From a bacterium 336/3 (GTDB lineage: Bacteria > Bacteroidota > Bacteroidia > Cytophagales > Thermonemataceae), in assembly GCA_001281695.1 (NCBI GenBank), contig LJIE01000001.1, forward strand, positions 688,107-752,106: a stretch of 64,000 bases of DNA, read 5' to 3'. The notes under the pieces are model-generated. The model was not told the origin of the DNA and ran no database searches. It saw only the letters and a list, made by a program, of their open reading frames with translations. Position 1 is the first letter of the stretch. Each line of letters begins with the position of its first letter. The position numbers and the translations under genes were made by a program. This document shows, in pieces, positions 1 to 64,000 of the stretch.

Positions 1-1872
1 TACTCCATAATTATAGCCTGTACCATTGTTTACAAGGCTATCTTGCTCCACAGGGGCAAAATCAGCTCCTGTATTGAGTGTAGAAAATGAAGTGGCTCTT
101 TGCTCTACAGGAATATCAAACAAAGATTGATAATAAGCCTCTGCTCTGAAGACCAACTTATCAGCAAGATTATTTTCATAACCCAATACAGCATGATGAC
201 TGCGTGTAAAATCTAAATCTTTGTTGGTGTAAGTAACTCCTTGAGCTGTTGGAGTGATTACATAAGAACTATAAATACTCTGAATTTGACTATGCAATCC
301 ATAACCAATACTCAATGATTGTTTAGGAGTAACCAAATATTTTAATCCTACACGAGGCTCTACTATATGCTGATTATTCAGGCTATAATGTTGCCAATGA
401 GCACCTGTATTGAGTGTAAGAGATGGACTGAAACGATGTTTCCATTGTACATACCCTTGAGAAAGTGTCGTATTGTCTTCAATATCAATTCTGACAGCCT
501 CCGCTACACCTCCACCAAAAATATCCTTGTTAAAAAGATTAAAGTTTAAAAAATCTACGTTTACCCCAGCTTGAAAGCTGTTTTTAGCATTCAATTTGTG
601 ATTGATTGTGAAAACGGTTGCATATTTTTGGGTAGAAAATTTGGCTTCTCCGTTTCTAAACTCCTCTCTTGTAATAACACTAATAGAATCACCTAAAAAT
701 CTCTGTTCTGTACCCATAATACCAAACGTGAGTTTAGCAAATGTTTTAGGGCTGATTTGATGTTCGTAGCTTGCTCCTAAAATGCCTGTTTTGAAGTTTA
801 CAATAGTATTAGAATTCTCATCACCAAATAAATTATTTTTGGTAGTATCTTCTTTGTTACCCAAGAAACTTACATCACTCATCCCTGCAAGACTAAACAA
901 CGTGAATTTCCCTTTTTTACCAACAGGTAGATTGATTTTTAAGTTAATATCCTGATAGTTAGGGGTTGCATTGCCTGTTCCAAAATTGATGCCCAAAGTG
1001 TTGAAAAGAGAAAGTGTAGAATAACGATAATTGATTAGAAAAGAACCTTTATAATTTTTAGAAAAAGGTCCTTCTGCACCTACTTCAAAACCATTGAAAC
1101 CAATTTGCCCTACAAATTCGTGTTTATCAGTATTTCCATCTCTCAGGCGTAAATCAAATACACCAGCACTGGCGTTACCATATTGAGCAGGAAAAGCACT
1201 TGTGATAAAATCAGATTTTGCCAAAACGTTGTTATTGAGCATACTTACTGGACCACCAGTTGTCCCAAAAGCTGAAAAGTGATTGGGATTAGGAATGTTT
1301 AAACCTTCCATTTGCCAAAGCATGCCAGTAGGGGAGTTTCCACGTACCACAATATCATTTCTGGAGTCATTACCTGAAATAACACCTGCATAATTGGCTG
1401 CCATACGGCTTGGGTCACCCAAAGCACCTGCATAGCGTTTCGTCTCTTCTGTATTGAACGACCTAGCACTTAACGTAGTGTATTCGTTATTGGTTACAGA
1501 ACCATCTTTGGTTCTGTCATAAGAAACTGTAATAGATTCAATTTCAGATAAATCTTCTTGTAAGTCAGCATTTAGATAAACTTCTTTACCTGCTGTTACC
1601 ATAATATCAGCAAAAGTTTTTTCTTCATAACCTGTAAAGGATATTTTAAAAGTCTGTCTGCCCAAAGGAACATTTTCTATTTTGAAATAGCCTTGTTCAT
1701 CTGAAACTGCTCCTTTTTTGAGCGTATCAGAGCCAATCAGTTGCACTAAAACACCTGCAAGAGGCTGTTTTGAGGCTTCATCAATAATTCTGCCTTTTAC
1801 AGTTTGGGTGTTTTGAGAATAGCCTATCAAAAGTATCAACCAAAACAAAAGTGTAGTCCAAATCTTTTTCAT
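1..1872 (-). CDS. TonB-dependent outer-membrane receptor, C-terminus cut by window edge
   Basis: This is an open frame of 624 codons reading leftwards from an ATG at 1872-1870 and running off position 1, so the C-terminal part of the barrel is missing. It begins with a signal peptide (MKKIWTTLLFWLILLIGYSQ). A carboxypeptidase-regulatory-like domain follows at about residues 22-100 (GRIIDEASKQPLAGVLVQL). A TonB plug comes next (NDIVVRGNSPTGMLW, about residues 175-190), then long beta-strand-rich sequence typical of a 22-strand barrel. It lacks the SusC hallmark motifs and no SusD is next to it, so it is a general TonB receptor of unknown substrate. Two direct repeats at 1939-1969 lie just upstream. 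Confidence 0.85.
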   Translation of the reverse strand, partial: MKKIWTTLLFWLILLIGYSQNTQTVKGRIIDEASKQPLAGVLVQLIGSDTLKKGAVSDEQGYFKIENVPLGRQTFKISFTGYEEKTFADIMVTAGKEVYLNADLQEDLSEIESITVSYDRTKDGSVTNNEYTTLSARSFNTEETKRYAGALGDPSRMAANYAGVISGNDSRNDIVVRGNSPTGMLWQMEGLNIPNPNHFSAFGTTGGPVSMLNNNVLAKSDFITSAFPAQYGNASAGVFDLRLRDGNTDKHEFVGQIGFNGFEVGAEGPFSKNYKGSFLINYRYSTLSLFNTLGINFGTGNATPNYQDINLKINLPVGKKGKFTLFSLAGMSDVSFLGNKEDTTKNNLFGDENSNTIVNFKTGILGASYEHQISPKTFAKLTFGIMGTEQRFLGDSISVITREEFRNGEAKFSTQKYATVFTINHKLNAKNSFQAGVNVDFLNFNLFNKDIFGGGVAEAVRIDIEDNTTLSQGYVQWKHRFSPSLTLNTGAHWQHYSLNNQHIVEPRVGLKYLVTPKQSLSIGYGLHSQIQSIYSSYVITPTAQGVTYTNKDLDFTRSHHAVLGYENNLADKLVFRAEAYYQSLFDIPVEQRATSFSTLNTGADFAPVEQDSLVNNGTGYNYGV

Positions 1873-1938
1873 AAAAATTATGTTTAGATGTTTGAACAAA
1901 TTTGTGGGTTATCACTGAATCTAAAAATGTAAAACTTA

Positions 1939-1969
1939 CCGAACCGTATAAACTCTGCCCCGAACCGTA
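1939..1969 (-). promoter_or_regulatory. pair of 10-bp direct repeats, possible LytTR-type operator
   Basis: CCGAACCGTA occurs at 1939-1948 and again at 1960-1969. The copies are 21 bp apart from start to start, two helical turns. On the minus strand each reads TACGGTTCGG, which resembles half-sites bound by LytTR regulators (AgrA and AlgR types: two direct repeats with a core GTT on one DNA face). A weak -7-like element, CAAATTTG, lies at 1897-1904 between the repeats and the receptor start at 1872, which would place the repeats just upstream of -33. The repeats are seen directly; the regulator is inferred. They could instead act on the gene starting at 1991. Confidence 0.5.
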
Positions 1970-1990
1970 AAAATTAGAAACCGAAAAAAA

Positions 1991-2764
1991 ATGATAGATT
2001 TAAAAGAATTGTTAGAAGAGCAATATGAGTTGTATAATCAACCTAATTTTATACCCAACGACCCTATCAGTATTCCTCATCAATTTACTAAAAAACAAGA
2101 TATTGAAATAGCAGGTTTGTTCGCTTCAGTACTTGCTTGGGGGCAACGCAAAACGATTATCAAGAAATGCACAGAACTCATGGAAAAAATGGATAACAGC
2201 CCTTATAAGTTTGCTTTAAATCATCAAGAATCAGATTTAAAGCGTTTTCTGAGCTTTAAACACCGAACCTTCAATGCAGAGGATACCTTGTATTTTATTC
2301 ATTTCTTGAAATACTGGTATGGTAAAAATGAATCTTTGGAAACGGCTTTTAGTCAGCATCTTAAAAATACAGATGAAACCATTGAAAATGCTTTAATAGG
2401 TTTTGAAAAGCTATTTTTTAGCCTACCTGAAGCCCCCAAACGTACTCGAAAACATATTTCTACACCTGCTCGCAACTCTGCTTGTAAGCGTCTGTGTATG
2501 TATTTGCGTTGGATGGTGCGAAAAGATGATAAAGGTGTGGATTTTGGGATTTGGGAAAATATAAGTCCTTCTCAGCTCATCTGCCCCTGTGATGTGCATG
2601 TGGAGCGTATTGGAAGAGAGCTAAAACTCATTACACTTCCTAAAACCAACTGGAAAATGGCTCTGGAACTGACCAAAAACCTTAAAGATTTTGATGCCAA
2701 TGACCCTGTAAAATATGATTTTGCTCTTTTTGGAACTGGTGTGATGGAGAAAATGAAAAAGTAA
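1991..2764 (+). CDS. TIGR02757 (DUF2400) family protein
   Basis: This 257-residue soluble protein matches the TIGR02757 family, which is widespread in Bacteroidota and has no settled function. Recognisable parts are the N-terminal FASVLAWGQRKTII segment (about residues 43-56), CKRLCMYLRWMVRKDDKGVD (about 165-184) and the C-terminal FALFGTGVMEK. The segment CPCDVHVERIGREL near residue 200 recalls the VDTHV..R...RLG stretch of HhH-GPD DNA glycosylases; that link is inference only. It has no signal peptide. It is transcribed away from the receptor to its left and has no same-strand partner. The start is the first ATG after an A-rich leader. Confidence 0.75.
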   Translation: MIDLKELLEEQYELYNQPNFIPNDPISIPHQFTKKQDIEIAGLFASVLAWGQRKTIIKKCTELMEKMDNSPYKFALNHQESDLKRFLSFKHRTFNAEDTLYFIHFLKYWYGKNESLETAFSQHLKNTDETIENALIGFEKLFFSLPEAPKRTRKHISTPARNSACKRLCMYLRWMVRKDDKGVDFGIWENISPSQLICPCDVHVERIGRELKLITLPKTNWKMALELTKNLKDFDANDPVKYDFALFGTGVMEKMKK

Positions 2765-2783
2765 AAAAGTAAAAATATGCTAT

Positions 2784-3275
2784 TTAATCATAACAATGTT
2801 CAAACCAAATCGTATTTCCACTATATGTAATACATCTGATATTGTGTTCCCAAATGGTCCATCCATTTTCATCAAAGTCAATCAATAAATAAGTTCCTTT
2901 GTGAAAATCTGCTTTAAATGCTACATACTCTTTTCTTTGAGTCAATAGTAAATGTATAGGGACATTGTTTAATTTATGTTTACTCTTAAACATAAAAACA
3001 TTGCCTTGTGAAGAATTACAATTTTGTATATTTAAACATAAAGTAGTGAAAAGGGTATCTTTAATGTATATTTTAAGTGAATCGGGTAGATCTCCAGAAC
3101 CATCTAAAACGAAATAAAGAAAAGTCTTATTCCTATATTGTTTTTTAATTTTTTCTTTATGTTTTTTATGAAAAATATAGTTTTTTTGGGTTAAGCCTTT
3201 TGCATTAAACCAAACTTGGCCATAACAAAAACTTATAGCTGATATTGCTAAAAGTAAAATAACCATCTTTTTCAT
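2784..3275 (-). CDS. small secreted hypothetical protein
   Basis: I do not recognise this 163-residue protein. It starts with a clear signal peptide (MKKMVILLLAISAISFCYGQ) with likely cleavage after the Gly before Gln20, so it is probably periplasmic or exported. The mature part is lysine-rich at first (HKKHKEKIKKQYRNK, about residues 37-51), then beta-rich, with two cysteines at about 80-86 (CLNIQNC) and two near the C-terminus. It has no lipobox and no T9SS tail. It converges on the TIGR02757 gene with 19 bases between the stop codons. Function unknown. Confidence 0.6.
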   Translation of the reverse strand: MKKMVILLLAISAISFCYGQVWFNAKGLTQKNYIFHKKHKEKIKKQYRNKTFLYFVLDGSGDLPDSLKIYIKDTLFTTLCLNIQNCNSSQGNVFMFKSKHKLNNVPIHLLLTQRKEYVAFKADFHKGTYLLIDFDENGWTIWEHNIRCITYSGNTIWFEHCYD

Positions 3276-3413
3276 CTTTTTCTTGTGACTTGATTAAATC
3301 ATAAATATTATAATGGCTTCTCCAGCAAGCAAAAATATAATTTCATACTAAGATTAGTTAATATTTGTCAAGCATATATCATACTCATTAATCATTTGTT
3401 TTTTATAACTATT

Positions 3414-4559
3414 TTAAAAAGCTTCTGCCACACTAATATAATATTGTCCACCTTCACGACCATAGGCATAATCGAAACGAATATTAAGCCTTTCAGCAGG
3501 GTTAATCACAAAACGCAGACCTGTTCCGACAGAATATTTCAGTGTTCTGAAACGCAAATCAGAGGCTTTATTGAAAATATCACCAACTCCTGCAAAGGTT
3601 GTCAGTCCCAAACGCCAAACTAATGGAAATCTGTATTCTACCTGCGAAGCAATAAAATTCTTGTCTCTGAATCGGTTTTTAGGGTAGCCTCTCAAAATAT
3701 CCTCACCACCCAGCGTGGACATATCTAAAAATGGAACATCACCAAATGTAAACTTGGCTTTGGTTTGGAAAGCAATAATATTTTTAGGCTTAATCTGCCA
3801 ATATTTCTGATATGCCCCATTGATATTTACAAAATTGAAAGAGCTTCCTAAAATAGGAGTAAAAAAATAACTGGAAACTTCAGCCAGTGAGCCTTTATAA
3901 GCATTGATGATATTATCTCTTGTATCAATGACAGCTACAAAACCTAATGCTGAGCCTATACCACCTTTATAGCCAGAGATAGAACCACTTTCAAGAATGC
4001 CACCAGTTGTATATTTAAAACCATATTCTTTCTCAAATTCATAATCAAAACCAATAAAAAAATCGTGTTTAATCTTCTTTAAAAACATAGCCTTGATTTG
4101 CATCAGATTGTAGGCATATCTTTCTTCATTTTCTTTAGACGTATTATTTCCAATACCATAAAATCTATCAGGGAAATTACGAAAACGAATATCTCCTTTG
4201 AGTAAAAAATCTTCATTTCTTGTGAAAATATTCCATGTAGCCCAAACATCTGTCTGTTTATTTTGGGTATAATCTGCCAAAAATTGTACAAAAGAAGTTC
4301 GAGTTTCTTTCTCTAAAGAATCTTTGGGTGGAATTTTAAAATAATACACACCTGCCCCTCCAAATGCCCATCGGGTATCTGGCGTATAATAAATGAGTGG
4401 AAGAAAAAATAAACCTTTTTTTTCTGTACTGACAGTATCATCTAAACTAGAGAAGCCTAAAATTTTTTTCTTTTTCTGAGCATTTACAGAACTACACAGT
4501 CCCAAAAAAATAATAATGAAGAGAAGAAAAAGTATCTTCTTCGATATATAAGAAATCAT
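3414..4559 (-). CDS. BamA/TamA-family (Omp85) outer-membrane barrel without POTRA domains
   Basis: The protein has 381 residues and an N-terminal signal sequence ending near SVNAQ. It then enters beta-barrel sequence directly, with no room for POTRA repeats. The Omp85 loop-6 motif is present as ILRGYPKNRFRD (about residues 285-297), and the last residue is Phe, as expected for recognition by the Bam machine. This matches the short 'surface antigen' Omp85 proteins common in Bacteroidota, which are not the essential BamA. It follows the M28 peptidase by 46 bases on the same strand and may be co-transcribed. Cargo or function is unknown. Confidence 0.8.
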   Translation of the reverse strand: MISYISKKILFLLFIIIFLGLCSSVNAQKKKKILGFSSLDDTVSTEKKGLFFLPLIYYTPDTRWAFGGAGVYYFKIPPKDSLEKETRTSFVQFLADYTQNKQTDVWATWNIFTRNEDFLLKGDIRFRNFPDRFYGIGNNTSKENEERYAYNLMQIKAMFLKKIKHDFFIGFDYEFEKEYGFKYTTGGILESGSISGYKGGIGSALGFVAVIDTRDNIINAYKGSLAEVSSYFFTPILGSSFNFVNINGAYQKYWQIKPKNIIAFQTKAKFTFGDVPFLDMSTLGGEDILRGYPKNRFRDKNFIASQVEYRFPLVWRLGLTTFAGVGDIFNKASDLRFRTLKYSVGTGLRFVINPAERLNIRFDYAYGREGGQYYISVAEAF

Positions 4560-4605
4560 GAATGTATATTTGAAAATCCAATATAAAAAATAAGAATTTA
4601 ATCAA

Positions 4606-5682
4606 TTACTTCTTATCCAATTTTATTCTCTCATCTCTGTTGGCTATTTCCCAAGCTGTCAGGAAAATGAGTTGGGCTATTTTAGTCATTTTGGGGTAAT
4701 GAATTTTTTCAGGAGTATCAGTGGGTTTGTGATAATCTTCATGCAAACCACTAAAATAAAAAATGACAGGAATACCTTTTTTAGCAAAATTGTAATGGTC
4801 AGAACGGTAATAAAGCATTTCAGGATGACTTACATCATTGTAGGTATAATCGAGTTTGAGTTGTAAAGAGTTTTTGTTTACATCTTCTTGTAAGTTGTAT
4901 AAATCCATAGAAAGTTTATCAGAGCCTATCAGATACACATAATCAGTAGTTTTGGTAGCTAAATATTTATCATCAATGCGTCCAATCATGTCTGTATTCA
5001 AATCTACAACAGTTTTATTGACAGGAAAAATAGGGTCAAAATCTGCATAATACTGCGAACCCAATAAACCCACTTCTTCGCCAGATACCAGCATAAATAC
5101 AATGCTACGTCTTGGACCTTTTCCTGCTTTTTTTGCTTTCATAAAGGCTTCTGCCATTTCCAAAATAGAAGAAGTTCCCGAACCATTATCATCAGCACCA
5201 TAATGAATTTTATTATCTTCAATGCCTATATGGTCGTAATGAGCAGAAATAATGACAAACTCATCTTTCTTGTCTGTGCCTTCAATCCAGCCTATTACGT
5301 TTTCAGTTTCGAGGGCTTCACTGGGGTTTCTGTTATCAGAATCCCTATTTCTATATAGAGCCATTCCCCAGCCAGATTTGACTACTTTAAACTTCTGAAA
5401 ATAAGAACTATCTTTACCTGTTACAACAGCAGGCAATAAACCAATACGTTTCATTTCTTTGGCAATATATTTGGCAGCCTTTTTTTGTCCAATGCTGGCA
5501 GTCATTCTGCCTTGCATAGAGTCGGATGCAATAATATATAAATGCTTTTTTAAGTCATGAGAAGTAATTGTTTTGGCATAAAACCAAGCAGATGTATCTT
5601 TAATTGTAGATTGATAACCTGTGTTTTGAGCATACGATACAATACTGAAAAAAGAGGCAAAAAGAGTAAAGTAAAAACGCAT
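4606..5682 (-). CDS. M28-family zinc aminopeptidase, exported
   Basis: This 358-residue exported metallopeptidase has a signal peptide (cleavage near SYAQ) and a full M28 di-zinc site: HYDHIG with His148, ADDNGSG with Asp164, GEEVGLLGS with Glu202/Glu203, DLNTDMIGR with Asp231, and HEDYHKPTDT with His318. Family members remove N-terminal residues from peptides in the periplasm or outside the cell. No PA domain insert is visible between the N-terminal region and the peptidase core. It lies upstream of the Omp85 barrel gene on the same strand. Substrate specificity cannot be read from the sequence. Confidence 0.9.
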   Translation of the reverse strand: MRFYFTLFASFFSIVSYAQNTGYQSTIKDTSAWFYAKTITSHDLKKHLYIIASDSMQGRMTASIGQKKAAKYIAKEMKRIGLLPAVVTGKDSSYFQKFKVVKSGWGMALYRNRDSDNRNPSEALETENVIGWIEGTDKKDEFVIISAHYDHIGIEDNKIHYGADDNGSGTSSILEMAEAFMKAKKAGKGPRRSIVFMLVSGEEVGLLGSQYYADFDPIFPVNKTVVDLNTDMIGRIDDKYLATKTTDYVYLIGSDKLSMDLYNLQEDVNKNSLQLKLDYTYNDVSHPEMLYYRSDHYNFAKKGIPVIFYFSGLHEDYHKPTDTPEKIHYPKMTKIAQLIFLTAWEIANRDERIKLDKK

Positions 5683-5736
5683 AGAATCTAATTATTTGAA
5701 ATCACAATATACAAATTTTATACCTATCCTCAATAA

Positions 5737-5769
5737 AAAACTCCTAAACAATTCAGGTTTAGGAGTTTT
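5737..5769 (-). terminator. intrinsic terminator
   Basis: Perfect 13-bp inverted repeat (AAAACTCCTAAAC / GTTTAGGAGTTTT) with a 7-base loop. On the minus strand it is followed by a T-run, and it lies about 20 bases past the stop codon of the gene ending at 5790. Confidence 0.75.
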
Positions 5770-5789
5770 GGAGTAAAATAACCATTTAA

Positions 5790-6626
5790 CTATTTTAATT
5801 TATTTCTGAAAAAGGCAATGGTTAGTTGATAAGCTTTTTCAGTAGCTTCTTTGTCATAATTGGGGTTACTTGGATTGGCAAAAGCATGTTCAGCATTGAA
5901 GCTATTGATAGATGCTTTTTTCTTTAGAGTCTGTAAATTCTTTTCAAATTCTGCTACAACTTCAGGGCTAATCCATTTTTCTTTGCTTGCAAAAATACCT
6001 AAAACAGGAGCTTTTAAGGTTTTAAGTTTTTCAACATCTTTTTCTGGCATACCGTAATACATTACACATGCTTTGGCTTGTTTACCAGCCAAAAGAGCAG
6101 TTTGTAAAGACCAGCCTCCACCAAAACACCAGCCAATTGTACCTATTTTAGCACTCTTACCAGCATAAGCAAAAGCTCCTTTGATAATAGTTTGTGCTCT
6201 TTCTGATTTTACAGCTTGCATATACTGGGCAGCTTCTTCACGAGAAGTAGCAACTTTTTTATCATAAAGGTCTAAGGCAATGACATTCACGTCTCCCAAA
6301 TCGTTATAAATCTTTTCAGCCTCTCTCTTGATGTGGTCGTTCAAGCCCCACCACTCATGAATCACAAAAATATATTTCTTGGATGGTTTTGCAGCCTTCA
6401 ATTCATAACCATAAGCTTCTGTGCCATCAGCAGCCTTGAAAGTAATGTCTTTTCCCACATCACTAATATGTTTGTAAGGTAAAGGCAAGTCATGGCTCAT
6501 TCTAAAAGATTGCTCATCAGCCAATTCTGCAAAACTATTGGTTGCAGAAGGTACTTGACAACAAGTTTGGGCGTATAGTACTCCACCAAAAAGTGCCATC
6601 ACAATTGATAATAAGATTTTTTTCAT
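5790..6626 (-). CDS. dienelactone hydrolase family protein, exported
   Basis: This is an alpha/beta hydrolase of the dienelactone hydrolase family, 278 residues from the chosen start. I chose the ATG at 6626 because it begins a proper signal peptide (MKKILLSIVMALFGGVLYAQ); an upstream ATG at 6653 would add nine residues before it. The family nucleophile is a cysteine in GWCFGG (Cys167) and the histidine is His247 (NAEHAFANP). At the acidic position, where the family normally has Asp, I read Glu216 (FASKEKWI). A periplasmic carboxylic-ester hydrolase is likely; substrate unknown. It is the last gene before the terminator at 5737. Confidence 0.85.
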   Translation of the reverse strand: MKKILLSIVMALFGGVLYAQTCCQVPSATNSFAELADEQSFRMSHDLPLPYKHISDVGKDITFKAADGTEAYGYELKAAKPSKKYIFVIHEWWGLNDHIKREAEKIYNDLGDVNVIALDLYDKKVATSREEAAQYMQAVKSERAQTIIKGAFAYAGKSAKIGTIGWCFGGGWSLQTALLAGKQAKACVMYYGMPEKDVEKLKTLKAPVLGIFASKEKWISPEVVAEFEKNLQTLKKKASINSFNAEHAFANPSNPNYDKEATEKAYQLTIAFFRNKLK

Positions 6627-6690
6627 AAAATTTGAGTTTATGTGTTGTAACATTTAAGGAACACTATGAATATAGAAAAGGTTTTAGAAA

Positions 6691-7296
6691 CTATTTCTTA
6701 TTAGTATTTTTCTTAAACTTTTGTGTGGCAATCATGTGTAACATATCCTTTTTTACGAAATCTATCACAGGAGCAAGGGAGTCGTTTTCGGTAGCAGTTC
6801 TGAAATAAATAGCTGCTCTTAGAAAATGTTTTACAGAGTCAGTGGTATAAAACTGTAAATGGCTGGGAATTTCACCAGTAAGTCCCAAAGCCAAAACAGG
6901 TTGATTATCAGCATTTCTATGCTCATAATATTTCATAGCATCAGCTCTGTATAGGTGTTTGGAAGCAAGACGATGTGAGTCTTCAATAAGTTCCATTAAC
7001 TTTTTTTGTGGGTCATCACTGATGTCTTTATAGGTAATTTGGATTTCAGCTCGTCCTAATTTTGGATAAATCACATGAATCCAATAAGGTTCAGCTATTT
7101 TGGAACTATCCTTACGAATAATTGCATGTTTAGAATATTCAAAAGTATAAGGATAAGTAGTATCCAAACCAACATATTCGCTTTTTGGTAAACTGATTCT
7201 GTTAAAGCCTTTGGGTTTAGGAGCAAAATTCTCTTCATCATCTCCGCAACTCCACAATACAAGAGATAATATGCAGGTATAAAGCAATTGTTTCAT
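6691..7296 (-). CDS. gldD: gliding motility lipoprotein GldD
   Basis: GldD is one of the lipoproteins needed for Bacteroidota gliding motility and the linked type IX secretion machinery. I chose the ATG at 7296: it gives a lipoprotein signal (MKQLLYTCILSLVLWSC, lipid Cys17) and overlaps the upstream stop codon as TAATG. The mature protein shows family segments PKGFNRISLPKSEY, YPYTFEYSKHA, WIHVIYPKLG, and the C-terminal QFYTTDSVKHFLRAAIYF. It is about 201 residues, normal for GldD. It is probably translationally coupled to the epimerase gene upstream. Other gld genes are not in the window. Confidence 0.88.
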   Translation of the reverse strand: MKQLLYTCILSLVLWSCGDDEENFAPKPKGFNRISLPKSEYVGLDTTYPYTFEYSKHAIIRKDSSKIAEPYWIHVIYPKLGRAEIQITYKDISDDPQKKLMELIEDSHRLASKHLYRADAMKYYEHRNADNQPVLALGLTGEIPSHLQFYTTDSVKHFLRAAIYFRTATENDSLAPVIDFVKKDMLHMIATQKFKKNTNKK

Positions 7297-8279
7297 TATG
7301 CTTGATTTTTTAAGAACCATTCTATTGTTTTTTGTAAACCTTCTTTTGCAAAAACTTGAGGCTCATAGTCCAGTAAACTTTTGGCTTGTGAAATATCTGC
7401 CAAACTATCTTTTACATCACCTTTTCTTGCATCTCCAAAATAAGGTTCTATCTTTTTATCTAAAATTTCACGAATCAAATCAAATATTTCTTTTACAGAA
7501 AGTCGTTCGCCACAGGCTACATTATAAACCTTGTTGGGAGCTTCAGAATTTTTAGAAAACATAGCCTTGATATTGGCTTGTATAGCATTTTCTACAAATG
7601 TAAAATCTCTACTCTGTGAGCCATCTCCATTGATAGTAGGTGCTTGATTGTTCTTTAAAGCATTGATAAACAAAGGAATCACAGCAGCATATGCACCTTG
7701 AGGACTTTGCTTATATCCAAAAACATTGAAATAACGTAAACCAATACTTTCTGTGCCATAACTTTTAGCGAAAATTTCGGCATAAAGCTCATTGATATAC
7801 TTTGTGAGAGCATAAGGAGATAAAGGTTTTCCTATTTGATTTTCTTGCTTGGGAAGAACGGGGCTATCACCATATACCGAAGAAGAAGATGCATAAACCA
7901 ATCGCTTGACATTCTGTTCTTTACATGCCCATAGAATATTCAAAAAGCCTGTTACATTGGCTTCATTACTTGCAATAGGATTGTTGAGACTACGAGGTAC
8001 AGAACCCAAAGCAGCCTGATGTGATACATAGTCTATTCCTTGACAAGCTTTCATGCAGGTCTCAGAATCAGTAATAGAACCTTCAATAAACTCAATCTGA
8101 TTATTTTTAACAAAAGACTCTATATTCTTAAAGAAACCAGTAGAAAGGTTGTCTAAAACCCTGATTTTATTAGCTTTATGATAAACAAGATATTCTACAA
8201 TATTTGAACCTATAAATCCAGCACCACCTGTAATTAAAAAATTATACTTGCTTAAATCTTCTTGATGAAAAGCGACCAT
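7296..8279 (-). CDS. NAD-dependent UDP-N-acetylglucosamine 4-epimerase, WbpP/TviC-like
   Basis: This is an extended short-chain dehydrogenase of 327 residues. The NAD-binding GGAGFIG is at residues 18-24, the catalytic serine region SSSS at 131-134, and the Tyr156/Lys160 pair in SPYALTK. Its sequence follows the WbpP/VipB family closely (HQAALGSVPRSLNNP, GLRYFNVFGYKQSPQGAYAAVIP, INGDGSQSRDFTF). Members interconvert UDP-GlcNAc and UDP-GalNAc, or the uronic acid forms, for surface polysaccharide. The gene overlaps gldD by one base and follows a methyltransferase, which suggests a surface-sugar role. Exact sugar specificity is inference. Confidence 0.85.
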   Translation of the reverse strand: MVAFHQEDLSKYNFLITGGAGFIGSNIVEYLVYHKANKIRVLDNLSTGFFKNIESFVKNNQIEFIEGSITDSETCMKACQGIDYVSHQAALGSVPRSLNNPIASNEANVTGFLNILWACKEQNVKRLVYASSSSVYGDSPVLPKQENQIGKPLSPYALTKYINELYAEIFAKSYGTESIGLRYFNVFGYKQSPQGAYAAVIPLFINALKNNQAPTINGDGSQSRDFTFVENAIQANIKAMFSKNSEAPNKVYNVACGERLSVKEIFDLIREILDKKIEPYFGDARKGDVKDSLADISQAKSLLDYEPQVFAKEGLQKTIEWFLKNQA

Positions 8280-8380
8280 TTTATATAGTTAATAAATTAT
8301 AAGTGATGAGTCATGTGTTTTGATCTTTACATTTTATAGTATTCAATACGCATGGCTCACTTTTTTAATATTGCTCAAAG

Positions 8381-9265
8381 TTACAGATTTTTTTCAATTA
8401 CATAAATCAGGCTTGAGGTATTGGTTTTACCAGCCTTGTTATTAGAAATAAAACCTCTCCACAATGCTTTGATATATTGTGTTTTACCTGTTTTATAACG
8501 ACTGCTCAGTAAGCTAATATAATAAGCATCAAAAGGCATGGGACAAATAGCTTTTATACTACAGCCATGCTTTTTAAATAAACTTTCAATATCTTTTTTC
8601 TTGAAATGCCATAAATGTCTTGGAACATCGTAAGCTGCCCAATGTTCTTTAAAATACAAAGCATCATCACTTTCAGAATTTGGAACAGCTACAATAAGCT
8701 TTCCTCTCTCTGTTAGCAATTTTTTGAGTTTTTCAATTGTTTCGTTCAAATCAGGTACATGCTCCAATACATGCCACATTGTGATAGCATCATATTTTTT
8801 CCCCTCAGCTTCATCCAAACCTATAAAAATATTTTTTTGAGTTTGTTTTTCAGCAATACCTCTTGCATCTGCATCAGGCTCAACACCATCTACCTGCCAA
8901 CCTGCTTGAATACAAGTATTTAAGAAAGCTCCCGTTCCACACCCATTGTCAAGCAAAGTTCCTTTGGTTTGGGTATATTTCTGAACCAACTTTAATTTAT
9001 TTTTTAAAGCAATTTTGCGTACTCTATGATATACCCAATTGATAAGTCCCTTTTGTGTGTCAGAATGTGAAATATAATTATCTGATTTATAGTAGTTTCC
9101 TAATGTATCCAAAGAGGGACGAGGCGAAGTCAATAAAAACCCACAATTTTTACACTCTTGAATTTGAAAACTCTCTCTACTTACAGTATAATCTTTACAT
9201 ACCAAAAAAGGAGAAAACTCAGTATGATTACAAACTGGGCATTGGTAAATAATATCTTCTATCAT
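8381..9265 (-). CDS. class I SAM-dependent methyltransferase with zinc-ribbon N-terminus
   Basis: This 294-residue protein has two CxxC pairs at its N-terminus (Cys9/Cys12 and Cys38/Cys41), forming a likely zinc ribbon. A Rossmann methyltransferase core follows: motif I is LLDNGCGTGAFL (residues 104-115) and motif II-like MWHVLEHVPDL lies near 168. This architecture is common among methyltransferases in polysaccharide or sugar-nucleotide clusters, though acceptors are usually unknown. It starts six bases after ispF stops and precedes the 4-epimerase, so a sugar or lipid acceptor is plausible but not shown. Confidence 0.8.
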   Translation of the reverse strand: MIEDIIYQCPVCNHTEFSPFLVCKDYTVSRESFQIQECKNCGFLLTSPRPSLDTLGNYYKSDNYISHSDTQKGLINWVYHRVRKIALKNKLKLVQKYTQTKGTLLDNGCGTGAFLNTCIQAGWQVDGVEPDADARGIAEKQTQKNIFIGLDEAEGKKYDAITMWHVLEHVPDLNETIEKLKKLLTERGKLIVAVPNSESDDALYFKEHWAAYDVPRHLWHFKKKDIESLFKKHGCSIKAICPMPFDAYYISLLSSRYKTGKTQYIKALWRGFISNNKAGKTNTSSLIYVIEKNL

Positions 9266-9271
9266 AAACTT

Positions 9272-9754
9272 TTAGTCTTTTTTATAAACCAATGCAACGG
9301 CTGTAGCTGTAATGCCTTCTTTTCTGCCTACAAAACCTAAAGTTTCTGAGGTAGTGGCTTTTATGGACACATCTTCGGGTTCTACTTTCATGATTTTAGC
9401 CAAAATTTCTTGCATTTGAGGAATAAAAGGATTGATTTTAGGAGCTTCTAAACAAATCATGGCATCTACATTACCTACTGCATAACCTTTTTCTTCAATT
9501 TTAACCATTACTTCAGCAAGTAGTTTTTTACTATCAATACCTTTGTATTTAGGGTCTTTGTTAGAAAAATGGTAACCTATGTCTCTTAAAGCCAAAGCTC
9601 CCAAAAGGGCATCACAAATGGCGTGAATGAGTACATCAGCATCCGAATGCCCAACAGCTCCATGTGTATGTTCTATTTGTATTCCACCAAGCCAAAAAGG
9701 ATGATTTTTAGCCAATTGATGAACATCGTAACCTTGTCCAATTCTAAATTTCAT
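9272..9754 (-). CDS. ispF: 2-C-methyl-D-erythritol 2,4-cyclodiphosphate synthase
   Basis: IspF converts CDP-methylerythritol 2-phosphate to MEcPP in the non-mevalonate isoprenoid pathway. The 160-residue length is typical. Zinc ligands Asp10 and His12 are in GQGYDVHQL and His44 is in DVLIHAICDALLGA. The C-terminal motif TTSETLGFVGRKEGI (about 133-147) binds the diphosphate and cytidine parts of the substrate. It is followed after six bases by the methyltransferase and so probably heads a minus-strand operon reaching gldD. The M1 peptidase upstream ends at its own terminator, so ispF likely has a separate promoter. Confidence 0.96.
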   Translation of the reverse strand: MKFRIGQGYDVHQLAKNHPFWLGGIQIEHTHGAVGHSDADVLIHAICDALLGALALRDIGYHFSNKDPKYKGIDSKKLLAEVMVKIEEKGYAVGNVDAMICLEAPKINPFIPQMQEILAKIMKVEPEDVSIKATTSETLGFVGRKEGITATAVALVYKKD

Positions 9755-9774
9755 TGAAAATATGTTTAAATAAA

Positions 9775-9797
9775 AGGGCGAATGATTAGTTCGCCCT
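9775..9797 (-). terminator. intrinsic terminator of the M1 peptidase gene
   Basis: AGGGCGAA (9775-9782) pairs with TTCGCCCT (9790-9797) across a 7-base loop. On the minus strand TTTTATTT follows. It lies six bases past the M1 peptidase stop codon. Confidence 0.8.
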
Positions 9798-9802
9798 GCA
9801 AT

Positions 9803-11680
9803 TTATTTCTTTTTACCTTTTAAATCTGTATTTTTTGTGTTTTTATAAGGGTAAGAGTTGTTATTTCTATCTACATCTGCCATTCTTTCTGTTGGGTCTA
9901 TTTCTATTTTACTGATTTCTTTTACATCAGAACTGATTTTGAGAACATATTCAGGATAAACCCAAACCCAATCTTCCATGAGAGTGGTAGTAGCTCCACT
10001 CATTTCTTCTTTTTTCTCACCACGCATAATGTCTAATGGAATATAGTAACGTTCTTTCTTGCCACTTTTATACGTTACAACTAAATCTATGGGCATTGGC
10101 ATATCTCCTTTACGTTCTAAAACTACATTAGTTTCATTATTTTCTGAGCTAACAGCCTTAATTCCATAATCAATAGTTTTAGATGTATAAACCCAATATT
10201 CTTTATACCAATCTAATTCCAAACCAGATACTTTTTCCATGATTCTGATAAAATCATTAGCATTGGGGTGTTTGAACTTCCAAGTTTCAAAATATTCTTT
10301 CATGCCTTTTTCAAAAGCATCTTTTCCTATCACATAACTTAACTGATACAAAAATGTAGAACCAATAGAATAACTACTGATACTGTATGCTCTATTTGTT
10401 CTATAATGGTCTGCATGTGTACTCAAAGGTTCATTCTGACCAGCTTTTACCAAAGCAAAATAATTTCTATAACTATCTACATGAGGATTGTCAGCATTTA
10501 CATTGAAAATTTGATTCATTACAATATCTTCTGCAAATGTTGTAAATCCTTCATCCATCCAAGAATATAAACTTTCATTTGTACCCAAAACGCCATAATA
10601 CCAGTTGTGTATAGATTCATGTACTGAAACCCCTACCAAGCCTTCTAATTCTCTATGTTTTCCTAAAATGAGTGTAGCCATAGGATACTCCATACCACCA
10701 TCACCACCTTGTATAAATGAAAACTGTTCATAAGGATATTTCCCAAAACGTTCATTCATGATTTTGAATGATTTCACCATATAATCAGGCAATTGTTTCC
10801 ATTTTTCTTCTACTTGGCGTTCTTTTTTGTAGAAAAAGTGCATTTCAGGTAAATCTGCTTCTTTACGAATGGTATGAGCAAAATCAGGGTCAGCAGCCCA
10901 CATAAAATCATGGACATTGGGAGCTTTAAAATGCCAAGTAAGCTTATTTGAATTAGGTCTCTTTACAGCTTTTCCTTTTGTATCATAACCTTTGCCAATT
11001 TCTTGAGCATTTTGTAAATAGCCAGTCCCACCAACCATATAAGTAGAATCAATAGTGATTTTTACATCAAAATCACCCCAAATACCATAAAATTCTCTAC
11101 CAACATAAGGATTAGCATGCCATCCCTGATAATCATATTCTGCCATTTTGGGATACCACTGAGCCATAGAATAACGAACTCCTTCAGCATTATCTCTTCC
11201 AGAACGTCTAATCTGGATAGGAACTTGTCCTTCAAATTCCATTTCAAAAGTTACTTGCGATTTGGGAGCAATAGGTTTTGCTAATGTAACTTCTAGAATT
11301 GTTCCTTCAATGGCATATTTTAAAGGTGTACCATCTTGTTTTAAAGAAAATATCTTCTGATAACCTATTTCATTATCTTTCAATTTAGAAATCCTATCAC
11401 GTACACGCCCATCAGGGTCAGCAATGGTACGAGAACGCACATCCATAGCACTATTGGGCTGAAAGGCATTGAAGTACAAATGATAAAAAACTTTATCTAA
11501 TGTTTCAGAAGAGTTGTTGAAATACACCAATTTCTGTTTCCCTTTGAAACGATTGGTTTGGACATCCATATCAATATCCATGGTGTATTGAACACGCTGT
11601 TGCCAACGGTCAGCTTGAGCAAAAGCCCCAAATGCTAACAAAAAAGCAAATTTTACTAAAAAATATCTGTTTTTATTCAT
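9803..11680 (-). CDS. M1-family zinc metallopeptidase, exported
   Basis: This is a gluzincin aminopeptidase of 625 residues from the chosen start. The ATG at 11680 gives a signal peptide (MNKNRYFLVKFAFLLAFGAF, cleavage near AQA); the longer frame to 11761 would place a hydrophobic but basic 27-residue leader in front. Zinc ligands are His354 and His358 in VHESIHNW and Glu377 in WMDEGFTTFAED. A GAMEN-like exopeptidase loop is seen as GGDGGMEYPMATLI just before. It likely trims peptides in the periplasm. It forms a single transcription unit closed by the terminator at 9775. Confidence 0.92.
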   Translation of the reverse strand: MNKNRYFLVKFAFLLAFGAFAQADRWQQRVQYTMDIDMDVQTNRFKGKQKLVYFNNSSETLDKVFYHLYFNAFQPNSAMDVRSRTIADPDGRVRDRISKLKDNEIGYQKIFSLKQDGTPLKYAIEGTILEVTLAKPIAPKSQVTFEMEFEGQVPIQIRRSGRDNAEGVRYSMAQWYPKMAEYDYQGWHANPYVGREFYGIWGDFDVKITIDSTYMVGGTGYLQNAQEIGKGYDTKGKAVKRPNSNKLTWHFKAPNVHDFMWAADPDFAHTIRKEADLPEMHFFYKKERQVEEKWKQLPDYMVKSFKIMNERFGKYPYEQFSFIQGGDGGMEYPMATLILGKHRELEGLVGVSVHESIHNWYYGVLGTNESLYSWMDEGFTTFAEDIVMNQIFNVNADNPHVDSYRNYFALVKAGQNEPLSTHADHYRTNRAYSISSYSIGSTFLYQLSYVIGKDAFEKGMKEYFETWKFKHPNANDFIRIMEKVSGLELDWYKEYWVYTSKTIDYGIKAVSSENNETNVVLERKGDMPMPIDLVVTYKSGKKERYYIPLDIMRGEKKEEMSGATTTLMEDWVWVYPEYVLKISSDVKEISKIEIDPTERMADVDRNNNSYPYKNTKNTDLKGKKK

Positions 11681-11770
11681 TATGAGTGTAAATGATTGAT
11701 GAATACGCAAAAAATAACGCAACAAAAGTAGAAAAAATTTTATGATTGTTATATAAAGCAAAATGTTTTA

Positions 11771-13636
11771 TCAGTACAAATATTCCCAAGCACTTTGATA
11801 GGCATCTATTCTTTCAACATACTCTAAAAAATTTTTGAAAAAAGGATGACTTGCAAGTGTTGCAGAATCTCCAATAACAACTAATTTCTTTTTAGCTCTT
11901 GTAAGAGCCACATTGAGCCTTCGAGTATCAGCTAAGAAACCAATCTCATTCTTATCATTGCTTCTTACCAAACTAATAAAAACAGCTTCACTTTCTTGTC
12001 CCTGAAAGCTATCAACTGTTCCTACTCTTACATTTTCTGAATTTTCCAAAAGACTTTTTAAATAATTTACCTGAGCTTTGTAAGGACTAATGACAGCAAT
12101 AGGAATAGAAAACCTACTTTTAAAATCATCCAAAATTTTGATGAGCAAATTTGCCTCTTCAGGATTTGATATACTTAGATTATCACCTTGTTTTTCTTCA
12201 AATCCACAACCAGCAGTATCTATAAATACAAAGGGGCGTTCTTGCTCGCTTAAAACAGTGTTTTTTACAGAATCATGAGCTATTAAATCATTATGGTAAA
12301 ATTGTTCATTAGAGAAGCCCATAATATCTTCATGCATTCTGTATTGCACTTTAAGCATTACCGAAGTTTCTGGCTGTTTGTTAATCAAACGCTCCAACAA
12401 GGTCTTGCTTAACCCCATCTTTTCGGCTTCATACGATTTTACAGTAGGAGGGAGTTGACAGTGGTCACCAGCCAAAACTACCCTTTGGGCTTTACTAATA
12501 GGAATCCAAATAGCTGGGTCTAATGCCTGTGAAGCTTCATCAATAAAAACTGTATGATATTTTTTCTTGAAAACATAATGATGATTGGCACCTATTAAAG
12601 TTGTTGCAATTACTTGAGCATTATCCAAAATACTATCTGTAATGAAATTTTCTAATTTTTCAGCTTCTTGTGATGCACTTTTAGCTTCTTGAATTAGTAA
12701 TTTACGTTGTTCTCGCTCACTTGCTCCAAAATTTCTTTTATATTTTTTACTCAAACTCCAATACTCATCTGCTTGTTTTCTAAGGGCTTTAATTTGTTTA
12801 TACTGTGAATGACCAATTACTTTGTAATCTAAAGTGTTATTAACTACATTTTCACTTACTCTAATAGGATTACCAATACGTACAACTTGAACATTTTTTT
12901 GAACAAGTTTTTCCACAATCCAATCCAAAGCCAAATTACTGGCTGTGCATACCAACACTTGCTTTTCTGTTTTAAGTGTAAATGAAATAATTTCTGCAAG
13001 GGTAGTAGTTTTTCCTGTACCGGGTGGCCCATGAATAATAGCTATATCTTGGGCATTAACTGTCTTTTCAAGAGCCTCAATTTGAGAAAAGTTGAGTTGT
13101 GGATTTTGATAAAAATTTTGTTTTTGAATAAAATGGGCTTGCTTTTCACCAAGAAAAATCTCTCTCAATTCAGCCAAACGATTGTTCTCTGCAACAAGTA
13201 CATTTTGGAGGATTTTATCCATTTCTTGATAGGTAGTTTCATCAAATAGAATATCAATACCCAATTTTCCTTCATCAAACCAATCAGGAAGTTCATCAAC
13301 AGGTAGTACAATGGTCATGATATTTTGTCTTATTTTTTGAATAGTGCCCTGTATTCTATCTTTTTGAGCATTTTCTTGATTGGAAAATACAGAAACAGGC
13401 ATTCCAGCCTGAAACTGATGTGGCTCATGGATGAGTTGTGTTCTTTCTACTTGAATTCTAATTTTATCAAAAACAAAGTCAGTTTCCAATAAGTTAATAG
13501 GATACCATGTAGTGCCTTGCAATTTACGTTCTTGTAAAGGTGTTTTGAGCATTTGCTCAGTATATAGTTGTAAATCTGTTTGCTTTTCTACTTGGAGGGC
13601 TTTAACTTGCTGGGCTAAAATTTCTTTTGAGGACAT
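11771..13636 (-). CDS. superfamily 1 helicase of the UPF1/IGHMBP2 type
   Basis: This 621-residue protein has a full set of SF1B helicase motifs: Walker [12 protein letters not shown] (about residues 200-210), motif II FIDEASQALDP, motif III GDHCQLPPT, motif IV QYRMHEDI, motif V VGTVDSFQGQE, and motif VI RRLNVALTRAKKKL. The N-terminal 180 residues contain the beta-barrel insertion region seen in IGHMBP2-like enzymes. Bacterial members are presumed RNA/DNA helicases, with a role that is not established. The gene is monocistronic as far as can be seen, ending nine bases before the extended M1 reading frame. Confidence 0.9.
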   Translation of the reverse strand: MSSKEILAQQVKALQVEKQTDLQLYTEQMLKTPLQERKLQGTTWYPINLLETDFVFDKIRIQVERTQLIHEPHQFQAGMPVSVFSNQENAQKDRIQGTIQKIRQNIMTIVLPVDELPDWFDEGKLGIDILFDETTYQEMDKILQNVLVAENNRLAELREIFLGEKQAHFIQKQNFYQNPQLNFSQIEALEKTVNAQDIAIIHGPPGTGKTTTLAEIISFTLKTEKQVLVCTASNLALDWIVEKLVQKNVQVVRIGNPIRVSENVVNNTLDYKVIGHSQYKQIKALRKQADEYWSLSKKYKRNFGASEREQRKLLIQEAKSASQEAEKLENFITDSILDNAQVIATTLIGANHHYVFKKKYHTVFIDEASQALDPAIWIPISKAQRVVLAGDHCQLPPTVKSYEAEKMGLSKTLLERLINKQPETSVMLKVQYRMHEDIMGFSNEQFYHNDLIAHDSVKNTVLSEQERPFVFIDTAGCGFEEKQGDNLSISNPEEANLLIKILDDFKSRFSIPIAVISPYKAQVNYLKSLLENSENVRVGTVDSFQGQESEAVFISLVRSNDKNEIGFLADTRRLNVALTRAKKKLVVIGDSATLASHPFFKNFLEYVERIDAYQSAWEYLY

Positions 13637-13680
13637 AATGGAGTATTTATAAAACTAGGATAACAATTAACAAAACAAAT

Positions 13681-14169
13681 ATGAATTTAATCATCGCATT
13701 CTTAAAAAATATTTCTTTCATCACATTTGCAGCAGTTTGGCTTATACTTAATAAAAGCTATCCCAAAGAGATTTATGTAGGTAGTTATATCAATATTATC
13801 CATAAAGATTGGGTTTTATATGTATCATTAGGCTTTGTGGGCGTATTTAATTTAATTATGATATTCTTTCTTCGTTTGTTACAAAATATTCCTATTGAAA
13901 AATTAAATATTCCCAATAATATTTTTTGGAAAGAAAATGAAATCAGCAAAGATGAATTTTATAAAGTATTAAAAGCTTGGTTTTTTACTTTCATGATAGC
14001 TATTAACTTGTATTCATCTTTCATGTTGTACAAAATATGGGATTTAAATGTCCAAAATGAGGTTAGAGATTTATCTTTGTATTGGATGTTGGGTATATTG
14101 ATTGTTTTGATTTGGATTATATTCATTAGTTTTCGTTTCAAAATCAAAAAATACTCTATTTGGGACTGA
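13681..14169 (+). CDS. hypothetical membrane protein, four predicted helices
   Basis: I do not recognise this 162-residue protein. Four hydrophobic stretches are visible, at about residues 5-25 (FLKNISFITFAAVWLIL), 45-65 (WVLYVSLGFVGVFNLIMIFF), 105-123 (WFFTFMIAINLYSSFMLY) and 135-155 (YWMLGILIVLIWIIFISF). Lysine-rich segments lie between and after them. It is divergent from the helicase, 44 bases apart, and is followed by a terminator at 14231-14268. It has no known motif or enzymatic residues. Confidence 0.6.
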   Translation: MNLIIAFLKNISFITFAAVWLILNKSYPKEIYVGSYINIIHKDWVLYVSLGFVGVFNLIMIFFLRLLQNIPIEKLNIPNNIFWKENEISKDEFYKVLKAWFFTFMIAINLYSSFMLYKIWDLNVQNEVRDLSLYWMLGILIVLIWIIFISFRFKIKKYSIWD

Positions 14170-14230
14170 GTTAATTTTATGAATTAACAAATGCTTAACA
14201 AACACAACCTAAGTAATAAAATTGCGATAA

Positions 14231-14268
14231 TGCGAACTTAATCAAAAAAAAGTTTCGCATTTTTTTTA
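14231..14268 (+). terminator. intrinsic terminator
   Basis: TGCGAACTT (14231-14239) pairs with AAGTTTCGCA (14250-14259) with one bulged T. A run of T's at 14260-14268 follows. It separates the membrane-protein gene from the SusC operon. Confidence 0.65.
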
Positions 14269-14286
14269 TTTTTCAATAGGACTTAC

Positions 14287-14294
14287 TACTTTTG
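14287..14294 (+). promoter_or_regulatory. possible -7 element for the SusC operon
   Basis: TACTTTTG matches the Bacteroidota -7 consensus TAnnTTTG and lies 35 bases before the susC-like start. At the expected -33 spacing there is only TTTT, so this is a partial match. Confidence 0.4.
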
Positions 14295-14328
14295 AAAGAA
14301 CCAACTTCTAAAAAATAAAGAAAAAGTT

Positions 14329-17300
14329 ATGAAGAAAAAACTACTGTTTAGTTTTGTCTTTGTCTTAGCCTTTGTAATACAAGGTTTTGCACAAAGGACA
14401 GTGTCGGGAACGGTAACCGATGATAAAGCTCAAGCTGTAATTGGGGCAACTGTTTTCGTAAAAGGAAATACCAAGCTTGGAGCAGTTACTGATGTTGATG
14501 GTAAATATTCTATCAATGACGTTCCTAATGGTGCCATATTAGTGGTAAAAGCTGTGGATTTTAAAGATAAAGAGATAAATAGCGGTTCTCAAGCTGTTGT
14601 TAATTTTTCTCTAGAGCTAGATCAAATCCAACAAATTGAAGTTATTTCAACAGGTTATGGAGAAATAAGTTCTAGATCTTTTACTGGTTCAGCTGGGAAA
14701 GTAGGTAACAAAGAAATTGAAAATGTTCCTATTCAAAGTTTTGACCAAATATTACAAGGGCGTACACCAGGTGTTTTAGTACAAAGTTCTTCAGGACAGC
14801 CAGGTTCTCGTGCAACTGTATTAATCAGAGGTATAGGTTCTGTAAACAGTAGTACAGACCCCTTATACATTGTAGATGGTATTCCTATTGATGCAAACTT
14901 TTTTGGAACTTTAAACCCAAATGATTTTGAATCAATGAACGTACTTAAAGATGGACCAGCAGTAGCTATTTATGGTTCTCGTGGTGCCAATGGTGTAATC
15001 GTTGTAACCACTAAAAAAGGTGTAAAAGATAGGAATATATTCACATACAATGTTCAATATGGTGTAAGTACTCCTGATTATAATAGATTCCTACAAACAC
15101 TCAATTCTAAAGAAAAAATTCAAGTAGAAAATGAAATAGGTTTAGGTTATTCTTTTGATAGGAATGGACTGGGAACACCTACAGATGGGGAGTTGGAAAA
15201 TTTGGCTAATACATTTACTGATTGGAAAAAAGTATTATTTAAAAATGCAAGGACTGTACAACATGAAGTAACTGCTTCTGGAGGTTCTGAAAAATTAAGA
15301 TATTTCGGTTCATTAAACTACTACGATCAAGAAGGAACAGTTGTAAATACGAACTTTAAACGTTACTCTGGCCGTTTGAATTTAGATTATGTTGATAAAA
15401 ATTTTACATTCTCTTTCAAAAATACATTGTCTTTTACTAATCGTAACTTTACAGATGAAGGAAATACCTCTATTGGTTCTCCTATCAATGCTGTGTATTG
15501 GACAAATCCTTATGAAGTAATTTATGACCCAACTCATATTTCTGGTTATAATGTAATTAATACATCTCCATCTAATCAGCCAAACCCTTTAGAAGGACAA
15601 ATGTTAAACCGTGATAAATCAGATGATATCAAAGGATTTTCTACAATTACCGCAGAATATCAAATACCATGGATTTCAGGTTTATCTGTAAGAACAAATT
15701 GGGGAGTAGATTTGAATTCTAGAGAAAATGAGGTATTAGATCATCCTTACCAAATCAACTATTTAAAAACAGAATTAGGAGGTACACGTTCTTCACAAAG
15801 AGACGGCTTTTTTCAAAGAAGTACTAGAAGGAGAATAGCATATACAGGAACCACTTCAATAAACTATATAAAAGATATTAATGCAGATAATTCTCTCAGA
15901 ATATCTCTTTTCCAAGAAGTGGTTGCTCGTCAATTTCGTACATTTAATTTTACAGGTTTTGGCCTACAAAACCCTCTATTATTAAATGAGGCGGGTATTA
16001 CAGCAGGTAGTGCTGCTCCTAATGACCCTGCAAATAATTATATTCCTACTGTTGGCGGTTTAACTACTAACAATGGTTTATTTTCTGTATTCTTAGATGG
16101 TAGTTATACATTCAAGAAAAAATACTCTTTGAGTGCTAATATTCGTAGAGATGGTTCTTCTAAACTCTTAAAAGATAATAGATATGTAACTACTTACTCT
16201 GTAGGAGCAAACTGGGTTATGTCAGATGAGGATTTCTTAAAAGGTTCTAAAGTAAGTAATCTACGTTTGAGAGCAAGTTATGCAACAACTGCAAATCAAG
16301 ACTTAATCACAAATAGAGGTACAATAGCAGATGATTTCCCTGCCTTTGGCTTATATACACAAGGTGTTTATGCTGATGGATTAGCATTTTTCCAAAATAA
16401 CGTCCCTGTTCCTGATTTGAAATGGGAAAGAAGATTAAAATCTAACTTTGGAGTTGATTTTGGTTTTTTTGAAAATAGAATTACGGGTTCAGTAAATTTA
16501 TACAATGACGTGACTAAAGATTTGTTCTTTCCTAGACAATTATCAAGAACGTCAGGGTTTAGTAGTCTTCTTGTTAATGTGGGCGAATTGCGAAATAGAG
16601 GTATTGAATTCGAAATCGCTGCAGATGTTTTAAGAGTAGGTGATTTTACATGGAATTTAAGTGGTAATATTACATATAACCAAAATAAAGTTCTAAAAGT
16701 ACTACCTGGTCAGGAGGAAATAGCAGGTACTATAGATATTATTAAGGTTGGTTATCCTCTTTATTCCACATACTTAGTGCAATATGCTGGTGTAAATCCT
16801 GCAAATGGTGATGGTCTTTTCTATGACCAAAATGGCAATATTACTCCTACTTTAGATGGGGATGCTCAGAAAATATATAAACCTCGTTTTCCAACAGTCT
16901 TTGGAGGTTTTACTTCTGCATTTAATTACAAAAACTTTAGTTTATCCGTATTTTTCTCTTATGCAACAGGACATCAGTTGTATAATAATGAAAAAACTAA
17001 TATTGACAACCCTGGTTATTTACAAGATGGATTCTCTAGAGAAGTGTTACGTAGATGGCAAGAGCCTGGTGATATAACAGATTGGCCTCGTTTCCAAACA
17101 GCAGACGGAAGACTTACTGCATTTCAATATACTGAAGAAGGATCTGCTACAACTCGTTACTTAGAAGATGCTGGATATGTAAGACTTAGAAATTTACAAG
17201 TATCTTATAATTTACCAACAAAATGGACGGAAAAGGCTAAAATTAAGGGAGTAAGAGTCTTTGCTATTGGTCAAAACTTACTAACATTTACTCGCTGGAC

Positions 17301-17394
17301 AGGTATTGATCCTGAAAGAGGTGGAGGAACTGCTACAGGAGCTTTGTACCCTGCTCTAAGAACTTACACTGTAGGAGCTAATGTTACATTCTAA
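14329..17394 (+). CDS. SusC/RagA-family TonB-linked outer-membrane transporter
   Basis: This 1021-residue protein has a signal peptide (cleavage near QGFAQ), a carboxypeptidase-regulatory-like domain (about 23-110, TVSGTVTDDKAQAVIGATVF), and the SusC-type plug. The plug includes the family signatures GRTPGVLVQSSSGQPGS, IRGIGSVNSSTDPLYIVDGI and YGSRGANGVIVVTTKKG. The large barrel ends with LRTYTVGANVTF. SusC proteins import ligands captured by their SusD partner using TonB energy. The SusD partner begins nine bases after the stop. No glycoside hydrolase, sigma factor or sensor sits nearby, so a polysaccharide substrate should not be assumed. Confidence 0.95.
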   Translation: MKKKLLFSFVFVLAFVIQGFAQRTVSGTVTDDKAQAVIGATVFVKGNTKLGAVTDVDGKYSINDVPNGAILVVKAVDFKDKEINSGSQAVVNFSLELDQIQQIEVISTGYGEISSRSFTGSAGKVGNKEIENVPIQSFDQILQGRTPGVLVQSSSGQPGSRATVLIRGIGSVNSSTDPLYIVDGIPIDANFFGTLNPNDFESMNVLKDGPAVAIYGSRGANGVIVVTTKKGVKDRNIFTYNVQYGVSTPDYNRFLQTLNSKEKIQVENEIGLGYSFDRNGLGTPTDGELENLANTFTDWKKVLFKNARTVQHEVTASGGSEKLRYFGSLNYYDQEGTVVNTNFKRYSGRLNLDYVDKNFTFSFKNTLSFTNRNFTDEGNTSIGSPINAVYWTNPYEVIYDPTHISGYNVINTSPSNQPNPLEGQMLNRDKSDDIKGFSTITAEYQIPWISGLSVRTNWGVDLNSRENEVLDHPYQINYLKTELGGTRSSQRDGFFQRSTRRRIAYTGTTSINYIKDINADNSLRISLFQEVVARQFRTFNFTGFGLQNPLLLNEAGITAGSAAPNDPANNYIPTVGGLTTNNGLFSVFLDGSYTFKKKYSLSANIRRDGSSKLLKDNRYVTTYSVGANWVMSDEDFLKGSKVSNLRLRASYATTANQDLITNRGTIADDFPAFGLYTQGVYADGLAFFQNNVPVPDLKWERRLKSNFGVDFGFFENRITGSVNLYNDVTKDLFFPRQLSRTSGFSSLLVNVGELRNRGIEFEIAADVLRVGDFTWNLSGNITYNQNKVLKVLPGQEEIAGTIDIIKVGYPLYSTYLVQYAGVNPANGDGLFYDQNGNITPTLDGDAQKIYKPRFPTVFGGFTSAFNYKNFSLSVFFSYATGHQLYNNEKTNIDNPGYLQDGFSREVLRRWQEPGDITDWPRFQTADGRLTAFQYTEEGSATTRYLEDAGYVRLRNLQVSYNLPTKWTEKAKIKGVRVFAIGQNLLTFTRWTGIDPERGGGTATGALYPALRTYTVGANVTF

Positions 17395-17403
17395 ACATTT
17401 TTA

Positions 17404-18915
17404 ATGAAGTATTTTATGAAAATATCTTATATAAAGTCTTTCGTACTTGCAGGCATCATGTTATTTTCTGCAGCTGCTTGTAATAAAGTACTTGACCCAG
17501 AATTAGAATATGCAATTGAAGCAAGTCGTTTAAAAACAATCACAGATTTTGAGCGTGTATTGAGTGGAGGATATGCTTTTATGAGAAATGATGGTTATTA
17601 TCGATTTGGATATACAGGAGGAGGAGATGTTGGTACAGATAATATGATAGAGACATCAGCCTCTTTAGGTAATAATAGATCATTGGCTCAATGGTATTAT
17701 AACTCTGGTAGTACAGTAGTAAGTCGTTTATGGAGTTCTCCATATCAAGTTATTAATCAGGCTAATGCAGTATTAGATAATCTTGATAACTTAACGGAAA
17801 CAGCTTCAGGGCAGAAAAATAGAATTAAAGGACAAGCTTTAGCTTTAAGAGCACTGGCTCATTTTGACTTAATGCGTTTCTTTGCCCCCTCTTATGATAG
17901 AAACTCTTCTGAATTTGGAGTAGCAATTAAAACGAAAAGTGAAGCAACTTTTCCTCCTCGTTCTACTGTCAAAGAATGTTATGACTTTATTTACAAAGAC
18001 TTAACAGAAGCAGAATCATTACTAAGTAATATAGACATTCCTATTAATGGAATAAGAAAAACACGATTAGATATTCATGGTGTAAGAGCCATTAGAGCTA
18101 GAGTTTCTTTATATGCAAAAGATTGGGCTGATGCCAAAGCTTATACTGATAAGGTAATTGCAGAAAGTGGTGTTAACCTTGGAAGTATTAGTGGAAGTAT
18201 TGGTGTTGGATTAACAGCGTCTGCAATCAATAATACAACTTCTTTTCAGAGTGTTTGGTTTAATGACTTGAATTCAGGAGTTGAAACAATCTTTGCAGTA
18301 GCTTTTAATGTTGGGCAAGGAGCTCCAGGTAATTTTCCATTAGATGGAGTGAATGGTTACACTGTTTCTAATGATTGGAGAAATCTTTTTGTAGGAGTAA
18401 CTACTAATGATGTTCGTTTTAATGTAACTTATAATGGAGCGGCTTCTCCAGCTGCGGCATCTTATCAAAAATTCTCAGGAAGATTCAATGGTACTTCTAT
18501 TGCTCGTGATGGCAATGTGGATGTAAAAGTATTTAGAATAGCAGAAATGTATCTAATTAGAGCTGAGGCTAATTTTAATCTTGGCAACAATACTGATGCA
18601 AGAAATGATATTCGTATTTTACGTACTAATAGAATAAATGGCTATAACTCTGTAACAGACAATGTTGCTGATGTATTAGCAAACATTCAACTGGAACGTA
18701 GAAAAGAATTAGTAGGAGAAGGACATCGTTGGTTTGATGCAAAACGTTACAACTTAGGTTTTGATAGAGGAGCAGCTCCTGGTCAAGGTGATTGCCCAAG
18801 TACAGCACCTGATTGTAGCATCCAAGCAGGAAATTATCGTTTTGTTTATCCTATTCCTTTAGGAGAAATACAAGCTAATCCTGCCATGAAAAGCCAACAA
18901 AACCCAGGATGGTAA
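17404..18915 (+). CDS. SusD/RagB-family nutrient-binding outer-membrane lipoprotein
   Basis: This 503-residue lipoprotein has its lipid cysteine at Cys26 (FSAAAC) counting from the first ATG; a second ATG four codons in would serve equally. It has SusD-family features: an N-terminal TPR-like region with GQALALRALAHFDLMRFFAPSY (about 140-160), RLDIHGVRAIRARVSLYAKDW, and the C-terminal segment IAEMYLIRAEANFNLGN followed by ERRKELVGEGHRWFDAKR. SusD caps the SusC barrel and delivers ligand to it. It starts nine bases after susC and precedes two further lipoprotein genes at short spacing, so all four are probably one operon. Confidence 0.93.
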   Translation: MKYFMKISYIKSFVLAGIMLFSAAACNKVLDPELEYAIEASRLKTITDFERVLSGGYAFMRNDGYYRFGYTGGGDVGTDNMIETSASLGNNRSLAQWYYNSGSTVVSRLWSSPYQVINQANAVLDNLDNLTETASGQKNRIKGQALALRALAHFDLMRFFAPSYDRNSSEFGVAIKTKSEATFPPRSTVKECYDFIYKDLTEAESLLSNIDIPINGIRKTRLDIHGVRAIRARVSLYAKDWADAKAYTDKVIAESGVNLGSISGSIGVGLTASAINNTTSFQSVWFNDLNSGVETIFAVAFNVGQGAPGNFPLDGVNGYTVSNDWRNLFVGVTTNDVRFNVTYNGAASPAAASYQKFSGRFNGTSIARDGNVDVKVFRIAEMYLIRAEANFNLGNNTDARNDIRILRTNRINGYNSVTDNVADVLANIQLERRKELVGEGHRWFDAKRYNLGFDRGAAPGQGDCPSTAPDCSIQAGNYRFVYPIPLGEIQANPAMKSQQNPGW

Positions 18916-18944
18916 AATAAGCTAATCTTTTAATCTACGTATTT

Positions 18945-19913
18945 ATGAAAAAAATAATATATATGTTTGCCATTCTCACAGGAGCCATTTTATTTGCCTC
19001 TTGTGAGAAAAGTAGACCTGTAACTTATACAGGTAATAACTTTGTTCACTTTCAGGATAGTCTTGTAAGTGTTTCAGAATCTTCAGCAAAAGAAGATGCA
19101 AACGGTAATATTCAGAGTATACCTTCTCTTGCTACCATTCGTATCAATCGTGCTACATCTGATATTAGTAAAGATTTAGTCGTTAGCTTTAGTATCACTG
19201 CTAAATATGTAAAGATAGATACATTGACGGGTTCTCCTACAAATGGAGAAGAAATTGAGGTTGGAGATGTTCCACAAGGTCAATTCTACTTATCAAGTCC
19301 TTCTAATATTACTATCAAAGCTGGTGAAGCATTTGCATTTTTAACTGTAACAGCTGTAAATAATGATGATGTAGATGGAAATAAAAAACTAACCATTACT
19401 CTTGAATCTACATCTGACGCATCTTTTAGCTTAGGTTATCCTGGTCCTGATAAGAAAAATAAGTCTAATGTTTTATACATTGTAGATGATGACTGTCCTT
19501 TGGATATATCGAAATTTGTAGGCACTTTAAAAGTAGAAGATAATGCAGTGGGTTCACCACCTCTTGCAAATACTTATAATGTAACATCTACTCAAATTAG
19601 TACAAACTCTATTGCTATTACAGGTTTATTTGACCCTGCAACGAGGTATCCAACGCCTACACCTTGCCCAGCACCTGTAGTAATAGTGTTCAATACAGCA
19701 ACAAAAGATGTACTATTTACACCAGCTACACAAAATGCTTATTATAGAGCTGGAACTTGCCCAAGTACAACTCAACCTCGTGTAGTTTTCTTGGATGCAG
19801 CAGTACCTTCTAAGATAAATACTTGTGATGGCTCATTTACATTGAACTATTTTGTGCAAAACCCTGCTGCAGCCAGTCCATTTGATGTTGTTACAAGTAA
19901 AATTAAGAAATAA
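18945..19913 (+). CDS. lipoprotein with Calx-beta/DUF4843-like region, SusCD-associated
   Basis: This 322-residue lipoprotein has its lipid cysteine at Cys20 (LFASC). The N-terminal half (about 25-185) has the pattern of Calx-beta or DUF4843-like surface domains: FVHFQDSLVSVSESS, IKAGEAFAFLTVTAVNND, and the ending VLYIVDDDCPLDISKF. The C-terminal half is Pro/Thr/Ala-rich with four cysteines (ATRYPTPTPCPAPV, RAGTCPSTTQ, INTCDGSF). It likely sits on the cell surface with the SusCD complex as an accessory binding protein. Domain assignment is by eye and only moderately certain. Third gene of the operon. Confidence 0.7.
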   Translation: MKKIIYMFAILTGAILFASCEKSRPVTYTGNNFVHFQDSLVSVSESSAKEDANGNIQSIPSLATIRINRATSDISKDLVVSFSITAKYVKIDTLTGSPTNGEEIEVGDVPQGQFYLSSPSNITIKAGEAFAFLTVTAVNNDDVDGNKKLTITLESTSDASFSLGYPGPDKKNKSNVLYIVDDDCPLDISKFVGTLKVEDNAVGSPPLANTYNVTSTQISTNSIAITGLFDPATRYPTPTPCPAPVVIVFNTATKDVLFTPATQNAYYRAGTCPSTTQPRVVFLDAAVPSKINTCDGSFTLNYFVQNPAAASPFDVVTSKIKK

Positions 19914-19952
19914 TATATATTATTTTACTATCTAAAATAAAATATCTTTGAT

Positions 19953-21413
19953 ATGAAGAAAATATTAAATATACACAGTTTCTTATCTATTACATTACTG
20001 ATAATACTATTATCAGGCTGTAAGAATGATAAAGGAGATGTTTTGTTGCGACCCAGAAATGAAAGAGATGTAGTGGAGGTGATGCAACGTGAAACAAAAG
20101 GAGATTTTACAATGTTTTTAGAAGCATTAGAACTAACAGGCATAGGCAAACAAATTAGTGTTGAGGCTAATCAAAATCCATCAAAACGTTATATAGTTTT
20201 TGCTCCTACTAATAAGGCATTTAGTGCATTACTTTTACAATTAGGAACTGCTTCAGTTGCTCAAACAGATATTACAGTACTTACAGAAACTGTAAAAGCT
20301 CATATTCATGAATTACCAAATGCAGAAAAAAATATCAAATTGGCTGATTTAACAGAAGGAGATTATAAAACTTTGCAAGCAGGTAGAGATATTTATGTTA
20401 ATTTTGACTGTGATGGTAACCCTTATTTGAATGGCAAAACTATTGTAGCTTTTGAAAGAGCTTCTAAAAATGGTTATGTGTATGGTATTGAAGACGTAAT
20501 CTTCCAACCAACAAGTACTATTGCAGAAATACTCAATAGTGACCCAGATTTAGCTGTTTTGAATCAACTTATTAATAAGGCTGGTTTAGGTGGTGTTTTT
20601 GCAGATGCTTCTAAAAGTTATACGCTTTTAGCTCCTTCTAATGCTGCTCTTTTTGATGTTGGTCTTGACCCTGCAACCTTTGATACTCCTGAAGAAATAG
20701 CATTCTTAGACAGTGTTTTAAGATACCATGTGATAGGAGGTAGAGTATTTGGACTAAGTGTTTGTAATGAAAAACCTTATGTAAGTTTACTTGGACAAGA
20801 TATCCAGTTGGATGCTGCTGGTATTATAGGTGGAGAATTCAATGACTTTGTAGAATTTACAGGACAAAATGCTCATTTTGCAAAAAATGGAGTGATACAC
20901 AAAGTTGATTACCCAATATTGCCTTCTACAATTAATATTCGTCAAAGAGTAGCTCAATTACCTGAAAACCCATCTAATTTGGCTAACTCTTTTGCTATAG
21001 CAAAACAAGCATTGGCTCTTACTGGTTTGGATGTAGAATTAGAGAAAAAATCTAGAGTAACGATGATGTTACCTAATGATGCAGCATTTACAGCTTTCTT
21101 ATCATTGAATAATTTTGCTTCTATTTATGATATTCCTGTTGATAAGTTAACAATATTATTAGAATATCACATCATTACTCGTAGAGCTTTCTTTAATGAC
21201 TTCAGTACATCAGCTTCTGCTATTGTTACTATGAAGACAGTACAAGGTGAGGAAATGCCAACACCTGTAGCAGATAATGTAAATTATGTTTTTACTGCTT
21301 CACCTTATAATGCCTCTGCTGGTAGAATAGATATGAAACTTACTAATGGAAATATGCATGTACTTCGTAAAGTGCAAGTTCCTAAGGCATTAAATTTAAA
21401 GCAAGTGCCATAA
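19953..21413 (+). CDS. fasciclin (FAS1)-domain lipoprotein, SusCD-associated
   Basis: This 486-residue lipoprotein has its lipid cysteine at Cys23 (LLSGC). It appears to hold three FAS1 domains: about 45-185 (YIVFAPTNKAFSALL, then GYVYGIEDVIFQP), 190-330 (YTLLAPSNAALFDVGL, then FAKNGVIHKVDYPILP) and 345-480 (VTMMLPNDAAFTAFL, then NGNMHVLRKVQVP). FAS1 modules mediate adhesion or ligand binding. It is the fourth gene of the SusCD operon, which ends at the hairpin at 21436. Surface location is inferred from operon context and the lipoprotein signal. Confidence 0.85.
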   Translation: MKKILNIHSFLSITLLIILLSGCKNDKGDVLLRPRNERDVVEVMQRETKGDFTMFLEALELTGIGKQISVEANQNPSKRYIVFAPTNKAFSALLLQLGTASVAQTDITVLTETVKAHIHELPNAEKNIKLADLTEGDYKTLQAGRDIYVNFDCDGNPYLNGKTIVAFERASKNGYVYGIEDVIFQPTSTIAEILNSDPDLAVLNQLINKAGLGGVFADASKSYTLLAPSNAALFDVGLDPATFDTPEEIAFLDSVLRYHVIGGRVFGLSVCNEKPYVSLLGQDIQLDAAGIIGGEFNDFVEFTGQNAHFAKNGVIHKVDYPILPSTINIRQRVAQLPENPSNLANSFAIAKQALALTGLDVELEKKSRVTMMLPNDAAFTAFLSLNNFASIYDIPVDKLTILLEYHIITRRAFFNDFSTSASAIVTMKTVQGEEMPTPVADNVNYVFTASPYNASAGRIDMKLTNGNMHVLRKVQVPKALNLKQVP

Positions 21414-21435
21414 AATCTAAAAAATGTTTATTTTG

Positions 21436-21469
21436 CAACCCGATAAATAAAATTTTATCGGGTTGTTTT
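21436..21469 (+). terminator. intrinsic terminator of the SusCD operon
   Basis: Perfect 12-bp stem CAACCCGATAAA / TTTATCGGGTTG with a 6-base loop, followed by TTTT. It lies 22 bases past the FAS1 gene stop and 17 before the rsmH start. Confidence 0.85.
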
Positions 21470-21485
21470 ATTATACCAAGTTGCT

Positions 21486-22403
21486 ATGGAACAAGCATAT
21501 CATATACCTGTACTACTGAAACAATCAGTAGAAGCTCTTAACATATATTCAGATGGAATTTATGCAGATTTAACTTTTGGGGGTGGAGGACACACAAAAG
21601 AGATTTTAACACATTTGTCTAATAAGGGGAAATTATACTCATTCGACCAAGACCAAGATGCTTGGGAAAATGCTGTTAATATAAAAGAAAAATACCCTAA
21701 TTTTTATTTGATTAAAAATAATTTTCGGCATTTAGAACAAGAAATCAAGAAGTTACAAATAATAGGAGAGCTAGATGGTATTCTTGCTGATTTGGGTGTC
21801 TCTTCACATCAATTTGATACAGCTGAAAGGGGGTTTTCTTTTCGGTTTGAAGCTGAATTAGATATGCGAATGAACCAAGAGCAACAATTGACAGCTCAGA
21901 ATATTGTGAATGAGTATTCTGAGAAAGAGCTTCATAAAATTTTTGGAATTTATGGAGAAATAAAAAATGCTAAAACATTAGCTAACACAGTTGTTAATAA
22001 CCGAAAAAAGAAAGAAATCATAACTATTCAGGATTTAAAAAATGCAATTGAAGGTTGTATACCTAAAAAAGAATTTAATAAGTATTTGGCTCAAGTATTT
22101 CAGGCGTTGAGAATTGAAGTAAATGATGAACTGAAAGTTATAGAAGAAATGCTTATTCAATCCGTAAGTGTATTAAAAAAAGAAGGAAGATTAGTGGTTA
22201 TATCTTATCATTCATTAGAAGATAGATTAGTAAAAAACTTTTTTCAGAAAGGAAAGTTTTTTGGTGAAGTAGAAAAAGACTTTTATGGGAATGAGATAAA
22301 ACCATTTAAAATTATAGAAAAACTTATAATTCCTTCGGAAGAAGAAATAGAAAGAAATCCAAGAGCAAGAAGTGCTAAAATGCGAGTTGCTGAAAAACTT
22401 TAA
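21486..22403 (+). CDS. rsmH: 16S rRNA (cytosine(1402)-N4)-methyltransferase
   Basis: RsmH (MraW) methylates N4 of C1402 in the ribosomal P site using SAM. The 305-residue length is standard. Recognisable segments are the opening HIPVLLKQSVEAL, motif I YADLTFGGGGHTKEIL (about 27-42), GILADLGVSSHQFD, RGFSFRFEAELDMRM, VFQALRIEVNDEL, and the C-terminal NPRARSAKMRVAEK. In most bacteria, Bacteroidota included, the gene sits with mraZ and ftsI in the division/cell-wall cluster; here neither is adjacent. Its stop overlaps the stop of the convergent nuclease gene by four bases. Confidence 0.96.
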   Translation: MEQAYHIPVLLKQSVEALNIYSDGIYADLTFGGGGHTKEILTHLSNKGKLYSFDQDQDAWENAVNIKEKYPNFYLIKNNFRHLEQEIKKLQIIGELDGILADLGVSSHQFDTAERGFSFRFEAELDMRMNQEQQLTAQNIVNEYSEKELHKIFGIYGEIKNAKTLANTVVNNRKKKEIITIQDLKNAIEGCIPKKEFNKYLAQVFQALRIEVNDELKVIEEMLIQSVSVLKKEGRLVVISYHSLEDRLVKNFFQKGKFFGEVEKDFYGNEIKPFKIIEKLIIPSEEEIERNPRARSAKMRVAEKL

Positions 22404-22990
22404 AAGCCTCTTTTTCCTAATTCGTCCCTAATTTTAGCGGCTTTTTCATAATCTTCATTGTCTAATGCTTCAGTAAGAAGTATTTGAAGTTGATCTGTGG
22501 GATAATCTTTTAGAGATTCGGGACGATTAATGGGTGTGACTTCTTCTAAATGTCCATCCTCTTCATCATCTTCTTCTTCATCTGTAAGAATAATACCTGC
22601 TTCTGTAAGAACATTCTCAAATGTATAAACAGGAGCATTAAAACGTAATGCTATTGCAATAGCATCAGAAGGGCGAGCATCAATTTCAATTTTTCTATCT
22701 TCACTAATACAAATTAACTTTGCAAAGAAGACACCTTCACGTAAATCAGAGATAATAACCTCTATAACTCTTATTTCAAAAGCTTCTGCCATTGACCTAA
22801 ACAAATCGTGTGTCATAGGTCTATTGGGCGTAATACGTTCTATTTCTATTGCAATAGCTTGGGCTTCAAACATACCAATAATAATTGGTAATCGTCTGCT
22901 ACCATTTTTCTCTCCTAAAACCAATGCAAAAGAGCCTTGTTGGGCTTGGCTAGAAGATAAACCTAAAATTTCTAAACGTATTTTGCTCAC
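22400..22990 (-). CDS. bifunctional nuclease (DUF151) family protein with C-terminal UVR motif
   Basis: This 196-residue protein has a DUF151/bifunctional nuclease domain at about residues 3-135: LEILGLSSSQAQQGSFALVL, LPIIIGMFEAQAIAIEIE, RPMTHDLFRSMAEAF and DARPSDAIAIALRFNAPVY are all family-typical. A short acidic linker (DEEEDDEEDGH) leads to a UVR motif at about 165-196 (LQILLTEALDNEDYEKAAKI), like that which joins UvrB to UvrC. This fused form is common in Bacteroidota. A nucleic-acid function is likely, but the cellular role is not settled. It ends convergent with rsmH. Confidence 0.87.
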   Translation of the reverse strand: MSKIRLEILGLSSSQAQQGSFALVLGEKNGSRRLPIIIGMFEAQAIAIEIERITPNRPMTHDLFRSMAEAFEIRVIEVIISDLREGVFFAKLICISEDRKIEIDARPSDAIAIALRFNAPVYTFENVLTEAGIILTDEEEDDEEDGHLEEVTPINRPESLKDYPTDQLQILLTEALDNEDYEKAAKIRDELGKRGF

Positions 22991-23113
22991 GTGTTTTGTA
23001 AAGTTCTTACTATCTTATACAAAAATAAAGTAAAAAGATAATTTATCCAACTTTTCACTGAAACTTTGTTTGTGTAACAAATTGATGAAAACTGTTTAGA
23101 TTTATACTTTTTC

Positions 23114-23611
23114 TTAATCACTATCTTCTAATCCTACTATAAGAGCTTTGAAATTAGCAACTTTTTCTGTCCATTCAGACCATTCTTTGTCCGATTCGAC
23201 CAAAGCAACTTGGCTTGGTTGTAAGCCTTCAAATGATTTTCCTGTTAAAAGTTCTACTAAATAAGATATATGAGGATTATGCCCCACTATAAGAATATTT
23301 GTAGAGTTTTTGTTGAATTGTTGATTGATAAACTGTAACCAAACTCTTACAGAAGCATTATACAATTCTTTATGGCTTTGGATATTTTGTTGATCAAAAC
23401 CCAATTGTTCTGCAAAGAAATGAGCTGTTAAAAAAGTTCTAATAGCAGAACTTGTCCAAATTTCATTCATAGAAACGCTATAATTAGCTATTTCTTGGCC
23501 AATACTGACAGCTTGTCTATAACCTTTTGTTGTAAGAATTCTATTGAAATCGTCATAGTCATCGATAGCTTCTGCATGGCGAGCTATCCATAGTTTTCTT
23601 GTTGCTACCAT
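23114..23611 (-). CDS. SixA-like histidine phosphatase family protein
   Basis: This is a small cytoplasmic histidine phosphatase of 165 residues. The phosphorylated histidine is His12 in ARHAEA, the form seen in SixA-like proteins in place of RHG; the second histidine is in VGHNPHISYLVELL, near residue 109. SixA members dephosphorylate phosphohistidine or small phosphoesters. I chose the ATG at 23611, which overlaps the end of the CAP-protein gene by seven bases (ATGGTAG); the longer frame from 23635 would overlap by 31. The overlap suggests translational coupling. The substrate cannot be inferred. Confidence 0.85.
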   Translation of the reverse strand: MVATRKLWIARHAEAIDDYDDFNRILTTKGYRQAVSIGQEIANYSVSMNEIWTSSAIRTFLTAHFFAEQLGFDQQNIQSHKELYNASVRVWLQFINQQFNKNSTNILIVGHNPHISYLVELLTGKSFEGLQPSQVALVESDKEWSEWTEKVANFKALIVGLEDSD

Positions 23612-24165
23612 TGATGTTTTGCTATAATTACACACATATAAGTTCCATATTTGCCACCATTTGCCCAGCCAATACCAATATCTGTAAGGTTTGCATAAAA
23701 TTTTTCTATACCTAACAAATGATTTCTATGCCCAGCTTCTTTATGATTAACAACTCCTCCATCTTTAATCAAATAAATGATGCCTTCTTTGGGGTTGACA
23801 TTGCCTGCTGAAAGGGATTCGAAGTAATTATTACTCTTTGGAGTTGTCCATTCTTCTGGGATAGTAAAACCTGCTCGTAAAATGAGAATATTAATACCAT
23901 TACCATCAGGATCTGTATGACCAAAATAGCTTCTTTTAACCATATCTTCTGCCTTTTTTTGTGCTACGTTAGCTAATGTATCATTCCAAACAAGTATAGG
24001 ACGTGAGCTTATCCCAGCTAAATTAATGCCTAATTCTTTACTATATAAAGCAGGATTCTGCCTAATTTTATTTAAATAAATAACAGATTCTTTTACTTGA
24101 GAGTTAATTTGAGCTTGTAAAAGTAAACTCAGAAAGAATAATGATATAGTAAAAATAATACGCAT
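23605..24165 (-). CDS. CAP (SCP/PR1)-domain secreted protein
   Basis: This 186-residue protein has a signal peptide (MRIIFTISLFFLSLLLQAQ) followed by a CAP domain. Family motifs are INKIRQ-like YLNKIRQNPALYS (about 29-41), WNDTLANVAQKKAEDMVKR, FGHTDPDG (about 82-89), ESLSAGN, and GHRNHLLGIEKFYANLTDIG (about 139-158). The His pair in the HTDP and GHRNH motifs forms the usual metal-binding cavity. Bacterial CAP proteins are exported and mostly of unknown function. It is coupled to the SixA-like phosphatase gene by a seven-base overlap. Confidence 0.88.
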   Translation of the reverse strand: MRIIFTISLFFLSLLLQAQINSQVKESVIYLNKIRQNPALYSKELGINLAGISSRPILVWNDTLANVAQKKAEDMVKRSYFGHTDPDGNGINILILRAGFTIPEEWTTPKSNNYFESLSAGNVNPKEGIIYLIKDGGVVNHKEAGHRNHLLGIEKFYANLTDIGIGWANGGKYGTYMCVIIAKHQW

Positions 24166-24289
24166 ACAATTTTATGTTAAAAAATAAAATGTAAGCAAAT
24201 TTCGTGTTTTTTTATTATTTTAGAATACCTTTTTAGTAATATTGCTTAATTTTTTTAGCATTATCTTGTTTTTCAAATAATTAATAAAT

Positions 24290-24916
24290 ATGCTTTCTTC
24301 TTTTTCAGGCAAATATATAGAGGTAGGTGTTGATGAAGTAGGGCGTGGTTGTTTGGCGGGTACAGTAGTAGCTTCTGCTGTCATATTACCGCTTGACTTC
24401 TCGCATACAACCCTTACAGACTCTAAACAGCTTACTTTTACTCAAAGAGAAAGTATTGAAGAAGATATCAAAAAAGAAGCCATTGCTTGGGCAATAGGTG
24501 AAGCCTCAATTGAAGAAATTGATAAAATTAATATTTTACAAGCTTCTATATTGGCTATGCATAGAGCTTTAGATAAAATATTTGAAGAGAGCAATATTAC
24601 CCCTGAAATGATATTGGTAGATGGAAATAAGTTTAAACCCTATAACTTTATTCCATATCAGTGTATAGTGAAAGGTGATTCAAAATACTTTTCTATTGCA
24701 GCAGCCTCAGTATTGGCTAAAAACTATCGAGATAAAAAAATGATAGAACTATCTAAAAATTATCCAGAGTATGCATGGGATAGCAATATGGGGTATCCAA
24801 CACCTGCACATAAAAAAGCCATTCAGAAATATGGATTAACTCCTTACCACAGAATGACTTTTAAACCTTGTGCAGAACTACTTGCTACCAGCGAATTAGA
24901 GCGGAAGCCCAAGTAA
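24290..24916 (+). CDS. rnhB: ribonuclease HII
   Basis: RNase HII removes ribonucleotides from RNA:DNA hybrids and misincorporated single ribonucleotides. This 208-residue protein has the full active site: Asp15 and Glu16 in GVDEVGRGCLAG, Asp111 in LVDGNKF, and Asp130 in VKGDSKYFSIAAASVLAK. The C-terminal segment MGYPTPAHKKAIQKYGLTPYH is also typical. Its 3' end overlaps the 3' end of the convergent fabH-like gene by 32 bases, so the last ten codons lie antisense to that gene. It has an AT-rich leader with no Shine-Dalgarno sequence. Confidence 0.96.
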   Translation: MLSSFSGKYIEVGVDEVGRGCLAGTVVASAVILPLDFSHTTLTDSKQLTFTQRESIEEDIKKEAIAWAIGEASIEEIDKINILQASILAMHRALDKIFEESNITPEMILVDGNKFKPYNFIPYQCIVKGDSKYFSIAAASVLAKNYRDKKMIELSKNYPEYAWDSNMGYPTPAHKKAIQKYGLTPYHRMTFKPCAELLATSELERKPK

Positions 24917-25883
24917 ATCCACTACCAAAAGCAGCTAGACAAACTAAATCTCCTGAACGAACACGCCCTTCTTGCCAAGCTTCTGTAAGAGCAATAGGAA
25001 TAGAGGCAGCCGTTGTATTTCCATATTTTTGGATATTACTGACTACTTTTTCATCAGGCATATTCATTACCTGTTGAATATATTTGGTAATACGCAAATT
25101 AGCCTGATGTGGAACTAATAAATTAAGCTCAGATTCTGAATATCCATTGGCTTGAAGAGCCTCCCTAATTACTTCAGGAAAACGTACAACAGCATGCTTG
25201 AAAACAGCCTGACCTTGCATAAAAGGTAAATGTTTGCCTTCTTCAATTATTTTAGGACTCATTCTGTCTTTTAAACGGCTTCCAGGGTGTTCTAAGAATA
25301 AATCTTCAGCATATTGTCCTTGTGAATGAAGATGTGTAGATAAAATTCTATGATTGGCATCTTGAGTTGCTTGTACTACAGCAGCCCCTGCTCCATCCCC
25401 AAATAATACAGCAAAATTTCTATTTCTATTGCTGAGTTCTAATATATTTGATTGTACTTCTGAGCCTATAACCAAGATATTTTTATACATTCCAGTCTTA
25501 ATATACTGATCTGCAATAGAAAGAGCATAAATAAAACCTGAGCATTGAGCTCTTACATCTAAAGCTCCAATTTCTCGGAAAGGTAAAGATTTTTGTACCA
25601 AAACGCCTGAACCAGGAAAATTAAAATCGGGGCTTAGTGTTGCAAAAATAATGAAATCAATATCTTGAGCTTCTAAGTTTGCATTTTTGAGAGCCATTTT
25701 AGTTGCTTCAACAGCCATCGTTGCAACTGTATCTTTTCCTTCTGTATAAAAACGACGTTCTTGGATTCCAGAACGCTCAATAATCCACTCATTAGAAGTA
25801 TCCATGAGCTTTTCTAAGTCTGTATTGGTTACGATATTCTCAGGAACATAAAAACCTAAACCCTTAATTTGTGAATAGTACAT
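24885..25883 (-). CDS. beta-ketoacyl-ACP synthase III (FabH-like)
   Basis: FabH-type enzymes condense an acyl-CoA with malonyl-ACP to start fatty acid or related chains. The product is 332 residues from the ATG at 25883, which opens with the family start MYYSQIKGLGFYVPENIVTN; an earlier ATG at 25913 adds ten unlikely residues. The triad is present: Cys in DVRAQCSGFIYAL (about residue 113), His in LLVPHQANLRI (about 248), and Asn in KYGNTTAASIPIAL (about 278). Members of this family also load specialised chains, so fabH itself is not certain. It converges on rnhB. Confidence 0.88.
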   Translation of the reverse strand: MYYSQIKGLGFYVPENIVTNTDLEKLMDTSNEWIIERSGIQERRFYTEGKDTVATMAVEATKMALKNANLEAQDIDFIIFATLSPDFNFPGSGVLVQKSLPFREIGALDVRAQCSGFIYALSIADQYIKTGMYKNILVIGSEVQSNILELSNRNRNFAVLFGDGAGAAVVQATQDANHRILSTHLHSQGQYAEDLFLEHPGSRLKDRMSPKIIEEGKHLPFMQGQAVFKHAVVRFPEVIREALQANGYSESELNLLVPHQANLRITKYIQQVMNMPDEKVVSNIQKYGNTTAASIPIALTEAWQEGRVRSGDLVCLAAFGSGFTWASALIRW

Positions 25884-25910
25884 AACTGCGTTTAAATAAA
25901 AATAACAAGG

Positions 25911-25918
25911 CAAATATA
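25911..25918 (-). promoter_or_regulatory. possible -7 element for the FabH-like gene
   Basis: On the minus strand this reads TATATTTG, a full match to TAnnTTTG, 28 bases before the chosen start. No TTTG is found at the -33 spacing. Confidence 0.4.
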
Positions 25919-26021
25919 CATTGATTTTTTTAATCTTTGAATAATGATATAAAATATTTGAAATTTATAATTATATGTTTTTATAAAAAATGTATAAACA
26001 GTCTTGACAGAAAAATAATAT

Positions 26022-26051
26022 TTTGTTTTTGACAAAAAAATACTACCTTTG
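26022..26051 (+). promoter_or_regulatory. Bacteroidota-type promoter for rpsU
   Basis: TTTG at 26022-26025, an 18-base spacer, then TACCTTTG at 26044-26051 (consensus TTTG-N~19-TAnnTTTG). It lies 35 bases before the rpsU start, giving a short leader that holds the Shine-Dalgarno sequence. Confidence 0.7.
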
Positions 26052-26070
26052 TAGCCCACAAAAAAAATCG

Positions 26071-26079
26071 AAGGAGGTG
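26071..26079 (+). promoter_or_regulatory. strong Shine-Dalgarno sequence of rpsU
   Basis: AAGGAGGTG is complementary to nine bases of the 16S rRNA 3' end, with nine bases between GGAGG and the ATG. Other leaders read in this window are A-rich without such a site. Work on Flavobacterium ribosomes has shown that bS21 helps hide the anti-Shine-Dalgarno sequence and that rpsU keeps a strong site for self-control; this site fits that model. Confidence 0.9.
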
Positions 26080-26086
26080 TCCAAGA

Positions 26087-26281
26087 ATGCTAGTTATACA
26101 AGTAAAAGAAAATGAAACTATAGATAAAGCTTTGAAGCGTTTTAAAAAGAAATTTGAAAAAACAGGTGTATTGAAGCAATTACGTAGCCGTACTTTTTTT
26201 GAAAAGAAATCTATTTCTCGTCGTAGAACTGTATTGCGTGCTGCTTATCGCCAAACTTTACAACAAGCTGAAAATAACTAA
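26087..26281 (+). CDS. rpsU: 30S ribosomal protein bS21
   Basis: bS21 sits near the 3' end of 16S rRNA on the small subunit. The 64-residue protein shows the family pattern VKENETIDKALKRFKKKFEK then the basic RSRTFFEKKSISRRRTVLR segment. It has a canonical promoter and an unusually strong Shine-Dalgarno sequence, which in this phylum implies autoregulation by bS21-deficient ribosomes. It begins a rpsU-xerC-hpf cluster conserved in Bacteroidota; in many relatives tRNA genes, tuf, secE and nusG follow, but not here. A 14-bp hairpin lies between rpsU and xerC. Confidence 0.97.
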   Translation: MLVIQVKENETIDKALKRFKKKFEKTGVLKQLRSRTFFEKKSISRRRTVLRAAYRQTLQQAENN

Positions 26282-26312
26282 CTTTTTGTTTGTTTAAATC
26301 AAAAAAAATCAT

Positions 26313-26348
26313 TATTTAGTGCTTAGGAAAAAGTCTAAGCACTAAATA
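26313..26348 (+). promoter_or_regulatory. 14-bp hairpin abutting the xerC start codon
   Basis: TATTTAGTGCTTAG (26313-26326) pairs perfectly with CTAAGCACTAAATA (26335-26348) across an 8-base loop. The last paired base is the A of the xerC ATG. No T-run follows, so it is not an ordinary terminator. It may limit xerC translation or set the 3' end or stability of rpsU mRNA. Confidence 0.6.
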
Positions 26349-27229
26349 TGATTGAGAAATTCCTCCAATATATAAGTTTTCAGAAACGTCAGAGTACCCA
26401 TACACAGAGTTCTTATCGCAATGATTTAGAGCAATTTGCAAGCTATTTAGAGCAAACTTATCAAATATCAGATTTAGCTCAAACTGACTATCACATTATC
26501 CGTTCTTGGATTATTTCCCTTTCGGAAGAAAATTTACAAGCTACTTCTATTAACAGAAAAATAGCTACACTAAAGTCTTTTTATAAGTTTTTGGTGAAGC
26601 AAAATTATATTGTAGCAAACCCAACTCTTAGAATCAAGGCCTTAAAAACACCCAAAAGAACACCTGTTTTTATAGAAGAAGCAGACTTAACTAAACTACT
26701 TGACCATGTGGAGTTTAGCGAAGATTTTAGTGGCTATCGAGATAAAATCATTATTGAAATGCTTTATAATATGGGCATTCGTGAAGCTGAACTATTAAAT
26801 ACCAAAGAATTAGATATTAATCATATAAGAGAGGAAATCAAGGTTTTGGGGAAAGGTAATAAAGAAAGAATCATTCCTATTACAGCAACATTAAGTCATC
26901 TGATACAAGAATATGTGTATCAGAAGCAACAAGCTTTTCCACAACTATCACACGACTTTTTAATTGTAACTGATAGTGGAGAACCTGCTTACCCTATGCT
27001 AATTTATAGAATCGTGAAAAAGTACTTGAATTTGGTCAGCAATGCAAACAAAAAAAGCCCACATATACTCAGGCATACATTTGCCACACATTTGCTCAAT
27101 AAAGGAGCAGATTTGAATGCTATTAAGGAAATAATGGGACACAGTAACCTTAGTGCAACACAAATTTATACGCATAATTCTTTAGAAAAACTAAAAGAAA
27201 TATTTGAACAGGCTCATCCGAAGGCGTAA
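26348..27229 (+). CDS. tyrosine recombinase of the XerC/XerD type
   Basis: This 293-residue site-specific recombinase has an N-terminal SAM-like core-binding domain (about 1-85) and a catalytic domain with all residues expected: Arg145 (MGIREAELL), Lys169 (VLGKGNKERIIP), His239 and Arg242 (HILRHTFATHLL), His265 (GHSNLSATQIY) and nucleophile Tyr274. Length and position in the rpsU-xer-hpf cluster fit a housekeeping Xer protein that resolves chromosome dimers, not a mobile integrase. I cannot tell XerC from XerD. Its start codon sits at the foot of the hairpin at 26313-26348. Confidence 0.9.
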   Translation: MIEKFLQYISFQKRQSTHTQSSYRNDLEQFASYLEQTYQISDLAQTDYHIIRSWIISLSEENLQATSINRKIATLKSFYKFLVKQNYIVANPTLRIKALKTPKRTPVFIEEADLTKLLDHVEFSEDFSGYRDKIIIEMLYNMGIREAELLNTKELDINHIREEIKVLGKGNKERIIPITATLSHLIQEYVYQKQQAFPQLSHDFLIVTDSGEPAYPMLIYRIVKKYLNLVSNANKKSPHILRHTFATHLLNKGADLNAIKEIMGHSNLSATQIYTHNSLEKLKEIFEQAHPKA

Positions 27230-27296
27230 TATATAGAAAAATGCTAAAAATACCTGTTCTACTTAATCAATGGTTTAACCTTAAATGAGATGTATT

Positions 27297-27596
27297 ATGA
27301 AAGTTCAGATGCAATCTATTCATTTTGATGCAGACATCAAATTGCTTGATTTTATTCAAAAAAAATTAGACAAATTAGAAACGTTTTATGACCGTATGAC
27401 TGATGGGGAAGTTTTTCTTCGATTAGATAAAAGTGAACAAAAAGATAATAAGATTGTAGAGGTAAAAATTAATGTACCAGGCAATGTGATTTTTGCAAAA
27501 TCACAAAAAAGCTCTTTTGAAGCTGCTACTGATGATGCTGTAGAAAGTTTGAGAAGGCAAATCACCAAATTTAAGGAAAAGGCATTAGAGCATTAA
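27297..27596 (+). CDS. hpf: ribosome hibernation-promoting factor, short form
   Basis: HPF/RaiA binds the decoding site of idle 30S subunits and blocks translation in stationary phase. The protein is 99 residues from the ATG at 27297 (MKVQMQSIHFDADIKLLDFI); an ATG at 27285 would add four residues. The N-terminal HPF fold spans the whole protein, with VFLRLDKSEQ and the basic C-terminal RRQITKFKEKA. It lacks the C-terminal dimerisation domain of long HPF, so it is the short form. It is third in the rpsU cluster and ends before a strong bidirectional terminator. Confidence 0.92.
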   Translation: MKVQMQSIHFDADIKLLDFIQKKLDKLETFYDRMTDGEVFLRLDKSEQKDNKIVEVKINVPGNVIFAKSQKSSFEAATDDAVESLRRQITKFKEKALEH

Positions 27597-27615
27597 AAAT
27601 ATAAATAAATTTAAA

Positions 27616-27645
27616 CAAAAAGCCCCAAATTACTGGGGCTTTTTG
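27616..27645. terminator. bidirectional intrinsic terminator
   Basis: CAAAAAGCCCC (27616-27626) pairs with GGGGCTTTTTG (27635-27645) across an 8-base loop. A/T runs on both sides serve hpf on the plus strand and the small gene ending at 27651 on the minus strand. Confidence 0.88.
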
Positions 27646-27650
27646 TTTGG

Positions 27651-27866
27651 TTACTGTGCTGTTTTTTTACTAGCACAACAGCTTTTCTTTCCTTCAGTTG
27701 CTTTATCTCCACAAGAAGTTTTAGTTTCTGTAGCACAAGCTTCTTTTTTCTTTTTCTTCTTCTTTTTGAACAACTCTGTATTTTCAGAATTAGAATAGTT
27801 ATTTGCAATTACAGCAGTTGTACCTACCATTGCAAACAAAGCTAAAGCCAAAGCAAATTTTTTCAT
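27651..27866 (-). CDS. small secreted Lys/Cys-rich protein
   Basis: This 71-residue protein has a signal peptide (MKKFALALALFAMVGTTAVIA). A run of eight lysines follows at residues 34-41, and the short tail holds four cysteines (EACATETK, SCGDKATE, KSCCASK). The mature part is only about 50 residues and strongly basic. Similar small exported peptides with lysine runs and paired cysteines occur in Bacteroidota, without a known function. Metal binding by the cysteines is a guess. It follows the T9SS cargo gene by 22 bases on the same strand and ends at the terminator at 27616. An overlapping frame in the same region is a shadow. Confidence 0.65.
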   Translation of the reverse strand: MKKFALALALFAMVGTTAVIANNYSNSENTELFKKKKKKKKEACATETKTSCGDKATEGKKSCCASKKTAQ

Positions 27867-27888
27867 ATTTATAAAATTTAAAAGTTAA

Positions 27889-29493
27889 TTATTGTTTTAT
27901 CAATTTTCTTGCCACTTTCTCACCACCAGTTTCAAGCATCAAGATATAAGTACCTTTTTCTAAATTCCCTAAATCTATATCCATAGAACCTGAAAATTGA
28001 GCATTATTCTGTGTTTTTACTGCTCTACCAGCCATATCATATACAACTGCATGTACAGAAGTATATTTAGCTCCACCAATCTTAATATTAAAGTTTTTGG
28101 AACTTGGATTAGGAGTGATTAATAAATTACCATCAGCCAAATTATTATCTAAACTTGCAACCACTCCACCAGCCGAAACTGTAAAACGATACACAGACTC
28201 ATCACCATCATTAGAAGCAATAGCCACAGTATCCATTTGAGCTCCTTTAGAAACATCATAAGAAATTGTAAAATCAGCACTTCCAGCAGCAGCAATACTT
28301 GTTGGAACATTTGCAACAGAGAAAGCACTAGAAGAGCCTCTTCTCATAGATACACTAGAAATAGTAAGAGATTCATTACCTGCATTTTGAATGGTAAATG
28401 TAGAAGATAAACTTGTTGCAGAACCTGTTACAACACCCAAAAACGTACCATCAGTGGTGGTAGTTAAGAACTTATTGTTACTAATATTATTCCCTAAACC
28501 TACTATATTGATTTCAGGGGAAGTAGCAGTTCCTGTAATAGCAAATGTATAAGGATTTTCATTGGGGTCGTTGTTTGGTATGCTAATGGTACTATTGAAT
28601 GTTCCAAATGTACCAGGAGCAAAACGAATCCTAAAGGTTGTGCTACCAGCAGGAATTACAGGAGAAGTTGCTTGTTGTGTAATAGTAAAATTGCTATTGG
28701 AAGATGTAATAGTACCTAAAGTGAGGTTAATTGAACCAGTATTTTGAATAGTAAAAATTCTTTCAATAGCAGTTCCAGAAGCTACAGAGAAAGTACCATA
28801 ATTTGTTCCATTGGTAACAGATGTAGTAGTTGTGCCTGTAGCAATGGATGAGTTATCAGTACCTAAAACATTAATATCTGGAGGCAAAATAGCTGTTACA
28901 TTAATATTATCTAATCTCCAAGTGTCACCATCTAGATTTCTATTCACAAAAGCCAAATAAATAGTTTGACCTGCATAGGATGTTAAGTCAACGGTACGGC
29001 TTGTATATGTAGTACCATTATTTTCATTCCTTGTGTAGACAACTGTAGCACTTCCAACATTAGAAGTGGTAATAGGGGAAGTAGAAACTCTTACAGAGAA
29101 TACACTTCCAAAGGAACCTGTATATTGTTCTGTTTCACAAAATGTTAGGCTTGTTGAGGCACCTCCAGCAGGAATAACCAATGATGGAGTTGCTAAATAA
29201 GAGTCAAGTGTACCAGTTGTAATACCATATCGTATTTGTGCGGCACCAGTAGATGTGCCTGTACAACCAGCTCCAGCAGTGGGGGTTGTAATTCTTGTAA
29301 AATAAGTTGACGAACCTGTCCCAGTTCCACTAACTAGAGCATTTCCTGAGGACCAGCCTGTGGGAACAAATGTTGTCCCTTCAAAACCTTCATTTAATAA
29401 TACTTGAGCTTTTATGCTCGTCCCAGATAGCACTATAATCAAAGTAAGGAGCCAAGACGTTTTCTTGTAAAAGTTTAGATAAGAATGTAACAT
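27889..29493 (-). CDS. T9SS-secreted protein with choice-of-anchor domains
   Basis: This 534-residue exported protein begins with a signal peptide (start at 29493; cleavage near SIKAQ). An N-terminal jelly-roll-like region follows (LNEGFEGTTFVPTGWSS, then WRLDNINVTA), matching the choice-of-anchor J type. Two Hydin/ASPM-like 'choice-of-anchor D' repeats come next (PDINVLGTDNSS and SPEINIVGLGNN, each followed by FTIQN and a conserved NPYTFAITG or VYRFTVSAG). The last 80 residues are a type A T9SS sorting domain (LLITPNPSSKNFNI, VYDMAGRAV, LEKGTYILMLETG, KLIKQ). It should be exported through T9SS and anchored or released at the surface. Confidence 0.88.
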   Translation of the reverse strand: MLHSYLNFYKKTSWLLTLIIVLSGTSIKAQVLLNEGFEGTTFVPTGWSSGNALVSGTGTGSSTYFTRITTPTAGAGCTGTSTGAAQIRYGITTGTLDSYLATPSLVIPAGGASTSLTFCETEQYTGSFGSVFSVRVSTSPITTSNVGSATVVYTRNENNGTTYTSRTVDLTSYAGQTIYLAFVNRNLDGDTWRLDNINVTAILPPDINVLGTDNSSIATGTTTTSVTNGTNYGTFSVASGTAIERIFTIQNTGSINLTLGTITSSNSNFTITQQATSPVIPAGSTTFRIRFAPGTFGTFNSTISIPNNDPNENPYTFAITGTATSPEINIVGLGNNISNNKFLTTTTDGTFLGVVTGSATSLSSTFTIQNAGNESLTISSVSMRRGSSSAFSVANVPTSIAAAGSADFTISYDVSKGAQMDTVAIASNDGDESVYRFTVSAGGVVASLDNNLADGNLLITPNPSSKNFNIKIGGAKYTSVHAVVYDMAGRAVKTQNNAQFSGSMDIDLGNLEKGTYILMLETGGEKVARKLIKQ

Positions 29494-29655
29494 AATGTAT
29501 GGTTTATTAAAATGAAACATGAATACAGAAATTGTTTTTTTCTAATCTTAAAAGTAAAAAATAAAAAGTGGTTTGACAAATAAAAATGATAAAAAGATTT
29601 GTTAAAACATTTAATTTTACAATTATTATATTGTTTTTGATAAAAAAAGTATTTT

Positions 29656-30465
29656 ATGTACCAATCTTTAAATGTAAAAATAGAAAATCATTTGGCTTAT
29701 TTAAGTATCAATCGCCCTGAAAAAGCCAATGCAATGGATGAAGACTTTTGGAAAGAGCTTCCGTTAGCCCTAAAATCATTAGAGCAAAATCTTGATGTGA
29801 GAGTGATTTTGCTTTATGGAGAAGGAAAACACTTTTCATCAGGTATCGATTTGGCAATGCTGATGGGACTTAAACAAAGTATTGCAGATTTAGAAATAGG
29901 AAGGGCAGGAGAAAAAATATATCAATTTGTAGTAGGTTTACAAGAAAGCATCAATGCCGTAGAAAAATGTACCAAGCCTGTTGTTGCTTGTATTCATGGG
30001 GCATGTGTAGGGGCTGGAGTAGATTTAATTAGTGCTTGTGATTTGAGATATGCTTCTGAGGATGCGTATTTTTGTGTAAAAGAAGCAGACATGGGTATCA
30101 TTGCAGATTTAGGAACGCTTCAAAGATTACCAAAGATTATTCCCGCAGGCGTAGCTGCAGAGCTTTCTTATACTGCTAGAAAGATGCCAGCCTCTGAAGC
30201 TGATAAGTATGGGTTAGTAAGTAAATTGTTTTCTACTAAAGAAAGTATGATGGAAGGTGTAAAAGAAATTGCTACTACAATTGCTTCAAAATCTCCACTG
30301 GTTATCAGAGGAGTGAAAAAAACATTGCTTTATAGCCGAGACCATGCAGTACAAGAAGGGCTTTCTTTTATTGCACATTGGAACGCCTCACAACTGATGA
30401 GTAAAGATGTTGAAATTTCAGTCATAGCTCAAATGCAGAAACAGACACCAACTTTTGAAGGATAA
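29656..30465 (+). CDS. enoyl-CoA hydratase/isomerase (crotonase), dienoyl-CoA isomerase-like
   Basis: This 269-residue crotonase-fold protein resembles ECH1, delta(3,5)-delta(2,4)-dienoyl-CoA isomerase, which moves double bonds during breakdown of unsaturated fatty acids. The three acidic active-site residues of ECH1 can be placed: Asp in GAGVDLISACDLRY, Glu in FCVKEADMG, and Asp in IIADLGTLQRLPK. The C-terminal half also follows ECH1 (YTARKMPASEADKYGLVSK, LLYSRDHAVQEGL). No other beta-oxidation gene is adjacent. Its stop codon lies inside a long palindrome shared with the convergent aspartokinase gene. Confidence 0.88.
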   Translation: MYQSLNVKIENHLAYLSINRPEKANAMDEDFWKELPLALKSLEQNLDVRVILLYGEGKHFSSGIDLAMLMGLKQSIADLEIGRAGEKIYQFVVGLQESINAVEKCTKPVVACIHGACVGAGVDLISACDLRYASEDAYFCVKEADMGIIADLGTLQRLPKIIPAGVAAELSYTARKMPASEADKYGLVSKLFSTKESMMEGVKEIATTIASKSPLVIRGVKKTLLYSRDHAVQEGLSFIAHWNASQLMSKDVEISVIAQMQKQTPTFEG

Positions 30466-30499
30466 TATAAAGGCGAGAAATTTCTCGCCTTTATATTAT
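30462..30499. terminator. bidirectional terminator containing both stop codons
   Basis: A 38-bp perfect palindrome centred between 30480 and 30481. Its GC-rich core is GGCGAGAAA / TTTCTCGCC, flanked by A/T arms. The crotonase TAA (30463-30465) and the aspartokinase stop (30496-30498 on the minus strand) are mirror images within it. Confidence 0.82.
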
Positions 30500-31869
30500 T
30501 GCACAAACTCTTTATTAAGAGCTTGGATTGCATTTTTAAAGTATTCTTTTTCTATAACCAATTGAATATTTACTTGTCGCATAGCACAGCCAATACTCAA
30601 AATATTGATTTTATTATCAGCAAGTGTTTGAGCCGTACGAGCAAGCATTCCAGGCTGATTAATATTTGTACCTATGAGGCAAATAATGGCTACTTTTCGG
30701 GCTGTAACACTTTCATATTTCGATTTTAATATATTGAGTAACTCTTCTTTAAAATCTTTTTCCCAAATAACCATCGAAATGCTGTTGGCACTGGTAGTCT
30801 TGAAAATATAACTTACTCCAAAATGCTCTAAATCTTGCATAATTTTGAGGTCGTAACCTACAGAACCGACCATCATAGGGTCGTGAATATCCAAAATCAT
30901 TACTTTTTCTGAACCTGTAATAATTTCAATGCGACTATCAGGGCATACATAATTTTTGGTGATAAGTGTACCAGGGTGAGCAGGCTCAAAAGTATTTTTT
31001 ATTCTTAAATTAATACCATTAATTTCCAGAGGTTTAGCTGCTTTTGGATGAATAGCTTCCATGCCCACATCAGCGAGTTGGTCGGCTACATCATAATTGG
31101 TAAAGCCCACAGGAACACAATTTTCCACTCCTACAATATTGGGGTCAGCAGAAGACAAATGATATTCCTTATGGATAATGGCTTCATCAGCTTGGACAGC
31201 CACAGCTACTTTACTGAAAGTTACTTCCGAATAGCCTCTATCAAACTCACGCATGATGCCCTCTGTACCTTTTGTATAGCCTGTTACAATACAGATAGTT
31301 TTTGAAAAATCTATAGTAGAGAGTGTTTTTTGAATGCGTTGGTCAATGGTAAGGGCTTCTGAATCTTGAAATCCACTTAAATCTACGAATGTAGCATGAT
31401 GGCCTTTATTTTGAAGGATATTTACAGCATTGAACGCTGAGTGACTTTCACCAATAGAAGCCAATATTTCTCGAGCGGCTTGGAAAATATTTTCTTTTAT
31501 CAAATATCCTGAAGCTAAAACATCTGCCAAACTATCCAAATATCTTTGAGCCTCTTGAATTCTAGTTTCAATAAAATTATCAGCCTCTAGAATATTTAAA
31601 CCTAATGAAATATATTTTTTATTAAGTTCTTTGAGACGTAAAGTAAGTTCTTCAAGCTGTTTATGAAAATTTTTACCTTGAATAAAATGATGATAAATAC
31701 CAGGTGCTTGGGTTTTCTTATCTTCTAAAAGCCAATTGGTTACACCAGCATAAGCTGAAACAATATAAATTCGGTTATAAATTTGATTAGAGTCAAATAA
31801 AATAATGTTTTGGAGGACTTGGTCGAATGACGACATGGACGTCCCTCCAATTTTTTCGACAGATAACAT
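30496..31869 (-). CDS. aspartate kinase of the ectoine-type (Ask_Ect) subfamily
   Basis: This enzyme phosphorylates aspartate at the entry to Lys/Thr/Met or ectoine synthesis. The 457-residue protein opens with VEKIGGTSM and follows the specialised aspartokinase found in ectoine clusters: YNRIYIVSAYAGVTNWLLE, DRGYSEVTFSKVAVA, EAIIHKEYHLSSADPNIVG, TNYDVADQLADVGMEAIHP and RIKNTFEPAHPGTLI. Two ACT-like regulatory repeats occupy about residues 300-457. No ectABC genes are in the window. It may be the general aspartokinase in this organism or a specialised one; sequence alone does not decide. Confidence 0.88.
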   Translation of the reverse strand: MLSVEKIGGTSMSSFDQVLQNIILFDSNQIYNRIYIVSAYAGVTNWLLEDKKTQAPGIYHHFIQGKNFHKQLEELTLRLKELNKKYISLGLNILEADNFIETRIQEAQRYLDSLADVLASGYLIKENIFQAAREILASIGESHSAFNAVNILQNKGHHATFVDLSGFQDSEALTIDQRIQKTLSTIDFSKTICIVTGYTKGTEGIMREFDRGYSEVTFSKVAVAVQADEAIIHKEYHLSSADPNIVGVENCVPVGFTNYDVADQLADVGMEAIHPKAAKPLEINGINLRIKNTFEPAHPGTLITKNYVCPDSRIEIITGSEKVMILDIHDPMMVGSVGYDLKIMQDLEHFGVSYIFKTTSANSISMVIWEKDFKEELLNILKSKYESVTARKVAIICLIGTNINQPGMLARTAQTLADNKINILSIGCAMRQVNIQLVIEKEYFKNAIQALNKEFVQ

Positions 31870-31951
31870 AGCTGATAAAATTTTAATTGGTTGAGGTGCA
31901 AATTTAAAATTCTATTTGATAATTAGGAAAAGCTATGTTAATAACTTCGTA

Positions 31952-33304
31952 TTATTTTCTAACTCTTTGATGAACAGGATAATAATTATTGATTCTGTTG
32001 GGTAATATTTTTGCCCAACCTAGATTTAAGCCTTTGTATTGCATCAAAGCCCAACCTTTTATTGGGGTATCTATTGTAAAATCTTGTTTACGAAGATATT
32101 GCATGGCTTGTTCGTAGCTTAACTCCAAACGAGAGATATTAGCATTTACGAGATTTGTCATGGCTAAATCATGGCTGGGAATAAAATCATTTTGTTTTAA
32201 CTCACCCACTTGTAAACTAGTATGCTTGATGTAAGCTGTTCCAGCTATTTGACTAATGCTTTGTGTATGATGTTCTTGTAATAAAAATATTTGATTTTTA
32301 TAAGTATAAAATTGATGATTTTCAGGAATGTTTATCCAATTTTTGAATATATCTACTTGTTTTTTAGGCAAAAGAGTAAAAATATTCTTTTTGGTTTTTG
32401 AGTGAGTATTATTGTTGCCCGTTTTTTGTAAACAAGCAATAAAAAAGCCTTCTCCTTGTAAAAGATGAGGAAAGAAACGATAAGCAAAAATATCATCAAG
32501 ACTTGATTCCTTAATTCCTAAATCATGTTCTAGAGGTATCTTTATACTTTTACAATGATGATTTTTAACCAACCAAGCCAAATTTTCTTCATTTTCTTGG
32601 GTGTTGTATGTACAAGTGCTATAAACCAAAAAACCACTTGGTTTTAAAGCAGGTAAAACATCTGCTAAAATACGTTTTTGACGAGCAGCACAAAGATTTA
32701 CATTATCCAAAGACCATTCTGTAATGGCTTGAGGCTCTTTTCTAAACATACCCTCACCTGAACAAGGAGCATCTACAACAATGATGTCAAAAAAGTTTTC
32801 TAAACTGCCCCAAACCTGCGAATCCGTTTGAGTAACAATATAATTGCTATTTCCCCAACGAACAAGGTTTTCTTCTAAAATGTCAGCCCTATTTTTAATA
32901 ATTTCGTTAGCAACTAAAAGACTATCTGATGAAATAAGAGAAATAAGATGTGTACTTTTGCCACCAGGGGCAGCACTCAAATCTAACACACGAAGGGCTT
33001 TTTTGGGTAAAATATGCTCAATAACTTTTCCCAAAAACATAGAAGAAGCCTCTTGCACATAATAAGAACCTGCCCAAAAAGTGGGGTCTTCTGTAAAAGA
33101 AGGACGCTCTGAAAGATAATAACCATCTTTACACCAACTAACAGGTTTCTGATTGTCTATATAATTTTGTAATTTTTTCTGAGAATTGTAGCGAATAGAT
33201 GTAATAGGAGGGCTTTGAAGGCTATCTAAAAAACTTTGGTGCTCGTTTTCAGGAAGAATATGAGCTAATTTGTTTGTGAAATCTGCTGGAAGAGTGTTTT
33301 CCAT
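31952..33304 (-). CDS. RsmF/NOL1/NOP2/Sun-family rRNA (cytosine-C5)-methyltransferase
   Basis: This SAM-dependent RNA m5C methyltransferase is 450 residues from the ATG at 33304 (MENTLPADFTNKL). The reading frame stays open upstream, but there it runs through two tRNA genes and cannot be protein. Motif I is VLDLSAAPGGKSTHL (about 106-120), motif IV VVDAPCSGEGMF with Cys181, and motif VI YSTCTYN with catalytic Cys231. A C-terminal domain with GWALMQYKGLNLGWAK and NRINNYYPV resembles the RsmF-type substrate domain. The target is probably 16S rRNA; the exact cytosine is inferred. Confidence 0.9.
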   Translation of the reverse strand: MENTLPADFTNKLAHILPENEHQSFLDSLQSPPITSIRYNSQKKLQNYIDNQKPVSWCKDGYYLSERPSFTEDPTFWAGSYYVQEASSMFLGKVIEHILPKKALRVLDLSAAPGGKSTHLISLISSDSLLVANEIIKNRADILEENLVRWGNSNYIVTQTDSQVWGSLENFFDIIVVDAPCSGEGMFRKEPQAITEWSLDNVNLCAARQKRILADVLPALKPSGFLVYSTCTYNTQENEENLAWLVKNHHCKSIKIPLEHDLGIKESSLDDIFAYRFFPHLLQGEGFFIACLQKTGNNNTHSKTKKNIFTLLPKKQVDIFKNWINIPENHQFYTYKNQIFLLQEHHTQSISQIAGTAYIKHTSLQVGELKQNDFIPSHDLAMTNLVNANISRLELSYEQAMQYLRKQDFTIDTPIKGWALMQYKGLNLGWAKILPNRINNYYPVHQRVRK

Positions 33305-33366
33305 ACCAAAAGCCTTTAAAGTACAAAACCTTACAGGTGGTAGCCTATAAGGTTTTTTGATTTTTG

Positions 33367-33441
33367 TGGGAGTTGAGGGATTCGAACCCCCGACCCTCTG
33401 CTTGTAAGGCAGATGCTCTGAACCAGCTGAGCTAAACTCCC
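33367..33441 (-). tRNA. tRNA-Val (anticodon TAC), copy 2
   Basis: A 75-base cloverleaf on the minus strand. Acceptor GGGAGTT pairs with AACTCCC. The D stem is GCTC/GAGC, the anticodon loop CTTACAA, and the T arm GGGGG-TTCGAAT-CCCTC. The CCA end is not encoded. It is nine bases downstream of copy 1 and identical except for the third acceptor pair (G-C here, A-T there). Confidence 0.95.
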
Positions 33442-33450
33442 GAAGGTTTG

Positions 33451-33525
33451 TGGAAGTTGAGGGATTCGAACCCCCGACCCTCTGCTTGTAAGGCAGATGC
33501 TCTGAACCAGCTGAGCTAAACTTCC
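33451..33525 (-). tRNA. tRNA-Val (anticodon TAC), copy 1
   Basis: A 75-base cloverleaf with acceptor GGAAGTT / AACTTCC and the same D, anticodon and T arms as its neighbour. It is first in the tandem pair, about six bases after the predicted transcription start of the promoter at 33538-33569. Confidence 0.95.
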
Positions 33526-33537
33526 GAAATAGGACTG

Positions 33538-33569
33538 CAAATATAGGAGTCCTATTTTTTATTTGCAAA
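33538..33569 (-). promoter_or_regulatory. promoter for the tRNA-Val pair
   Basis: On the minus strand: TTTG (33566-33569), a 20-base spacer, and TATATTTG (33538-33545). This is a near-consensus Bacteroidota promoter. The -7 element is identical to that of the tRNA-Ser promoter at 52495. A 10-bp inverted repeat (33527-33536 / 33548-33557) surrounds the -7 element. Confidence 0.72.
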
Positions 33570-33586
33570 TTTTTTATAAAAAATTT

Positions 33587-35008
33587 TTACTCACTTAAGA
33601 ATTTTGCAAAAGCCAGCAATTCTTCTTCTTGGAAATTATTTGCAAGTACTTGTAAACCAACAGGTAGTCCTGCTTGATCTTCTCCACAAGGAATAGCAAT
33701 ACCAGGAATACCTACGACATTAGCTTGTACTGTAAATAAATCAGCTAAGAACATTTGTAGAGGGTCTGCTGAAAAACTTCCTAATTTGAAAGCTGTAGTA
33801 GGAGCTGTTGGCATCAACCAAAAATCATAATTTTCAAAAACTTTATCAGTAGCTTCTTTGATAACTCTTCTTACTTTTTGAGCTTTGGTATAATAAGCAT
33901 CATAATAACTGGCACTTAAAACAAAAGTACCAAGCATAATACGCCTTTGAACATCTTTGCCAAAAGCTTCTGAACGAGTTTTTTTGTATAAACGTTCTAA
34001 ATCTTCCACTTCTTTGCTTCTAAAACCATATCTGATGCCATCAAATCTACTCAAATTAGAACTTGCTTCAGCAGTAGTAAGAATATAATATGTAGGCAAA
34101 ATATACTCTAAAAGAGGAAAATCAATCGCTTCTACCGTATGCCCTTGAGCTTGTAAGAAAGCTATTTTATCCTTCATTGCTTGCCTAATTTCAGGCTGAA
34201 TAGCTTCGCTATCAACACTTTCTTTCAAATATGCTACTTTTGTTTTTTGTGTAAAATTAAGGTTTTGAGAATAACTGGGAACAACTTTTTGAGAAGCTGT
34301 ACTATCTACTTCATCAGCTCCTGCAATGACTTCTAAAACCAATGCTACATCTTCTACACTTTTTCCAAAGATTCCAATACAATCAAAAGAAGAAGCATAA
34401 GCGATTAAGCCATAACGAGAAATACGAGAATACGTAGGTTTTAAACCATAAATACCACAAAATGCAGCAGGCTGACGAACAGAACCCCCTGTATCAGAGC
34501 CTAATGATACTTGACACATATTGGCTTGTACAGCTACTGCCGAAGCTCCTGAAGAACCACCAGGAACATGCTCTGGATTAGCAGCATTGCGAGTTGCCCC
34601 AAAGGCAGAGTTTTCGTTGGTTGAACCCATTGCAAACTCATCACAATTTTGCCTGCCAATAATAATAGCATCTTCTGCTAATAAACGTTCTACAACAGTA
34701 GCAGAAAATTGAGAGATAAAACCATCTAATATTTTAGAAGATGCTTGTAAAGGATGATTCTGATAACAAATTACATCTTTTAAACCAACTACCAAGCCAG
34801 CCAATTTACCAGCTTTTCCATTCTTTATCTTATTATCAATATCTTGAGCTCTTTGTAATGCTTCTTGGTCATAAATACTCAAAAATACATTTAAAAGAGT
34901 GTTTTTTTCTTGGATAACTTCTAAATGACTTTTTACCAAATCCACACAAGAAAGGTTACCTTGTGCAATATCATGTTGTATTTCTGTGAGTTTTTTGTAA
35001 TTTTTCAA
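33587..35008 (-). CDS. gatA: Asp-tRNA(Asn)/Glu-tRNA(Gln) amidotransferase subunit A
   Basis: GatA is the amidase subunit of GatCAB and releases ammonia from glutamine to convert mischarged Glu-tRNA(Gln) or Asp-tRNA(Asn). The 473-residue protein is full length. The amidase-signature triad is Lys77 (GLKDVICY), cis-Ser152 (PGGSSGASAVAV) and Ser176 (GSDTGGSVRQPA). GatA-specific text follows (YGLKPTYSRISRYGLIAYAS, SFDCIG). gatB and gatC are not adjacent, as is usual in Bacteroidota. It ends 62 bases before the tRNA-Val pair. Confidence 0.96.
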   Translation of the reverse strand: MKNYKKLTEIQHDIAQGNLSCVDLVKSHLEVIQEKNTLLNVFLSIYDQEALQRAQDIDNKIKNGKAGKLAGLVVGLKDVICYQNHPLQASSKILDGFISQFSATVVERLLAEDAIIIGRQNCDEFAMGSTNENSAFGATRNAANPEHVPGGSSGASAVAVQANMCQVSLGSDTGGSVRQPAAFCGIYGLKPTYSRISRYGLIAYASSFDCIGIFGKSVEDVALVLEVIAGADEVDSTASQKVVPSYSQNLNFTQKTKVAYLKESVDSEAIQPEIRQAMKDKIAFLQAQGHTVEAIDFPLLEYILPTYYILTTAEASSNLSRFDGIRYGFRSKEVEDLERLYKKTRSEAFGKDVQRRIMLGTFVLSASYYDAYYTKAQKVRRVIKEATDKVFENYDFWLMPTAPTTAFKLGSFSADPLQMFLADLFTVQANVVGIPGIAIPCGEDQAGLPVGLQVLANNFQEEELLAFAKFLSE

Positions 35009-35152
35009 AGCTCTGAAAATTTTAATTCGTGCAAAAATAAACCTTTGTAGCTAATTCAGAAAATTTTATAGAGGAATTATGATATAAAAATATAACTATC
35101 AATATTTATCTTGATAAAAAAATTGTATTTTTGAGAACAATGAAGATAGAAC

Positions 35153-36157
35153 ATGAAGAGAATACTAATACTTATTTCCTTTTTATTATTAAGCTATTTA
35201 AGCCAAGGGCAAATCTCAGCACGAAAATATACGATTCAAATCCTACGTATTTACTCGCCTGAGCATGCGTTGCTTTTAGATAAATATTATAAAACCAACT
35301 CTATTGTTCATTTGCCAAGTGCTACCATCAATATTGGTAGGCATTTAGACTTTATGGCGTATCTAACAGATACAACACATAGGGATGTGATTATTCATGA
35401 AATTCCATTGATGATTCATGAAATTTACCATGATTATTCACATAGAGGAGCTTATGGATTTTTAGAAAAAAATCCAGATTCTTTCGAGCCAGGACAAAAC
35501 TACATGATATATTATTTTGATGAGAAAAGTGAAATACTTACAGATATCTATAATACATTTCCTGCTCATGAAATGGCAAAAACAGTTCCCCATTCTTTAA
35601 AAGAAGAACGATTTAAAACTTTTATTGCAGACCATAATATGGCTCTTTTGCCACAAAAAATGGGAATACATGGCTTATTGGATGAATGGAATGCATTTTA
35701 TCATCAGACTTTGATGGCATTTGAAACGAAAGAGTTCTATGAAAGAGAATCATTTCAAGAAGCTAAACATTGGGAAGGTTTTTTCTCAAATTATTATGAT
35801 TCGTATCATGCTTATGTAGAATTCAAATATTTTATTCTTAAGTATATACAATATGCAAAATACAAGCATTCTAAGATGTATGAAAAAATTATTTTGGATT
35901 CGAAAATTAAGGAAATATATAAAGAAATAGATACTCGATACAAAAAAGTCTTAGAAGATTTTGAAAAATACAAGCCTTTGGTCGCTAATTTTTTAGATAG
36001 TAAAAATATTCGTATTTCAGAAGAAATACATGATGGAAATAAGATATTGTTTATACAAGGAGTTGGCATTGAAACCTATCATCATGTTTTTCGGTTATAC
36101 CAAAAGGCACTAGAAGATGAGGAATTAAGAATGATAGATTTTCAATTGCAAAACTAA
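35153..36157 (+). CDS. exported protein with an HExxH motif, unknown family
   Basis: This 334-residue protein begins with a signal peptide (MKRILILISFLLLSYLSQGQ). I do not recognise the family. At about residues 86-97 it holds IPLMIHEIYHDYSH, in which HEIYH fits the zinc-metallopeptidase HExxH consensus. A possible third ligand is not obvious; candidates are the Glu residues around 125 (FDEKSEILTDIYNTFPAHE). The C-terminal third is Lys/Glu-rich and helical. It may be a zincin-like peptidase or a degenerate relative. It stands alone on the plus strand between gatA (divergent) and hisG. Confidence 0.6.
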   Translation: MKRILILISFLLLSYLSQGQISARKYTIQILRIYSPEHALLLDKYYKTNSIVHLPSATINIGRHLDFMAYLTDTTHRDVIIHEIPLMIHEIYHDYSHRGAYGFLEKNPDSFEPGQNYMIYYFDEKSEILTDIYNTFPAHEMAKTVPHSLKEERFKTFIADHNMALLPQKMGIHGLLDEWNAFYHQTLMAFETKEFYERESFQEAKHWEGFFSNYYDSYHAYVEFKYFILKYIQYAKYKHSKMYEKIILDSKIKEIYKEIDTRYKKVLEDFEKYKPLVANFLDSKNIRISEEIHDGNKILFIQGVGIETYHHVFRLYQKALEDEELRMIDFQLQN

Positions 36158-36169
36158 AATACATTTCAA

Positions 36170-36200
36170 TTTCGTATTTTCCGAAACTTCTCTAAATTTG
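36170..36200 (+). promoter_or_regulatory. possible promoter for hisG
   Basis: TTTC (36170-36173), a 19-base spacer, and TAAATTTG (36193-36200) match the Bacteroidota promoter at all but one fixed position, 44 bases before hisG. Confidence 0.5.
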
Positions 36201-36244
36201 CCCTTCAATTTTTTATTTATAATCTTAAAATTTATTATAATTAG

Positions 36245-37102
36245 ATGGATACTTTGCGAATAGCCGTTCAGAAATCTGGACGTTTAAGCGAAAGTTCTTT
36301 AGAGCTTATCAAAGAATGTGGCATTGATTTTAACAATGGTACAGGAAAATTAAAATCTGAAGCTACAAACTTCCCAGCAGAAATACTTTTTTTAAGAGAT
36401 GATGATATACCAGGTTATGTAGCTGATGGTGTGGCTGATGTAGGCATCATTGGCGAAAATGTGATGCTTGAAAAAGAGCAAAAAGTAGAATTGATAGAAA
36501 AACTAGGTTTTTCTAAATGTAGACTCTCTTTAGCAATTCCTCGTGGGCAAGAATATAGTGGATTGAAAGATTTGCAAGACAAAGATATTGCAACTTCTTA
36601 CCCTAAAATCTTAGGTAAATTTTTAGCAGAAAATCATATACAGGCTCGCCTCCATGAAATCAGTGGTTCAGTAGAAATAGCTCCCAGTATTGGCTTAGCT
36701 CAAGCCATTTGCGATATTGTAAGCTCTGGTAGTACTCTGATGAGCAATGGATTGAAAGAAGTAGAAGTTGTTTTTCGTTCAGAAGCAGTGATGGTGGGTA
36801 CTCCTCATTTAAGTGAATCCAAAAAAGCAATTCTTCAAAAACTTTTATTTAGAATACATGCTGTACAGAGTGCTAAGAAAAATAAATATATACTATTAAA
36901 CGCCCCTAATGATTCATTAGACAAAATTATTAATATTCTTCCAGGGATGAAGAGTCCTACAGTATTACCTTTGGCAATGGAAGGTTGGAGTTCAGTACAT
37001 TCAGTAATTCATGAAGATTACTTCTGGGATATTATTGAAAATTTAAAAGCAGCAGGAGCAGAGGGGATTTTAGTCGTTCCAATTCAAAAAATGATAAATT
37101 GA
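36245..37102 (+). CDS. hisG: ATP phosphoribosyltransferase, long form
   Basis: HisG condenses ATP and PRPP in the first, feedback-controlled step of histidine synthesis. At 285 residues it is the long, self-sufficient form. The catalytic domain opens with LRIAVQKSGRLSESSLELI and has EILFLRDDDIPGYVADGVAD and SGSVEIAPSIGLAQAICDIV with SGSTLMSNGL (PRPP loop). The C-terminal regulatory domain (about 215-285) ends with GAEGILVVPIQKMI, where histidine normally binds. No other his gene is near; the next gene converges. It probably has its own promoter at 36170-36200. Confidence 0.95.
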   Translation: MDTLRIAVQKSGRLSESSLELIKECGIDFNNGTGKLKSEATNFPAEILFLRDDDIPGYVADGVADVGIIGENVMLEKEQKVELIEKLGFSKCRLSLAIPRGQEYSGLKDLQDKDIATSYPKILGKFLAENHIQARLHEISGSVEIAPSIGLAQAICDIVSSGSTLMSNGLKEVEVVFRSEAVMVGTPHLSESKKAILQKLLFRIHAVQSAKKNKYILLNAPNDSLDKIINILPGMKSPTVLPLAMEGWSSVHSVIHEDYFWDIIENLKAAGAEGILVVPIQKMIN

Positions 37103-37106
37103 TTTT

Positions 37107-37733
37107 TTAGTATAATTTTTCAAACATAAACCCTTTTTCACTAAAATACTCTAAATATCGAGGAAGGGTATATTCTATATTCTTGGTAGCTTTTATATTG
37201 TCATGAAAAACAATTAAGCTACCATTTTGTGTATAGTTGATAGAGTTTTTTAGGCAATTTTCTGGACTGATAGTTTGGTCAAAATCATAAGAGAGTACAT
37301 CCCACATCACAATTTGATGCTCTTTGATAATATCTTTTCTTAGGTTGAAAGAAAGTTTACCATAAGGGGGGCGAAAGAAATTGCTTTTTGCTCCCTGATT
37401 TTCAATTTCTTGTTTACACAATTCTATATTTTCCAAATAAACTTTCTTGTCTGTTTTCCATGCATTGAGATGGTTGTATGTATGATTGCCTATTTGGTGT
37501 TCATTTTTTATAATATCCTGAAAAATAGTAGAATACTTTCTAATATTATCTCCAACACAAAAAAATGTAGCTTTAGCTTTGTATTGTGTTAGTAAATCAA
37601 GAATAAAAGGGGTAAGCTCTGGAATAGGACCATCATCGAACGTTAAGTAAATGGTAGGTGTGGTTTGAGGTTTTTTCCAGATAAATGAAGAAAAAATGCG
37701 TTGAAGAGTATCAGGTGTTTTATGATAACGCAT
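37107..37733 (-). CDS. polysaccharide deacetylase (NodB-type, CE4)
   Basis: CE4 enzymes remove acetyl groups from N-acetylglucosamine-containing glycans. This product is 208 residues from the ATG at 37733, one base after the phosphatase stop; an upstream ATG at 37772 would run inside that gene. Catalytic motifs are complete: YLTFDDGP (Asp pair), GNHTYNHLN (zinc histidines), FFRPPYGK, MWDVLSYDFDQ, and LIVFHDNIKAT. No clear signal peptide is visible, so it may be cytoplasmic or membrane-associated. It is last in the six-gene minus-strand operon and converges on hisG with four bases between. Confidence 0.9.
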   Translation of the reverse strand: MRYHKTPDTLQRIFSSFIWKKPQTTPTIYLTFDDGPIPELTPFILDLLTQYKAKATFFCVGDNIRKYSTIFQDIIKNEHQIGNHTYNHLNAWKTDKKVYLENIELCKQEIENQGAKSNFFRPPYGKLSFNLRKDIIKEHQIVMWDVLSYDFDQTISPENCLKNSINYTQNGSLIVFHDNIKATKNIEYTLPRYLEYFSEKGFMFEKLY

Positions 37734-37734
37734 A

Positions 37735-38940
37735 TTAAGTATTAATTTTACAAGAAAGGAAAGTAATGTCATCAGGATATGCCATTTCTTGTTTAAAATG
37801 ATTGATTTCGGCTATAATCTGACTATGAAATACTTCTAAATCTTTTTGAGAGTATTTTTGTAAACATTTGGCAATTCTTTCTTCTCCAAACTGTTCATCA
37901 TCAGCATCTATGATTTCCGATAAACCATCCGTATAAGCAAAAATAAAAAAATCATCTCTCAAGATAATCTGAGCCTCTGTAATAAAAGGTAAAGGACTAA
38001 ATATACCTAAGACAGTTGTTCCTTGATCAAGGCGTTGTAAATGATTTTGATAAGATAAAAATGGAGGGTTATGCCCTGCATTGATATAGCTAAATTGTTG
38101 ATTACTATATTGATAAGTCGCTACAAAAAAGGTAATGAAATTTTCGCCTTGAGCATTTTGTAATACTTGATAATTGAGTTCTTCAACAATTTCCTTAAGA
38201 TTATCTGTTTGTCGAGCCAATGTTCGTAAAGAAGCCTGAAAATTTGCCATCATCATGGCTGCAGCAATACCTTTGCCAGAAACATCAGCGATACAAAGCA
38301 AAAATTTATCTTTAGACATTTCAATAAAGTCATAATAGTCACCACCTACAGAGGAGTGGGGTGCATACCAAGCTGAAATTTGTAATTTTTCTGTATTAGG
38401 TAAATCTTTTGGACAAAGTCTTTGTTGCACTTTGGCTGCAATATCCAGCTCTTTTCTTAAGGCCTCCTGTTCTAATTGTTTTTGAGCTAATTTTTTATTT
38501 TCAATAGCTACAATTAAAATATTAGTAAGTGTTCGAATAAAATCGGCATCTACATCACCACCATTCATCCCTGATGCAAATACAAAAGCTAAAGGATTGG
38601 CTTTATGAAAAATAGGAATTACTATTTCAAAATCAGAAAATATATCATTAAAAATACTTTCAGAAAGTGTAGATACATTTTGTGAAGCTTGTAAGGTAAT
38701 GTTAGAAAATACATCTGAAGAAGTAGTGTTTTTACTTCCAAAACTTGTTTTACAGTTCCATACACCAAAATCATTTACCCATAAAGACATTTTACTAATA
38801 CTAAGGTTACCCCGAAGTGTAAAATTATAAATACGATACAAGAAATCCTCTGCCATGTTATTGTTAATGGCTTGAGTAACTTCTAATAACGAACTTAGAG
38901 CTAACTCTTTTCTTTGTAGTAATGATTCTGTTGAAACCAT
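37735..38940 (-). CDS. SpoIIE/RsbU-type PP2C serine/threonine phosphatase
   Basis: This 401-residue protein has an N-terminal GAF-like sensor region (about 1-160, no transmembrane span), then a short coiled segment ending QKQLEQEALRKELDIAAKVQQ. A SpoIIE phosphatase domain follows. The metal-binding residues are seen in SSVGGDYYDFIEM and LLCIADVSGKGIAAAMMMA, with YINAGHNPPF, IFAYTDGLSE and MAYPDDITFLSCKI. Such enzymes usually dephosphorylate anti-sigma antagonist proteins, but no STAS or anti-sigma gene is nearby. Its ATG overlaps the permease stop (TAATG), and the deacetylase starts one base after it. Confidence 0.92.
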   Translation of the reverse strand: MVSTESLLQRKELALSSLLEVTQAINNNMAEDFLYRIYNFTLRGNLSISKMSLWVNDFGVWNCKTSFGSKNTTSSDVFSNITLQASQNVSTLSESIFNDIFSDFEIVIPIFHKANPLAFVFASGMNGGDVDADFIRTLTNILIVAIENKKLAQKQLEQEALRKELDIAAKVQQRLCPKDLPNTEKLQISAWYAPHSSVGGDYYDFIEMSKDKFLLCIADVSGKGIAAAMMMANFQASLRTLARQTDNLKEIVEELNYQVLQNAQGENFITFFVATYQYSNQQFSYINAGHNPPFLSYQNHLQRLDQGTTVLGIFSPLPFITEAQIILRDDFFIFAYTDGLSEIIDADDEQFGEERIAKCLQKYSQKDLEVFHSQIIAEINHFKQEMAYPDDITFLSCKINT

Positions 38941-40208
38941 TATTTTACAAGGGTTTTAGGATCATAAGCATCACGTAGACCATTTCCTAGTAGATTAAAC
39001 GCTAAAACCATAATACTAATTGCTAAACTTGGGTAGAAAATCATATGGAAGCCGTTTGCTGAACCAATATAATTTTTACCTTCATAAACCATCATTCCCC
39101 AAGAAGGCATAGGTGGTTGAGCTCCTAAACCTAGAAAGCTTAAGCCTGCTTCTGTAAGAATCGCAGAAGCAAAATTAGAGCTAATAACAACAATCAGAGG
39201 ACCAAACAAATTGGGTAAAATATGTCTTGTAACAATTCTGAAATTCCCTAAGCCCAAAGCTCTTGACGCTTCTACAAATTGCTTTTCTTTGATAGACATA
39301 ATTTCTCCACGCACCAAACGAGCTATATCTACCCATGTTGTAAGCCCTACGGCAATAAAAGCAACCCAAATACCTCTACCTAATGCTAAACTAATCGCAA
39401 TAACAAGCATGATTTGAGGAATGGACCATACTACTGTCATAAACCAAGTAATGATATAGTCTATTTTTCCACCTAAAAAACCAGCTAATGAACCCAAACT
39501 TACCCCCACAAGTACCGAAATAAGTACAGCAACTAAACCAATACTTAATGAGATACGTGTTCCGAAAATTAAACGGCTTAGCATATCTCTTCCTTGTTTA
39601 TCTGTTCCCAGCCAATAAGTTCTTTCTTCTATATCATATTTTTCAAATTCTTTGATGAGGTCTGAAGAAGATATTTTTTCTATTTTTCCTTCATAATTTA
39701 CATAAATCACATAATTATCTTTTGTAAGAAATAAGGAATTATTGGTTGCTTGGGCAGCCTCTTTAATGGAATTCACATCTCCCACAAATAAAGACTTTAC
39801 AGCTGAAATAACAGGTATCTTTTGTTCTTTAATCCCTCCAAAAACCTTATAAGAAACAGTCAAATCTTGTTCATTAATTTTATAACTTTCAATAGGAATA
39901 ATAGTGTATTCACTGGGAACACCTGTAATCAATTTCTCTACAAATGTTGGAGTATGAATAGGAATATTCTTGTGTTTTTTCAATATTTTAGCTTTAAACC
40001 CTGGGGGTTTAATTTGTATATGAGGATTTCCATCATCAGCATTAGGAGTATTGTCAGGCATAATCAAATAACCTAAAAAAGCAATAATCACAGCAATTAC
40101 AACTACTCCCAAACCTATTACAGCTGAAATATTTCTAAAGAAACGTTTCCTAACATAATATGAGGGTTTATAAACGATATCTACTTCTTTCTCTTGTACA
40201 GTTTGCAT
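38940..40208 (-). CDS. ABC transporter permease of the OppC/DppC type
   Basis: This 422-residue inner-membrane permease has one N-terminal helix at about 26-50. An unusually long soluble region follows (about 51-200, IQIKPPGFKAKILKKH...YVNYEGKIEKISS), and then the OppC core. The core opens with YWLGTDKQGRDMLSRLIFGT and holds the EAA loop that contacts the ATPase: EASRALGLGNFRIVTRHILP (about 318-337). The C-terminal helix and GLRDAYDPK are typical. The partner permease, ATPases and binding protein are not adjacent, so it is an orphan subunit here. It probably works with subunits encoded elsewhere. Confidence 0.9.
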   Translation of the reverse strand: MQTVQEKEVDIVYKPSYYVRKRFFRNISAVIGLGVVVIAVIIAFLGYLIMPDNTPNADDGNPHIQIKPPGFKAKILKKHKNIPIHTPTFVEKLITGVPSEYTIIPIESYKINEQDLTVSYKVFGGIKEQKIPVISAVKSLFVGDVNSIKEAAQATNNSLFLTKDNYVIYVNYEGKIEKISSSDLIKEFEKYDIEERTYWLGTDKQGRDMLSRLIFGTRISLSIGLVAVLISVLVGVSLGSLAGFLGGKIDYIITWFMTVVWSIPQIMLVIAISLALGRGIWVAFIAVGLTTWVDIARLVRGEIMSIKEKQFVEASRALGLGNFRIVTRHILPNLFGPLIVVISSNFASAILTEAGLSFLGLGAQPPMPSWGMMVYEGKNYIGSANGFHMIFYPSLAISIMVLAFNLLGNGLRDAYDPKTLVK

Positions 40209-40212
40209 AAAA

Positions 40213-40467
40213 TTATCGACTGTTATGGGCTAATAAGCCTTCTTTGGTAGCTAAATATTGATATAAAGTATATTTTTCTTCAAATTGCTTGGTATCTATA
40301 GTAACTTCTGAATAACGGTCTGAGAAACACTTCACCCAGCCCTTATCAATCATATCTTTCAATACATTTTTCAATGTATCTTCATCTAAACCTAACTCAT
40401 CTTGAACTTTCTTAAAGCTTTCTACAAAATAAAGCTGGTCTAATACTTCAAATTCTAAGTTAGTCAT
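40213..40467 (-). CDS. small winged-helix-like hypothetical protein
   Basis: I do not recognise this 84-residue protein by name. Its pattern (LEFEVLDQLYFVESFKKVQDE, LGLDEDTLKNVLKDMIDKGW, VKCFSDRYSEVTID, LYQYLATKEGLLAHN) has the helix-helix-helix-wing look of a winged-helix domain, including the TLKNVLKDMIDKGWV stretch typical of recognition-helix regions. DNA binding is inference. It lies four bases upstream of the permease and 18 after the glycosyltransferase, inside the six-gene operon, so it might regulate it. Confidence 0.6.
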   Translation of the reverse strand: MTNLEFEVLDQLYFVESFKKVQDELGLDEDTLKNVLKDMIDKGWVKCFSDRYSEVTIDTKQFEEKYTLYQYLATKEGLLAHNSR

Positions 40468-40485
40468 AGTAAAAAATCAGATATT

Positions 40486-41607
40486 TTAAATAAAATGTGT
40501 TCTGCCTTTCCAAATATAATTTTTTTTTCTTGAAAATAAAGCAAATACCAACACATAAAAAGGATACACAACAAAAAGAAGAGGTATCCAACATAATAAC
40601 CAAATTTGCTTTAAACTAGATAATATCCAAGCCAAAAATACAAATTCTATACTAAACTTCAAACCAATTAAAACCCAAATTATATTATTGGATATCAAAA
40701 AAGGCGAGAAGTAGAGAAATACAGATAATAAATTGATAAGAAATATGAATAAAGCTAATACTTTTGGAGCCCAATTTTGGTAATGTTCCCATTTACTTGC
40801 CCATCTTTTGCGTTGTTCAAAAAAAGACTTCCAATTGTAATGTGGTGTTGTAGAAACAGTTACATTGTTAGATTTATTAAATTTTACTTTTTGAGGATAT
40901 ACTTTAGCAAATTTATGCATTAAAAACTCGTCATCCCCAGAGGCAATATTCTCAGAGCCTTTAAACCCATCTAATTCTTCAAAAATAGTTTTTTTATAAG
41001 CAATATTTGCCCCATTACACATAGTAGGTGCTTGCAAACCAATACACCCTGCCCCTGAACCTATCAGACTAGAAAATTCTAAAGCTTGCATTTTTTGAAA
41101 TATACTTTGTGTAGGCAAAAACTTAACAGAAGAACTTATGAAATAAGCATCTGTTTGTTCGTAAAATGAAGCGATGCCTTGTAACCAAGTAGATGGAAGC
41201 CTACAATCAGCATCAGTACAAATAATTAGCTCGCCTTTTGCTTGTTTAATAGCTTGGCTAATACCTCTTTTTTTAGGAGAGATGATTTCTTGAAAAACAT
41301 TGTTTGTAAGGATGTTAGCACGAATAAAACTGTTTTCTAAGAATTTTCTTATGGTTTTAGTACTATCATCTTCAGAAAAGTCATCGATAAAAATCACTTC
41401 CCATAAAGTTTTATCTAATGTTTGTTTGTCTAAATCTTTAAGGATATAAGGTAAATTTAGAGCTTCATTTCTGAATACAACAATGACTGTAAGATTTGTG
41501 TGTGTGTTTTTGAGAAGTTTATAAGAGGGCATTGTTATCCAAATGATAGAAAAAAGAATAACAAGGATAAAATAGATTGAAAAGAAGAAAAGAAATACCC
41601 AAAACAT
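40486..41607 (-). CDS. family 2 glycosyltransferase, membrane-anchored
   Basis: This 373-residue GT-A enzyme has an N-terminal helix (about 1-25) and three or so C-terminal helices (about 270-360). The catalytic region has VVFRNEALNLPYIL, VIFIDDFSEDDSTK, ICTDADCRLPSTW (DxD), and SGDDEFLMHKF with RKRWASKWEHY (QRKRW acceptor motif). It resembles processive or lipid-linked glycan synthases. The start is the ATG at 41607, whose A is the last base of the upstream TGA; the codon before it is TTG. It is preceded by a pseudo-hydrolase gene and followed by the winged-helix protein. Confidence 0.9.
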   Translation of the reverse strand: MFWVFLFFFSIYFILVILFSIIWITMPSYKLLKNTHTNLTVIVVFRNEALNLPYILKDLDKQTLDKTLWEVIFIDDFSEDDSTKTIRKFLENSFIRANILTNNVFQEIISPKKRGISQAIKQAKGELIICTDADCRLPSTWLQGIASFYEQTDAYFISSSVKFLPTQSIFQKMQALEFSSLIGSGAGCIGLQAPTMCNGANIAYKKTIFEELDGFKGSENIASGDDEFLMHKFAKVYPQKVKFNKSNNVTVSTTPHYNWKSFFEQRKRWASKWEHYQNWAPKVLALFIFLINLLSVFLYFSPFLISNNIIWVLIGLKFSIEFVFLAWILSSLKQIWLLCWIPLLFVVYPFYVLVFALFSRKKNYIWKGRTHFI

Positions 41608-42470
41608 CAAATTACACGCAATTTTAGCTCTTTAAGAAAATCAGAAATAGCTTTTTGATAAGTTTTGATATTTTTATTTTTAAGGTCTTTACTTTTATCT
41701 TTTAAATTGACTAATCTTTTCTGTATACTTCCCGATTTTTCAAATAATTGTTTGGTATGTTGATTAGGATAAGTATCATCTCTTTCCATATAAACAAATA
41801 AAGAGGGAATGGAAACTTCTTTGATATAATCATGAACATTAAACTGTTCTTCAACCAAATAACTAACTATCAAAATAGGATATAAATCTTTTAAAAAATT
41901 TTGAATAGACGTAATACCATTTTCAATAATTAAACCAGCTACTTGCATTTCTTTAGCCAATTTAGAAGCTGGGTATGCCCCTACACCTTCTCCATATACT
42001 ATAATATGGTCATAAGGTACACTGCTCTTGGTAACTAAATAGTTATATGCCATCAATGCTGACTGATACATTTTTTCGGAAGAAGCTATTTGTTTACTAC
42101 CTTCTTGTGTAATATAATTGAGTGTAAGAATATTGATACCTAAATTATTCCATGTTTTATAACGCCACAAATTTGACTCGGAATAATACATGTTATTTGT
42201 ACCATGTAAGTGGATTATCCAAATGTTTTTGTCAGAATCAGAGGGTAAAATACAAGCACTGGTATTGCCATAACTACCAGTAAGTTCTATTTTTTCATAA
42301 GTAAGTTGTAAACCTACAAGTTTATCACCAAAAAAATAGTAAGGATCATCTTTTACAATAGGAAAAGAGAGATAAGAATGCTTTTTATATAGCCAAAAGT
42401 TCGAAAACAAATAAGCTAATAGTAAAATGGAAGCTATGATGATAGTAATTTTCCTAATGGGGAAATTCAT
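41607..42470 (-). CDS. alpha/beta-hydrolase-fold protein lacking the catalytic serine
   Basis: This 287-residue protein has one N-terminal membrane helix (KITIIIASILLLAYLFSNFW) and a BEM46-like alpha/beta hydrolase fold: WIIHLHGTNNMYYSES, IIVYGEGVGAYPASKLA, and ERDDTYPNQHTKQLFE for the acid loop. At the nucleophile elbow the usual G-x-S-x-G reads GEGVG (about residue 161), with Gly in place of Ser. No clear catalytic His is seen in the Lys-rich C-terminus. It is probably non-catalytic or uses another mechanism. It is the first gene of the six-gene operon and joins GT2 by a TGATG overlap. Confidence 0.75.
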   Translation of the reverse strand: MNFPIRKITIIIASILLLAYLFSNFWLYKKHSYLSFPIVKDDPYYFFGDKLVGLQLTYEKIELTGSYGNTSACILPSDSDKNIWIIHLHGTNNMYYSESNLWRYKTWNNLGINILTLNYITQEGSKQIASSEKMYQSALMAYNYLVTKSSVPYDHIIVYGEGVGAYPASKLAKEMQVAGLIIENGITSIQNFLKDLYPILIVSYLVEEQFNVHDYIKEVSIPSLFVYMERDDTYPNQHTKQLFEKSGSIQKRLVNLKDKSKDLKNKNIKTYQKAISDFLKELKLRVI

Positions 42471-42586
42471 GGTAAAAGCTATCTAAACCTAATAAAAGTT
42501 TTGGCGAATATATAAATATTCAGGTTAACTTTCTAATATTTTAGATGAACTTTCTTATCTTGCATTATAAAAATGTCTTTTATATT

Positions 42587-43351
42587 ATGAATATCATAGA
42601 GAAAATACAGGTAAAAATTGAAGAAAACAGTGATATACCATTTGAAATTAGATATTCATTGAAAAATAATCTCTATGATATAGATTTTATATCACAAGAG
42701 TCTGCAATGCCTGTTTGTGATGTTTTTTTCGATTATATTAATCAGAGTGAAGTAACAGAATATATTGGTAGCCTAAATCTTTATTCAGAAGATGAGGGGA
42801 TTAATGGTACAAATAACTGGGATTTGGCCAAATTAGGAGGAAAACCTAAAAACATTTTTAAGAATCTTAAAAAATTAGTTTTTCCTTTGAATACAACGAA
42901 TCATAATCGAGTGATTATCACAGGTAATGACGATTATGAAGAGAATGGTATCATTGGGCAGGTAATGAAGAAAATGCCAGTATTAGAATATTTACAACTG
43001 CCATCAGCACCCTCTAATAACTTTTTTGAACAAAAATTATCTATCATCCATTTAAAAATACAAACAGGTTTTGCACATCAAAATTTTATTGAAAATTTAG
43101 CAAAAACAAGTGTTTTTGAGCATTTGGAGACTTTAGAGTTTTGGGATTATTCAGAGTTTTATATGGAAAATTATGAACAATATTGTACACCTTTAGAGGC
43201 TTATATCCAATTATTTGGTTCTACTCATTTACCAAAACTCAAAAAAGTAATTTTACATAATACTCTTTTAAGCAAAGAAATTCAGCAAAAACTCGAATCT
43301 TTACCTTTATATTTGCAACTCGAAATTTTTTTAGTGATTAATAAATCTTAA
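42587..43351 (+). CDS. hypothetical protein, possibly leucine-rich-repeat-like
   Basis: This cytoplasmic protein has 254 residues from the ATG at 42587 (MNIIEKIQVKIEENSD); a longer frame from 42545 adds 14 hydrophobic residues and is less likely. I do not recognise the family. Spaced leucine-containing segments (FKNLKKLVFPLNT, MPVLEYLQLPSAP, LSIIHLKIQTGFAH, FEHLETLEFWDYS, LPKLKKVILHNTL) suggest an irregular LRR solenoid. Such proteins are sometimes clustered with WGR or related modules, but no such gene is here. It is followed 11 bases on by the DUF3109 gene. Confidence 0.6.
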   Translation: MNIIEKIQVKIEENSDIPFEIRYSLKNNLYDIDFISQESAMPVCDVFFDYINQSEVTEYIGSLNLYSEDEGINGTNNWDLAKLGGKPKNIFKNLKKLVFPLNTTNHNRVIITGNDDYEENGIIGQVMKKMPVLEYLQLPSAPSNNFFEQKLSIIHLKIQTGFAHQNFIENLAKTSVFEHLETLEFWDYSEFYMENYEQYCTPLEAYIQLFGSTHLPKLKKVILHNTLLSKEIQQKLESLPLYLQLEIFLVINKS

Positions 43352-43362
43352 AATATAGAATA

Positions 43363-43938
43363 GTGATCATAATTGGAAATACATATCTTTCAGATGATAT
43401 AGCTGAAAAAATGTTTGTCTGCGATTTGGAAAGATGTCAAGGAGCTTGTTGCGAAGAAGGTGATTTAGGAGCACCTCTAGAGTTGTATGAGCTACCTATT
43501 CTGGACGAAGTTTTTGAAGCAGTAAAACCTTATATGTCAGATATAGGTAGAGAAACTGCTGAAAAACAAGGATTATATATTTTAGATAGTGATGGAGACT
43601 TTTCTACCACTACAGTAGGAGGAAAAGAATGTGTTTTTGCAAAAAAAGACGAAAAAGGGCATTGGAAATGTAGTATTGAAAAAGCTTATCTAGAAAATAA
43701 AATACATTTTCATAAACCTATTTCATGTCATTTGTATCCTATCAGAATAAGTCAGTATGCTGAATATGATGCTCTTAATTACCATCAATGGCATATTTGT
43801 TCACCAGCTTGTACACTTGGAGAAAAATTAGCGGTTCCTGTTTATCAATTCTTAAAAGCACCTTTAATTCGTAAATATGGAGAAACTTGGTATAAAGAAT
43901 TGGTTACAATAATTGAAGAAAGAGAAAAGGATTTATAA
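43363..43938 (+). CDS. DUF3109 family cysteine-rich protein
   Basis: This 191-residue protein starts at a GTG codon. It matches the DUF3109 family: MFVCDLERCQGACCEEGDLGAP with four cysteines (about 18-30), GKECVFAKKDEKGHWKCSIE, and HKPISCHLYPIRI and HICSPACTLGE. The cysteine arrangement suggests metal or Fe-S cluster binding, as in related YkgJ-like zinc/iron-chelating proteins; this is inferred. Function is not established. It overlaps the flippase gene by one base (TAATG), so it is translationally coupled to it. Confidence 0.85.
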   Translation: MIIIGNTYLSDDIAEKMFVCDLERCQGACCEEGDLGAPLELYELPILDEVFEAVKPYMSDIGRETAEKQGLYILDSDGDFSTTTVGGKECVFAKKDEKGHWKCSIEKAYLENKIHFHKPISCHLYPIRISQYAEYDALNYHQWHICSPACTLGEKLAVPVYQFLKAPLIRKYGETWYKELVTIIEEREKDL

Positions 43939-45443
43939 TGGGAATTGTTGTTAGACAAAGTTTAAAAGCCAGTTTTGTTTCTTATATTGGAGTAGGTTTA
44001 GGGCTGATCAATAATCTGTTTATTTCCACTAAAATACTCACTCCCGAACAGTTAGCAATTAACCGATTACTGCTAGAAAACAGCCTTGTATTTGCTTGTT
44101 TTGCTCATTTAGGGACTCCTTTCATTTTAGACAAATTTTTTATTCACTTTAAAAACCAAGAAAAAAAGCATGATGGTTTTTTAGGTTTTTTATTATTTAT
44201 CTCATTGATTGGAGTAGGCTTATTTTCATTAATATACATTTCCTTTCGAGAACCTATAGCAGATTACTTTCGCTTAAAATCTCCTCAAATTATAGATTAT
44301 CATTTTTTTAGTTTACCTCTTACAGCCTTTTGGGTGTATATGATTGTTTTTGAGGCTTATAGTAGAAATAATTCTCGTATTGCTATTCCTGCTGCAATTA
44401 GAGAAATCTTCTTAAAAAGTTTCAATATAGGGATTGTATTGATTTATGGATTAGGTTGGATAAGCTTTGATTATCTGATTTATGGGATGGTATTCATGTA
44501 CTTTTTAGCTGTCGTTATTCTTATTCTATATATTAAAAATTTAAAAAAACTTTTTTGGGGAATTAATTGGTCAATATTCAAGAGTGATTATTTTAAACCC
44601 ATGATGATTTATGGTTTTTTTATTATTTTGGGTGGTCTGGGTGAAAATATTTTCAAATTTGTGGATAGAGTAATGCTTGCAGGGCAAGAAGGATTAGCAC
44701 AAAGTGCCATTTTTATATTAGCTACTTTTATTGTAACCACTATCGAAATACCTAAAAAAGCTTTATCTCAAATCTCAATACCTATACTTTCAGAGGCTAT
44801 TCAGACCAATAATGCAGGAAAATTAAATGAAATATACCATAAAGTAGCTTTACATCAGCTTATGGGAGGGGCATTTGTGTTTCTAGGGATTTGGTGTTGT
44901 ATTGATGAACTTTTTATGCTTATCCCTAAAGGAGCAATTTATAGTGAAGGGAAATGGGTTGTTTTTTTCTTAGGTCTTACTACATTATTTAATTTAGCTT
45001 CAGGACTACGAGCAGAAGTGATAACCTATTCACATAGATATTATATTAGTAGCCTTTTGGTATTTATTTTTGTATTGGTAAATATCTTTTTAAATTATTG
45101 GTTGATAGATTTGTATAAAATAGATGGGGCTGCATATGCAACAACAATTTCTAGTATATTGTATATCAGTACACAAGTGTTTTATGTTTACTGGAAGTTT
45201 GGTATTCTTCCTTATCAAATAAAGCAATTGTATGTATTGGCTGTTGCTATAGCTATTTGGGCTGCTATGCTTTTATTGCCACAAGCTCAAAATATGTGGC
45301 AAGCTCTTTTTATACTAACTTTAAAAGCTGGATTGATAACAATTCTATACTTTACTGCTGTTTTGAAGTTGAAGATTTCTACAGAATTAAATAATCTTTA
45401 TAAAATGGGACTTGATTTTATAAAGATGAAATTGGGTAAATAA
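43938..45443 (+). CDS. lipopolysaccharide/oligosaccharide flippase, Wzx/MVF-type
   Basis: This 501-residue membrane protein has about 12-14 helices of the polysaccharide-biosynthesis/MVF superfamily. It begins with ASFVSYIGVGLGLINNLFIS (as in RfbX-like proteins) and has FGFFIILGGLGENIFKFVDRVMLA-like text in the second half. It probably moves lipid-linked sugars across the inner membrane. It overlaps DUF3109 by one base and ends at the shared terminator with rpsA. No Wzy polymerase or acceptor-lipid glycosyltransferase is adjacent, but a GT2 and a 4-epimerase are elsewhere in the window. Confidence 0.85.
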   Translation: MGIVVRQSLKASFVSYIGVGLGLINNLFISTKILTPEQLAINRLLLENSLVFACFAHLGTPFILDKFFIHFKNQEKKHDGFLGFLLFISLIGVGLFSLIYISFREPIADYFRLKSPQIIDYHFFSLPLTAFWVYMIVFEAYSRNNSRIAIPAAIREIFLKSFNIGIVLIYGLGWISFDYLIYGMVFMYFLAVVILILYIKNLKKLFWGINWSIFKSDYFKPMMIYGFFIILGGLGENIFKFVDRVMLAGQEGLAQSAIFILATFIVTTIEIPKKALSQISIPILSEAIQTNNAGKLNEIYHKVALHQLMGGAFVFLGIWCCIDELFMLIPKGAIYSEGKWVVFFLGLTTLFNLASGLRAEVITYSHRYYISSLLVFIFVLVNIFLNYWLIDLYKIDGAAYATTISSILYISTQVFYVYWKFGILPYQIKQLYVLAVAIAIWAAMLLLPQAQNMWQALFILTLKAGLITILYFTAVLKLKISTELNNLYKMGLDFIKMKLGK

Positions 45444-45472
45444 AAAAGCCTCACAATTTAGTGAGGCTTTTT
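45443..45472. terminator. bidirectional terminator between flippase and rpsA
   Basis: AAAAAGCCTCAC (45443-45454) pairs with GTGAGGCTTTTT (45461-45472) across 6 bases, with A/T runs on both sides. It serves the flippase on plus and rpsA (ending at 45479) on minus. Confidence 0.88.
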
Positions 45473-45478
45473 GTTATA

Positions 45479-47266
45479 TTATTCTGCTGTTTCTTCTTCA
45501 TCAGATTTTTTCTTTCTTCCACCCTTTTTCTTAGGCTTTTCTTCAGAAGAGATTTCAGCCATATCAGCTAAAGTTTCAGGAGCTACTGTAGACTCTTCTT
45601 CTTTAACTTTTTTCTCTTTCTTCTCTTTTTTCTCTTCAGTGTAAGTAGCTAAATGAGAAAGTGTAATTTTCTTATCAGCTTTTATAAATTCTACTACTTT
45701 GAAGTCTAAAGATTCACCTACTTCAGGTTGGCTACCATCAGCTTTCGTTAAGTTTTTGGTATTACAGAAACCTTCAATACCATAAGGTAACTCTAAAACA
45801 GCACCTTTATCAGTTTTTGCTTGGATTGTACATTTGTGTACTGAATCTTCAGTGAAGATAGTTTCAAATGTATCCCAAGGGTTTTCTTCCAATTGCTTGT
45901 GTCCTAAAGCCAAACGGCGATTTTCTACATCCAATTCCAATACTTTTACATCTAACTCATCACTAACTTTTACAAATTCAGAAGGATGTTTGATTTTCTT
46001 AGTCCAAGAAAGGTCAGAAACGTGAACCAAACCATCTACACCTTCTTCCAATTCTAAGAATAAACCAAAGTTAGTCAAATTGCGAACAGTACCTTTATGA
46101 GCTGTACCTACTGCATATTTGCTAATCATTTCTTGTTTAGTCCAAGGATCTTCAGTCAATTGTTTGATACCTAAAGACATTTTACGCTCTTCACGATCTA
46201 AAGTAAGCACAACAGCTTCAATTTCATCTCCGATTTTCAAGAAATCTTGAGGATTACGTAAGTGTTGAGACCAAGACATTTCAGAAACGTGGATAAGTCC
46301 TTCAACACCAGGCATAATTTCTAAGAATGCACCATAATCAGCTACATTTACAATCTTACCTTTGATTTTAGAACCAACATCAATACCAGCATCCAAAGAT
46401 TCCCAAGGATGAGGAGTTAATTGCTTCATACCTAAAGATATACGCTTCTTATCATCATCAAAATCTAATACAGCTACACGTACTTTTTGGTCTAAAGAAA
46501 GCATTTCTTCAGGGTGAGTGATTCTACCCCAAGAAATATCAGTGATATGTAATAAACCATCAACACCACCCAAATCAATGAACACACCAAAGTTAGTCAT
46601 ATTCTTGATAACACCTTCAAGTACTTGACCTCTCTCTAGGTTAGCAAGGATTTGACCACGTTGCTCTTCTAAATCCTTCTCGATAAGGACTTTATGAGAA
46701 ACAACCACGTTGTCATTAGTATAATTGATTTTAATAACTTTAACTTCCATTTTCTTACCAACGAAAATGTCGAAGTCACGGATAGGCTTAACATCTATTT
46801 GAGAACCAGGTAAGAAAGACTCGATACCAAAAATATCTACAATCAAACCACCTTTTGTTCTGCGTTTTACAAAACCTTCGATAATGGTGTCATTATCTAA
46901 AGCACTTTGTATTTTATCCCAAGCAGTCAAAATTTTCGCTTTCTTACGAGAAAGTTCAATTTGACCTGTTTGGCTTTCTTTTTTCTCAATGAAAACTTCA
47001 ACTTGATCACCAGCTTTCAATTCTGGCATATCTCTAAATTCAGAACGAGGGACTAAACCATCAGCTTTGAATCCAACATCAATTACAACATCACGGTCTG
47101 TAATTGTAACTACTTTACCCATTACTACTTTACTTTCCTCAACATCATTCAATGTAGCATCGTACATTGCCATCAATTTTTTGTGTTCTTCTTTGGTATA
47201 AGAATTACCAAAGCCTTTGTTGCCTTCCAACAAATCCCAATTAAAATCTGCGTTTGATTTACTCAT
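45479..47266 (-). CDS. rpsA: 30S ribosomal protein bS1
   Basis: bS1 binds mRNA leaders and helps their loading onto the 30S subunit. The 595-residue protein has six S1 domains. Repeated elements are visible, such as KGTVRNLTNFGLFLELEEGV, GVIKNMTNFGVFIDLGGVDG and VNVADYGAFLEIMPGVEGLI, each followed by HVSE/HVSD or HITD text. The C-terminal 50 residues are highly charged with Lys/Glu runs. In a phylum that rarely uses Shine-Dalgarno pairing, S1 is probably central to initiation. It has a consensus promoter at 47342-47372 and a leader hairpin at 47288-47312. Confidence 0.96.
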   Translation of the reverse strand: MSKSNADFNWDLLEGNKGFGNSYTKEEHKKLMAMYDATLNDVEESKVVMGKVVTITDRDVVIDVGFKADGLVPRSEFRDMPELKAGDQVEVFIEKKESQTGQIELSRKKAKILTAWDKIQSALDNDTIIEGFVKRRTKGGLIVDIFGIESFLPGSQIDVKPIRDFDIFVGKKMEVKVIKINYTNDNVVVSHKVLIEKDLEEQRGQILANLERGQVLEGVIKNMTNFGVFIDLGGVDGLLHITDISWGRITHPEEMLSLDQKVRVAVLDFDDDKKRISLGMKQLTPHPWESLDAGIDVGSKIKGKIVNVADYGAFLEIMPGVEGLIHVSEMSWSQHLRNPQDFLKIGDEIEAVVLTLDREERKMSLGIKQLTEDPWTKQEMISKYAVGTAHKGTVRNLTNFGLFLELEEGVDGLVHVSDLSWTKKIKHPSEFVKVSDELDVKVLELDVENRRLALGHKQLEENPWDTFETIFTEDSVHKCTIQAKTDKGAVLELPYGIEGFCNTKNLTKADGSQPEVGESLDFKVVEFIKADKKITLSHLATYTEEKKEKKEKKVKEEESTVAPETLADMAEISSEEKPKKKGGRKKKSDEEETAE

Positions 47267-47287
47267 AATAACTTTGCCCTTTTTACA

Positions 47288-47312
47288 TCAATCTTACGGG
47301 CATTAAGATTGA
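47288..47312 (-). promoter_or_regulatory. stem-loop in the rpsA leader
   Basis: Perfect 9-bp stem TCAATCTTA / TAAGATTGA with a 7-base loop, 22 bases before the rpsA ATG and inside the predicted leader. It has no T-run. It could be a site for S1 feedback on its own mRNA; this is inference. Confidence 0.5.
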
Positions 47313-47341
47313 ATTAGTGAAACATTATAAAAATAGGAACG

Positions 47342-47372
47342 CAAAGGTAGGCATTTCTTCCTGAAAGTCAAA
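47342..47372 (-). promoter_or_regulatory. promoter for rpsA
   Basis: On the minus strand: TTTG (47369-47372), a 19-base spacer, and TACCTTTG (47342-47349), a full match to the Bacteroidota consensus. The -7 element equals that of rpsU. The predicted leader is about 70 bases. Confidence 0.72.
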
Positions 47373-47435
47373 ACATTCTCTTAAAAGTTTTATATGAACT
47401 CTTGAGAGAATGTTTTAAATAGAAAAGTAAAGAAT

Positions 47436-48584
47436 TTAAGCTATAGCTTTTTCCTTTTGATATAAATTAGCTAAAACATCTACAGCGAATGTAATATCTT
47501 CTTTGGTTGTAAAACGACTGAACGAAAACCTGACAGCAGGTCTGTTTTTGGGGCTGTCTAAAGCTTGTAAAACATGTGAACGAGACTCTGAACCAGAAGA
47601 ACAAGCACTACCTCCAGATGCAGAAATACCTTTGATATCTAAGTTAAACAACAACATGTCATCATTTTCTGAGGGTGGTAAACTCACATTCAATACTGTA
47701 TATAAACTATTTTCTAAATCATCACTCATGCCATTGAAAGCTATGTCCTCAATCTTATCCTTCAATGATTTCATCATATAAGCTTTCAACTCTTTTATAT
47801 GACGCTCATGTCCACTCATATCTTCATAAGCAAGTTGTAAAGCTTTTGCCAATCCAATAATTCCAGCTACATTTTCTGTACCTCCACGCATATTTCTTTC
47901 TTGTGAACCTCCTGTAATATAGGCATTTATCTTAGATTTGTGATTGATATACAAAAAGCCAACTCCTTTAGGACCGTGAAATTTGTGGGCTGCCCCCACA
48001 ACATAATCAACTTTGGTATTTTTCAAATCATGTTTATAATGCCCCATGGTCTGAACTGTATCCGAATGGAAGTATGCTCCATATTGTTTACAAAGCTCAC
48101 CAACTTGGGTTAATGAAATTAAGTTGCCAATCTCATTATTTCCATGCATCAAAGAAACTAACGCTTTGGGGTGTTGTTGGAGTAAGGTTTCTAAATTAGA
48201 TAAGTTAATACATCCTTTTTTATCAATTTCAACTAAATGTAATTGAGCTTTGTGATGATGAGCAAGTTCTTCAGCTGTATGTAAAACAGCATGATGCTCC
48301 AAAGGAGATGTAATGATATGTTCTAACTGATAAGTTTCCAATGCTCCATGAATAGCACTATTATCGGCTTCTGTACCTCCAGAAGTGAAAAATATTTCAG
48401 AAGGGCTTGCATTTAATAACTCAGCAACAATTTTTCTGGCTTTTTCAATTTCTGCCCTTACCTGCCTACCATGCCAATGAATAGAAGATGGATTACCAAA
48501 AAAATCTGTCAAATAAGGCATCATAGATTCTACAACAGCTTTGTCAATAGGAGTGGTAGCTGCATTGTCCAAATAAACTCTCAT
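47436..48584 (-). CDS. cysteine desulfurase (IscS/NifS family)
   Basis: This PLP enzyme takes sulfur from cysteine for Fe-S clusters and tRNA thiolation. The 382-residue product opens with VYLDNAATTPIDKAV and has SGGTEADNSAIHG, the PLP lysine in GAAHKFHGPKGVGF (about residue 205), and the persulfide cysteine in SGGSACSSGSESRSHVL (about 328). The following SFSRFTTKEDI is also typical. It lacks adjacent iscU, suf or thiI genes, so its exact pathway is open. A likely promoter lies at 48604-48634. Confidence 0.94.
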   Translation of the reverse strand: MRVYLDNAATTPIDKAVVESMMPYLTDFFGNPSSIHWHGRQVRAEIEKARKIVAELLNASPSEIFFTSGGTEADNSAIHGALETYQLEHIITSPLEHHAVLHTAEELAHHHKAQLHLVEIDKKGCINLSNLETLLQQHPKALVSLMHGNNEIGNLISLTQVGELCKQYGAYFHSDTVQTMGHYKHDLKNTKVDYVVGAAHKFHGPKGVGFLYINHKSKINAYITGGSQERNMRGGTENVAGIIGLAKALQLAYEDMSGHERHIKELKAYMMKSLKDKIEDIAFNGMSDDLENSLYTVLNVSLPPSENDDMLLFNLDIKGISASGGSACSSGSESRSHVLQALDSPKNRPAVRFSFSRFTTKEDITFAVDVLANLYQKEKAIA

Positions 48585-48603
48585 AAACCTTTCAATTTTT
48601 CAG

Positions 48604-48634
48604 CAAAGATAAGACTTTCTAAGAGAATAAACAA
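48604..48634 (-). promoter_or_regulatory. possible promoter for the cysteine desulfurase gene
   Basis: On the minus strand: TTG (48632-48634), a 20-base spacer, and TATCTTTG (48604-48611), about 20 bases before the start codon. Confidence 0.5.
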
Positions 48635-48648
48635 CGCTAAAAAAAGAA

Positions 48649-48674
48649 GAGATTACCTAAACTTAGGTAATCTC
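48649..48674 (-). terminator. intrinsic terminator of the symporter gene
   Basis: Perfect 12-bp stem GAGATTACCTAA / TTAGGTAATCTC with a 2-base gap at the centre. A T-rich run follows on the minus strand. It lies 30 bases past the symporter stop. Confidence 0.72.
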
Positions 48675-48704
48675 CTTTAATGTGAGCTATACACAACAAA
48701 TCAT

Positions 48705-49982
48705 CTAAGATTCTATACTGGGGTTTCCTTCTGTCAGTTCGCCTTCCCATTTACTTACAGCAGTAGTAGCCAAAGCATTACCTACTACGTTGGTCATGCT
48801 TCTAAACATATCACAAAAATGGTCAATGGGTAAAATAAGAGCAACACCCTCTGGTGGAATATTAAACATAGCACAAGTAGCTAAAACTACTACCAAAGAG
48901 GCTCTCGGAACACCTGCAATCCCTTTACTTGTGAGCATCAATACCAATAACATAGTAAGTTGAGTACCTATATCTAAATAATGGGGATGTGAGGGCAAGT
49001 GCATACCATAAGCTTGGGCAATGGCAAGACTGGCAAAAGTCATATACATCATGCTTCCATCCAAATTGAAAGAATAACCCAATGGAAGTACAAATGCCAC
49101 AATTTTATCTTTACAACCAAATTTTTCTAACTCTTGTGTAAGTTTTGGAAATACAGCTTCGCTACTTGTTGTGCTAAATGCAATAAGGAGTGGACTTCCG
49201 ATGGCTTTCATGAGTTCTGTCATACGTTTACCAAGTATCAAATAACCCACACCCAACAGAACAGCCCACAAAACAGCAATGCCTATCAAAAAATAAGCAA
49301 AATAAATGATATAAAACTCAAAAATGCCTAAACCTTTAGAAGCTACCACTGCCGATAATGCCCCAAAAACACCAATAGGAGCAAAATTCATCACATAACC
49401 AACCATTTTTAAAATGATATGACTAAAAGCATCCAAAGCTTTAATAATAGGCTTGGCTTTTTCGCCCATACTTGCAGCAGCTACACCAAAGAAAATACTA
49501 AAAACTAAAATCTGTAAAATTTCATTGGTAGCCATTGCCTCAGCAATACTTTTCGGAAAAATATGTTCTACAAACTTTTGTAGAGAAAACGTTTCTCTTT
49601 TATCCATCAAATCTTTTAGGGAAGCATTATCTGCTTGATTCAACTCTATGAACTTGCCAGGCTCTAAAATATTCACAAGTATCATACCTATCAAAAGTGA
49701 CATCAAACTTGCTGAAACAAACCATAGCAAAGATTTGCCACCTACACGCCCTACAGTCTTCAAATCGCCCAATTTGGCAATACCTACTACCAACGTACTA
49801 AATACCAAGGGGGCGATAATCATTTGTACCAGACGGATAAAAACAGAACTTAAAAGTTTAATGTTTTTAGAAAACTCTGTGATAACGCTCTCAGTGGCAC
49901 GAATATGTATCACATAACCGCAAGCAATGCCCAAAAGCATTGCAAAAATGATATAAAAAGTAAGTTTATTCTTTTTAAACAT
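48705..49982 (-). CDS. dicarboxylate/amino-acid:cation symporter (DAACS family)
   Basis: This 425-residue transporter of the GltP/DctA family has eight helices and two re-entrant loops. Diagnostic motifs are RLVQMIIAPLVFSTLVVGIA (about 50-69), the serine-rich HP1 AFSTTSSEAVFPKLTQEL, the cation/substrate segment PLGYSFNLDGSMMYMTFASLAIAQAYG, and LTSKGIAGVPRASLVVV with ALILPIDHFCDMFRSMTNVVGNALAT. It imports glutamate, aspartate or C4-dicarboxylates with Na+ or H+. The Asp/Thr code at helix 8 (ILPIDHFCDMFRT-like) is compatible with acidic amino acids; substrate is inferred. Confidence 0.94.
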   Translation of the reverse strand: MFKKNKLTFYIIFAMLLGIACGYVIHIRATESVITEFSKNIKLLSSVFIRLVQMIIAPLVFSTLVVGIAKLGDLKTVGRVGGKSLLWFVSASLMSLLIGMILVNILEPGKFIELNQADNASLKDLMDKRETFSLQKFVEHIFPKSIAEAMATNEILQILVFSIFFGVAAASMGEKAKPIIKALDAFSHIILKMVGYVMNFAPIGVFGALSAVVASKGLGIFEFYIIYFAYFLIGIAVLWAVLLGVGYLILGKRMTELMKAIGSPLLIAFSTTSSEAVFPKLTQELEKFGCKDKIVAFVLPLGYSFNLDGSMMYMTFASLAIAQAYGMHLPSHPHYLDIGTQLTMLLVLMLTSKGIAGVPRASLVVVLATCAMFNIPPEGVALILPIDHFCDMFRSMTNVVGNALATTAVSKWEGELTEGNPSIES

Positions 49983-50019
49983 ATTTTTAGTTGAAAATAA
50001 TTTAAAAATAAAATTTAGT

Positions 50020-50628
50020 TTAAAGACTGCTCCAAGATTTAATAAGAGCTAAAAATTCATTTTGAAGTGTTTGAGTTTTATCTTTGGCGTACCAACCATG
50101 TACTATATCATGTATTTCATCAAAAGTTTTTCCTTCGGCTTTTGCATTGAGCATGAGCTCTTGTACTGGAGTTGGTCTTGGTCCCCATGTTCCTAGAGTA
50201 GTCAAATTTTCATCTAAACAAACCATTTTAGGTATAGAACGTCCTCCATTTGTTAAAAACATATCCATTACCTCTAAGTTTTCATCTCTTAAAAGTAGTT
50301 TGAGAGATATTTTGCCATTACTGGCTTCTGCAATTTTATGAATGGTAGGCAAATTCTGAGCGACATCTCCACACCAAGATTCTACCAAAATGAGCCAAAT
50401 CCAATTTTTCTTCAAACTTTGTAGCTCTTGTTGTATATCTTCGGAAACTTGAGTAGTTTTTTCTATTCTTTGAATACGCTGAAAATTTAGTTTGGTAAGT
50501 TCCAAAACCCAAGGTTCATTATAATGAGGGTCTTGTGAGGTTGTTTTACCTTTTTCAAATAACTCATGAGCCATCTTCATGTAGTTTTCATAACTTAAAG
50601 AGGACTCTAAATGATGTTTTTCAAGCAT
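50020..50628 (-). CDS. thioredoxin-fold family protein with a single active-site cysteine
   Basis: This 202-residue cytoplasmic protein is of the thioredoxin-like family seen in Bacteroidota and Firmicutes. Where thioredoxins have WCxxC it reads ESWCGDVAQNLP (about residues 82-93), so only the first cysteine remains. The cis-proline region is RSIPKMVCLDENL (about 133-145), followed by TLGTWGPRPTPVQ. The lack of a resolving cysteine means it cannot cycle as a classic CxxC oxidoreductase on its own. It follows the symporter gene on the minus strand in reverse order, 37 bases upstream. Confidence 0.82.
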   Translation of the reverse strand: MLEKHHLESSLSYENYMKMAHELFEKGKTTSQDPHYNEPWVLELTKLNFQRIQRIEKTTQVSEDIQQELQSLKKNWIWLILVESWCGDVAQNLPTIHKIAEASNGKISLKLLLRDENLEVMDMFLTNGGRSIPKMVCLDENLTTLGTWGPRPTPVQELMLNAKAEGKTFDEIHDIVHGWYAKDKTQTLQNEFLALIKSWSSL

Positions 50629-50765
50629 TTCTTATATTTTTTCTTACAAACTTACAATTTTTGGGTTACTTTTTGTTGTTTTTGTTATAAAAAGTGTAAA
50701 AAGTTTTAGCCTCTACTAAATGGTATAAATTCTACTCCATTTTTCACATCAAATTTTTTATTACT

Positions 50766-52403
50766 ATGAAAGGATTATCAAATATCCGAGCAGTTAGCTT
50801 GGTAGGGCTTTTTGTTGCCCAAATTTTAACAGGTTGTGGCAATCAACAACGTGAAACAGGTAATTACACAAAAAATGAAGTACAAAAGCAAGAATTAAGA
50901 GTTCCACAAGCTGAAGAGAGTGCAACGATGATGGATAAAGATGCTCCCAAAGAACCTGACCCACAGCATAAAACAGATGAATATAATAAAATAGAAGACA
51001 ATCCTTTTAAATCTGCTCAAAAAGAGCCACTTTCTACATTTTCGATAGATGTAGATAATGCTTCATATAGCCAAGTAAGATATAATATCGAAAGAGGACA
51101 ACTGCCTCAAAAAGATGTAGTTAGGATAGAAGAAATGATTAATTACTTTGATTATGATTATGAAGAGCCCACTGGAGAGCATCCATTTACTATCAACACT
51201 GAGCTAGCTTCATGCCCTTGGAATCCACAAAACAAACTTGTTCATATTGGTTTACAAGGTAAAAACTTGGATTATAGAAACCTCAAACCATCTAATTTGG
51301 TGTTTCTGATTGATATTTCAGGGTCAATGAATGATGAAAATAAACTACCTCTTGTGAAGAAATCAATGTCTATTTTACTCAATGAACTTTCAGATAAAGA
51401 TAAAGTTTCTATAGTAGTCTATGCTGGTTCTGAAGGTCTGGCTCTTCCTGCTACCAAAGCAAGTGAAAAAGAGAAAATTATGGAGGCTTTAGACAATCTA
51501 CAAGCAGGTGGTTCGACAGCAGGAGGGGCTGGTATCACTTTGGCGTATAAAGTTGCAGAAGAAAATTTAATTAAAGGTGGAAATAATCGTATTATTTTGT
51601 GTTCTGATGGCGATTTTAATGTAGGTGTAAGCTCTACTGCGGAACTTGTTAGAATGGTTGAAGAAAAACGAAAATTAGATATTTACTTGACTATCTGTGG
51701 TTTTGGAATGGGGAATTATAAAGATGGAAGATTAGAAGATGTAGCTAAAAATGCTAATGGAAACTATTTTTATATTGATAATCTTCAGGAAGCTCAAAAA
51801 GTATTTGCCAAAGAAATGAGAGCTAATATGTTTACCATTGCCAAAGATGTGAAAATTCAAGTAGAATTTAATCCTAAATGGGTTCAGGCTTATAGACTCA
51901 TTGGTTATGAAAACAGAATAATGGCAAATGAAGATTTTAATGATGATAAAAAAGATGCTGGAGAATTGGGAGCAGGGCATACAGTGACAGCTCTTTACGA
52001 AATAGTACCTGTGGGCGTAAAAAGTGAATATGTTTCCAAAACGGACGATTTGAAGTACCAACAAAATCAACTTTCCAATCAATCACAAAGTAATGAATTG
52101 ATGACAGTGAAATTCAGATACAAACCACTCAAAAAAGAAGAAAGCGTTTTAATTACTCAAGTAATTGGAAAAAATTCTCAGGATTGGGAGAGTACATCAG
52201 ATAATTTCAGATTTTCGGCATCAGTGGCAAGTTTTGGAATGCTTTTGAGAGAATCGCCCTATAAAGGAAAAAGCAATTATGAACAAGTCCTTTCAATGGC
52301 AAGAGGTTCAAAGGGAAAAGATAATAATGGTTATCGCTCAGATTTTATACAAATGGTTGAAAGTGCCAAAATGTTAGAGAAGCAAATAGTCTCTAAAAGA
52401 TAG
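50766..52403 (+). CDS. von Willebrand factor type A lipoprotein, YfbK-like
   Basis: This 545-residue lipoprotein has its lipid cysteine at Cys24 (ILTGC). A disordered, charged linker at about 30-85 is followed by the N-terminal FSIDVDNASYSQVRYNIERG and IEEMINYFDYDY that mark YfbK-like proteins. The VWA domain has a complete MIDAS start, DISGSM (Asp183, Ser185, Ser187), and later SIVVYAGSEGLALP and ILCSDGDFNVG. A DUF3520-like C-terminal region ends with SMARGSKGKDNNGYRSDF. It probably binds a protein partner at the envelope through the metal site. It is monocistronic. Confidence 0.9.
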   Translation: MKGLSNIRAVSLVGLFVAQILTGCGNQQRETGNYTKNEVQKQELRVPQAEESATMMDKDAPKEPDPQHKTDEYNKIEDNPFKSAQKEPLSTFSIDVDNASYSQVRYNIERGQLPQKDVVRIEEMINYFDYDYEEPTGEHPFTINTELASCPWNPQNKLVHIGLQGKNLDYRNLKPSNLVFLIDISGSMNDENKLPLVKKSMSILLNELSDKDKVSIVVYAGSEGLALPATKASEKEKIMEALDNLQAGGSTAGGAGITLAYKVAEENLIKGGNNRIILCSDGDFNVGVSSTAELVRMVEEKRKLDIYLTICGFGMGNYKDGRLEDVAKNANGNYFYIDNLQEAQKVFAKEMRANMFTIAKDVKIQVEFNPKWVQAYRLIGYENRIMANEDFNDDKKDAGELGAGHTVTALYEIVPVGVKSEYVSKTDDLKYQQNQLSNQSQSNELMTVKFRYKPLKKEESVLITQVIGKNSQDWESTSDNFRFSASVASFGMLLRESPYKGKSNYEQVLSMARGSKGKDNNGYRSDFIQMVESAKMLEKQIVSKR

Positions 52404-52471
52404 CTAAAATAAACCTTCACTTTTGATTATCAGAGAATTAAATGCTTGTTTTGAAAAATATAGATAAAAAA

Positions 52472-52502
52472 TTTGTGAATAGAAAAAAAGTGTCTATATT
52501 TG
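52472..52502 (+). promoter_or_regulatory. promoter for the tRNA-Ser/tRNA-Pro unit
   Basis: TTTG (52472-52475), a 19-base spacer, and TATATTTG (52495-52502), a full consensus match, 17 bases before the tRNA-Ser 5' end. Confidence 0.78.
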
Positions 52503-52519
52503 CAAACTCAAAACAGGAA

Positions 52520-52604
52520 GGAGAGATGCCTGAGCGGTTAAAGGAGCAGTTTGCTAAACTGTCATCGGGAGACCGATGCGTGGGTTCGAATCCCATTCTC
52601 TCCT
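52520..52604 (+). tRNA. tRNA-Ser (anticodon GCT)
   Basis: An 85-base class II tRNA. Acceptor GGAGAGA pairs with TCTCTCC. The anticodon loop TTGCTAA gives GCT, which reads AGC/AGT serine codons. A long variable arm (CATCGGGAGACCGATG) and T loop TTCGAAT are present. I end it one base past the acceptor; CCA is not encoded. Confidence 0.93.
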
Positions 52605-52648
52605 CTTTTTTGGAAAAAAAATTTGGCAAAAGTTGCTAAAATAAAGTT

Positions 52649-52723
52649 CGGGGTGTAGCGTAGCCCGGTCATCGCGCCTGCTTTGGGAGCAGGAGGTCGC
52701 AAGTTCGAATCTTGCCACCCCGA
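52649..52723 (+). tRNA. tRNA-Pro (anticodon TGG)
   Basis: A 75-base cloverleaf. Acceptor CGGGGTG pairs with CACCCCG, discriminator A. The anticodon loop TTTGGGA gives TGG. The D arm starts with GCGTAGCCCGG, and the T loop is TTCGAAT. It is 44 bases after tRNA-Ser and probably co-transcribed with it. Confidence 0.94.
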
Positions 52724-52724
52724 C

Positions 52725-52759
52725 AAAAGCCTTCAAAAAATCATTTTTGAAGGCTTTTT
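52725..52759 (+). terminator. terminator of the tRNA unit
   Basis: AAAAGCCTTCAAAAA (52725-52739) pairs with TTTTTGAAGGCTTTT (52744-52758), a 15-bp stem followed by T, one base after tRNA-Pro. Confidence 0.82.
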
Positions 52760-52788
52760 CTTTGTGAAAAAAATAGAATTTTCTCATA

Positions 52789-52820
52789 AAAAAGACTTGT
52801 TGATACCAACAAGTCTTTTT
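52789..52820. terminator. bidirectional terminator, mainly for miaB
   Basis: AAAAAGACTTGTTG (52789-52802) pairs with CAACAAGTCTTTTT (52807-52820) across 4 bases. On the minus strand a T-run follows, 24 bases past the miaB stop. Confidence 0.78.
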
Positions 52821-52843
52821 ATTTTATAATGAGAGAGAGTATT

Positions 52844-54325
52844 TTATTCTACTGCATTACCAAATAAAGTAGCAGAATTACATTCATGAACCAATACATC
52901 TACATAATCACCTTTTTGATAGTTTTTCTTTGGGAAAATAATGACTTTATTAGCTGTATTCCTACCTTGTAAATGTTCTTGAGAACGTTTTGAGTAACCT
53001 TCTACCAATACTTTATGAACTTTGCCAATATCTCGTTGGTTACGCTCCAAAGAAAGTTTGTTTTGAACTGCTATAATTTCGCTTAATCTGCGTTTTTTAG
53101 TTTCTAAATCAATATCATCTTCTAATTTTTTTTCAGCAGGGGTACCTGGGCGTTCAGAATAATAGAACATATAAGAGAAATCATATTTTACAATTTCCAT
53201 TAAAGAAAGTGTTTCTTGATGTTCTTCTTCTGTTTCTGTGCAGAAACCTGCTATCATATCTGAAGATATACCACAGTCTTCACCAATAATACGTCTGATA
53301 GCTGCGACTCTATCTAAATACCATTCTCTTGTGTAAGTTCTATTCATGATTTCTAGAACTCTTGTATTGCCACTTTGTACTGGTAAATGGATATATTTAC
53401 AGATGTTATCATACTTTGCCATTGTATAAAGTACTTCATCTGTAATATCTTTAGGATGTGAAGTAGAAAATCTTACTCTGAGTTCAGGAGAAACAAGAGC
53501 CACTTTTTCAAGTAATTGAGCAAAATTTATGGTTTCAAGTCCTTCAAGATTTTCGCCTTTTTCAATAGCTTTCTGATAGGTTTTGAGAGAGATTAAATCT
53601 TCTCTATCAGTCCAGAAGTAAGAATCTACGTTTTGTCCTAAAAGTGTAACTTCCTTATAACCATTTTCAAAAAGATTTTTACACTCATCTATAATAGAAT
53701 AAGGATTTCTGCTACGCTCACGACCACGAGTATAAGGTACAACACAGAAAGAACACATATTGTCACAACCTCTCATGATAGAAACGAAGGCAGTGATACC
53801 ATTAGAGTTCAGTCTGACAGGACTAATATCTGCATAGGTTTCTTCTCTTGAAAGAAAAACATTGATGGCTTTGCTACCATCATCTGCTTGGTCAACCAAT
53901 TTGGGTAAGTCTCTGTAGGCATCAGGTCCAGCTACAATATCAACCATTTTCTCTTCTTCTAATAGCTTGGTTTTCAATCTTTCAGCCATACAGCCCAATA
54001 CTCCAATGAGCATTTCAGGGCGTTTTTTCTTTAAGGCATTGAGATGTTGTAATCTATGTCTGATTTTCTGTTCAGCATTATCACGAATGGAACAAGTATT
54101 GAGAAATATCAAATCTGCATTTTCAGGATTTGATGTTGTATCAAAGCCATTGTCTTGCATGACAGATGTGACAATCTCTGAATCAGAGAAATTCATCTGA
54201 CAACCATAACTTTCGATATACAGTTTACGTTGTTTTCCTGTATTTTCTTCTTTAGAGATTTTTACAGTTTCACAAGCTTCGTTTTCTTGTTCTAAAATAC
54301 CAATATCTTCGATTATTTGCTTCAT
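52844..54325 (-). CDS. miaB: tRNA-2-methylthio-N6-dimethylallyladenosine synthase
   Basis: MiaB is a radical-SAM enzyme that adds the 2-methylthio group to i6A37 of tRNAs. The product is 493 residues from the ATG at 54325; a TTG two codons earlier is less likely. It has the N-terminal MTTase domain with [28 protein letters not shown] and [10 protein letters not shown] (three cluster cysteines). The radical-SAM triad is in [20 protein letters not shown], and the TRAM-type C-terminus begins near [17 protein letters not shown]. It is the upstream partner of no other gene; ftsH ends before its own terminator. Confidence 0.96.
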
Positions 54326-54414
54326 ATACAAATTGGTAGAGTTGTAAATTTAAGTCTGCAAAGGTACAAAAAACAATTAAAATATCCAATTTTTCTAAAA
54401 GACCATCAAAAAAG

Positions 54415-54440
54415 AAAGCCTCCAAAATTTTGGAGGCTTT
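54415..54440 (-). terminator. intrinsic terminator of ftsH
   Basis: Perfect 26-bp palindrome (AAAGCCTCCAAAA / TTTTGGAGGCTTT). On the minus strand TTTCTTTTTT follows, five bases past the ftsH stop. Confidence 0.82.
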
Positions 54441-54444
54441 GAAA

Positions 54445-56445
54445 TTAGTTAGCTTCTGTATTGTCATTTGGAGAATCATCTTTTTCTAAAGAAATTTTCT
54501 CTTTTGTAAAAGCCTGATAAGTAGTTTCTTTTGCAAAAGGTCTTCTTCCTATGAGTTCTTGTAAATCAGCTTGATATAAAACTTCTTTTTTGAGTAGAGC
54601 TTGGGCTATCATTTCAAGTTCGCTGTAATGCTCTTGTAACAATGCTTTGGTTCTTTCGTAGGCATGGTCAATGATTTTTTTCACTTCTTGGTCTATAACC
54701 TCAGCAGTTGCTTCCGAATAGGGTTTTCCTAATGCAAAATCACCTTGAGGTTTAGAATCGTAAAAAGAAATATTTCCAATTTTTTCATTCATACCATAGA
54801 CAGTAACCATGGCGTAAGCCATTTTGGTAATACGTTCTAAATCGCTTAATGCACCAGTTGAAATTTTTCCAAAAACCAATTCTTCTGCTGCTCTACCTCC
54901 CAAAGTCATACACATTTCGTCAATAAGCTGTTCTGTTTGGTAAAGGAACTGTTCTTTGGGTAAATATTGAGCATAACCTAAAGCGGCCACACCACGAGGA
55001 ACAATACTTACTTTTACCAAAGGGTCAGCATGTTCTAAGAACCAGCCTGAAACGGCATGTCCTGCTTCATGATAAGCAACAATTCTCTTTTCGTCAGGAG
55101 AAATAAGTTTATTTTTCTTTTCAAGTCCTCCAATAACTCTATCAATAGCATCTTGGAAATCTTGCATATTTATTTCTTTCTTGTCGTGTCTTGCGGCAAT
55201 CAGAGCTGCTTCATTACACACATTGGCAATTTCAGCACCTGCAAACCCTGGTGTTTGGGCAGCTAATTTCTTAGCATCAATATCTTTTCCTTTTTTGAGA
55301 GCAATAAGGTGAACTTTGAAAATAGCTTCTCTTCCTACCAAATCAGGTTTGTCAATACTAATTTGTCTATCAAAACGCCCTGGACGCAATAATGCAGAGT
55401 CTAACACATCAGGTCTGTTCGTAGCAGCAAGAATAATAACTCCTGAATCTGTACCAAAACCATCCATTTCTACAAGCAGAGAGTTTAGAGTATTTTCTCT
55501 TTCATCGTTGGCACCAGGCATAGAGCCTTTTCCTCTTGAACGACCAATTGCATCAATTTCATCAATAAAAATAATACAAGGAGCCTTTTCTTTGGCTTGT
55601 CTGAACAAATCGCGAACACGAGCAGCACCAACACCTACAAACATTTCCACGAAGTCAGAACCTGACAAACTGAAGAAAGGTACATTGGCTTCACCTGCTA
55701 CAGCTTTGGCTAACAATGTTTTACCCGTACCTGGAGGTCCAATTAGTAAAGCACCTTTAGGGATTTTACCACCTAAATCAGTAAATTTCTTAGGATTTTT
55801 TAAAAAATCTACAATTTCTTTGATTTCTTCTTTGGCTTCATCCAATCCTGCAACATCATCGAAAGTGATATTTACTTTGTTTTCTGCATCAAAGAGTGTT
55901 GCTCTTGAACGCCCAATATTGAATATTTGTCCACCACCTGGTCCGCCTGCCATTCTACGCATCAGCATCCAAAATGCGAAAATAATTAAGAATAAGAAAC
56001 CCCACTGAATCAACATTCCACCATAATTAGAACGTTCATCGAAGCGAAGACTTGCTCCATTTTTAATGATACTTTCACGATAAAGCTCAGTGAATTTATC
56101 TGCTGAGGGAATTCTAAACCAAAAATGAGGTCCTTTCATCACAACAGAATTTGAACGTTGTTTGAGCAAACTACCATACTTTTGGGTTTCTACGGCTTCT
56201 TTTTTGAGCGTGATTTCTGCCACTTTCTCATCAGCATATACCACCACTTCAGTAATATCTTTGTTGGTGAGCATCTCCTCAAACTTGTTTGGAGGAGTTT
56301 CGATAGCTGAATATGAACGACTAAAATACACTACACTAATCACTATGGCAATGAGTGTAAAGACCAACCACATTTGATAGTTGTTGGAATTGGGTACTTT
56401 AGGGATGTTTGGTTTATTCGGAAACGGACTTTTGTTATCGGACAT
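54445..56445 (-). CDS. ftsH: ATP-dependent zinc metalloprotease FtsH
   Basis: FtsH degrades misfolded and regulatory membrane and cytosolic proteins as a membrane hexamer. The 666-residue protein has two N-terminal helices (about 25-45 and 145-165) around a periplasmic domain, then the AAA+ module with Walker [23 protein letters not shown], pore loop [17 protein letters not shown], Walker [16 protein letters not shown] and the SRH with [10 protein letters not shown]. The M41 peptidase site is [13 protein letters not shown] (HEAGH). It lies downstream of rsfS on the same strand, 29 bases apart, and is closed by the terminator at 54415. Confidence 0.97.
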
Positions 56446-56474
56446 ATAGGCTGAATTAGTATTTCTAAATCTTT

Positions 56475-56846
56475 TTATTCAATATGAGTGATTTGTGCAT
56501 CGCCCCACAATTCTTCTAAAGCAAAAAATTCTCTTTTACTTTTTTTGAAAACGTGGACGACTACATCAACGTAATCTAACAAAATCCATTCCTTATTTTG
56601 TCTACCTTCTTGATGCCATGGGTTTTCTTGCACGGTTTTATACACTTCATCCTCCACTGAACTTGCTATTGCATCTATCTGAGTATCAGATGTTCCACTG
56701 CAAATTACAAAGAAATCTACAATAGAAGAGCGTACCTTTCTCAAATCCATCAATACAATATTTTGTGCTTTTTTCTCTTGCATTCCTTTGACTATCAGGT
56801 TACAAAGATTTTCAGAGTTAATTTGTTGAGTCTTTTTTTGTTTCAT
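56475..56846 (-). CDS. rsfS: ribosomal silencing factor RsfS
   Basis: RsfS binds uL14 on the 50S subunit and blocks subunit joining when nutrients are low. The product is 123 residues from the ATG at 56846 ([20 protein letters not shown]), the usual length. Family motifs are [59 protein letters not shown] and [13 protein letters not shown] longer frame from 56912 would overlap the divergent birA start and is rejected. It heads an rsfS-ftsH pair, an arrangement often seen in Bacteroidota. Confidence 0.93.
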
Positions 56847-56887
56847 TCTGTTTTTTGGGTACTTTGGTTGTTCGATATTGAAGTAAG

Positions 56888-57676
56888 ATGCAAAATTACG
56901 AAAATTTTTCAAAAAAAATTAATACTTTATTTGTTGGTAAAGATTTACGGTATCTGCCATCTTGTCAGTCTACGAATTTTTACGCTTTAGATTTAGTACA
57001 AAATGACGATTATTTTGATGGAACAGTAGTTCTTACAGACTGTCAGACAGCTGGCAGAGGACAGCAGGGCAATACATGGGATACTGAGCCTTTTCAAAAT
57101 ATCACAACTTCTGTCATCTTTAAACCTCAGTTTTTAAATTTAAAAGAGCAATTTGAACTCAACATAGCTATAACTCTTGGTATCTATGATTTGTTAGAAG
57201 TTTTTGTACCCAATCCTGATTTATTGAAAATAAAATGGTCTAATGACTTATTGTATGATAGAAAAAAACTTTGTGGCATATTAATTCAAAATATTATATC
57301 AGGCAATACACTTAGTAAATCGGTGGTGGGTGTTGGTTTGAATATCAATCAAAAATCTTTTCAGTATCCACAAGCTACTTCTTTAAGTTTGATTACAGGG
57401 ATAGACTATGAGTTGACTATATTGATTGAAAAATTATTGATAAATCTTGAGAAAAGATACTTGCAACTTAAACAGAAAAAGATAGAATTTTTAAGACAAG
57501 AATATTACAAACGATTATATGGTTTTGATGAAGAAAAATGGTTTTCTAAAGAAGGCAAATCTTTTGTAGGAAAAATTGTAGGTGTGGATCATTTAGGAAG
57601 GTTGCAAATTGACGTTTTGGGTGATTTAAAAGCATATCAGTTCAAGGAAATTCAATTTTTATTGGATAAAGTGTAA
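56888..57676 (+). CDS. birA: biotin--[acetyl-CoA-carboxylase] ligase
   Basis: BirA makes biotinyl-AMP and transfers biotin to the carboxyl-carrier protein. The 262-residue class I form lacks the N-terminal helix-turn-helix repressor domain. Motifs are YLPSCQSTNFYALDL (about 24-38), the biotin/AMP loop TAGRGQQGNTWD (GRGQQGN, a variant of GRGRRG), IKWSNDLLYDRKKLCGILIQ and VGLNINQ. A short SH3-like C-terminal domain is present (FVGKIVGVDHLGRLQID). It is divergent from rsfS with 41 bases between starts. Confidence 0.94.
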   Translation: MQNYENFSKKINTLFVGKDLRYLPSCQSTNFYALDLVQNDDYFDGTVVLTDCQTAGRGQQGNTWDTEPFQNITTSVIFKPQFLNLKEQFELNIAITLGIYDLLEVFVPNPDLLKIKWSNDLLYDRKKLCGILIQNIISGNTLSKSVVGVGLNINQKSFQYPQATSLSLITGIDYELTILIEKLLINLEKRYLQLKQKKIEFLRQEYYKRLYGFDEEKWFSKEGKSFVGKIVGVDHLGRLQIDVLGDLKAYQFKEIQFLLDKV

Positions 57677-57734
57677 TCTTTTTTATATTTTAGCACCAAG
57701 ATTGCTTTAAATCTAAGACAAAATTTCTTACATT

Positions 57735-59936
57735 ATGACTAAGATAGCTTTATGCCTCATGGCAATGTTAAGTTGCTTTCATCTTTTTGCACAAGACGTA
57801 AAGAAAGCAGATGAGGCTTTTGAACAAGGAAACTTTGAGCAAGCTCTACCTGTTTACCTAACACTTATTAAGAAAACACCCCAAGACCCTATTTTAAACT
57901 ATAAACTGGGTGTTTGTTATATTAAATCTAAAGATGCACAAGAACAAATTAAATCTTTGAGTTTTTTAGAAACATCTAAAAATAAAATCAATGATCAAAC
58001 TCCTAAAAGGGTTTATTATTATTTGGGAAAAGCATATCATTTACAACAACGATTTGATGATGCAATTACTCAATTTGAAGCTTTTAAGAAAAATGCTCCT
58101 GCTACAGATAAATTTCAGACAGAAAGCCAAAGGGCTATTGATGTGTCTAATTATGCTAAAACTATTATAGCAAAGCCTCTCCAAATGCCTATACAAAATT
58201 TGGGTAAGCCTATTAATACAGATGCTTCTGAATTTGCTCCACTTATTTCTGCTGATGAAAGTGTTTTAGCTTATACATTCTCTTCTTATAAAGAAAATGC
58301 AAAAGAACAGGTTTTTGTAGGAAAAAAGAAAAATTATGTTTGGGAGTCAGTAGCTCCTATTAATTTTAAAGCAAGCCAAAATGTAGGAACAGTAGGGCTT
58401 TCGCCTGATGGACAGAAAATGTTTATTTACATAGGTGAAGCCAATAATGTTGGTAGCATTTATAGTAGTAAACAAAATGTAAATGGCTGGGGTGTTCCAG
58501 AAAAATTAGGTGCTGAAGTAAATTCAGGCTATATGGAAAGTACTGCAAGTATCAGTGCTGATGAAAGTGTGATGTATTTTGCCTCAGACAGACCAGGTGG
58601 ATATGGTGGGAAAGATATTTATAAAGTTGAACGTCAAGCAGATGGAACTTGGGGTAAACCTCAAAATTTAGGAGATGGCATTAATACACCTTACGATGAA
58701 GATGCTCCCTTTATTCATCCTGATAAAAAAACATTGTTTTTTACAAGTACAGGACATAATAGTATAGGAGGAAATGATATTTTTAAAACTACATTTCAAA
58801 ATAATCAATGGGTAAAACCTGAAAATATGGGTTATCCTATCAATACAGTATTTAATGATGGTTATTTAGTGGTAACAGCCAATGGTAAGAAAGCTTATTT
58901 TTCTTCTGATAGACCTGGTGGAGCTGGAAAACAAGATATTTACTCGATTATTCTTCCTGATGATAAAAAAACAGCTCTGACAATGGTAAAGGGAAAAATT
59001 TTGGCGGGAACGCCTCCTATACCAGTAGAAGCTAAAATTAGAGTTGTAGATAAAGAAACACAACAGTTTTTAAAATATGTGTATAATCCTAATCCTCAAA
59101 CAGGAGATTATTTGATGATTTTCCCTCCAGGTAAGAATTATGACATGATTATTACGGCAGAAGGTTATTTGCCTTATTTAGTAAATATTAACATTCCTAA
59201 TCAAGATTATTTCCATGAGTTATATCAAGAAATTACACTCAAGAAAAAAATTGAAAATGGAAAGGAAGTAGGACAAGAAATTACCATCAAAAGTGATTTT
59301 GACCCTGAAAGAGATAATCCTAATAACTTTCAAGGAAGAGATTTAGATTTGTATGATATGATGGAGGATATTATTGAGTCTCAGGATAGTGTAGCTTTGA
59401 ACTACCTTTTGGATGTTATTTATAAAAATAAAAATATAGATAATAAAGAAAACGGTGTAGCTGCAAAAGATGCTGTGCAAGTAACATATATGTACACTGA
59501 TGATAAAGGACAGTTAAAACCTTATAAAGTTGGTAATGAAACCATTATGACACTTGAAAAAGTAGAAACAGACGATTATTCTGTAAATAGTGGTGAAATT
59601 ATCCTCAATAAATCTTATACAGCTTATTTTGATAGTAAATCTACACAGCTAAATGCACGAGCCAAACAAGAAATGAAGCGTTTTGCTGATTATCTTAAAC
59701 AAAAACCAAAAGTAGGAGTACAAATTTTGGGATATGCTTCATCAGAAGGACAAGCAAATGCCAATCAAAAACTTTCTGAGGATAGAGCCAAAGCAGTTTA
59801 TGATTACTTTGTAAGTCAAGGTATTGATAAAAATAAAATTACATTTAAAGGTTTTGGAGGAAATGCTTCTCCTGACCCAGAAGCAGCCAAACGCCAAATG
59901 CGTAGGGCAGATTTGAAATTGATAGAACTCAAATAA
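57735..59936 (+). CDS. PorE-like envelope protein: TPR, beta-propeller, regulatory and OmpA domains
   Basis: This 733-residue exported protein has a signal peptide (MTKIALCLMAMLSCFHLFAQ). Its domains in order are TPR repeats (about 22-150, ADEAFEQGNFEQALPVYLTL), a PD40/WD40-like propeller (about 160-405, with repeats of ISADESVMYFASDRPGG), a carboxypeptidase-regulatory-like domain (about 410-505), and an OmpA peptidoglycan-binding domain (about 610-733, YFDSKSTQLNARAKQEM, LSEDRAKAVYDYF). That order matches PorE of the T9SS and related proteins. PorE is a lipoprotein; here no canonical lipobox is evident, so the match is to the architecture. It likely anchors envelope complexes to peptidoglycan. 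Confidence 0.85.
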   Translation: MTKIALCLMAMLSCFHLFAQDVKKADEAFEQGNFEQALPVYLTLIKKTPQDPILNYKLGVCYIKSKDAQEQIKSLSFLETSKNKINDQTPKRVYYYLGKAYHLQQRFDDAITQFEAFKKNAPATDKFQTESQRAIDVSNYAKTIIAKPLQMPIQNLGKPINTDASEFAPLISADESVLAYTFSSYKENAKEQVFVGKKKNYVWESVAPINFKASQNVGTVGLSPDGQKMFIYIGEANNVGSIYSSKQNVNGWGVPEKLGAEVNSGYMESTASISADESVMYFASDRPGGYGGKDIYKVERQADGTWGKPQNLGDGINTPYDEDAPFIHPDKKTLFFTSTGHNSIGGNDIFKTTFQNNQWVKPENMGYPINTVFNDGYLVVTANGKKAYFSSDRPGGAGKQDIYSIILPDDKKTALTMVKGKILAGTPPIPVEAKIRVVDKETQQFLKYVYNPNPQTGDYLMIFPPGKNYDMIITAEGYLPYLVNINIPNQDYFHELYQEITLKKKIENGKEVGQEITIKSDFDPERDNPNNFQGRDLDLYDMMEDIIESQDSVALNYLLDVIYKNKNIDNKENGVAAKDAVQVTYMYTDDKGQLKPYKVGNETIMTLEKVETDDYSVNSGEIILNKSYTAYFDSKSTQLNARAKQEMKRFADYLKQKPKVGVQILGYASSEGQANANQKLSEDRAKAVYDYFVSQGIDKNKITFKGFGGNASPDPEAAKRQMRRADLKLIELK

Positions 59937-59966
59937 AAAATAAAACGTTTAAAAAGACATCAATCT

Positions 59967-59998
59967 AACCCTTGTAAGTTCCACTTGCAAGGGTTTTT
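59967..59998 (+). terminator. intrinsic terminator of the PorE-like gene
   Basis: AACCCTTGTAAG (59967-59978) pairs with CTTGCAAGGGTT (59984-59995) with one G-U pair. TTT follows. It lies just before the dapF start. Confidence 0.82.
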
Positions 59999-60011
59999 AA
60001 AATACTTATTT

Positions 60012-60782
60012 ATGACACTTCAATTTTATAAATATCAGGGAACTGGCAACGATTTTGTCATGATTGATAACAGAAATCAGCAATTCCCTAAATCACAAGA
60101 AGTGATTGCTCATCTTTGTCACAGGCGTTTTGGAGTAGGTGCTGATGGTTTGATTCTTTTAGAAAATACTGAAGGCTACGACTTTAGAATGGTATATTAT
60201 AATGCCAATGGCTTAGAAGGCTCTATGTGTGGAAATGGAGGCAGATGTACAGTAGCTTTTGCTAAATTCCTAAATGTTTTTGATACTAAAACTCGCTTTA
60301 TGGCCGTAGATGGCGAACATGATGCCTTTTTAGAAAATGGTTTGGTGCATCTTAAAATGAAAGAAGTAGAGCATATTGAGAAGACAGACAGTTACTTTTT
60401 TATGGATACAGGCTCACCTCATTATGTAGAGTTTGTTGAAAATCTGAATCAGTACGAGGTTTTTGAAAAAGGGAAAGCTATTCGTTATAATGACCGTTTT
60501 AGAGAAAAAGGTACTAATGTGAATTTTGTGGAAGTATTGGATAAAAATGCCATACAAGTTCGTACTTATGAGAGAGGGGTAGAAGATGAAACCTACTCTT
60601 GTGGTACGGGCGTAACAGCTTCTGTATTAGCTTATTCATTGCAATACCAAACCAGCCCAGTACAAGTAAAAACGCTTGGAGGAGATTTACAGATTTCTTA
60701 TGAAAAAGAAGGAAATTTATATAAAAACATCTACCTTATTGGGAAAGCAGAGCAAGTTTTTAAAGGAGAGGTGAATGTATAA
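60012..60782 (+). CDS. dapF: diaminopimelate epimerase
   Basis: DapF converts LL- to meso-diaminopimelate for peptidoglycan and lysine. The product is 256 residues from the ATG at 60012 (MTLQFYKYQGTGNDFVMIDN); an earlier ATG at 59985 lies inside the terminator hairpin and is rejected. The two catalytic cysteines are Cys73 in GSMCGNGGRC and Cys197 in YSCGTGVTASV. Family text RFGVGADGLILLE and GTNVNFVEV is also present. It overlaps the next gene by one base (TAATG). Confidence 0.95.
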   Translation: MTLQFYKYQGTGNDFVMIDNRNQQFPKSQEVIAHLCHRRFGVGADGLILLENTEGYDFRMVYYNANGLEGSMCGNGGRCTVAFAKFLNVFDTKTRFMAVDGEHDAFLENGLVHLKMKEVEHIEKTDSYFFMDTGSPHYVEFVENLNQYEVFEKGKAIRYNDRFREKGTNVNFVEVLDKNAIQVRTYERGVEDETYSCGTGVTASVLAYSLQYQTSPVQVKTLGGDLQISYEKEGNLYKNIYLIGKAEQVFKGEVNV

Positions 60783-61312
60783 TGTTACCTAAAATACTTA
60801 AGGGAAGTTTTGATATATTTAAGTCAGAAAAAAAATGGATAAAATATTTAAAGAAAATAGGAGACTTAGCACATATAGACCATGATTTTCTAAGTCAAAT
60901 ATGTTGTGACCATTTTGAAAGATTTAATAATCGATTTCCCAAATTTGACTTGAAATATCATAAAATCATTCGAATAAAAAAGAATACGAGAGAAATATAT
61001 GATTTTATTAGATATGATAGGAATGAAATAATTGATTTTTGGTATTTCCAAATAGATGATTTTTTGGAAAAAGGGAGTAGAGCTGATTATGAGATTATAA
61101 GCTATATAGCTTATAATAAAACATGGCATTTTCCTCCTGTTGTAATTGATGCAAAATTAGCAATAAAAATTGGTGTAGGTAGTTTTGGTAGTCCAATACA
61201 TTTGATAGAAGGAACACATAGAGTGTCATTTTTACGGAGATTATATGAATTAAACCTAATCAAAGATGATGCAGAGCATGAACTTTTATATATAACAGAG
61301 ATGGAAACCTAA
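60782..61312 (+). CDS. hypothetical protein with an IEGTHR segment
   Basis: I do not recognise this 176-residue cytoplasmic protein. The first two thirds are Lys/Ile/Asp-rich with no obvious motif. Near residues 137-160 it has GSFGSPIHLIEGTHRVSFLR, where IEGTHR recalls the DGxHR turn of ParB/Srx-like folds; the link is weak. It is translationally coupled to dapF (TAATG), and its stop codon lies in the terminator stem at 61305. A role beside dapF cannot be inferred. Its base composition is more AT-rich than dapF, so it may have been added to the unit. Confidence 0.6.
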   Translation: MLPKILKGSFDIFKSEKKWIKYLKKIGDLAHIDHDFLSQICCDHFERFNNRFPKFDLKYHKIIRIKKNTREIYDFIRYDRNEIIDFWYFQIDDFLEKGSRADYEIISYIAYNKTWHFPPVVIDAKLAIKIGVGSFGSPIHLIEGTHRVSFLRRLYELNLIKDDAEHELLYITEMET

Positions 61313-61349
61313 GAAAGTAATTGTAGATAATAGCTTTCTTAGGTTTTTT
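61305..61349 (+). terminator. intrinsic terminator overlapping a stop codon
   Basis: AAACCTAAGAAAG (61305-61317) pairs with CTTTCTTAGGTTT (61334-61346) across a 16-base loop, followed by TTT. The TAA of the preceding gene (61310-61312) is in the left arm. Confidence 0.75.
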
Positions 61350-61353
61350 AAGT

Positions 61354-62169
61354 TTAATATGATTCCTTATCATTAGGAAAATCCTTATTTTTTACGTCCT
61401 TGATATACTGATTGATACCTTGTGTCATGACTGTATGTAAATCGGCATAACGGCGTAAGAAACGAGGGCTAAAATCTTTATTGATACCCAACATATCGTG
61501 TAATACAAGTACTTGCCCATCAACATCTCCACCAGCACCAATGCCAATTACAGGAATGGTAATACTTTCAGCTACTCTTTTGGCTAATTGAGCAGGTATT
61601 TTTTCCAAAACTAAAGCAAAACAACCCAATTTATCAAGTAAGGCAGCATCTTCAAGAAGTTTTTGAGCTTCTGCTTCTTCTTTAGCTCTGACATTATATG
61701 TTCCAAATTTATAAATAGATTGAGGTGTAAGTCCTAAATGTCCCATAACAGGTATGCCTGCACTCAAAATTCTTGTAATAGATTCTGCAATTTCTGAACC
61801 TCCTTCCATTTTAATGGCATGTCCTCCAGACTCTTTCATAATACGAATAGCCGAAATCAAAGCTTCTTTTGAGTTACCTTGATACGAACCAAAAGGCATA
61901 TCTACTACAACCAAAGCTCTTGTAACAGCTCTTACAACGCTTGAAGCATGGTAAATCATTTGATCTAAAGTAATGGGTAGCGTAGTTTCGTGTCCTGCCA
62001 TAACATTGGAAGCACTATCACCCACCAAAATAATATCTATACCTGCTTCATCCACAATTTTTGCCATAGAAAAATCGTAGGCTGTGAGCATAGAAATTCT
62101 TTCCCCTTTGTGCTTCATTTCAAGGAGTTTATGGGTAGTTACTTTTTTTATTTCAGAATGAACAGACAT
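61354..62169 (-). CDS. panB: 3-methyl-2-oxobutanoate hydroxymethyltransferase
   Basis: PanB transfers a one-carbon unit from methylene-THF to ketoisovalerate in pantothenate and CoA synthesis. The 271-residue protein shows the family order: [40 protein letters not shown] (metal/substrate Asp-Ser), [58 protein letters not shown], and [22 protein letters not shown]. panC and panD are not adjacent. It is transcribed towards the terminator at 61305 from an AT-rich leader. Confidence 0.96.
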
Positions 62170-62251
62170 AAGGAGCGATAAATTATGAGTGTATATTGAT
62201 ACAAATTTGGAGTGTTAAATTGAGTAAATTATCTTATTTATCCAAAAATTA

Positions 62252-62914
62252 TCACAATTCTATATTTTTTGCTACGGGAAATTTCATAGTAAAATTACGA
62301 ACAGCCATACATACCAAAGGGCGTTGTGTGGATATATCAGGAAATAAAGCGGAGTCTATTTGTAAATTTCTAAGCTTACATAATTTAGCCCAGCCTTTTC
62401 CTTGGGGCTGTGTGAGCAAGGTTTTACTTTCTAATGGTTGATAAAAATTGAAAGGAAACAAAGCTGTATTGATATAAAAAGGTATGCCATAAGATTTTAT
62501 ATCAGCCTGAAAGAAAGTTTTTTGACTGTTTTTTACTTCAAAATAGGCTTGATTTTGAGCAATTTGAGTAATCTCAAAATCTGCTAATTCTTTTGGAATA
62601 CCCCAATTCTGGATACCATTATAGACACTTTCGTAAGTGGAAACATAAATTTTAGAAATATTAAAACCTGTTTTCTTTTCAAAATTAAACAACCCAGGGA
62701 TAAATAAAAGCTCTTTGTATCCACCTACTTCCGAAGTGTGATAATCTACGAGCATTACGCTTCCAATCACACCTTTAAAAGTAGCTTTTTTATGAAATTC
62801 TGTTAAAAAACCTTGTTTTTCAATAAATTCTTTAGAAAAACGATACAAAAAAATATATCCATTGCCCCTGAGTGTCCAAGGGGCAGGAGCAATGACAGAG
62901 GGCTGAGGCATCAT
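62252..62914 (-). CDS. acetoacetate decarboxylase (ADC)-superfamily protein
   Basis: This 220-residue protein resembles the ADC superfamily. The best landmark is YNGIQNWGIPKELADFEI (about 117-134), which matches the family's G-x-W-G-x-P-K-x-L-A segment containing the lysine that forms a Schiff base. SEVGGYKELLFIPG upstream fits the family's Y-x-E region. The decarboxylase reaction is not assured, since many family members have other roles. It overlaps the VWA-FHA gene by four bases (ATGA) and is therefore coupled to it. Confidence 0.72.
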   Translation of the reverse strand: MMPQPSVIAPAPWTLRGNGYIFLYRFSKEFIEKQGFLTEFHKKATFKGVIGSVMLVDYHTSEVGGYKELLFIPGLFNFEKKTGFNISKIYVSTYESVYNGIQNWGIPKELADFEITQIAQNQAYFEVKNSQKTFFQADIKSYGIPFYINTALFPFNFYQPLESKTLLTQPQGKGWAKLCKLRNLQIDSALFPDISTQRPLVCMAVRNFTMKFPVAKNIEL

Positions 62915-64000
62915 AAGTTAAAAGTCATTAAAGCTCCTCCTAACTGTATTTTATCACCTTGTTTTAGAATATGCTTATCAACTTTGTTTCCATTTACAAT
63001 GACACCATTAGTACTACCATTGTCTGTGATAAACCAGTTTCCTCCTTCGTTTGTCAAAATGGCATGTTTACCTGAAACACTTTGAACAGGGATTACAATG
63101 TCATTATCTTCTTTTCTACCAATAGTCATGGTGGGCTTGTGTAACTCAAAAGTTTTACTGATACCTTCTCCTGTAACAGAAAGGGTTGGCGTTCCACCAC
63201 CTACACCAATATATGTTTTTTTAGGGTCAAATTTTTTAGGTTCTTCTTTTACAACTGTTGGCTGTTGAGTAAATTGTTGATTTTGAAGTTGTTGCTGTAA
63301 TGCTTGTTGCTCTTGTAAAAACTGCTCTTTTTGTTGTTCCATTTGTTTTTTGAGGGCATTCTGCTCTTCTTGTTGGCGTTTTTTAGCTTTCTGATTTCTT
63401 TGAATAAATACAAAAACAAGAGCTGCCATTATTACAAAACCAATAGCTATAAATAATGGTAAATTATTGGTTTTTGAATCGCTTTTAGAGCTTTCAGGTT
63501 TGGTGATTGTAACATTTTGAGCCTTTCCATCTATACTGATTTGAATCCCCTCTACGCTTTCAGAGTTAGGTGGCGTAAAAGAAATTTCATATACTCCTGA
63601 AGATTGTTTTTCTGAGCTACCTATAAAACTATTGAGTTTTTCTGTAATTTCTGAGCTACCACTTACCATATCACTTTGTGCATTGGTTTTGTCAGCTAAT
63701 TTTTTAAGATTATCCAAAGCATACGGAAACCCAGTCTTATAAACCAAAGAATACACTTTTATTTTACTACTATTGGCTTTATCAATACAATCTTCAATTT
63801 TAAAATTAGAATAGCTTTTATTGACACCTGCTGTAAGCACCACAATGATTTTTTCAGGCTCGTTGGTGGATTGGCTTACATACTCAATGGCATCATAAAT
63901 AGCTTTATGAATATCTGCTTGTTTGATAGTATCTCTCACAGGTTTGATTTTTTGATTTAATTCGCTGATGAATAGCTCTTTATCGACAGTAAAATCGGCA
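62911..64000 (-). CDS. VWA-like plus FHA-domain membrane protein, N-terminus cut by window edge
   Basis: The frame stays open to the right edge, so the true start lies outside; an internal GTG at 63939 is not a likely start. Visible parts, in order, are the end of a VWA domain (KIIVVLTAGVNKSYSNFKIE, then KIKVYSLVYKTGFPYALDNL), a short beta domain, one membrane helix (LPLFIAIGFVIMAALVFVFI), a Gln/Lys-rich coiled coil, and an FHA domain (PTMTIGRKEDNDIVIPVQSV, SGKHAIL, DNGSTNGVIVNG). FHA domains bind phosphothreonine. The layout suggests an envelope sensor or scaffold read out in the cytoplasm. Confidence 0.8.
   Translation of the reverse strand, partial: ADFTVDKELFISELNQKIKPVRDTIKQADIHKAIYDAIEYVSQSTNEPEKIIVVLTAGVNKSYSNFKIEDCIDKANSSKIKVYSLVYKTGFPYALDNLKKLADKTNAQSDMVSGSSEITEKLNSFIGSSEKQSSGVYEISFTPPNSESVEGIQISIDGKAQNVTITKPESSKSDSKTNNLPLFIAIGFVIMAALVFVFIQRNQKAKKRQQEEQNALKKQMEQQKEQFLQEQQALQQQLQNQQFTQQPTVVKEEPKKFDPKKTYIGVGGGTPTLSVTGEGISKTFELHKPTMTIGRKEDNDIVIPVQSVSGKHAILTNEGGNWFITDNGSTNGVIVNGNKVDKHILKQGDKIQLGGALMTFNL

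Follow-up and report, generated by a model that had tools for sequence, protein, structure and literature searches.

A conserved gene block in Bacteroidota joining putative envelope-glycan enzymes, a PP2C phosphatase and a winged-helix protein to an OppC permease

The SypE-SypA pair of Vibrio fischeri belongs to the syp polysaccharide locus, and the available part of its description states that SypE has kinase and receiver domains of its own, inhibition being credited to the kinase domain (PMC3610818). In Pseudomonas aeruginosa, SiaA-SiaB-SiaC-SiaD is presented in the accessible portion of the source as a partner switch controlling biofilm (PMC7647112), while RsbQ-RsbP, a module in which a hydrolase activates the phosphatase, is mentioned in the excerpt available of another account (PMC12143880). 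A literature search covering titles and abstract openings yielded, among the matches listed, neither a description of the gene block reported here, including under Opp genes or partner switching in Bacteroidota, nor a study of the 84-aa protein family that it encodes.

The window analysed is a stretch of 64,000 nucleotides from bacterium 336/3, a member of the order Cytophagales (class Bacteroidia). Six minus-strand ORFs span positions 37107-42470 and encode, in order, a pseudo alpha/beta-hydrolase (Hyd), a GT2 glycosyltransferase, a winged-helix (wHTH) protein, an OppC-type permease, a PP2C phosphatase and a NodB-type deacetylase. The tight packing claimed for them in the original prediction is confirmed: neighbouring genes, all on one strand, overlap slightly or lie no more than 18 bases apart (as listed from Hyd to NodB: overlap 4, gap 18, gap 4, overlap 1 and overlap 38 bases). 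The family names that it gave also hold. The listed start of GT2 is a TTG, with an alternative ATG at 41607 that overlaps the Hyd stop by one base (TGATG), and an internal ATG at 37733, one base past the PP2C stop, is a likelier start for NodB than the listed one. Promoter-like sites were no commoner than in shuffled sequences (28 vs 29.8), and terminator-like sites numbered none on the operon's strand and 5 on the other. We infer that the six genes are co-transcribed as one operon.

The survey covered 148 genomes of the order, with search thresholds that differ between proteins (1e-30 for OppC and OppB, 1e-75 for PP2C, 1e-5 for the winged-helix protein). The 60 order loci comprise 59 hand-picked for spread from the OppC matches (58 of 95 genomes) plus L031, which together with L032 was confirmed by an OppC scan of the genome contigs; the count omits L032 and keeps four ordinary Opp operons (L068, L069, L070 and L071). 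Loci from the wider class were likewise hand-picked, 20 from 24 genomes with winged-helix hits and then 20 from 128 genomes with OppC matches.

Among the order genomes that have both genes, OppC is immediately preceded by the winged-helix gene in 56 of 61, the two being on different contigs in the other five. Where PP2C and OppC are both present, PP2C lies directly after OppC in 58 of 85 genomes and far from it in 27, sharing a contig with it in 5 of these and standing on a different one in 22. Of the 60 order loci, 28 have the string GT2-wHTH-OppC-PP2C; OppC is immediately preceded by wHTH in 35 and immediately followed by PP2C in 39, and a GT2 lies no more than three genes upstream of it in 44. 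In 23 of 26 hand-picked class loci GT2 is just upstream of OppC. Genomes with an OppC of about 50% identity still show the core order. Genes flanking the block in the window served as controls: HisG, metP, g268 and Flip were near OppC in none of the 60 loci, rpsA and gatA in one each, and DUF3109 in two (L012 and L013, from the window's genus). Because the core recurs in distant relatives while these controls are rarely near OppC, the block order is beyond chance, and the adjacency counts of 56/61, 58/85 and 23/26 bear out that the gene set is no chance proximity. Conservation of the full set was confirmed in part: the core order is kept widely, but all six genes were found together only in the window's genus (the window itself, L012 and L013; 2 of the 60 loci). 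Loci L015 and L016, of the same family, are without NodB, and L017 is cut by a contig end. In L031, from a Cytophagaceae MAG, GT2-wHTH-OppC-PP2C is present with PP2C as two ORFs and NodB-GT2 downstream; L032, from Krumholzibacteriota, has OppC without block neighbours. Members leave the block one at a time, and NodB and further glycan genes join it in varied orders.

The GT2 protein (40486..41610, minus strand) is of the QxxRW type, matches Glycos_transf_2 (5.2e-17) and shows C-terminal membrane segments by eye; D77, D133, D135, GDD 225-227, Q266, R269 and W270 are invariant in all 69 aligned sequences, the window's included. Nothing found identifies the amino-sugar polymer that had been proposed for the pathway, and GT2 was rejected as a poly-GlcNAc synthase (PgaC/IcaA, of the Pga/Ica system), scoring 36.4 bits against a cut-off of 422.3; the GT2 proteins of three class relatives score 67.6 to 74.9 bits with the same model. 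An assignment as a hopanoid-glycolipid enzyme (HpnI/HpnB) was rejected as well, with scores far under the curated cut-offs. The blocks of relatives gain LPG_synthase_TM (flippase-like), Wzx-like, Wzy_C, Wzz and GT4 genes; in the 60 order loci, LPG_synthase_TM stands upstream in 11, Wzy or Wzz occurs in 11 and a Wzx-like gene in 12. Two of five LPG_synthase_TM neighbours scanned match only the general flippase-like model TIGR00374, and the other three gave no match at E 0.01.

Proteins of the CE4 family (NodB homology domain) carry the motif set TFDD, HTxxH, RPPYG and FHD. The block NodB (37107..37772, minus strand) matches Polysacc_deac_1 (1.3e-29), and its family has TFDDGP and FHD in 20 of 20 sequences, RPPYG in 19 of 20 and HTxxH in the 18 of 20 shown; judged by these motifs its catalytic site is intact and it is a CE4 member. 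The nearest solved chain is a peptidoglycan GlcNAc deacetylase (5o6y, E 5.3e-26). At the other end of the operon, Hyd (287 aa; 41607..42470, minus strand), with an N-terminal membrane segment by eye, reaches no Pfam or NCBIfam family cut-off, and its profile matches hydrolase-type chains in the PDB (E 2.7e-10). The GxSxG nucleophile of active alpha/beta-hydrolases is absent: the elbow reads GEGVG or GEGIG, without Ser in 5 of 5 aligned sequences, and since Gly stands in place of Ser the label pseudo-hydrolase is apt. Clustered Hyd homologues occur in 4 of the 60 order loci, every one within the window's family, and Hyd is a lineage-specific addition to the block. Because Hyd sits in the operon, we considered an RsbQ-RsbP-like reading in which it activates the phosphatase; this is not favoured, since clustered Hyd is confined to the window's family and is without the nucleophile.

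The PP2C phosphatase (37735..38940, minus strand) has a SpoIIE match of 2.3e-38, and D201, D219, D338, D390 and D391 are invariant in 27 members. Its predicted model (pLDDT 88.6) has an alpha/beta N-terminal domain, a continuous helix at 132-174 and then the PP2C domain. The top fold match is the PP2C domain of SiaA (6k4e; Z 26.8, rmsd 2.9 over 241 residues, 20% identity), and the RsbU domain of Rv1364c gives Z 25.1; the VIA-align rows listed span mainly residues 176-401, and RssB matches extend into the linker (model 127-400). A GAF_2 match in 3 of the 27 members (best E 7e-4) is weak and hints that the N-terminal domain may be a GAF-like sensor. The features of a SpoIIE/RsbU-type phosphatase are therefore found here, namely a PP2C domain with catalytic Asp residues and, in the model, an N-terminal sensor and a helical linker. 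There is no STAS antagonist or kinase gene within the block, so RsbU, RsbV and RsbW counterparts are not encoded together. Of the 11 HATPase_c_2 matches in the genome, two are small RsbW-like HATPases; two STAS proteins are encoded as well, one pair of these genes being adjacent and all of them unlinked to the block.

The winged-helix protein (84 aa, acidic; 40213..40467, minus strand) is recognised from an alignment of 36 members and from its predicted fold. The window protein reaches no Pfam or NCBIfam cut-off, DNA-binding families included, and the best E-values among the 36 members are 0.0009 (Pfam) and 4.7e-5 (NCBIfam), each model being hit by one to five members. An AlphaFold2 model (mean pLDDT 87) has a MarR-like fold, with a TM-score of 0.75 on query length and rmsd 2.7 to MarR (1jgs) at the best Foldseek E of 5e-3, none being at or below 0.001. 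A conserved tail, A-T/S-K-x-G-L-x-x-H-N, has T or S at its second position in 36 of 36 members. Net charge over the 84 reference columns has a median of -7 (range -9 to -3), and that of the third helix runs from -3 to +2, being zero or negative in 32 of 36. The acidic charge and the profile results speak against a DNA-binding role, and the protein is probably a protein-protein adaptor of the glycan unit.

The permease (38940..40208, minus strand) matches BPD_transp_1 (8.5e-29) and OppC_N (2.7e-7), aligns to a solved OppC (8z21, E 2.2e-52) and has some 125 additional residues that form a loop between TM1 and the core. E313, G319, H329, P332 and N333 are invariant in 38 aligned sequences, a stretch that we take to be the coupling loop. 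PF00528 matches twice in the genome, to OppB and to OppC, the latter being the sole copy. A search for partner Opp genes, as originally suggested, succeeded: one OppB, 218 kb from OppC, one fused OppDF and two OppA are present, all unlinked to the block, with Opp genes scattered over five places. The parts of an Opp/Dpp importer are thus in the genome, namely permeases with a coupling loop, ATPases and binding protein.

OppC and OppB occur together in 88 of the 148 order genomes, OppC alone in 7, OppB alone in 2 and neither in 51. Their co-occurrence, in 88 of the 97 genomes that have at least one of them (Fisher 2e-29, kinship not corrected), means that OppC tracks the unlinked OppB far more than its block neighbours. 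The rest of the block survives without it. PP2C is present in 34 order genomes that have no OppC. Where the winged-helix gene occurs without OppC (18 genomes), PP2C directly follows it in 13 and comes after it at a distance of 446 bases in one more; these 14 pairs belong to five families of the order. Of 13 OppC-less order loci holding a GT2-PP2C block, 9 have NodB immediately after PP2C. On a tree of PP2C, from which the short ORFs of L028, L031 and L041 (350 aa or less) were left out, OppC state has to change 7 times, with at least 3 of the changes on starred branches. The 7 changes may be an overcount, since family f20 sits in three places; independent supported pairs number only 3, all in the same direction (p 0.25). 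One genome scored as OppC-less, G105, retains a diverged OppC.

We consider it an even call that this block is an ancient unit for envelope glycans, equipped with a phosphatase and a winged-helix protein of its own and carrying OppC as a passenger. The membrane GT2 would build or extend a glycan or glycolipid, and NodB would deacetylate an N-acetyl sugar of it. PP2C, with its putative GAF-like sensor, would control whether a partner protein is phosphorylated. That partner would probably be a STAS antagonist whose RsbW-type kinase is encoded at another site in the genome, and such partner switching might tune glycan output in the manner of SypE-SypA and SiaA-SiaC in other bacteria, with the winged-helix protein probably serving the glycan unit as its adaptor. 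OppC would be co-transcribed with the block but tied functionally to OppB, working with the dispersed OppB, OppDF and OppA as a peptide importer. The original idea of a single pathway stands in so far as relatives repeatedly combine glycan genes with a signalling phosphatase; that the permease belongs to it is not supported, with OppC tracking unlinked OppB (88/97) and winged-helix and PP2C genes lying side by side without OppC in five families.

A rather doubtful alternative keeps all parts in one sense-and-recycle circuit, in which muropeptides or oligosaccharide fragments enter through Opp, the glycan is processed or rebuilt by NodB and GT2, and PP2C responds to the imported signal. It draws on the single-copy state of the Opp permeases, on PP2C directly following OppC in 58 of 85 genomes and on the close upstream position of GT2 relative to OppC in 23 of 26 hand-picked class loci, an adjacency strong enough that the two may be functionally linked in most lineages. 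Yet OppC follows OppB far more than its neighbours, GT2-wHTH-PP2C(-NodB) remains once OppC is gone (34 genomes for PP2C), and in 7 order loci (L038, L044, L048, L052, L055, L056 and L067) OppC stands apart from all three neighbours. We also think it unlikely that the order is a slowly decaying ancestral synteny near ruvC, mostly without functional links and preserved because overlaps and shared promoters are costly to break. The one-by-one loss of members agrees with this, as does RuvC, which has no evident functional link to the block yet lies divergently beside it in 18 of 60 order loci and 16 of 26 class loci; however, NodB and extra glycan genes enter in differing orders, and in other genomes OppC rarely has the window's flanking genes nearby, so that synteny at large has decayed around a core that stayed tight.

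Two further readings give the winged-helix protein a switching role. That PP2C dephosphorylates or releases it so that it binds DNA and controls its own operon is very improbable: the MarR-like fold is compatible with this, and PP2C is present in 75 of the 79 order genomes that carry the winged-helix gene (Fisher 1.8e-6, kinship not corrected), but the protein is acidic in 36 of 36 members, its third helix is rarely positive, the window's copy reaches no DNA-binding family cut-off, and elsewhere in the class the gene also adjoins other genes. It is a long shot, too, that PP2C dephosphorylates the tail Ser/Thr and the protein then binds and switches GT2 without STAS; the tail residue may be a mere helix cap, and in other orders of the class the protein lacks this PP2C as a neighbour. 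Were it true, an envelope glycan would be controlled post-translationally without any STAS protein.

On the glycan-unit reading, the mixed operon becomes a set of testable parts: the permease is expected to go with OppB, and the glycan enzymes should be joined by the phosphatase and the small protein. Inferring the function of OppC from operon membership would then mislead here. The block, often next to ruvC, is kept together across distant members of a bacterial class and includes an 84-aa family that no dedicated Pfam or NCBIfam model covers at cut-off.

Compared with described systems, the permease resembles Opp/Dpp peptide ABC importers in its OppC family and differs in the dispersed genes and the extra loop of about 125 residues. 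The block NodB resembles CE4 peptidoglycan and chitin deacetylases (PgdA, NodB) in its intact motifs and in its nearest solved chains, which are peptidoglycan deacetylases, although it reaches no equivalog model cut-off. With MarR-type DNA-binding regulators the 84-aa protein shares a winged-helix fold, in the predicted model, but neither curated-profile membership nor a basic DNA-reading helix. As far as the available part of the source goes, RsbU/RsbP-type phosphatases (PMC12143880) share the layout of sensor, helical linker and PP2C, with RsbW-like and STAS proteins present in our genome; the block PP2C differs in lying beside neither rsbV/rsbW-like genes nor a sigma-factor gene. Relative to SypE-SypA, as portrayed in the accessible text (PMC3610818), the block has unlinked kinase and STAS candidates, a putative GAF-like sensor, and the winged-helix gene and OppC. 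The SiaA PP2C domain tops the fold matches of the block PP2C, whereas SiaB, SiaC and a diguanylate cyclase have no counterpart in the block and the N-terminal part differs from SiaA as outlined in the source's available portion (PMC7647112).

Open reading frame calling placed six genes on the minus strand from 42470 to 37107, encoding in this order a hydrolase-like protein of 287 residues, a GT2 glycosyltransferase, an 84-residue winged-helix protein, the permease OppC, a SpoIIE-type PP2C phosphatase and a NodB-type deacetylase, each junction being either an overlap (4, 1 and 38 bases) or a gap (18 and 4 bases). Pfam backs the GT2, OppC, PP2C and NodB assignments, while neither the 84-residue nor the hydrolase-like protein reached a curated cut-off in Pfam or the other curated profiles. 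The presumed operon is bounded at both flanks, since a convergent gene, presumably HisG-like from its sequence, ends 4 bases from it and, at the opposite flank, a gene pointing away from it begins at 42545. The latter (42545-43351, plus strand) encodes a 268-residue protein with a weak STM4015 family match and no family above cut-off. An orphan protein of 334 residues (35153-36157, plus strand), which has a signal-like N-terminus and contains HEIYHDYSH, has no Pfam match at E 0.1, and two tRNA-Val (tac) genes stand in tandem at 33366-33525 (minus strand). The reading frame at 31952-33568, called across both and repeating one peptide stretch, is most likely an artefact of tRNA genes read as protein.

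Residues D77, D133, D135, GDD 225-227, Q266, R269 and W270 of the GT2 are invariant in all 69 aligned sequences, including that of the window, as are five aspartates of the PP2C (n = 27) and E313, G319, H329, P332 and N333 of OppC (n = 38); NodB carries TFDDGP and FHD in 20/20 sequences and RPPYG in 19/20. In all five hydrolase sequences compared, Gly replaces the nucleophile Ser, so the "pseudo" label it had been given is correct. After TM1, OppC (38940-40208) carries an additional, variable loop, about 125 residues long, that opens with a conserved GYLIMPDxTPNANDG, and members of this type are 391 to 495 residues long.

OppC relatives occur at E 1e-30 in 95 of the 148 genomes sampled from the order Cytophagales. 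Sixty loci were mapped, 59 from these matches (58 genomes, picked for spread) plus locus L031. The gene maps rest on simple ORF calls and matches to profiles, and diverged copies of the small winged-helix gene may therefore go unseen. The winged-helix gene immediately precedes OppC in 35 of the 60, GT2 lies within three genes upstream in 44, PP2C immediately follows in 39, and a divergent RuvC stands upstream of the block in 18; NodB comes immediately after PP2C in 7 and downstream on the same strand in 19. The core order of GT2, winged-helix gene, OppC and PP2C is conserved (28/60); the full set of six occurs in two of the 60, both of the window's own genus (L012, L013). Seven genes that flank the operon in the window served as controls, and each turned up in between 0 and 2 of these loci. 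Across the 148 genomes, the winged-helix gene immediately precedes OppC in 56 of the 61 having both (different contigs in the other five), and PP2C immediately follows OppC in 58 of 85 (5 distant on the same contig, 22 on other contigs). Eleven loci, four ordinary-type Opp operons (L068-L071) among them, have OppC without GT2, winged-helix or PP2C neighbours. The genes thus form a genuine, conserved block, made up of known families and one unnamed small family, which the papers listed in searches on the block, on Opp in Bacteroidota and on partner switching in Bacteroidetes do not appear to describe. In the class sample (Bacteroidia), 128/198 genomes match the OppC profile at 1e-60. Of 26 hand-picked class loci that include OppC, 23 have GT2 just ahead of it, whether or not the winged-helix gene intervenes, 18 have LPG_synthase_TM before GT2, 16 a divergent RuvC and 5 PP2C immediately after OppC.

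At 4.7 Mb in 13 contigs and 99.3% completeness, the window's genome has two PF00528 matches, the operon's OppC and an OppB 218 kb distant at 507.5 kb of contig C1; searches of this genome for the other components found two OppA genes (C1:285 kb and C1:763 kb) and one fused double ATPase, OppDF (C1:2190 kb). The Opp transporter is therefore complete, has single-copy permeases and is scattered over five sites, and the partners sought for the permease all lie away from the operon. OppB, found at E 1e-30 in 90 of the 148 order genomes, accompanies OppC in 88, with OppC only in 7, OppB only in 2 and neither in 51 (Fisher 2e-29 over 148 genomes, kinship not corrected); pairing OppC with the winged-helix gene gave 5e-4 by the same test, and pairing it with PP2C 4e-4. 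Six of the seven OppC-only genomes come from one small-genome family (f22), the seventh being G120. In the one of the six that was mapped (G044, locus L071) an OppB cluster member adjoins OppC, hence the single-sequence OppB query misses some OppB.

The winged-helix gene occurs without OppC at threshold in 18 genomes, with PP2C immediately next in 13 and 446 bases on in a fourteenth (G139), these 14 spanning five families (f5, f9, f10, f13, f20). PP2C was not found in three of the other four and lies elsewhere in G105, which is not a clean OppC loss because a strongly diverged, possibly decaying OppC (L138:5664-6779, minus strand; 126 bits with the cluster profile) adjoins its winged-helix gene and GT2. 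Among 13 OppC-less order loci holding the GT2-PP2C block, NodB directly follows PP2C in nine (L077, L078, L132, L133, L134, L136, L137, L142, L143), L135 has it farther downstream, and no NodB was seen in L129, L130 or L131; class locus L090 lacks NodB and has Wzy and Wzz after GT2, the winged-helix gene and PP2C. In a quickly built PP2C tree of 52 rows, OppC changes state seven times, at least three on starred branches, a count perhaps inflated by the gene tree, since f20 sits in three places; OppB follows OppC in all three independent supported pairs (p 0.25, too few for significance). This tree cannot separate gain from loss, and loss is favoured because GT2-OppC is widespread across the class. 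The original prediction's single glycan pathway may hold for the other genes but is not borne out for the permease, as OppC follows OppB and the block persists without OppC.

The winged-helix family, present in 79/148 order and 24/198 class genomes, has a predicted minimal MarR-like winged helix fold. All 36 aligned members are acidic (median net charge -7), with a third helix that is not basic in 32; F14, A73, K75, G77 and L78 do not vary, H81 and N82 hardly vary, and position 74 is always T or S. We infer that the protein is an adaptor. A role confined to the operon is disfavoured, since in the class the gene also occurs without adjacent OppC or PP2C and adjoins other genes: directly before RecO (L082:7066-7338, by Pfam; L084:6958-7224, by eye), a phosphomethylpyrimidine kinase-like gene (L085:6774-7055, by Pfam) or a sugar-kinase-like gene (L088:7223-7483, by eye), and, by eye, beside a phosphomethylpyrimidine kinase-like gene in L086 and L087.

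Relatives add Wzy_C, Wzz, Polysacc_synt (Wzx-like), GT4 and a second GT2 to the block, with LPG_synthase_TM upstream, and this company of glycan genes supports a putative envelope-glycan role. The window's genome also holds an adjacent STAS-HATPase pair (C1:3365.5 kb), a second STAS protein (C1:2546 kb) and a second small HATPase, RsbW-like, at C1:759 kb (L124:7926-8369, minus strand), about 7 kb past the window end; nine further HATPase_c_2 matches all fall within larger open frames. Read by eye, both STAS proteins have a serine at what we take, from RsbV/SpoIIAA, to be the antagonist phosphorylation position. Some 3.4 kb, holding a 1100-residue ORF, separate the HATPase at C1:759 kb from the second OppA gene (L124:11724-13457). 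The predicted PP2C model comprises an N-terminal alpha/beta domain, a helix at 132-174 and the PP2C domain, and its closest folds are SiaA and the RsbU domain of Rv1364c. Such helical linkers carry sensor signals in RsbU-type phosphatases (PMC12143880), and biofilm output can be under the control of phosphatase systems of this kind, as described for SypE-SypA (PMC3610818) and SiaABC (PMC7647112).
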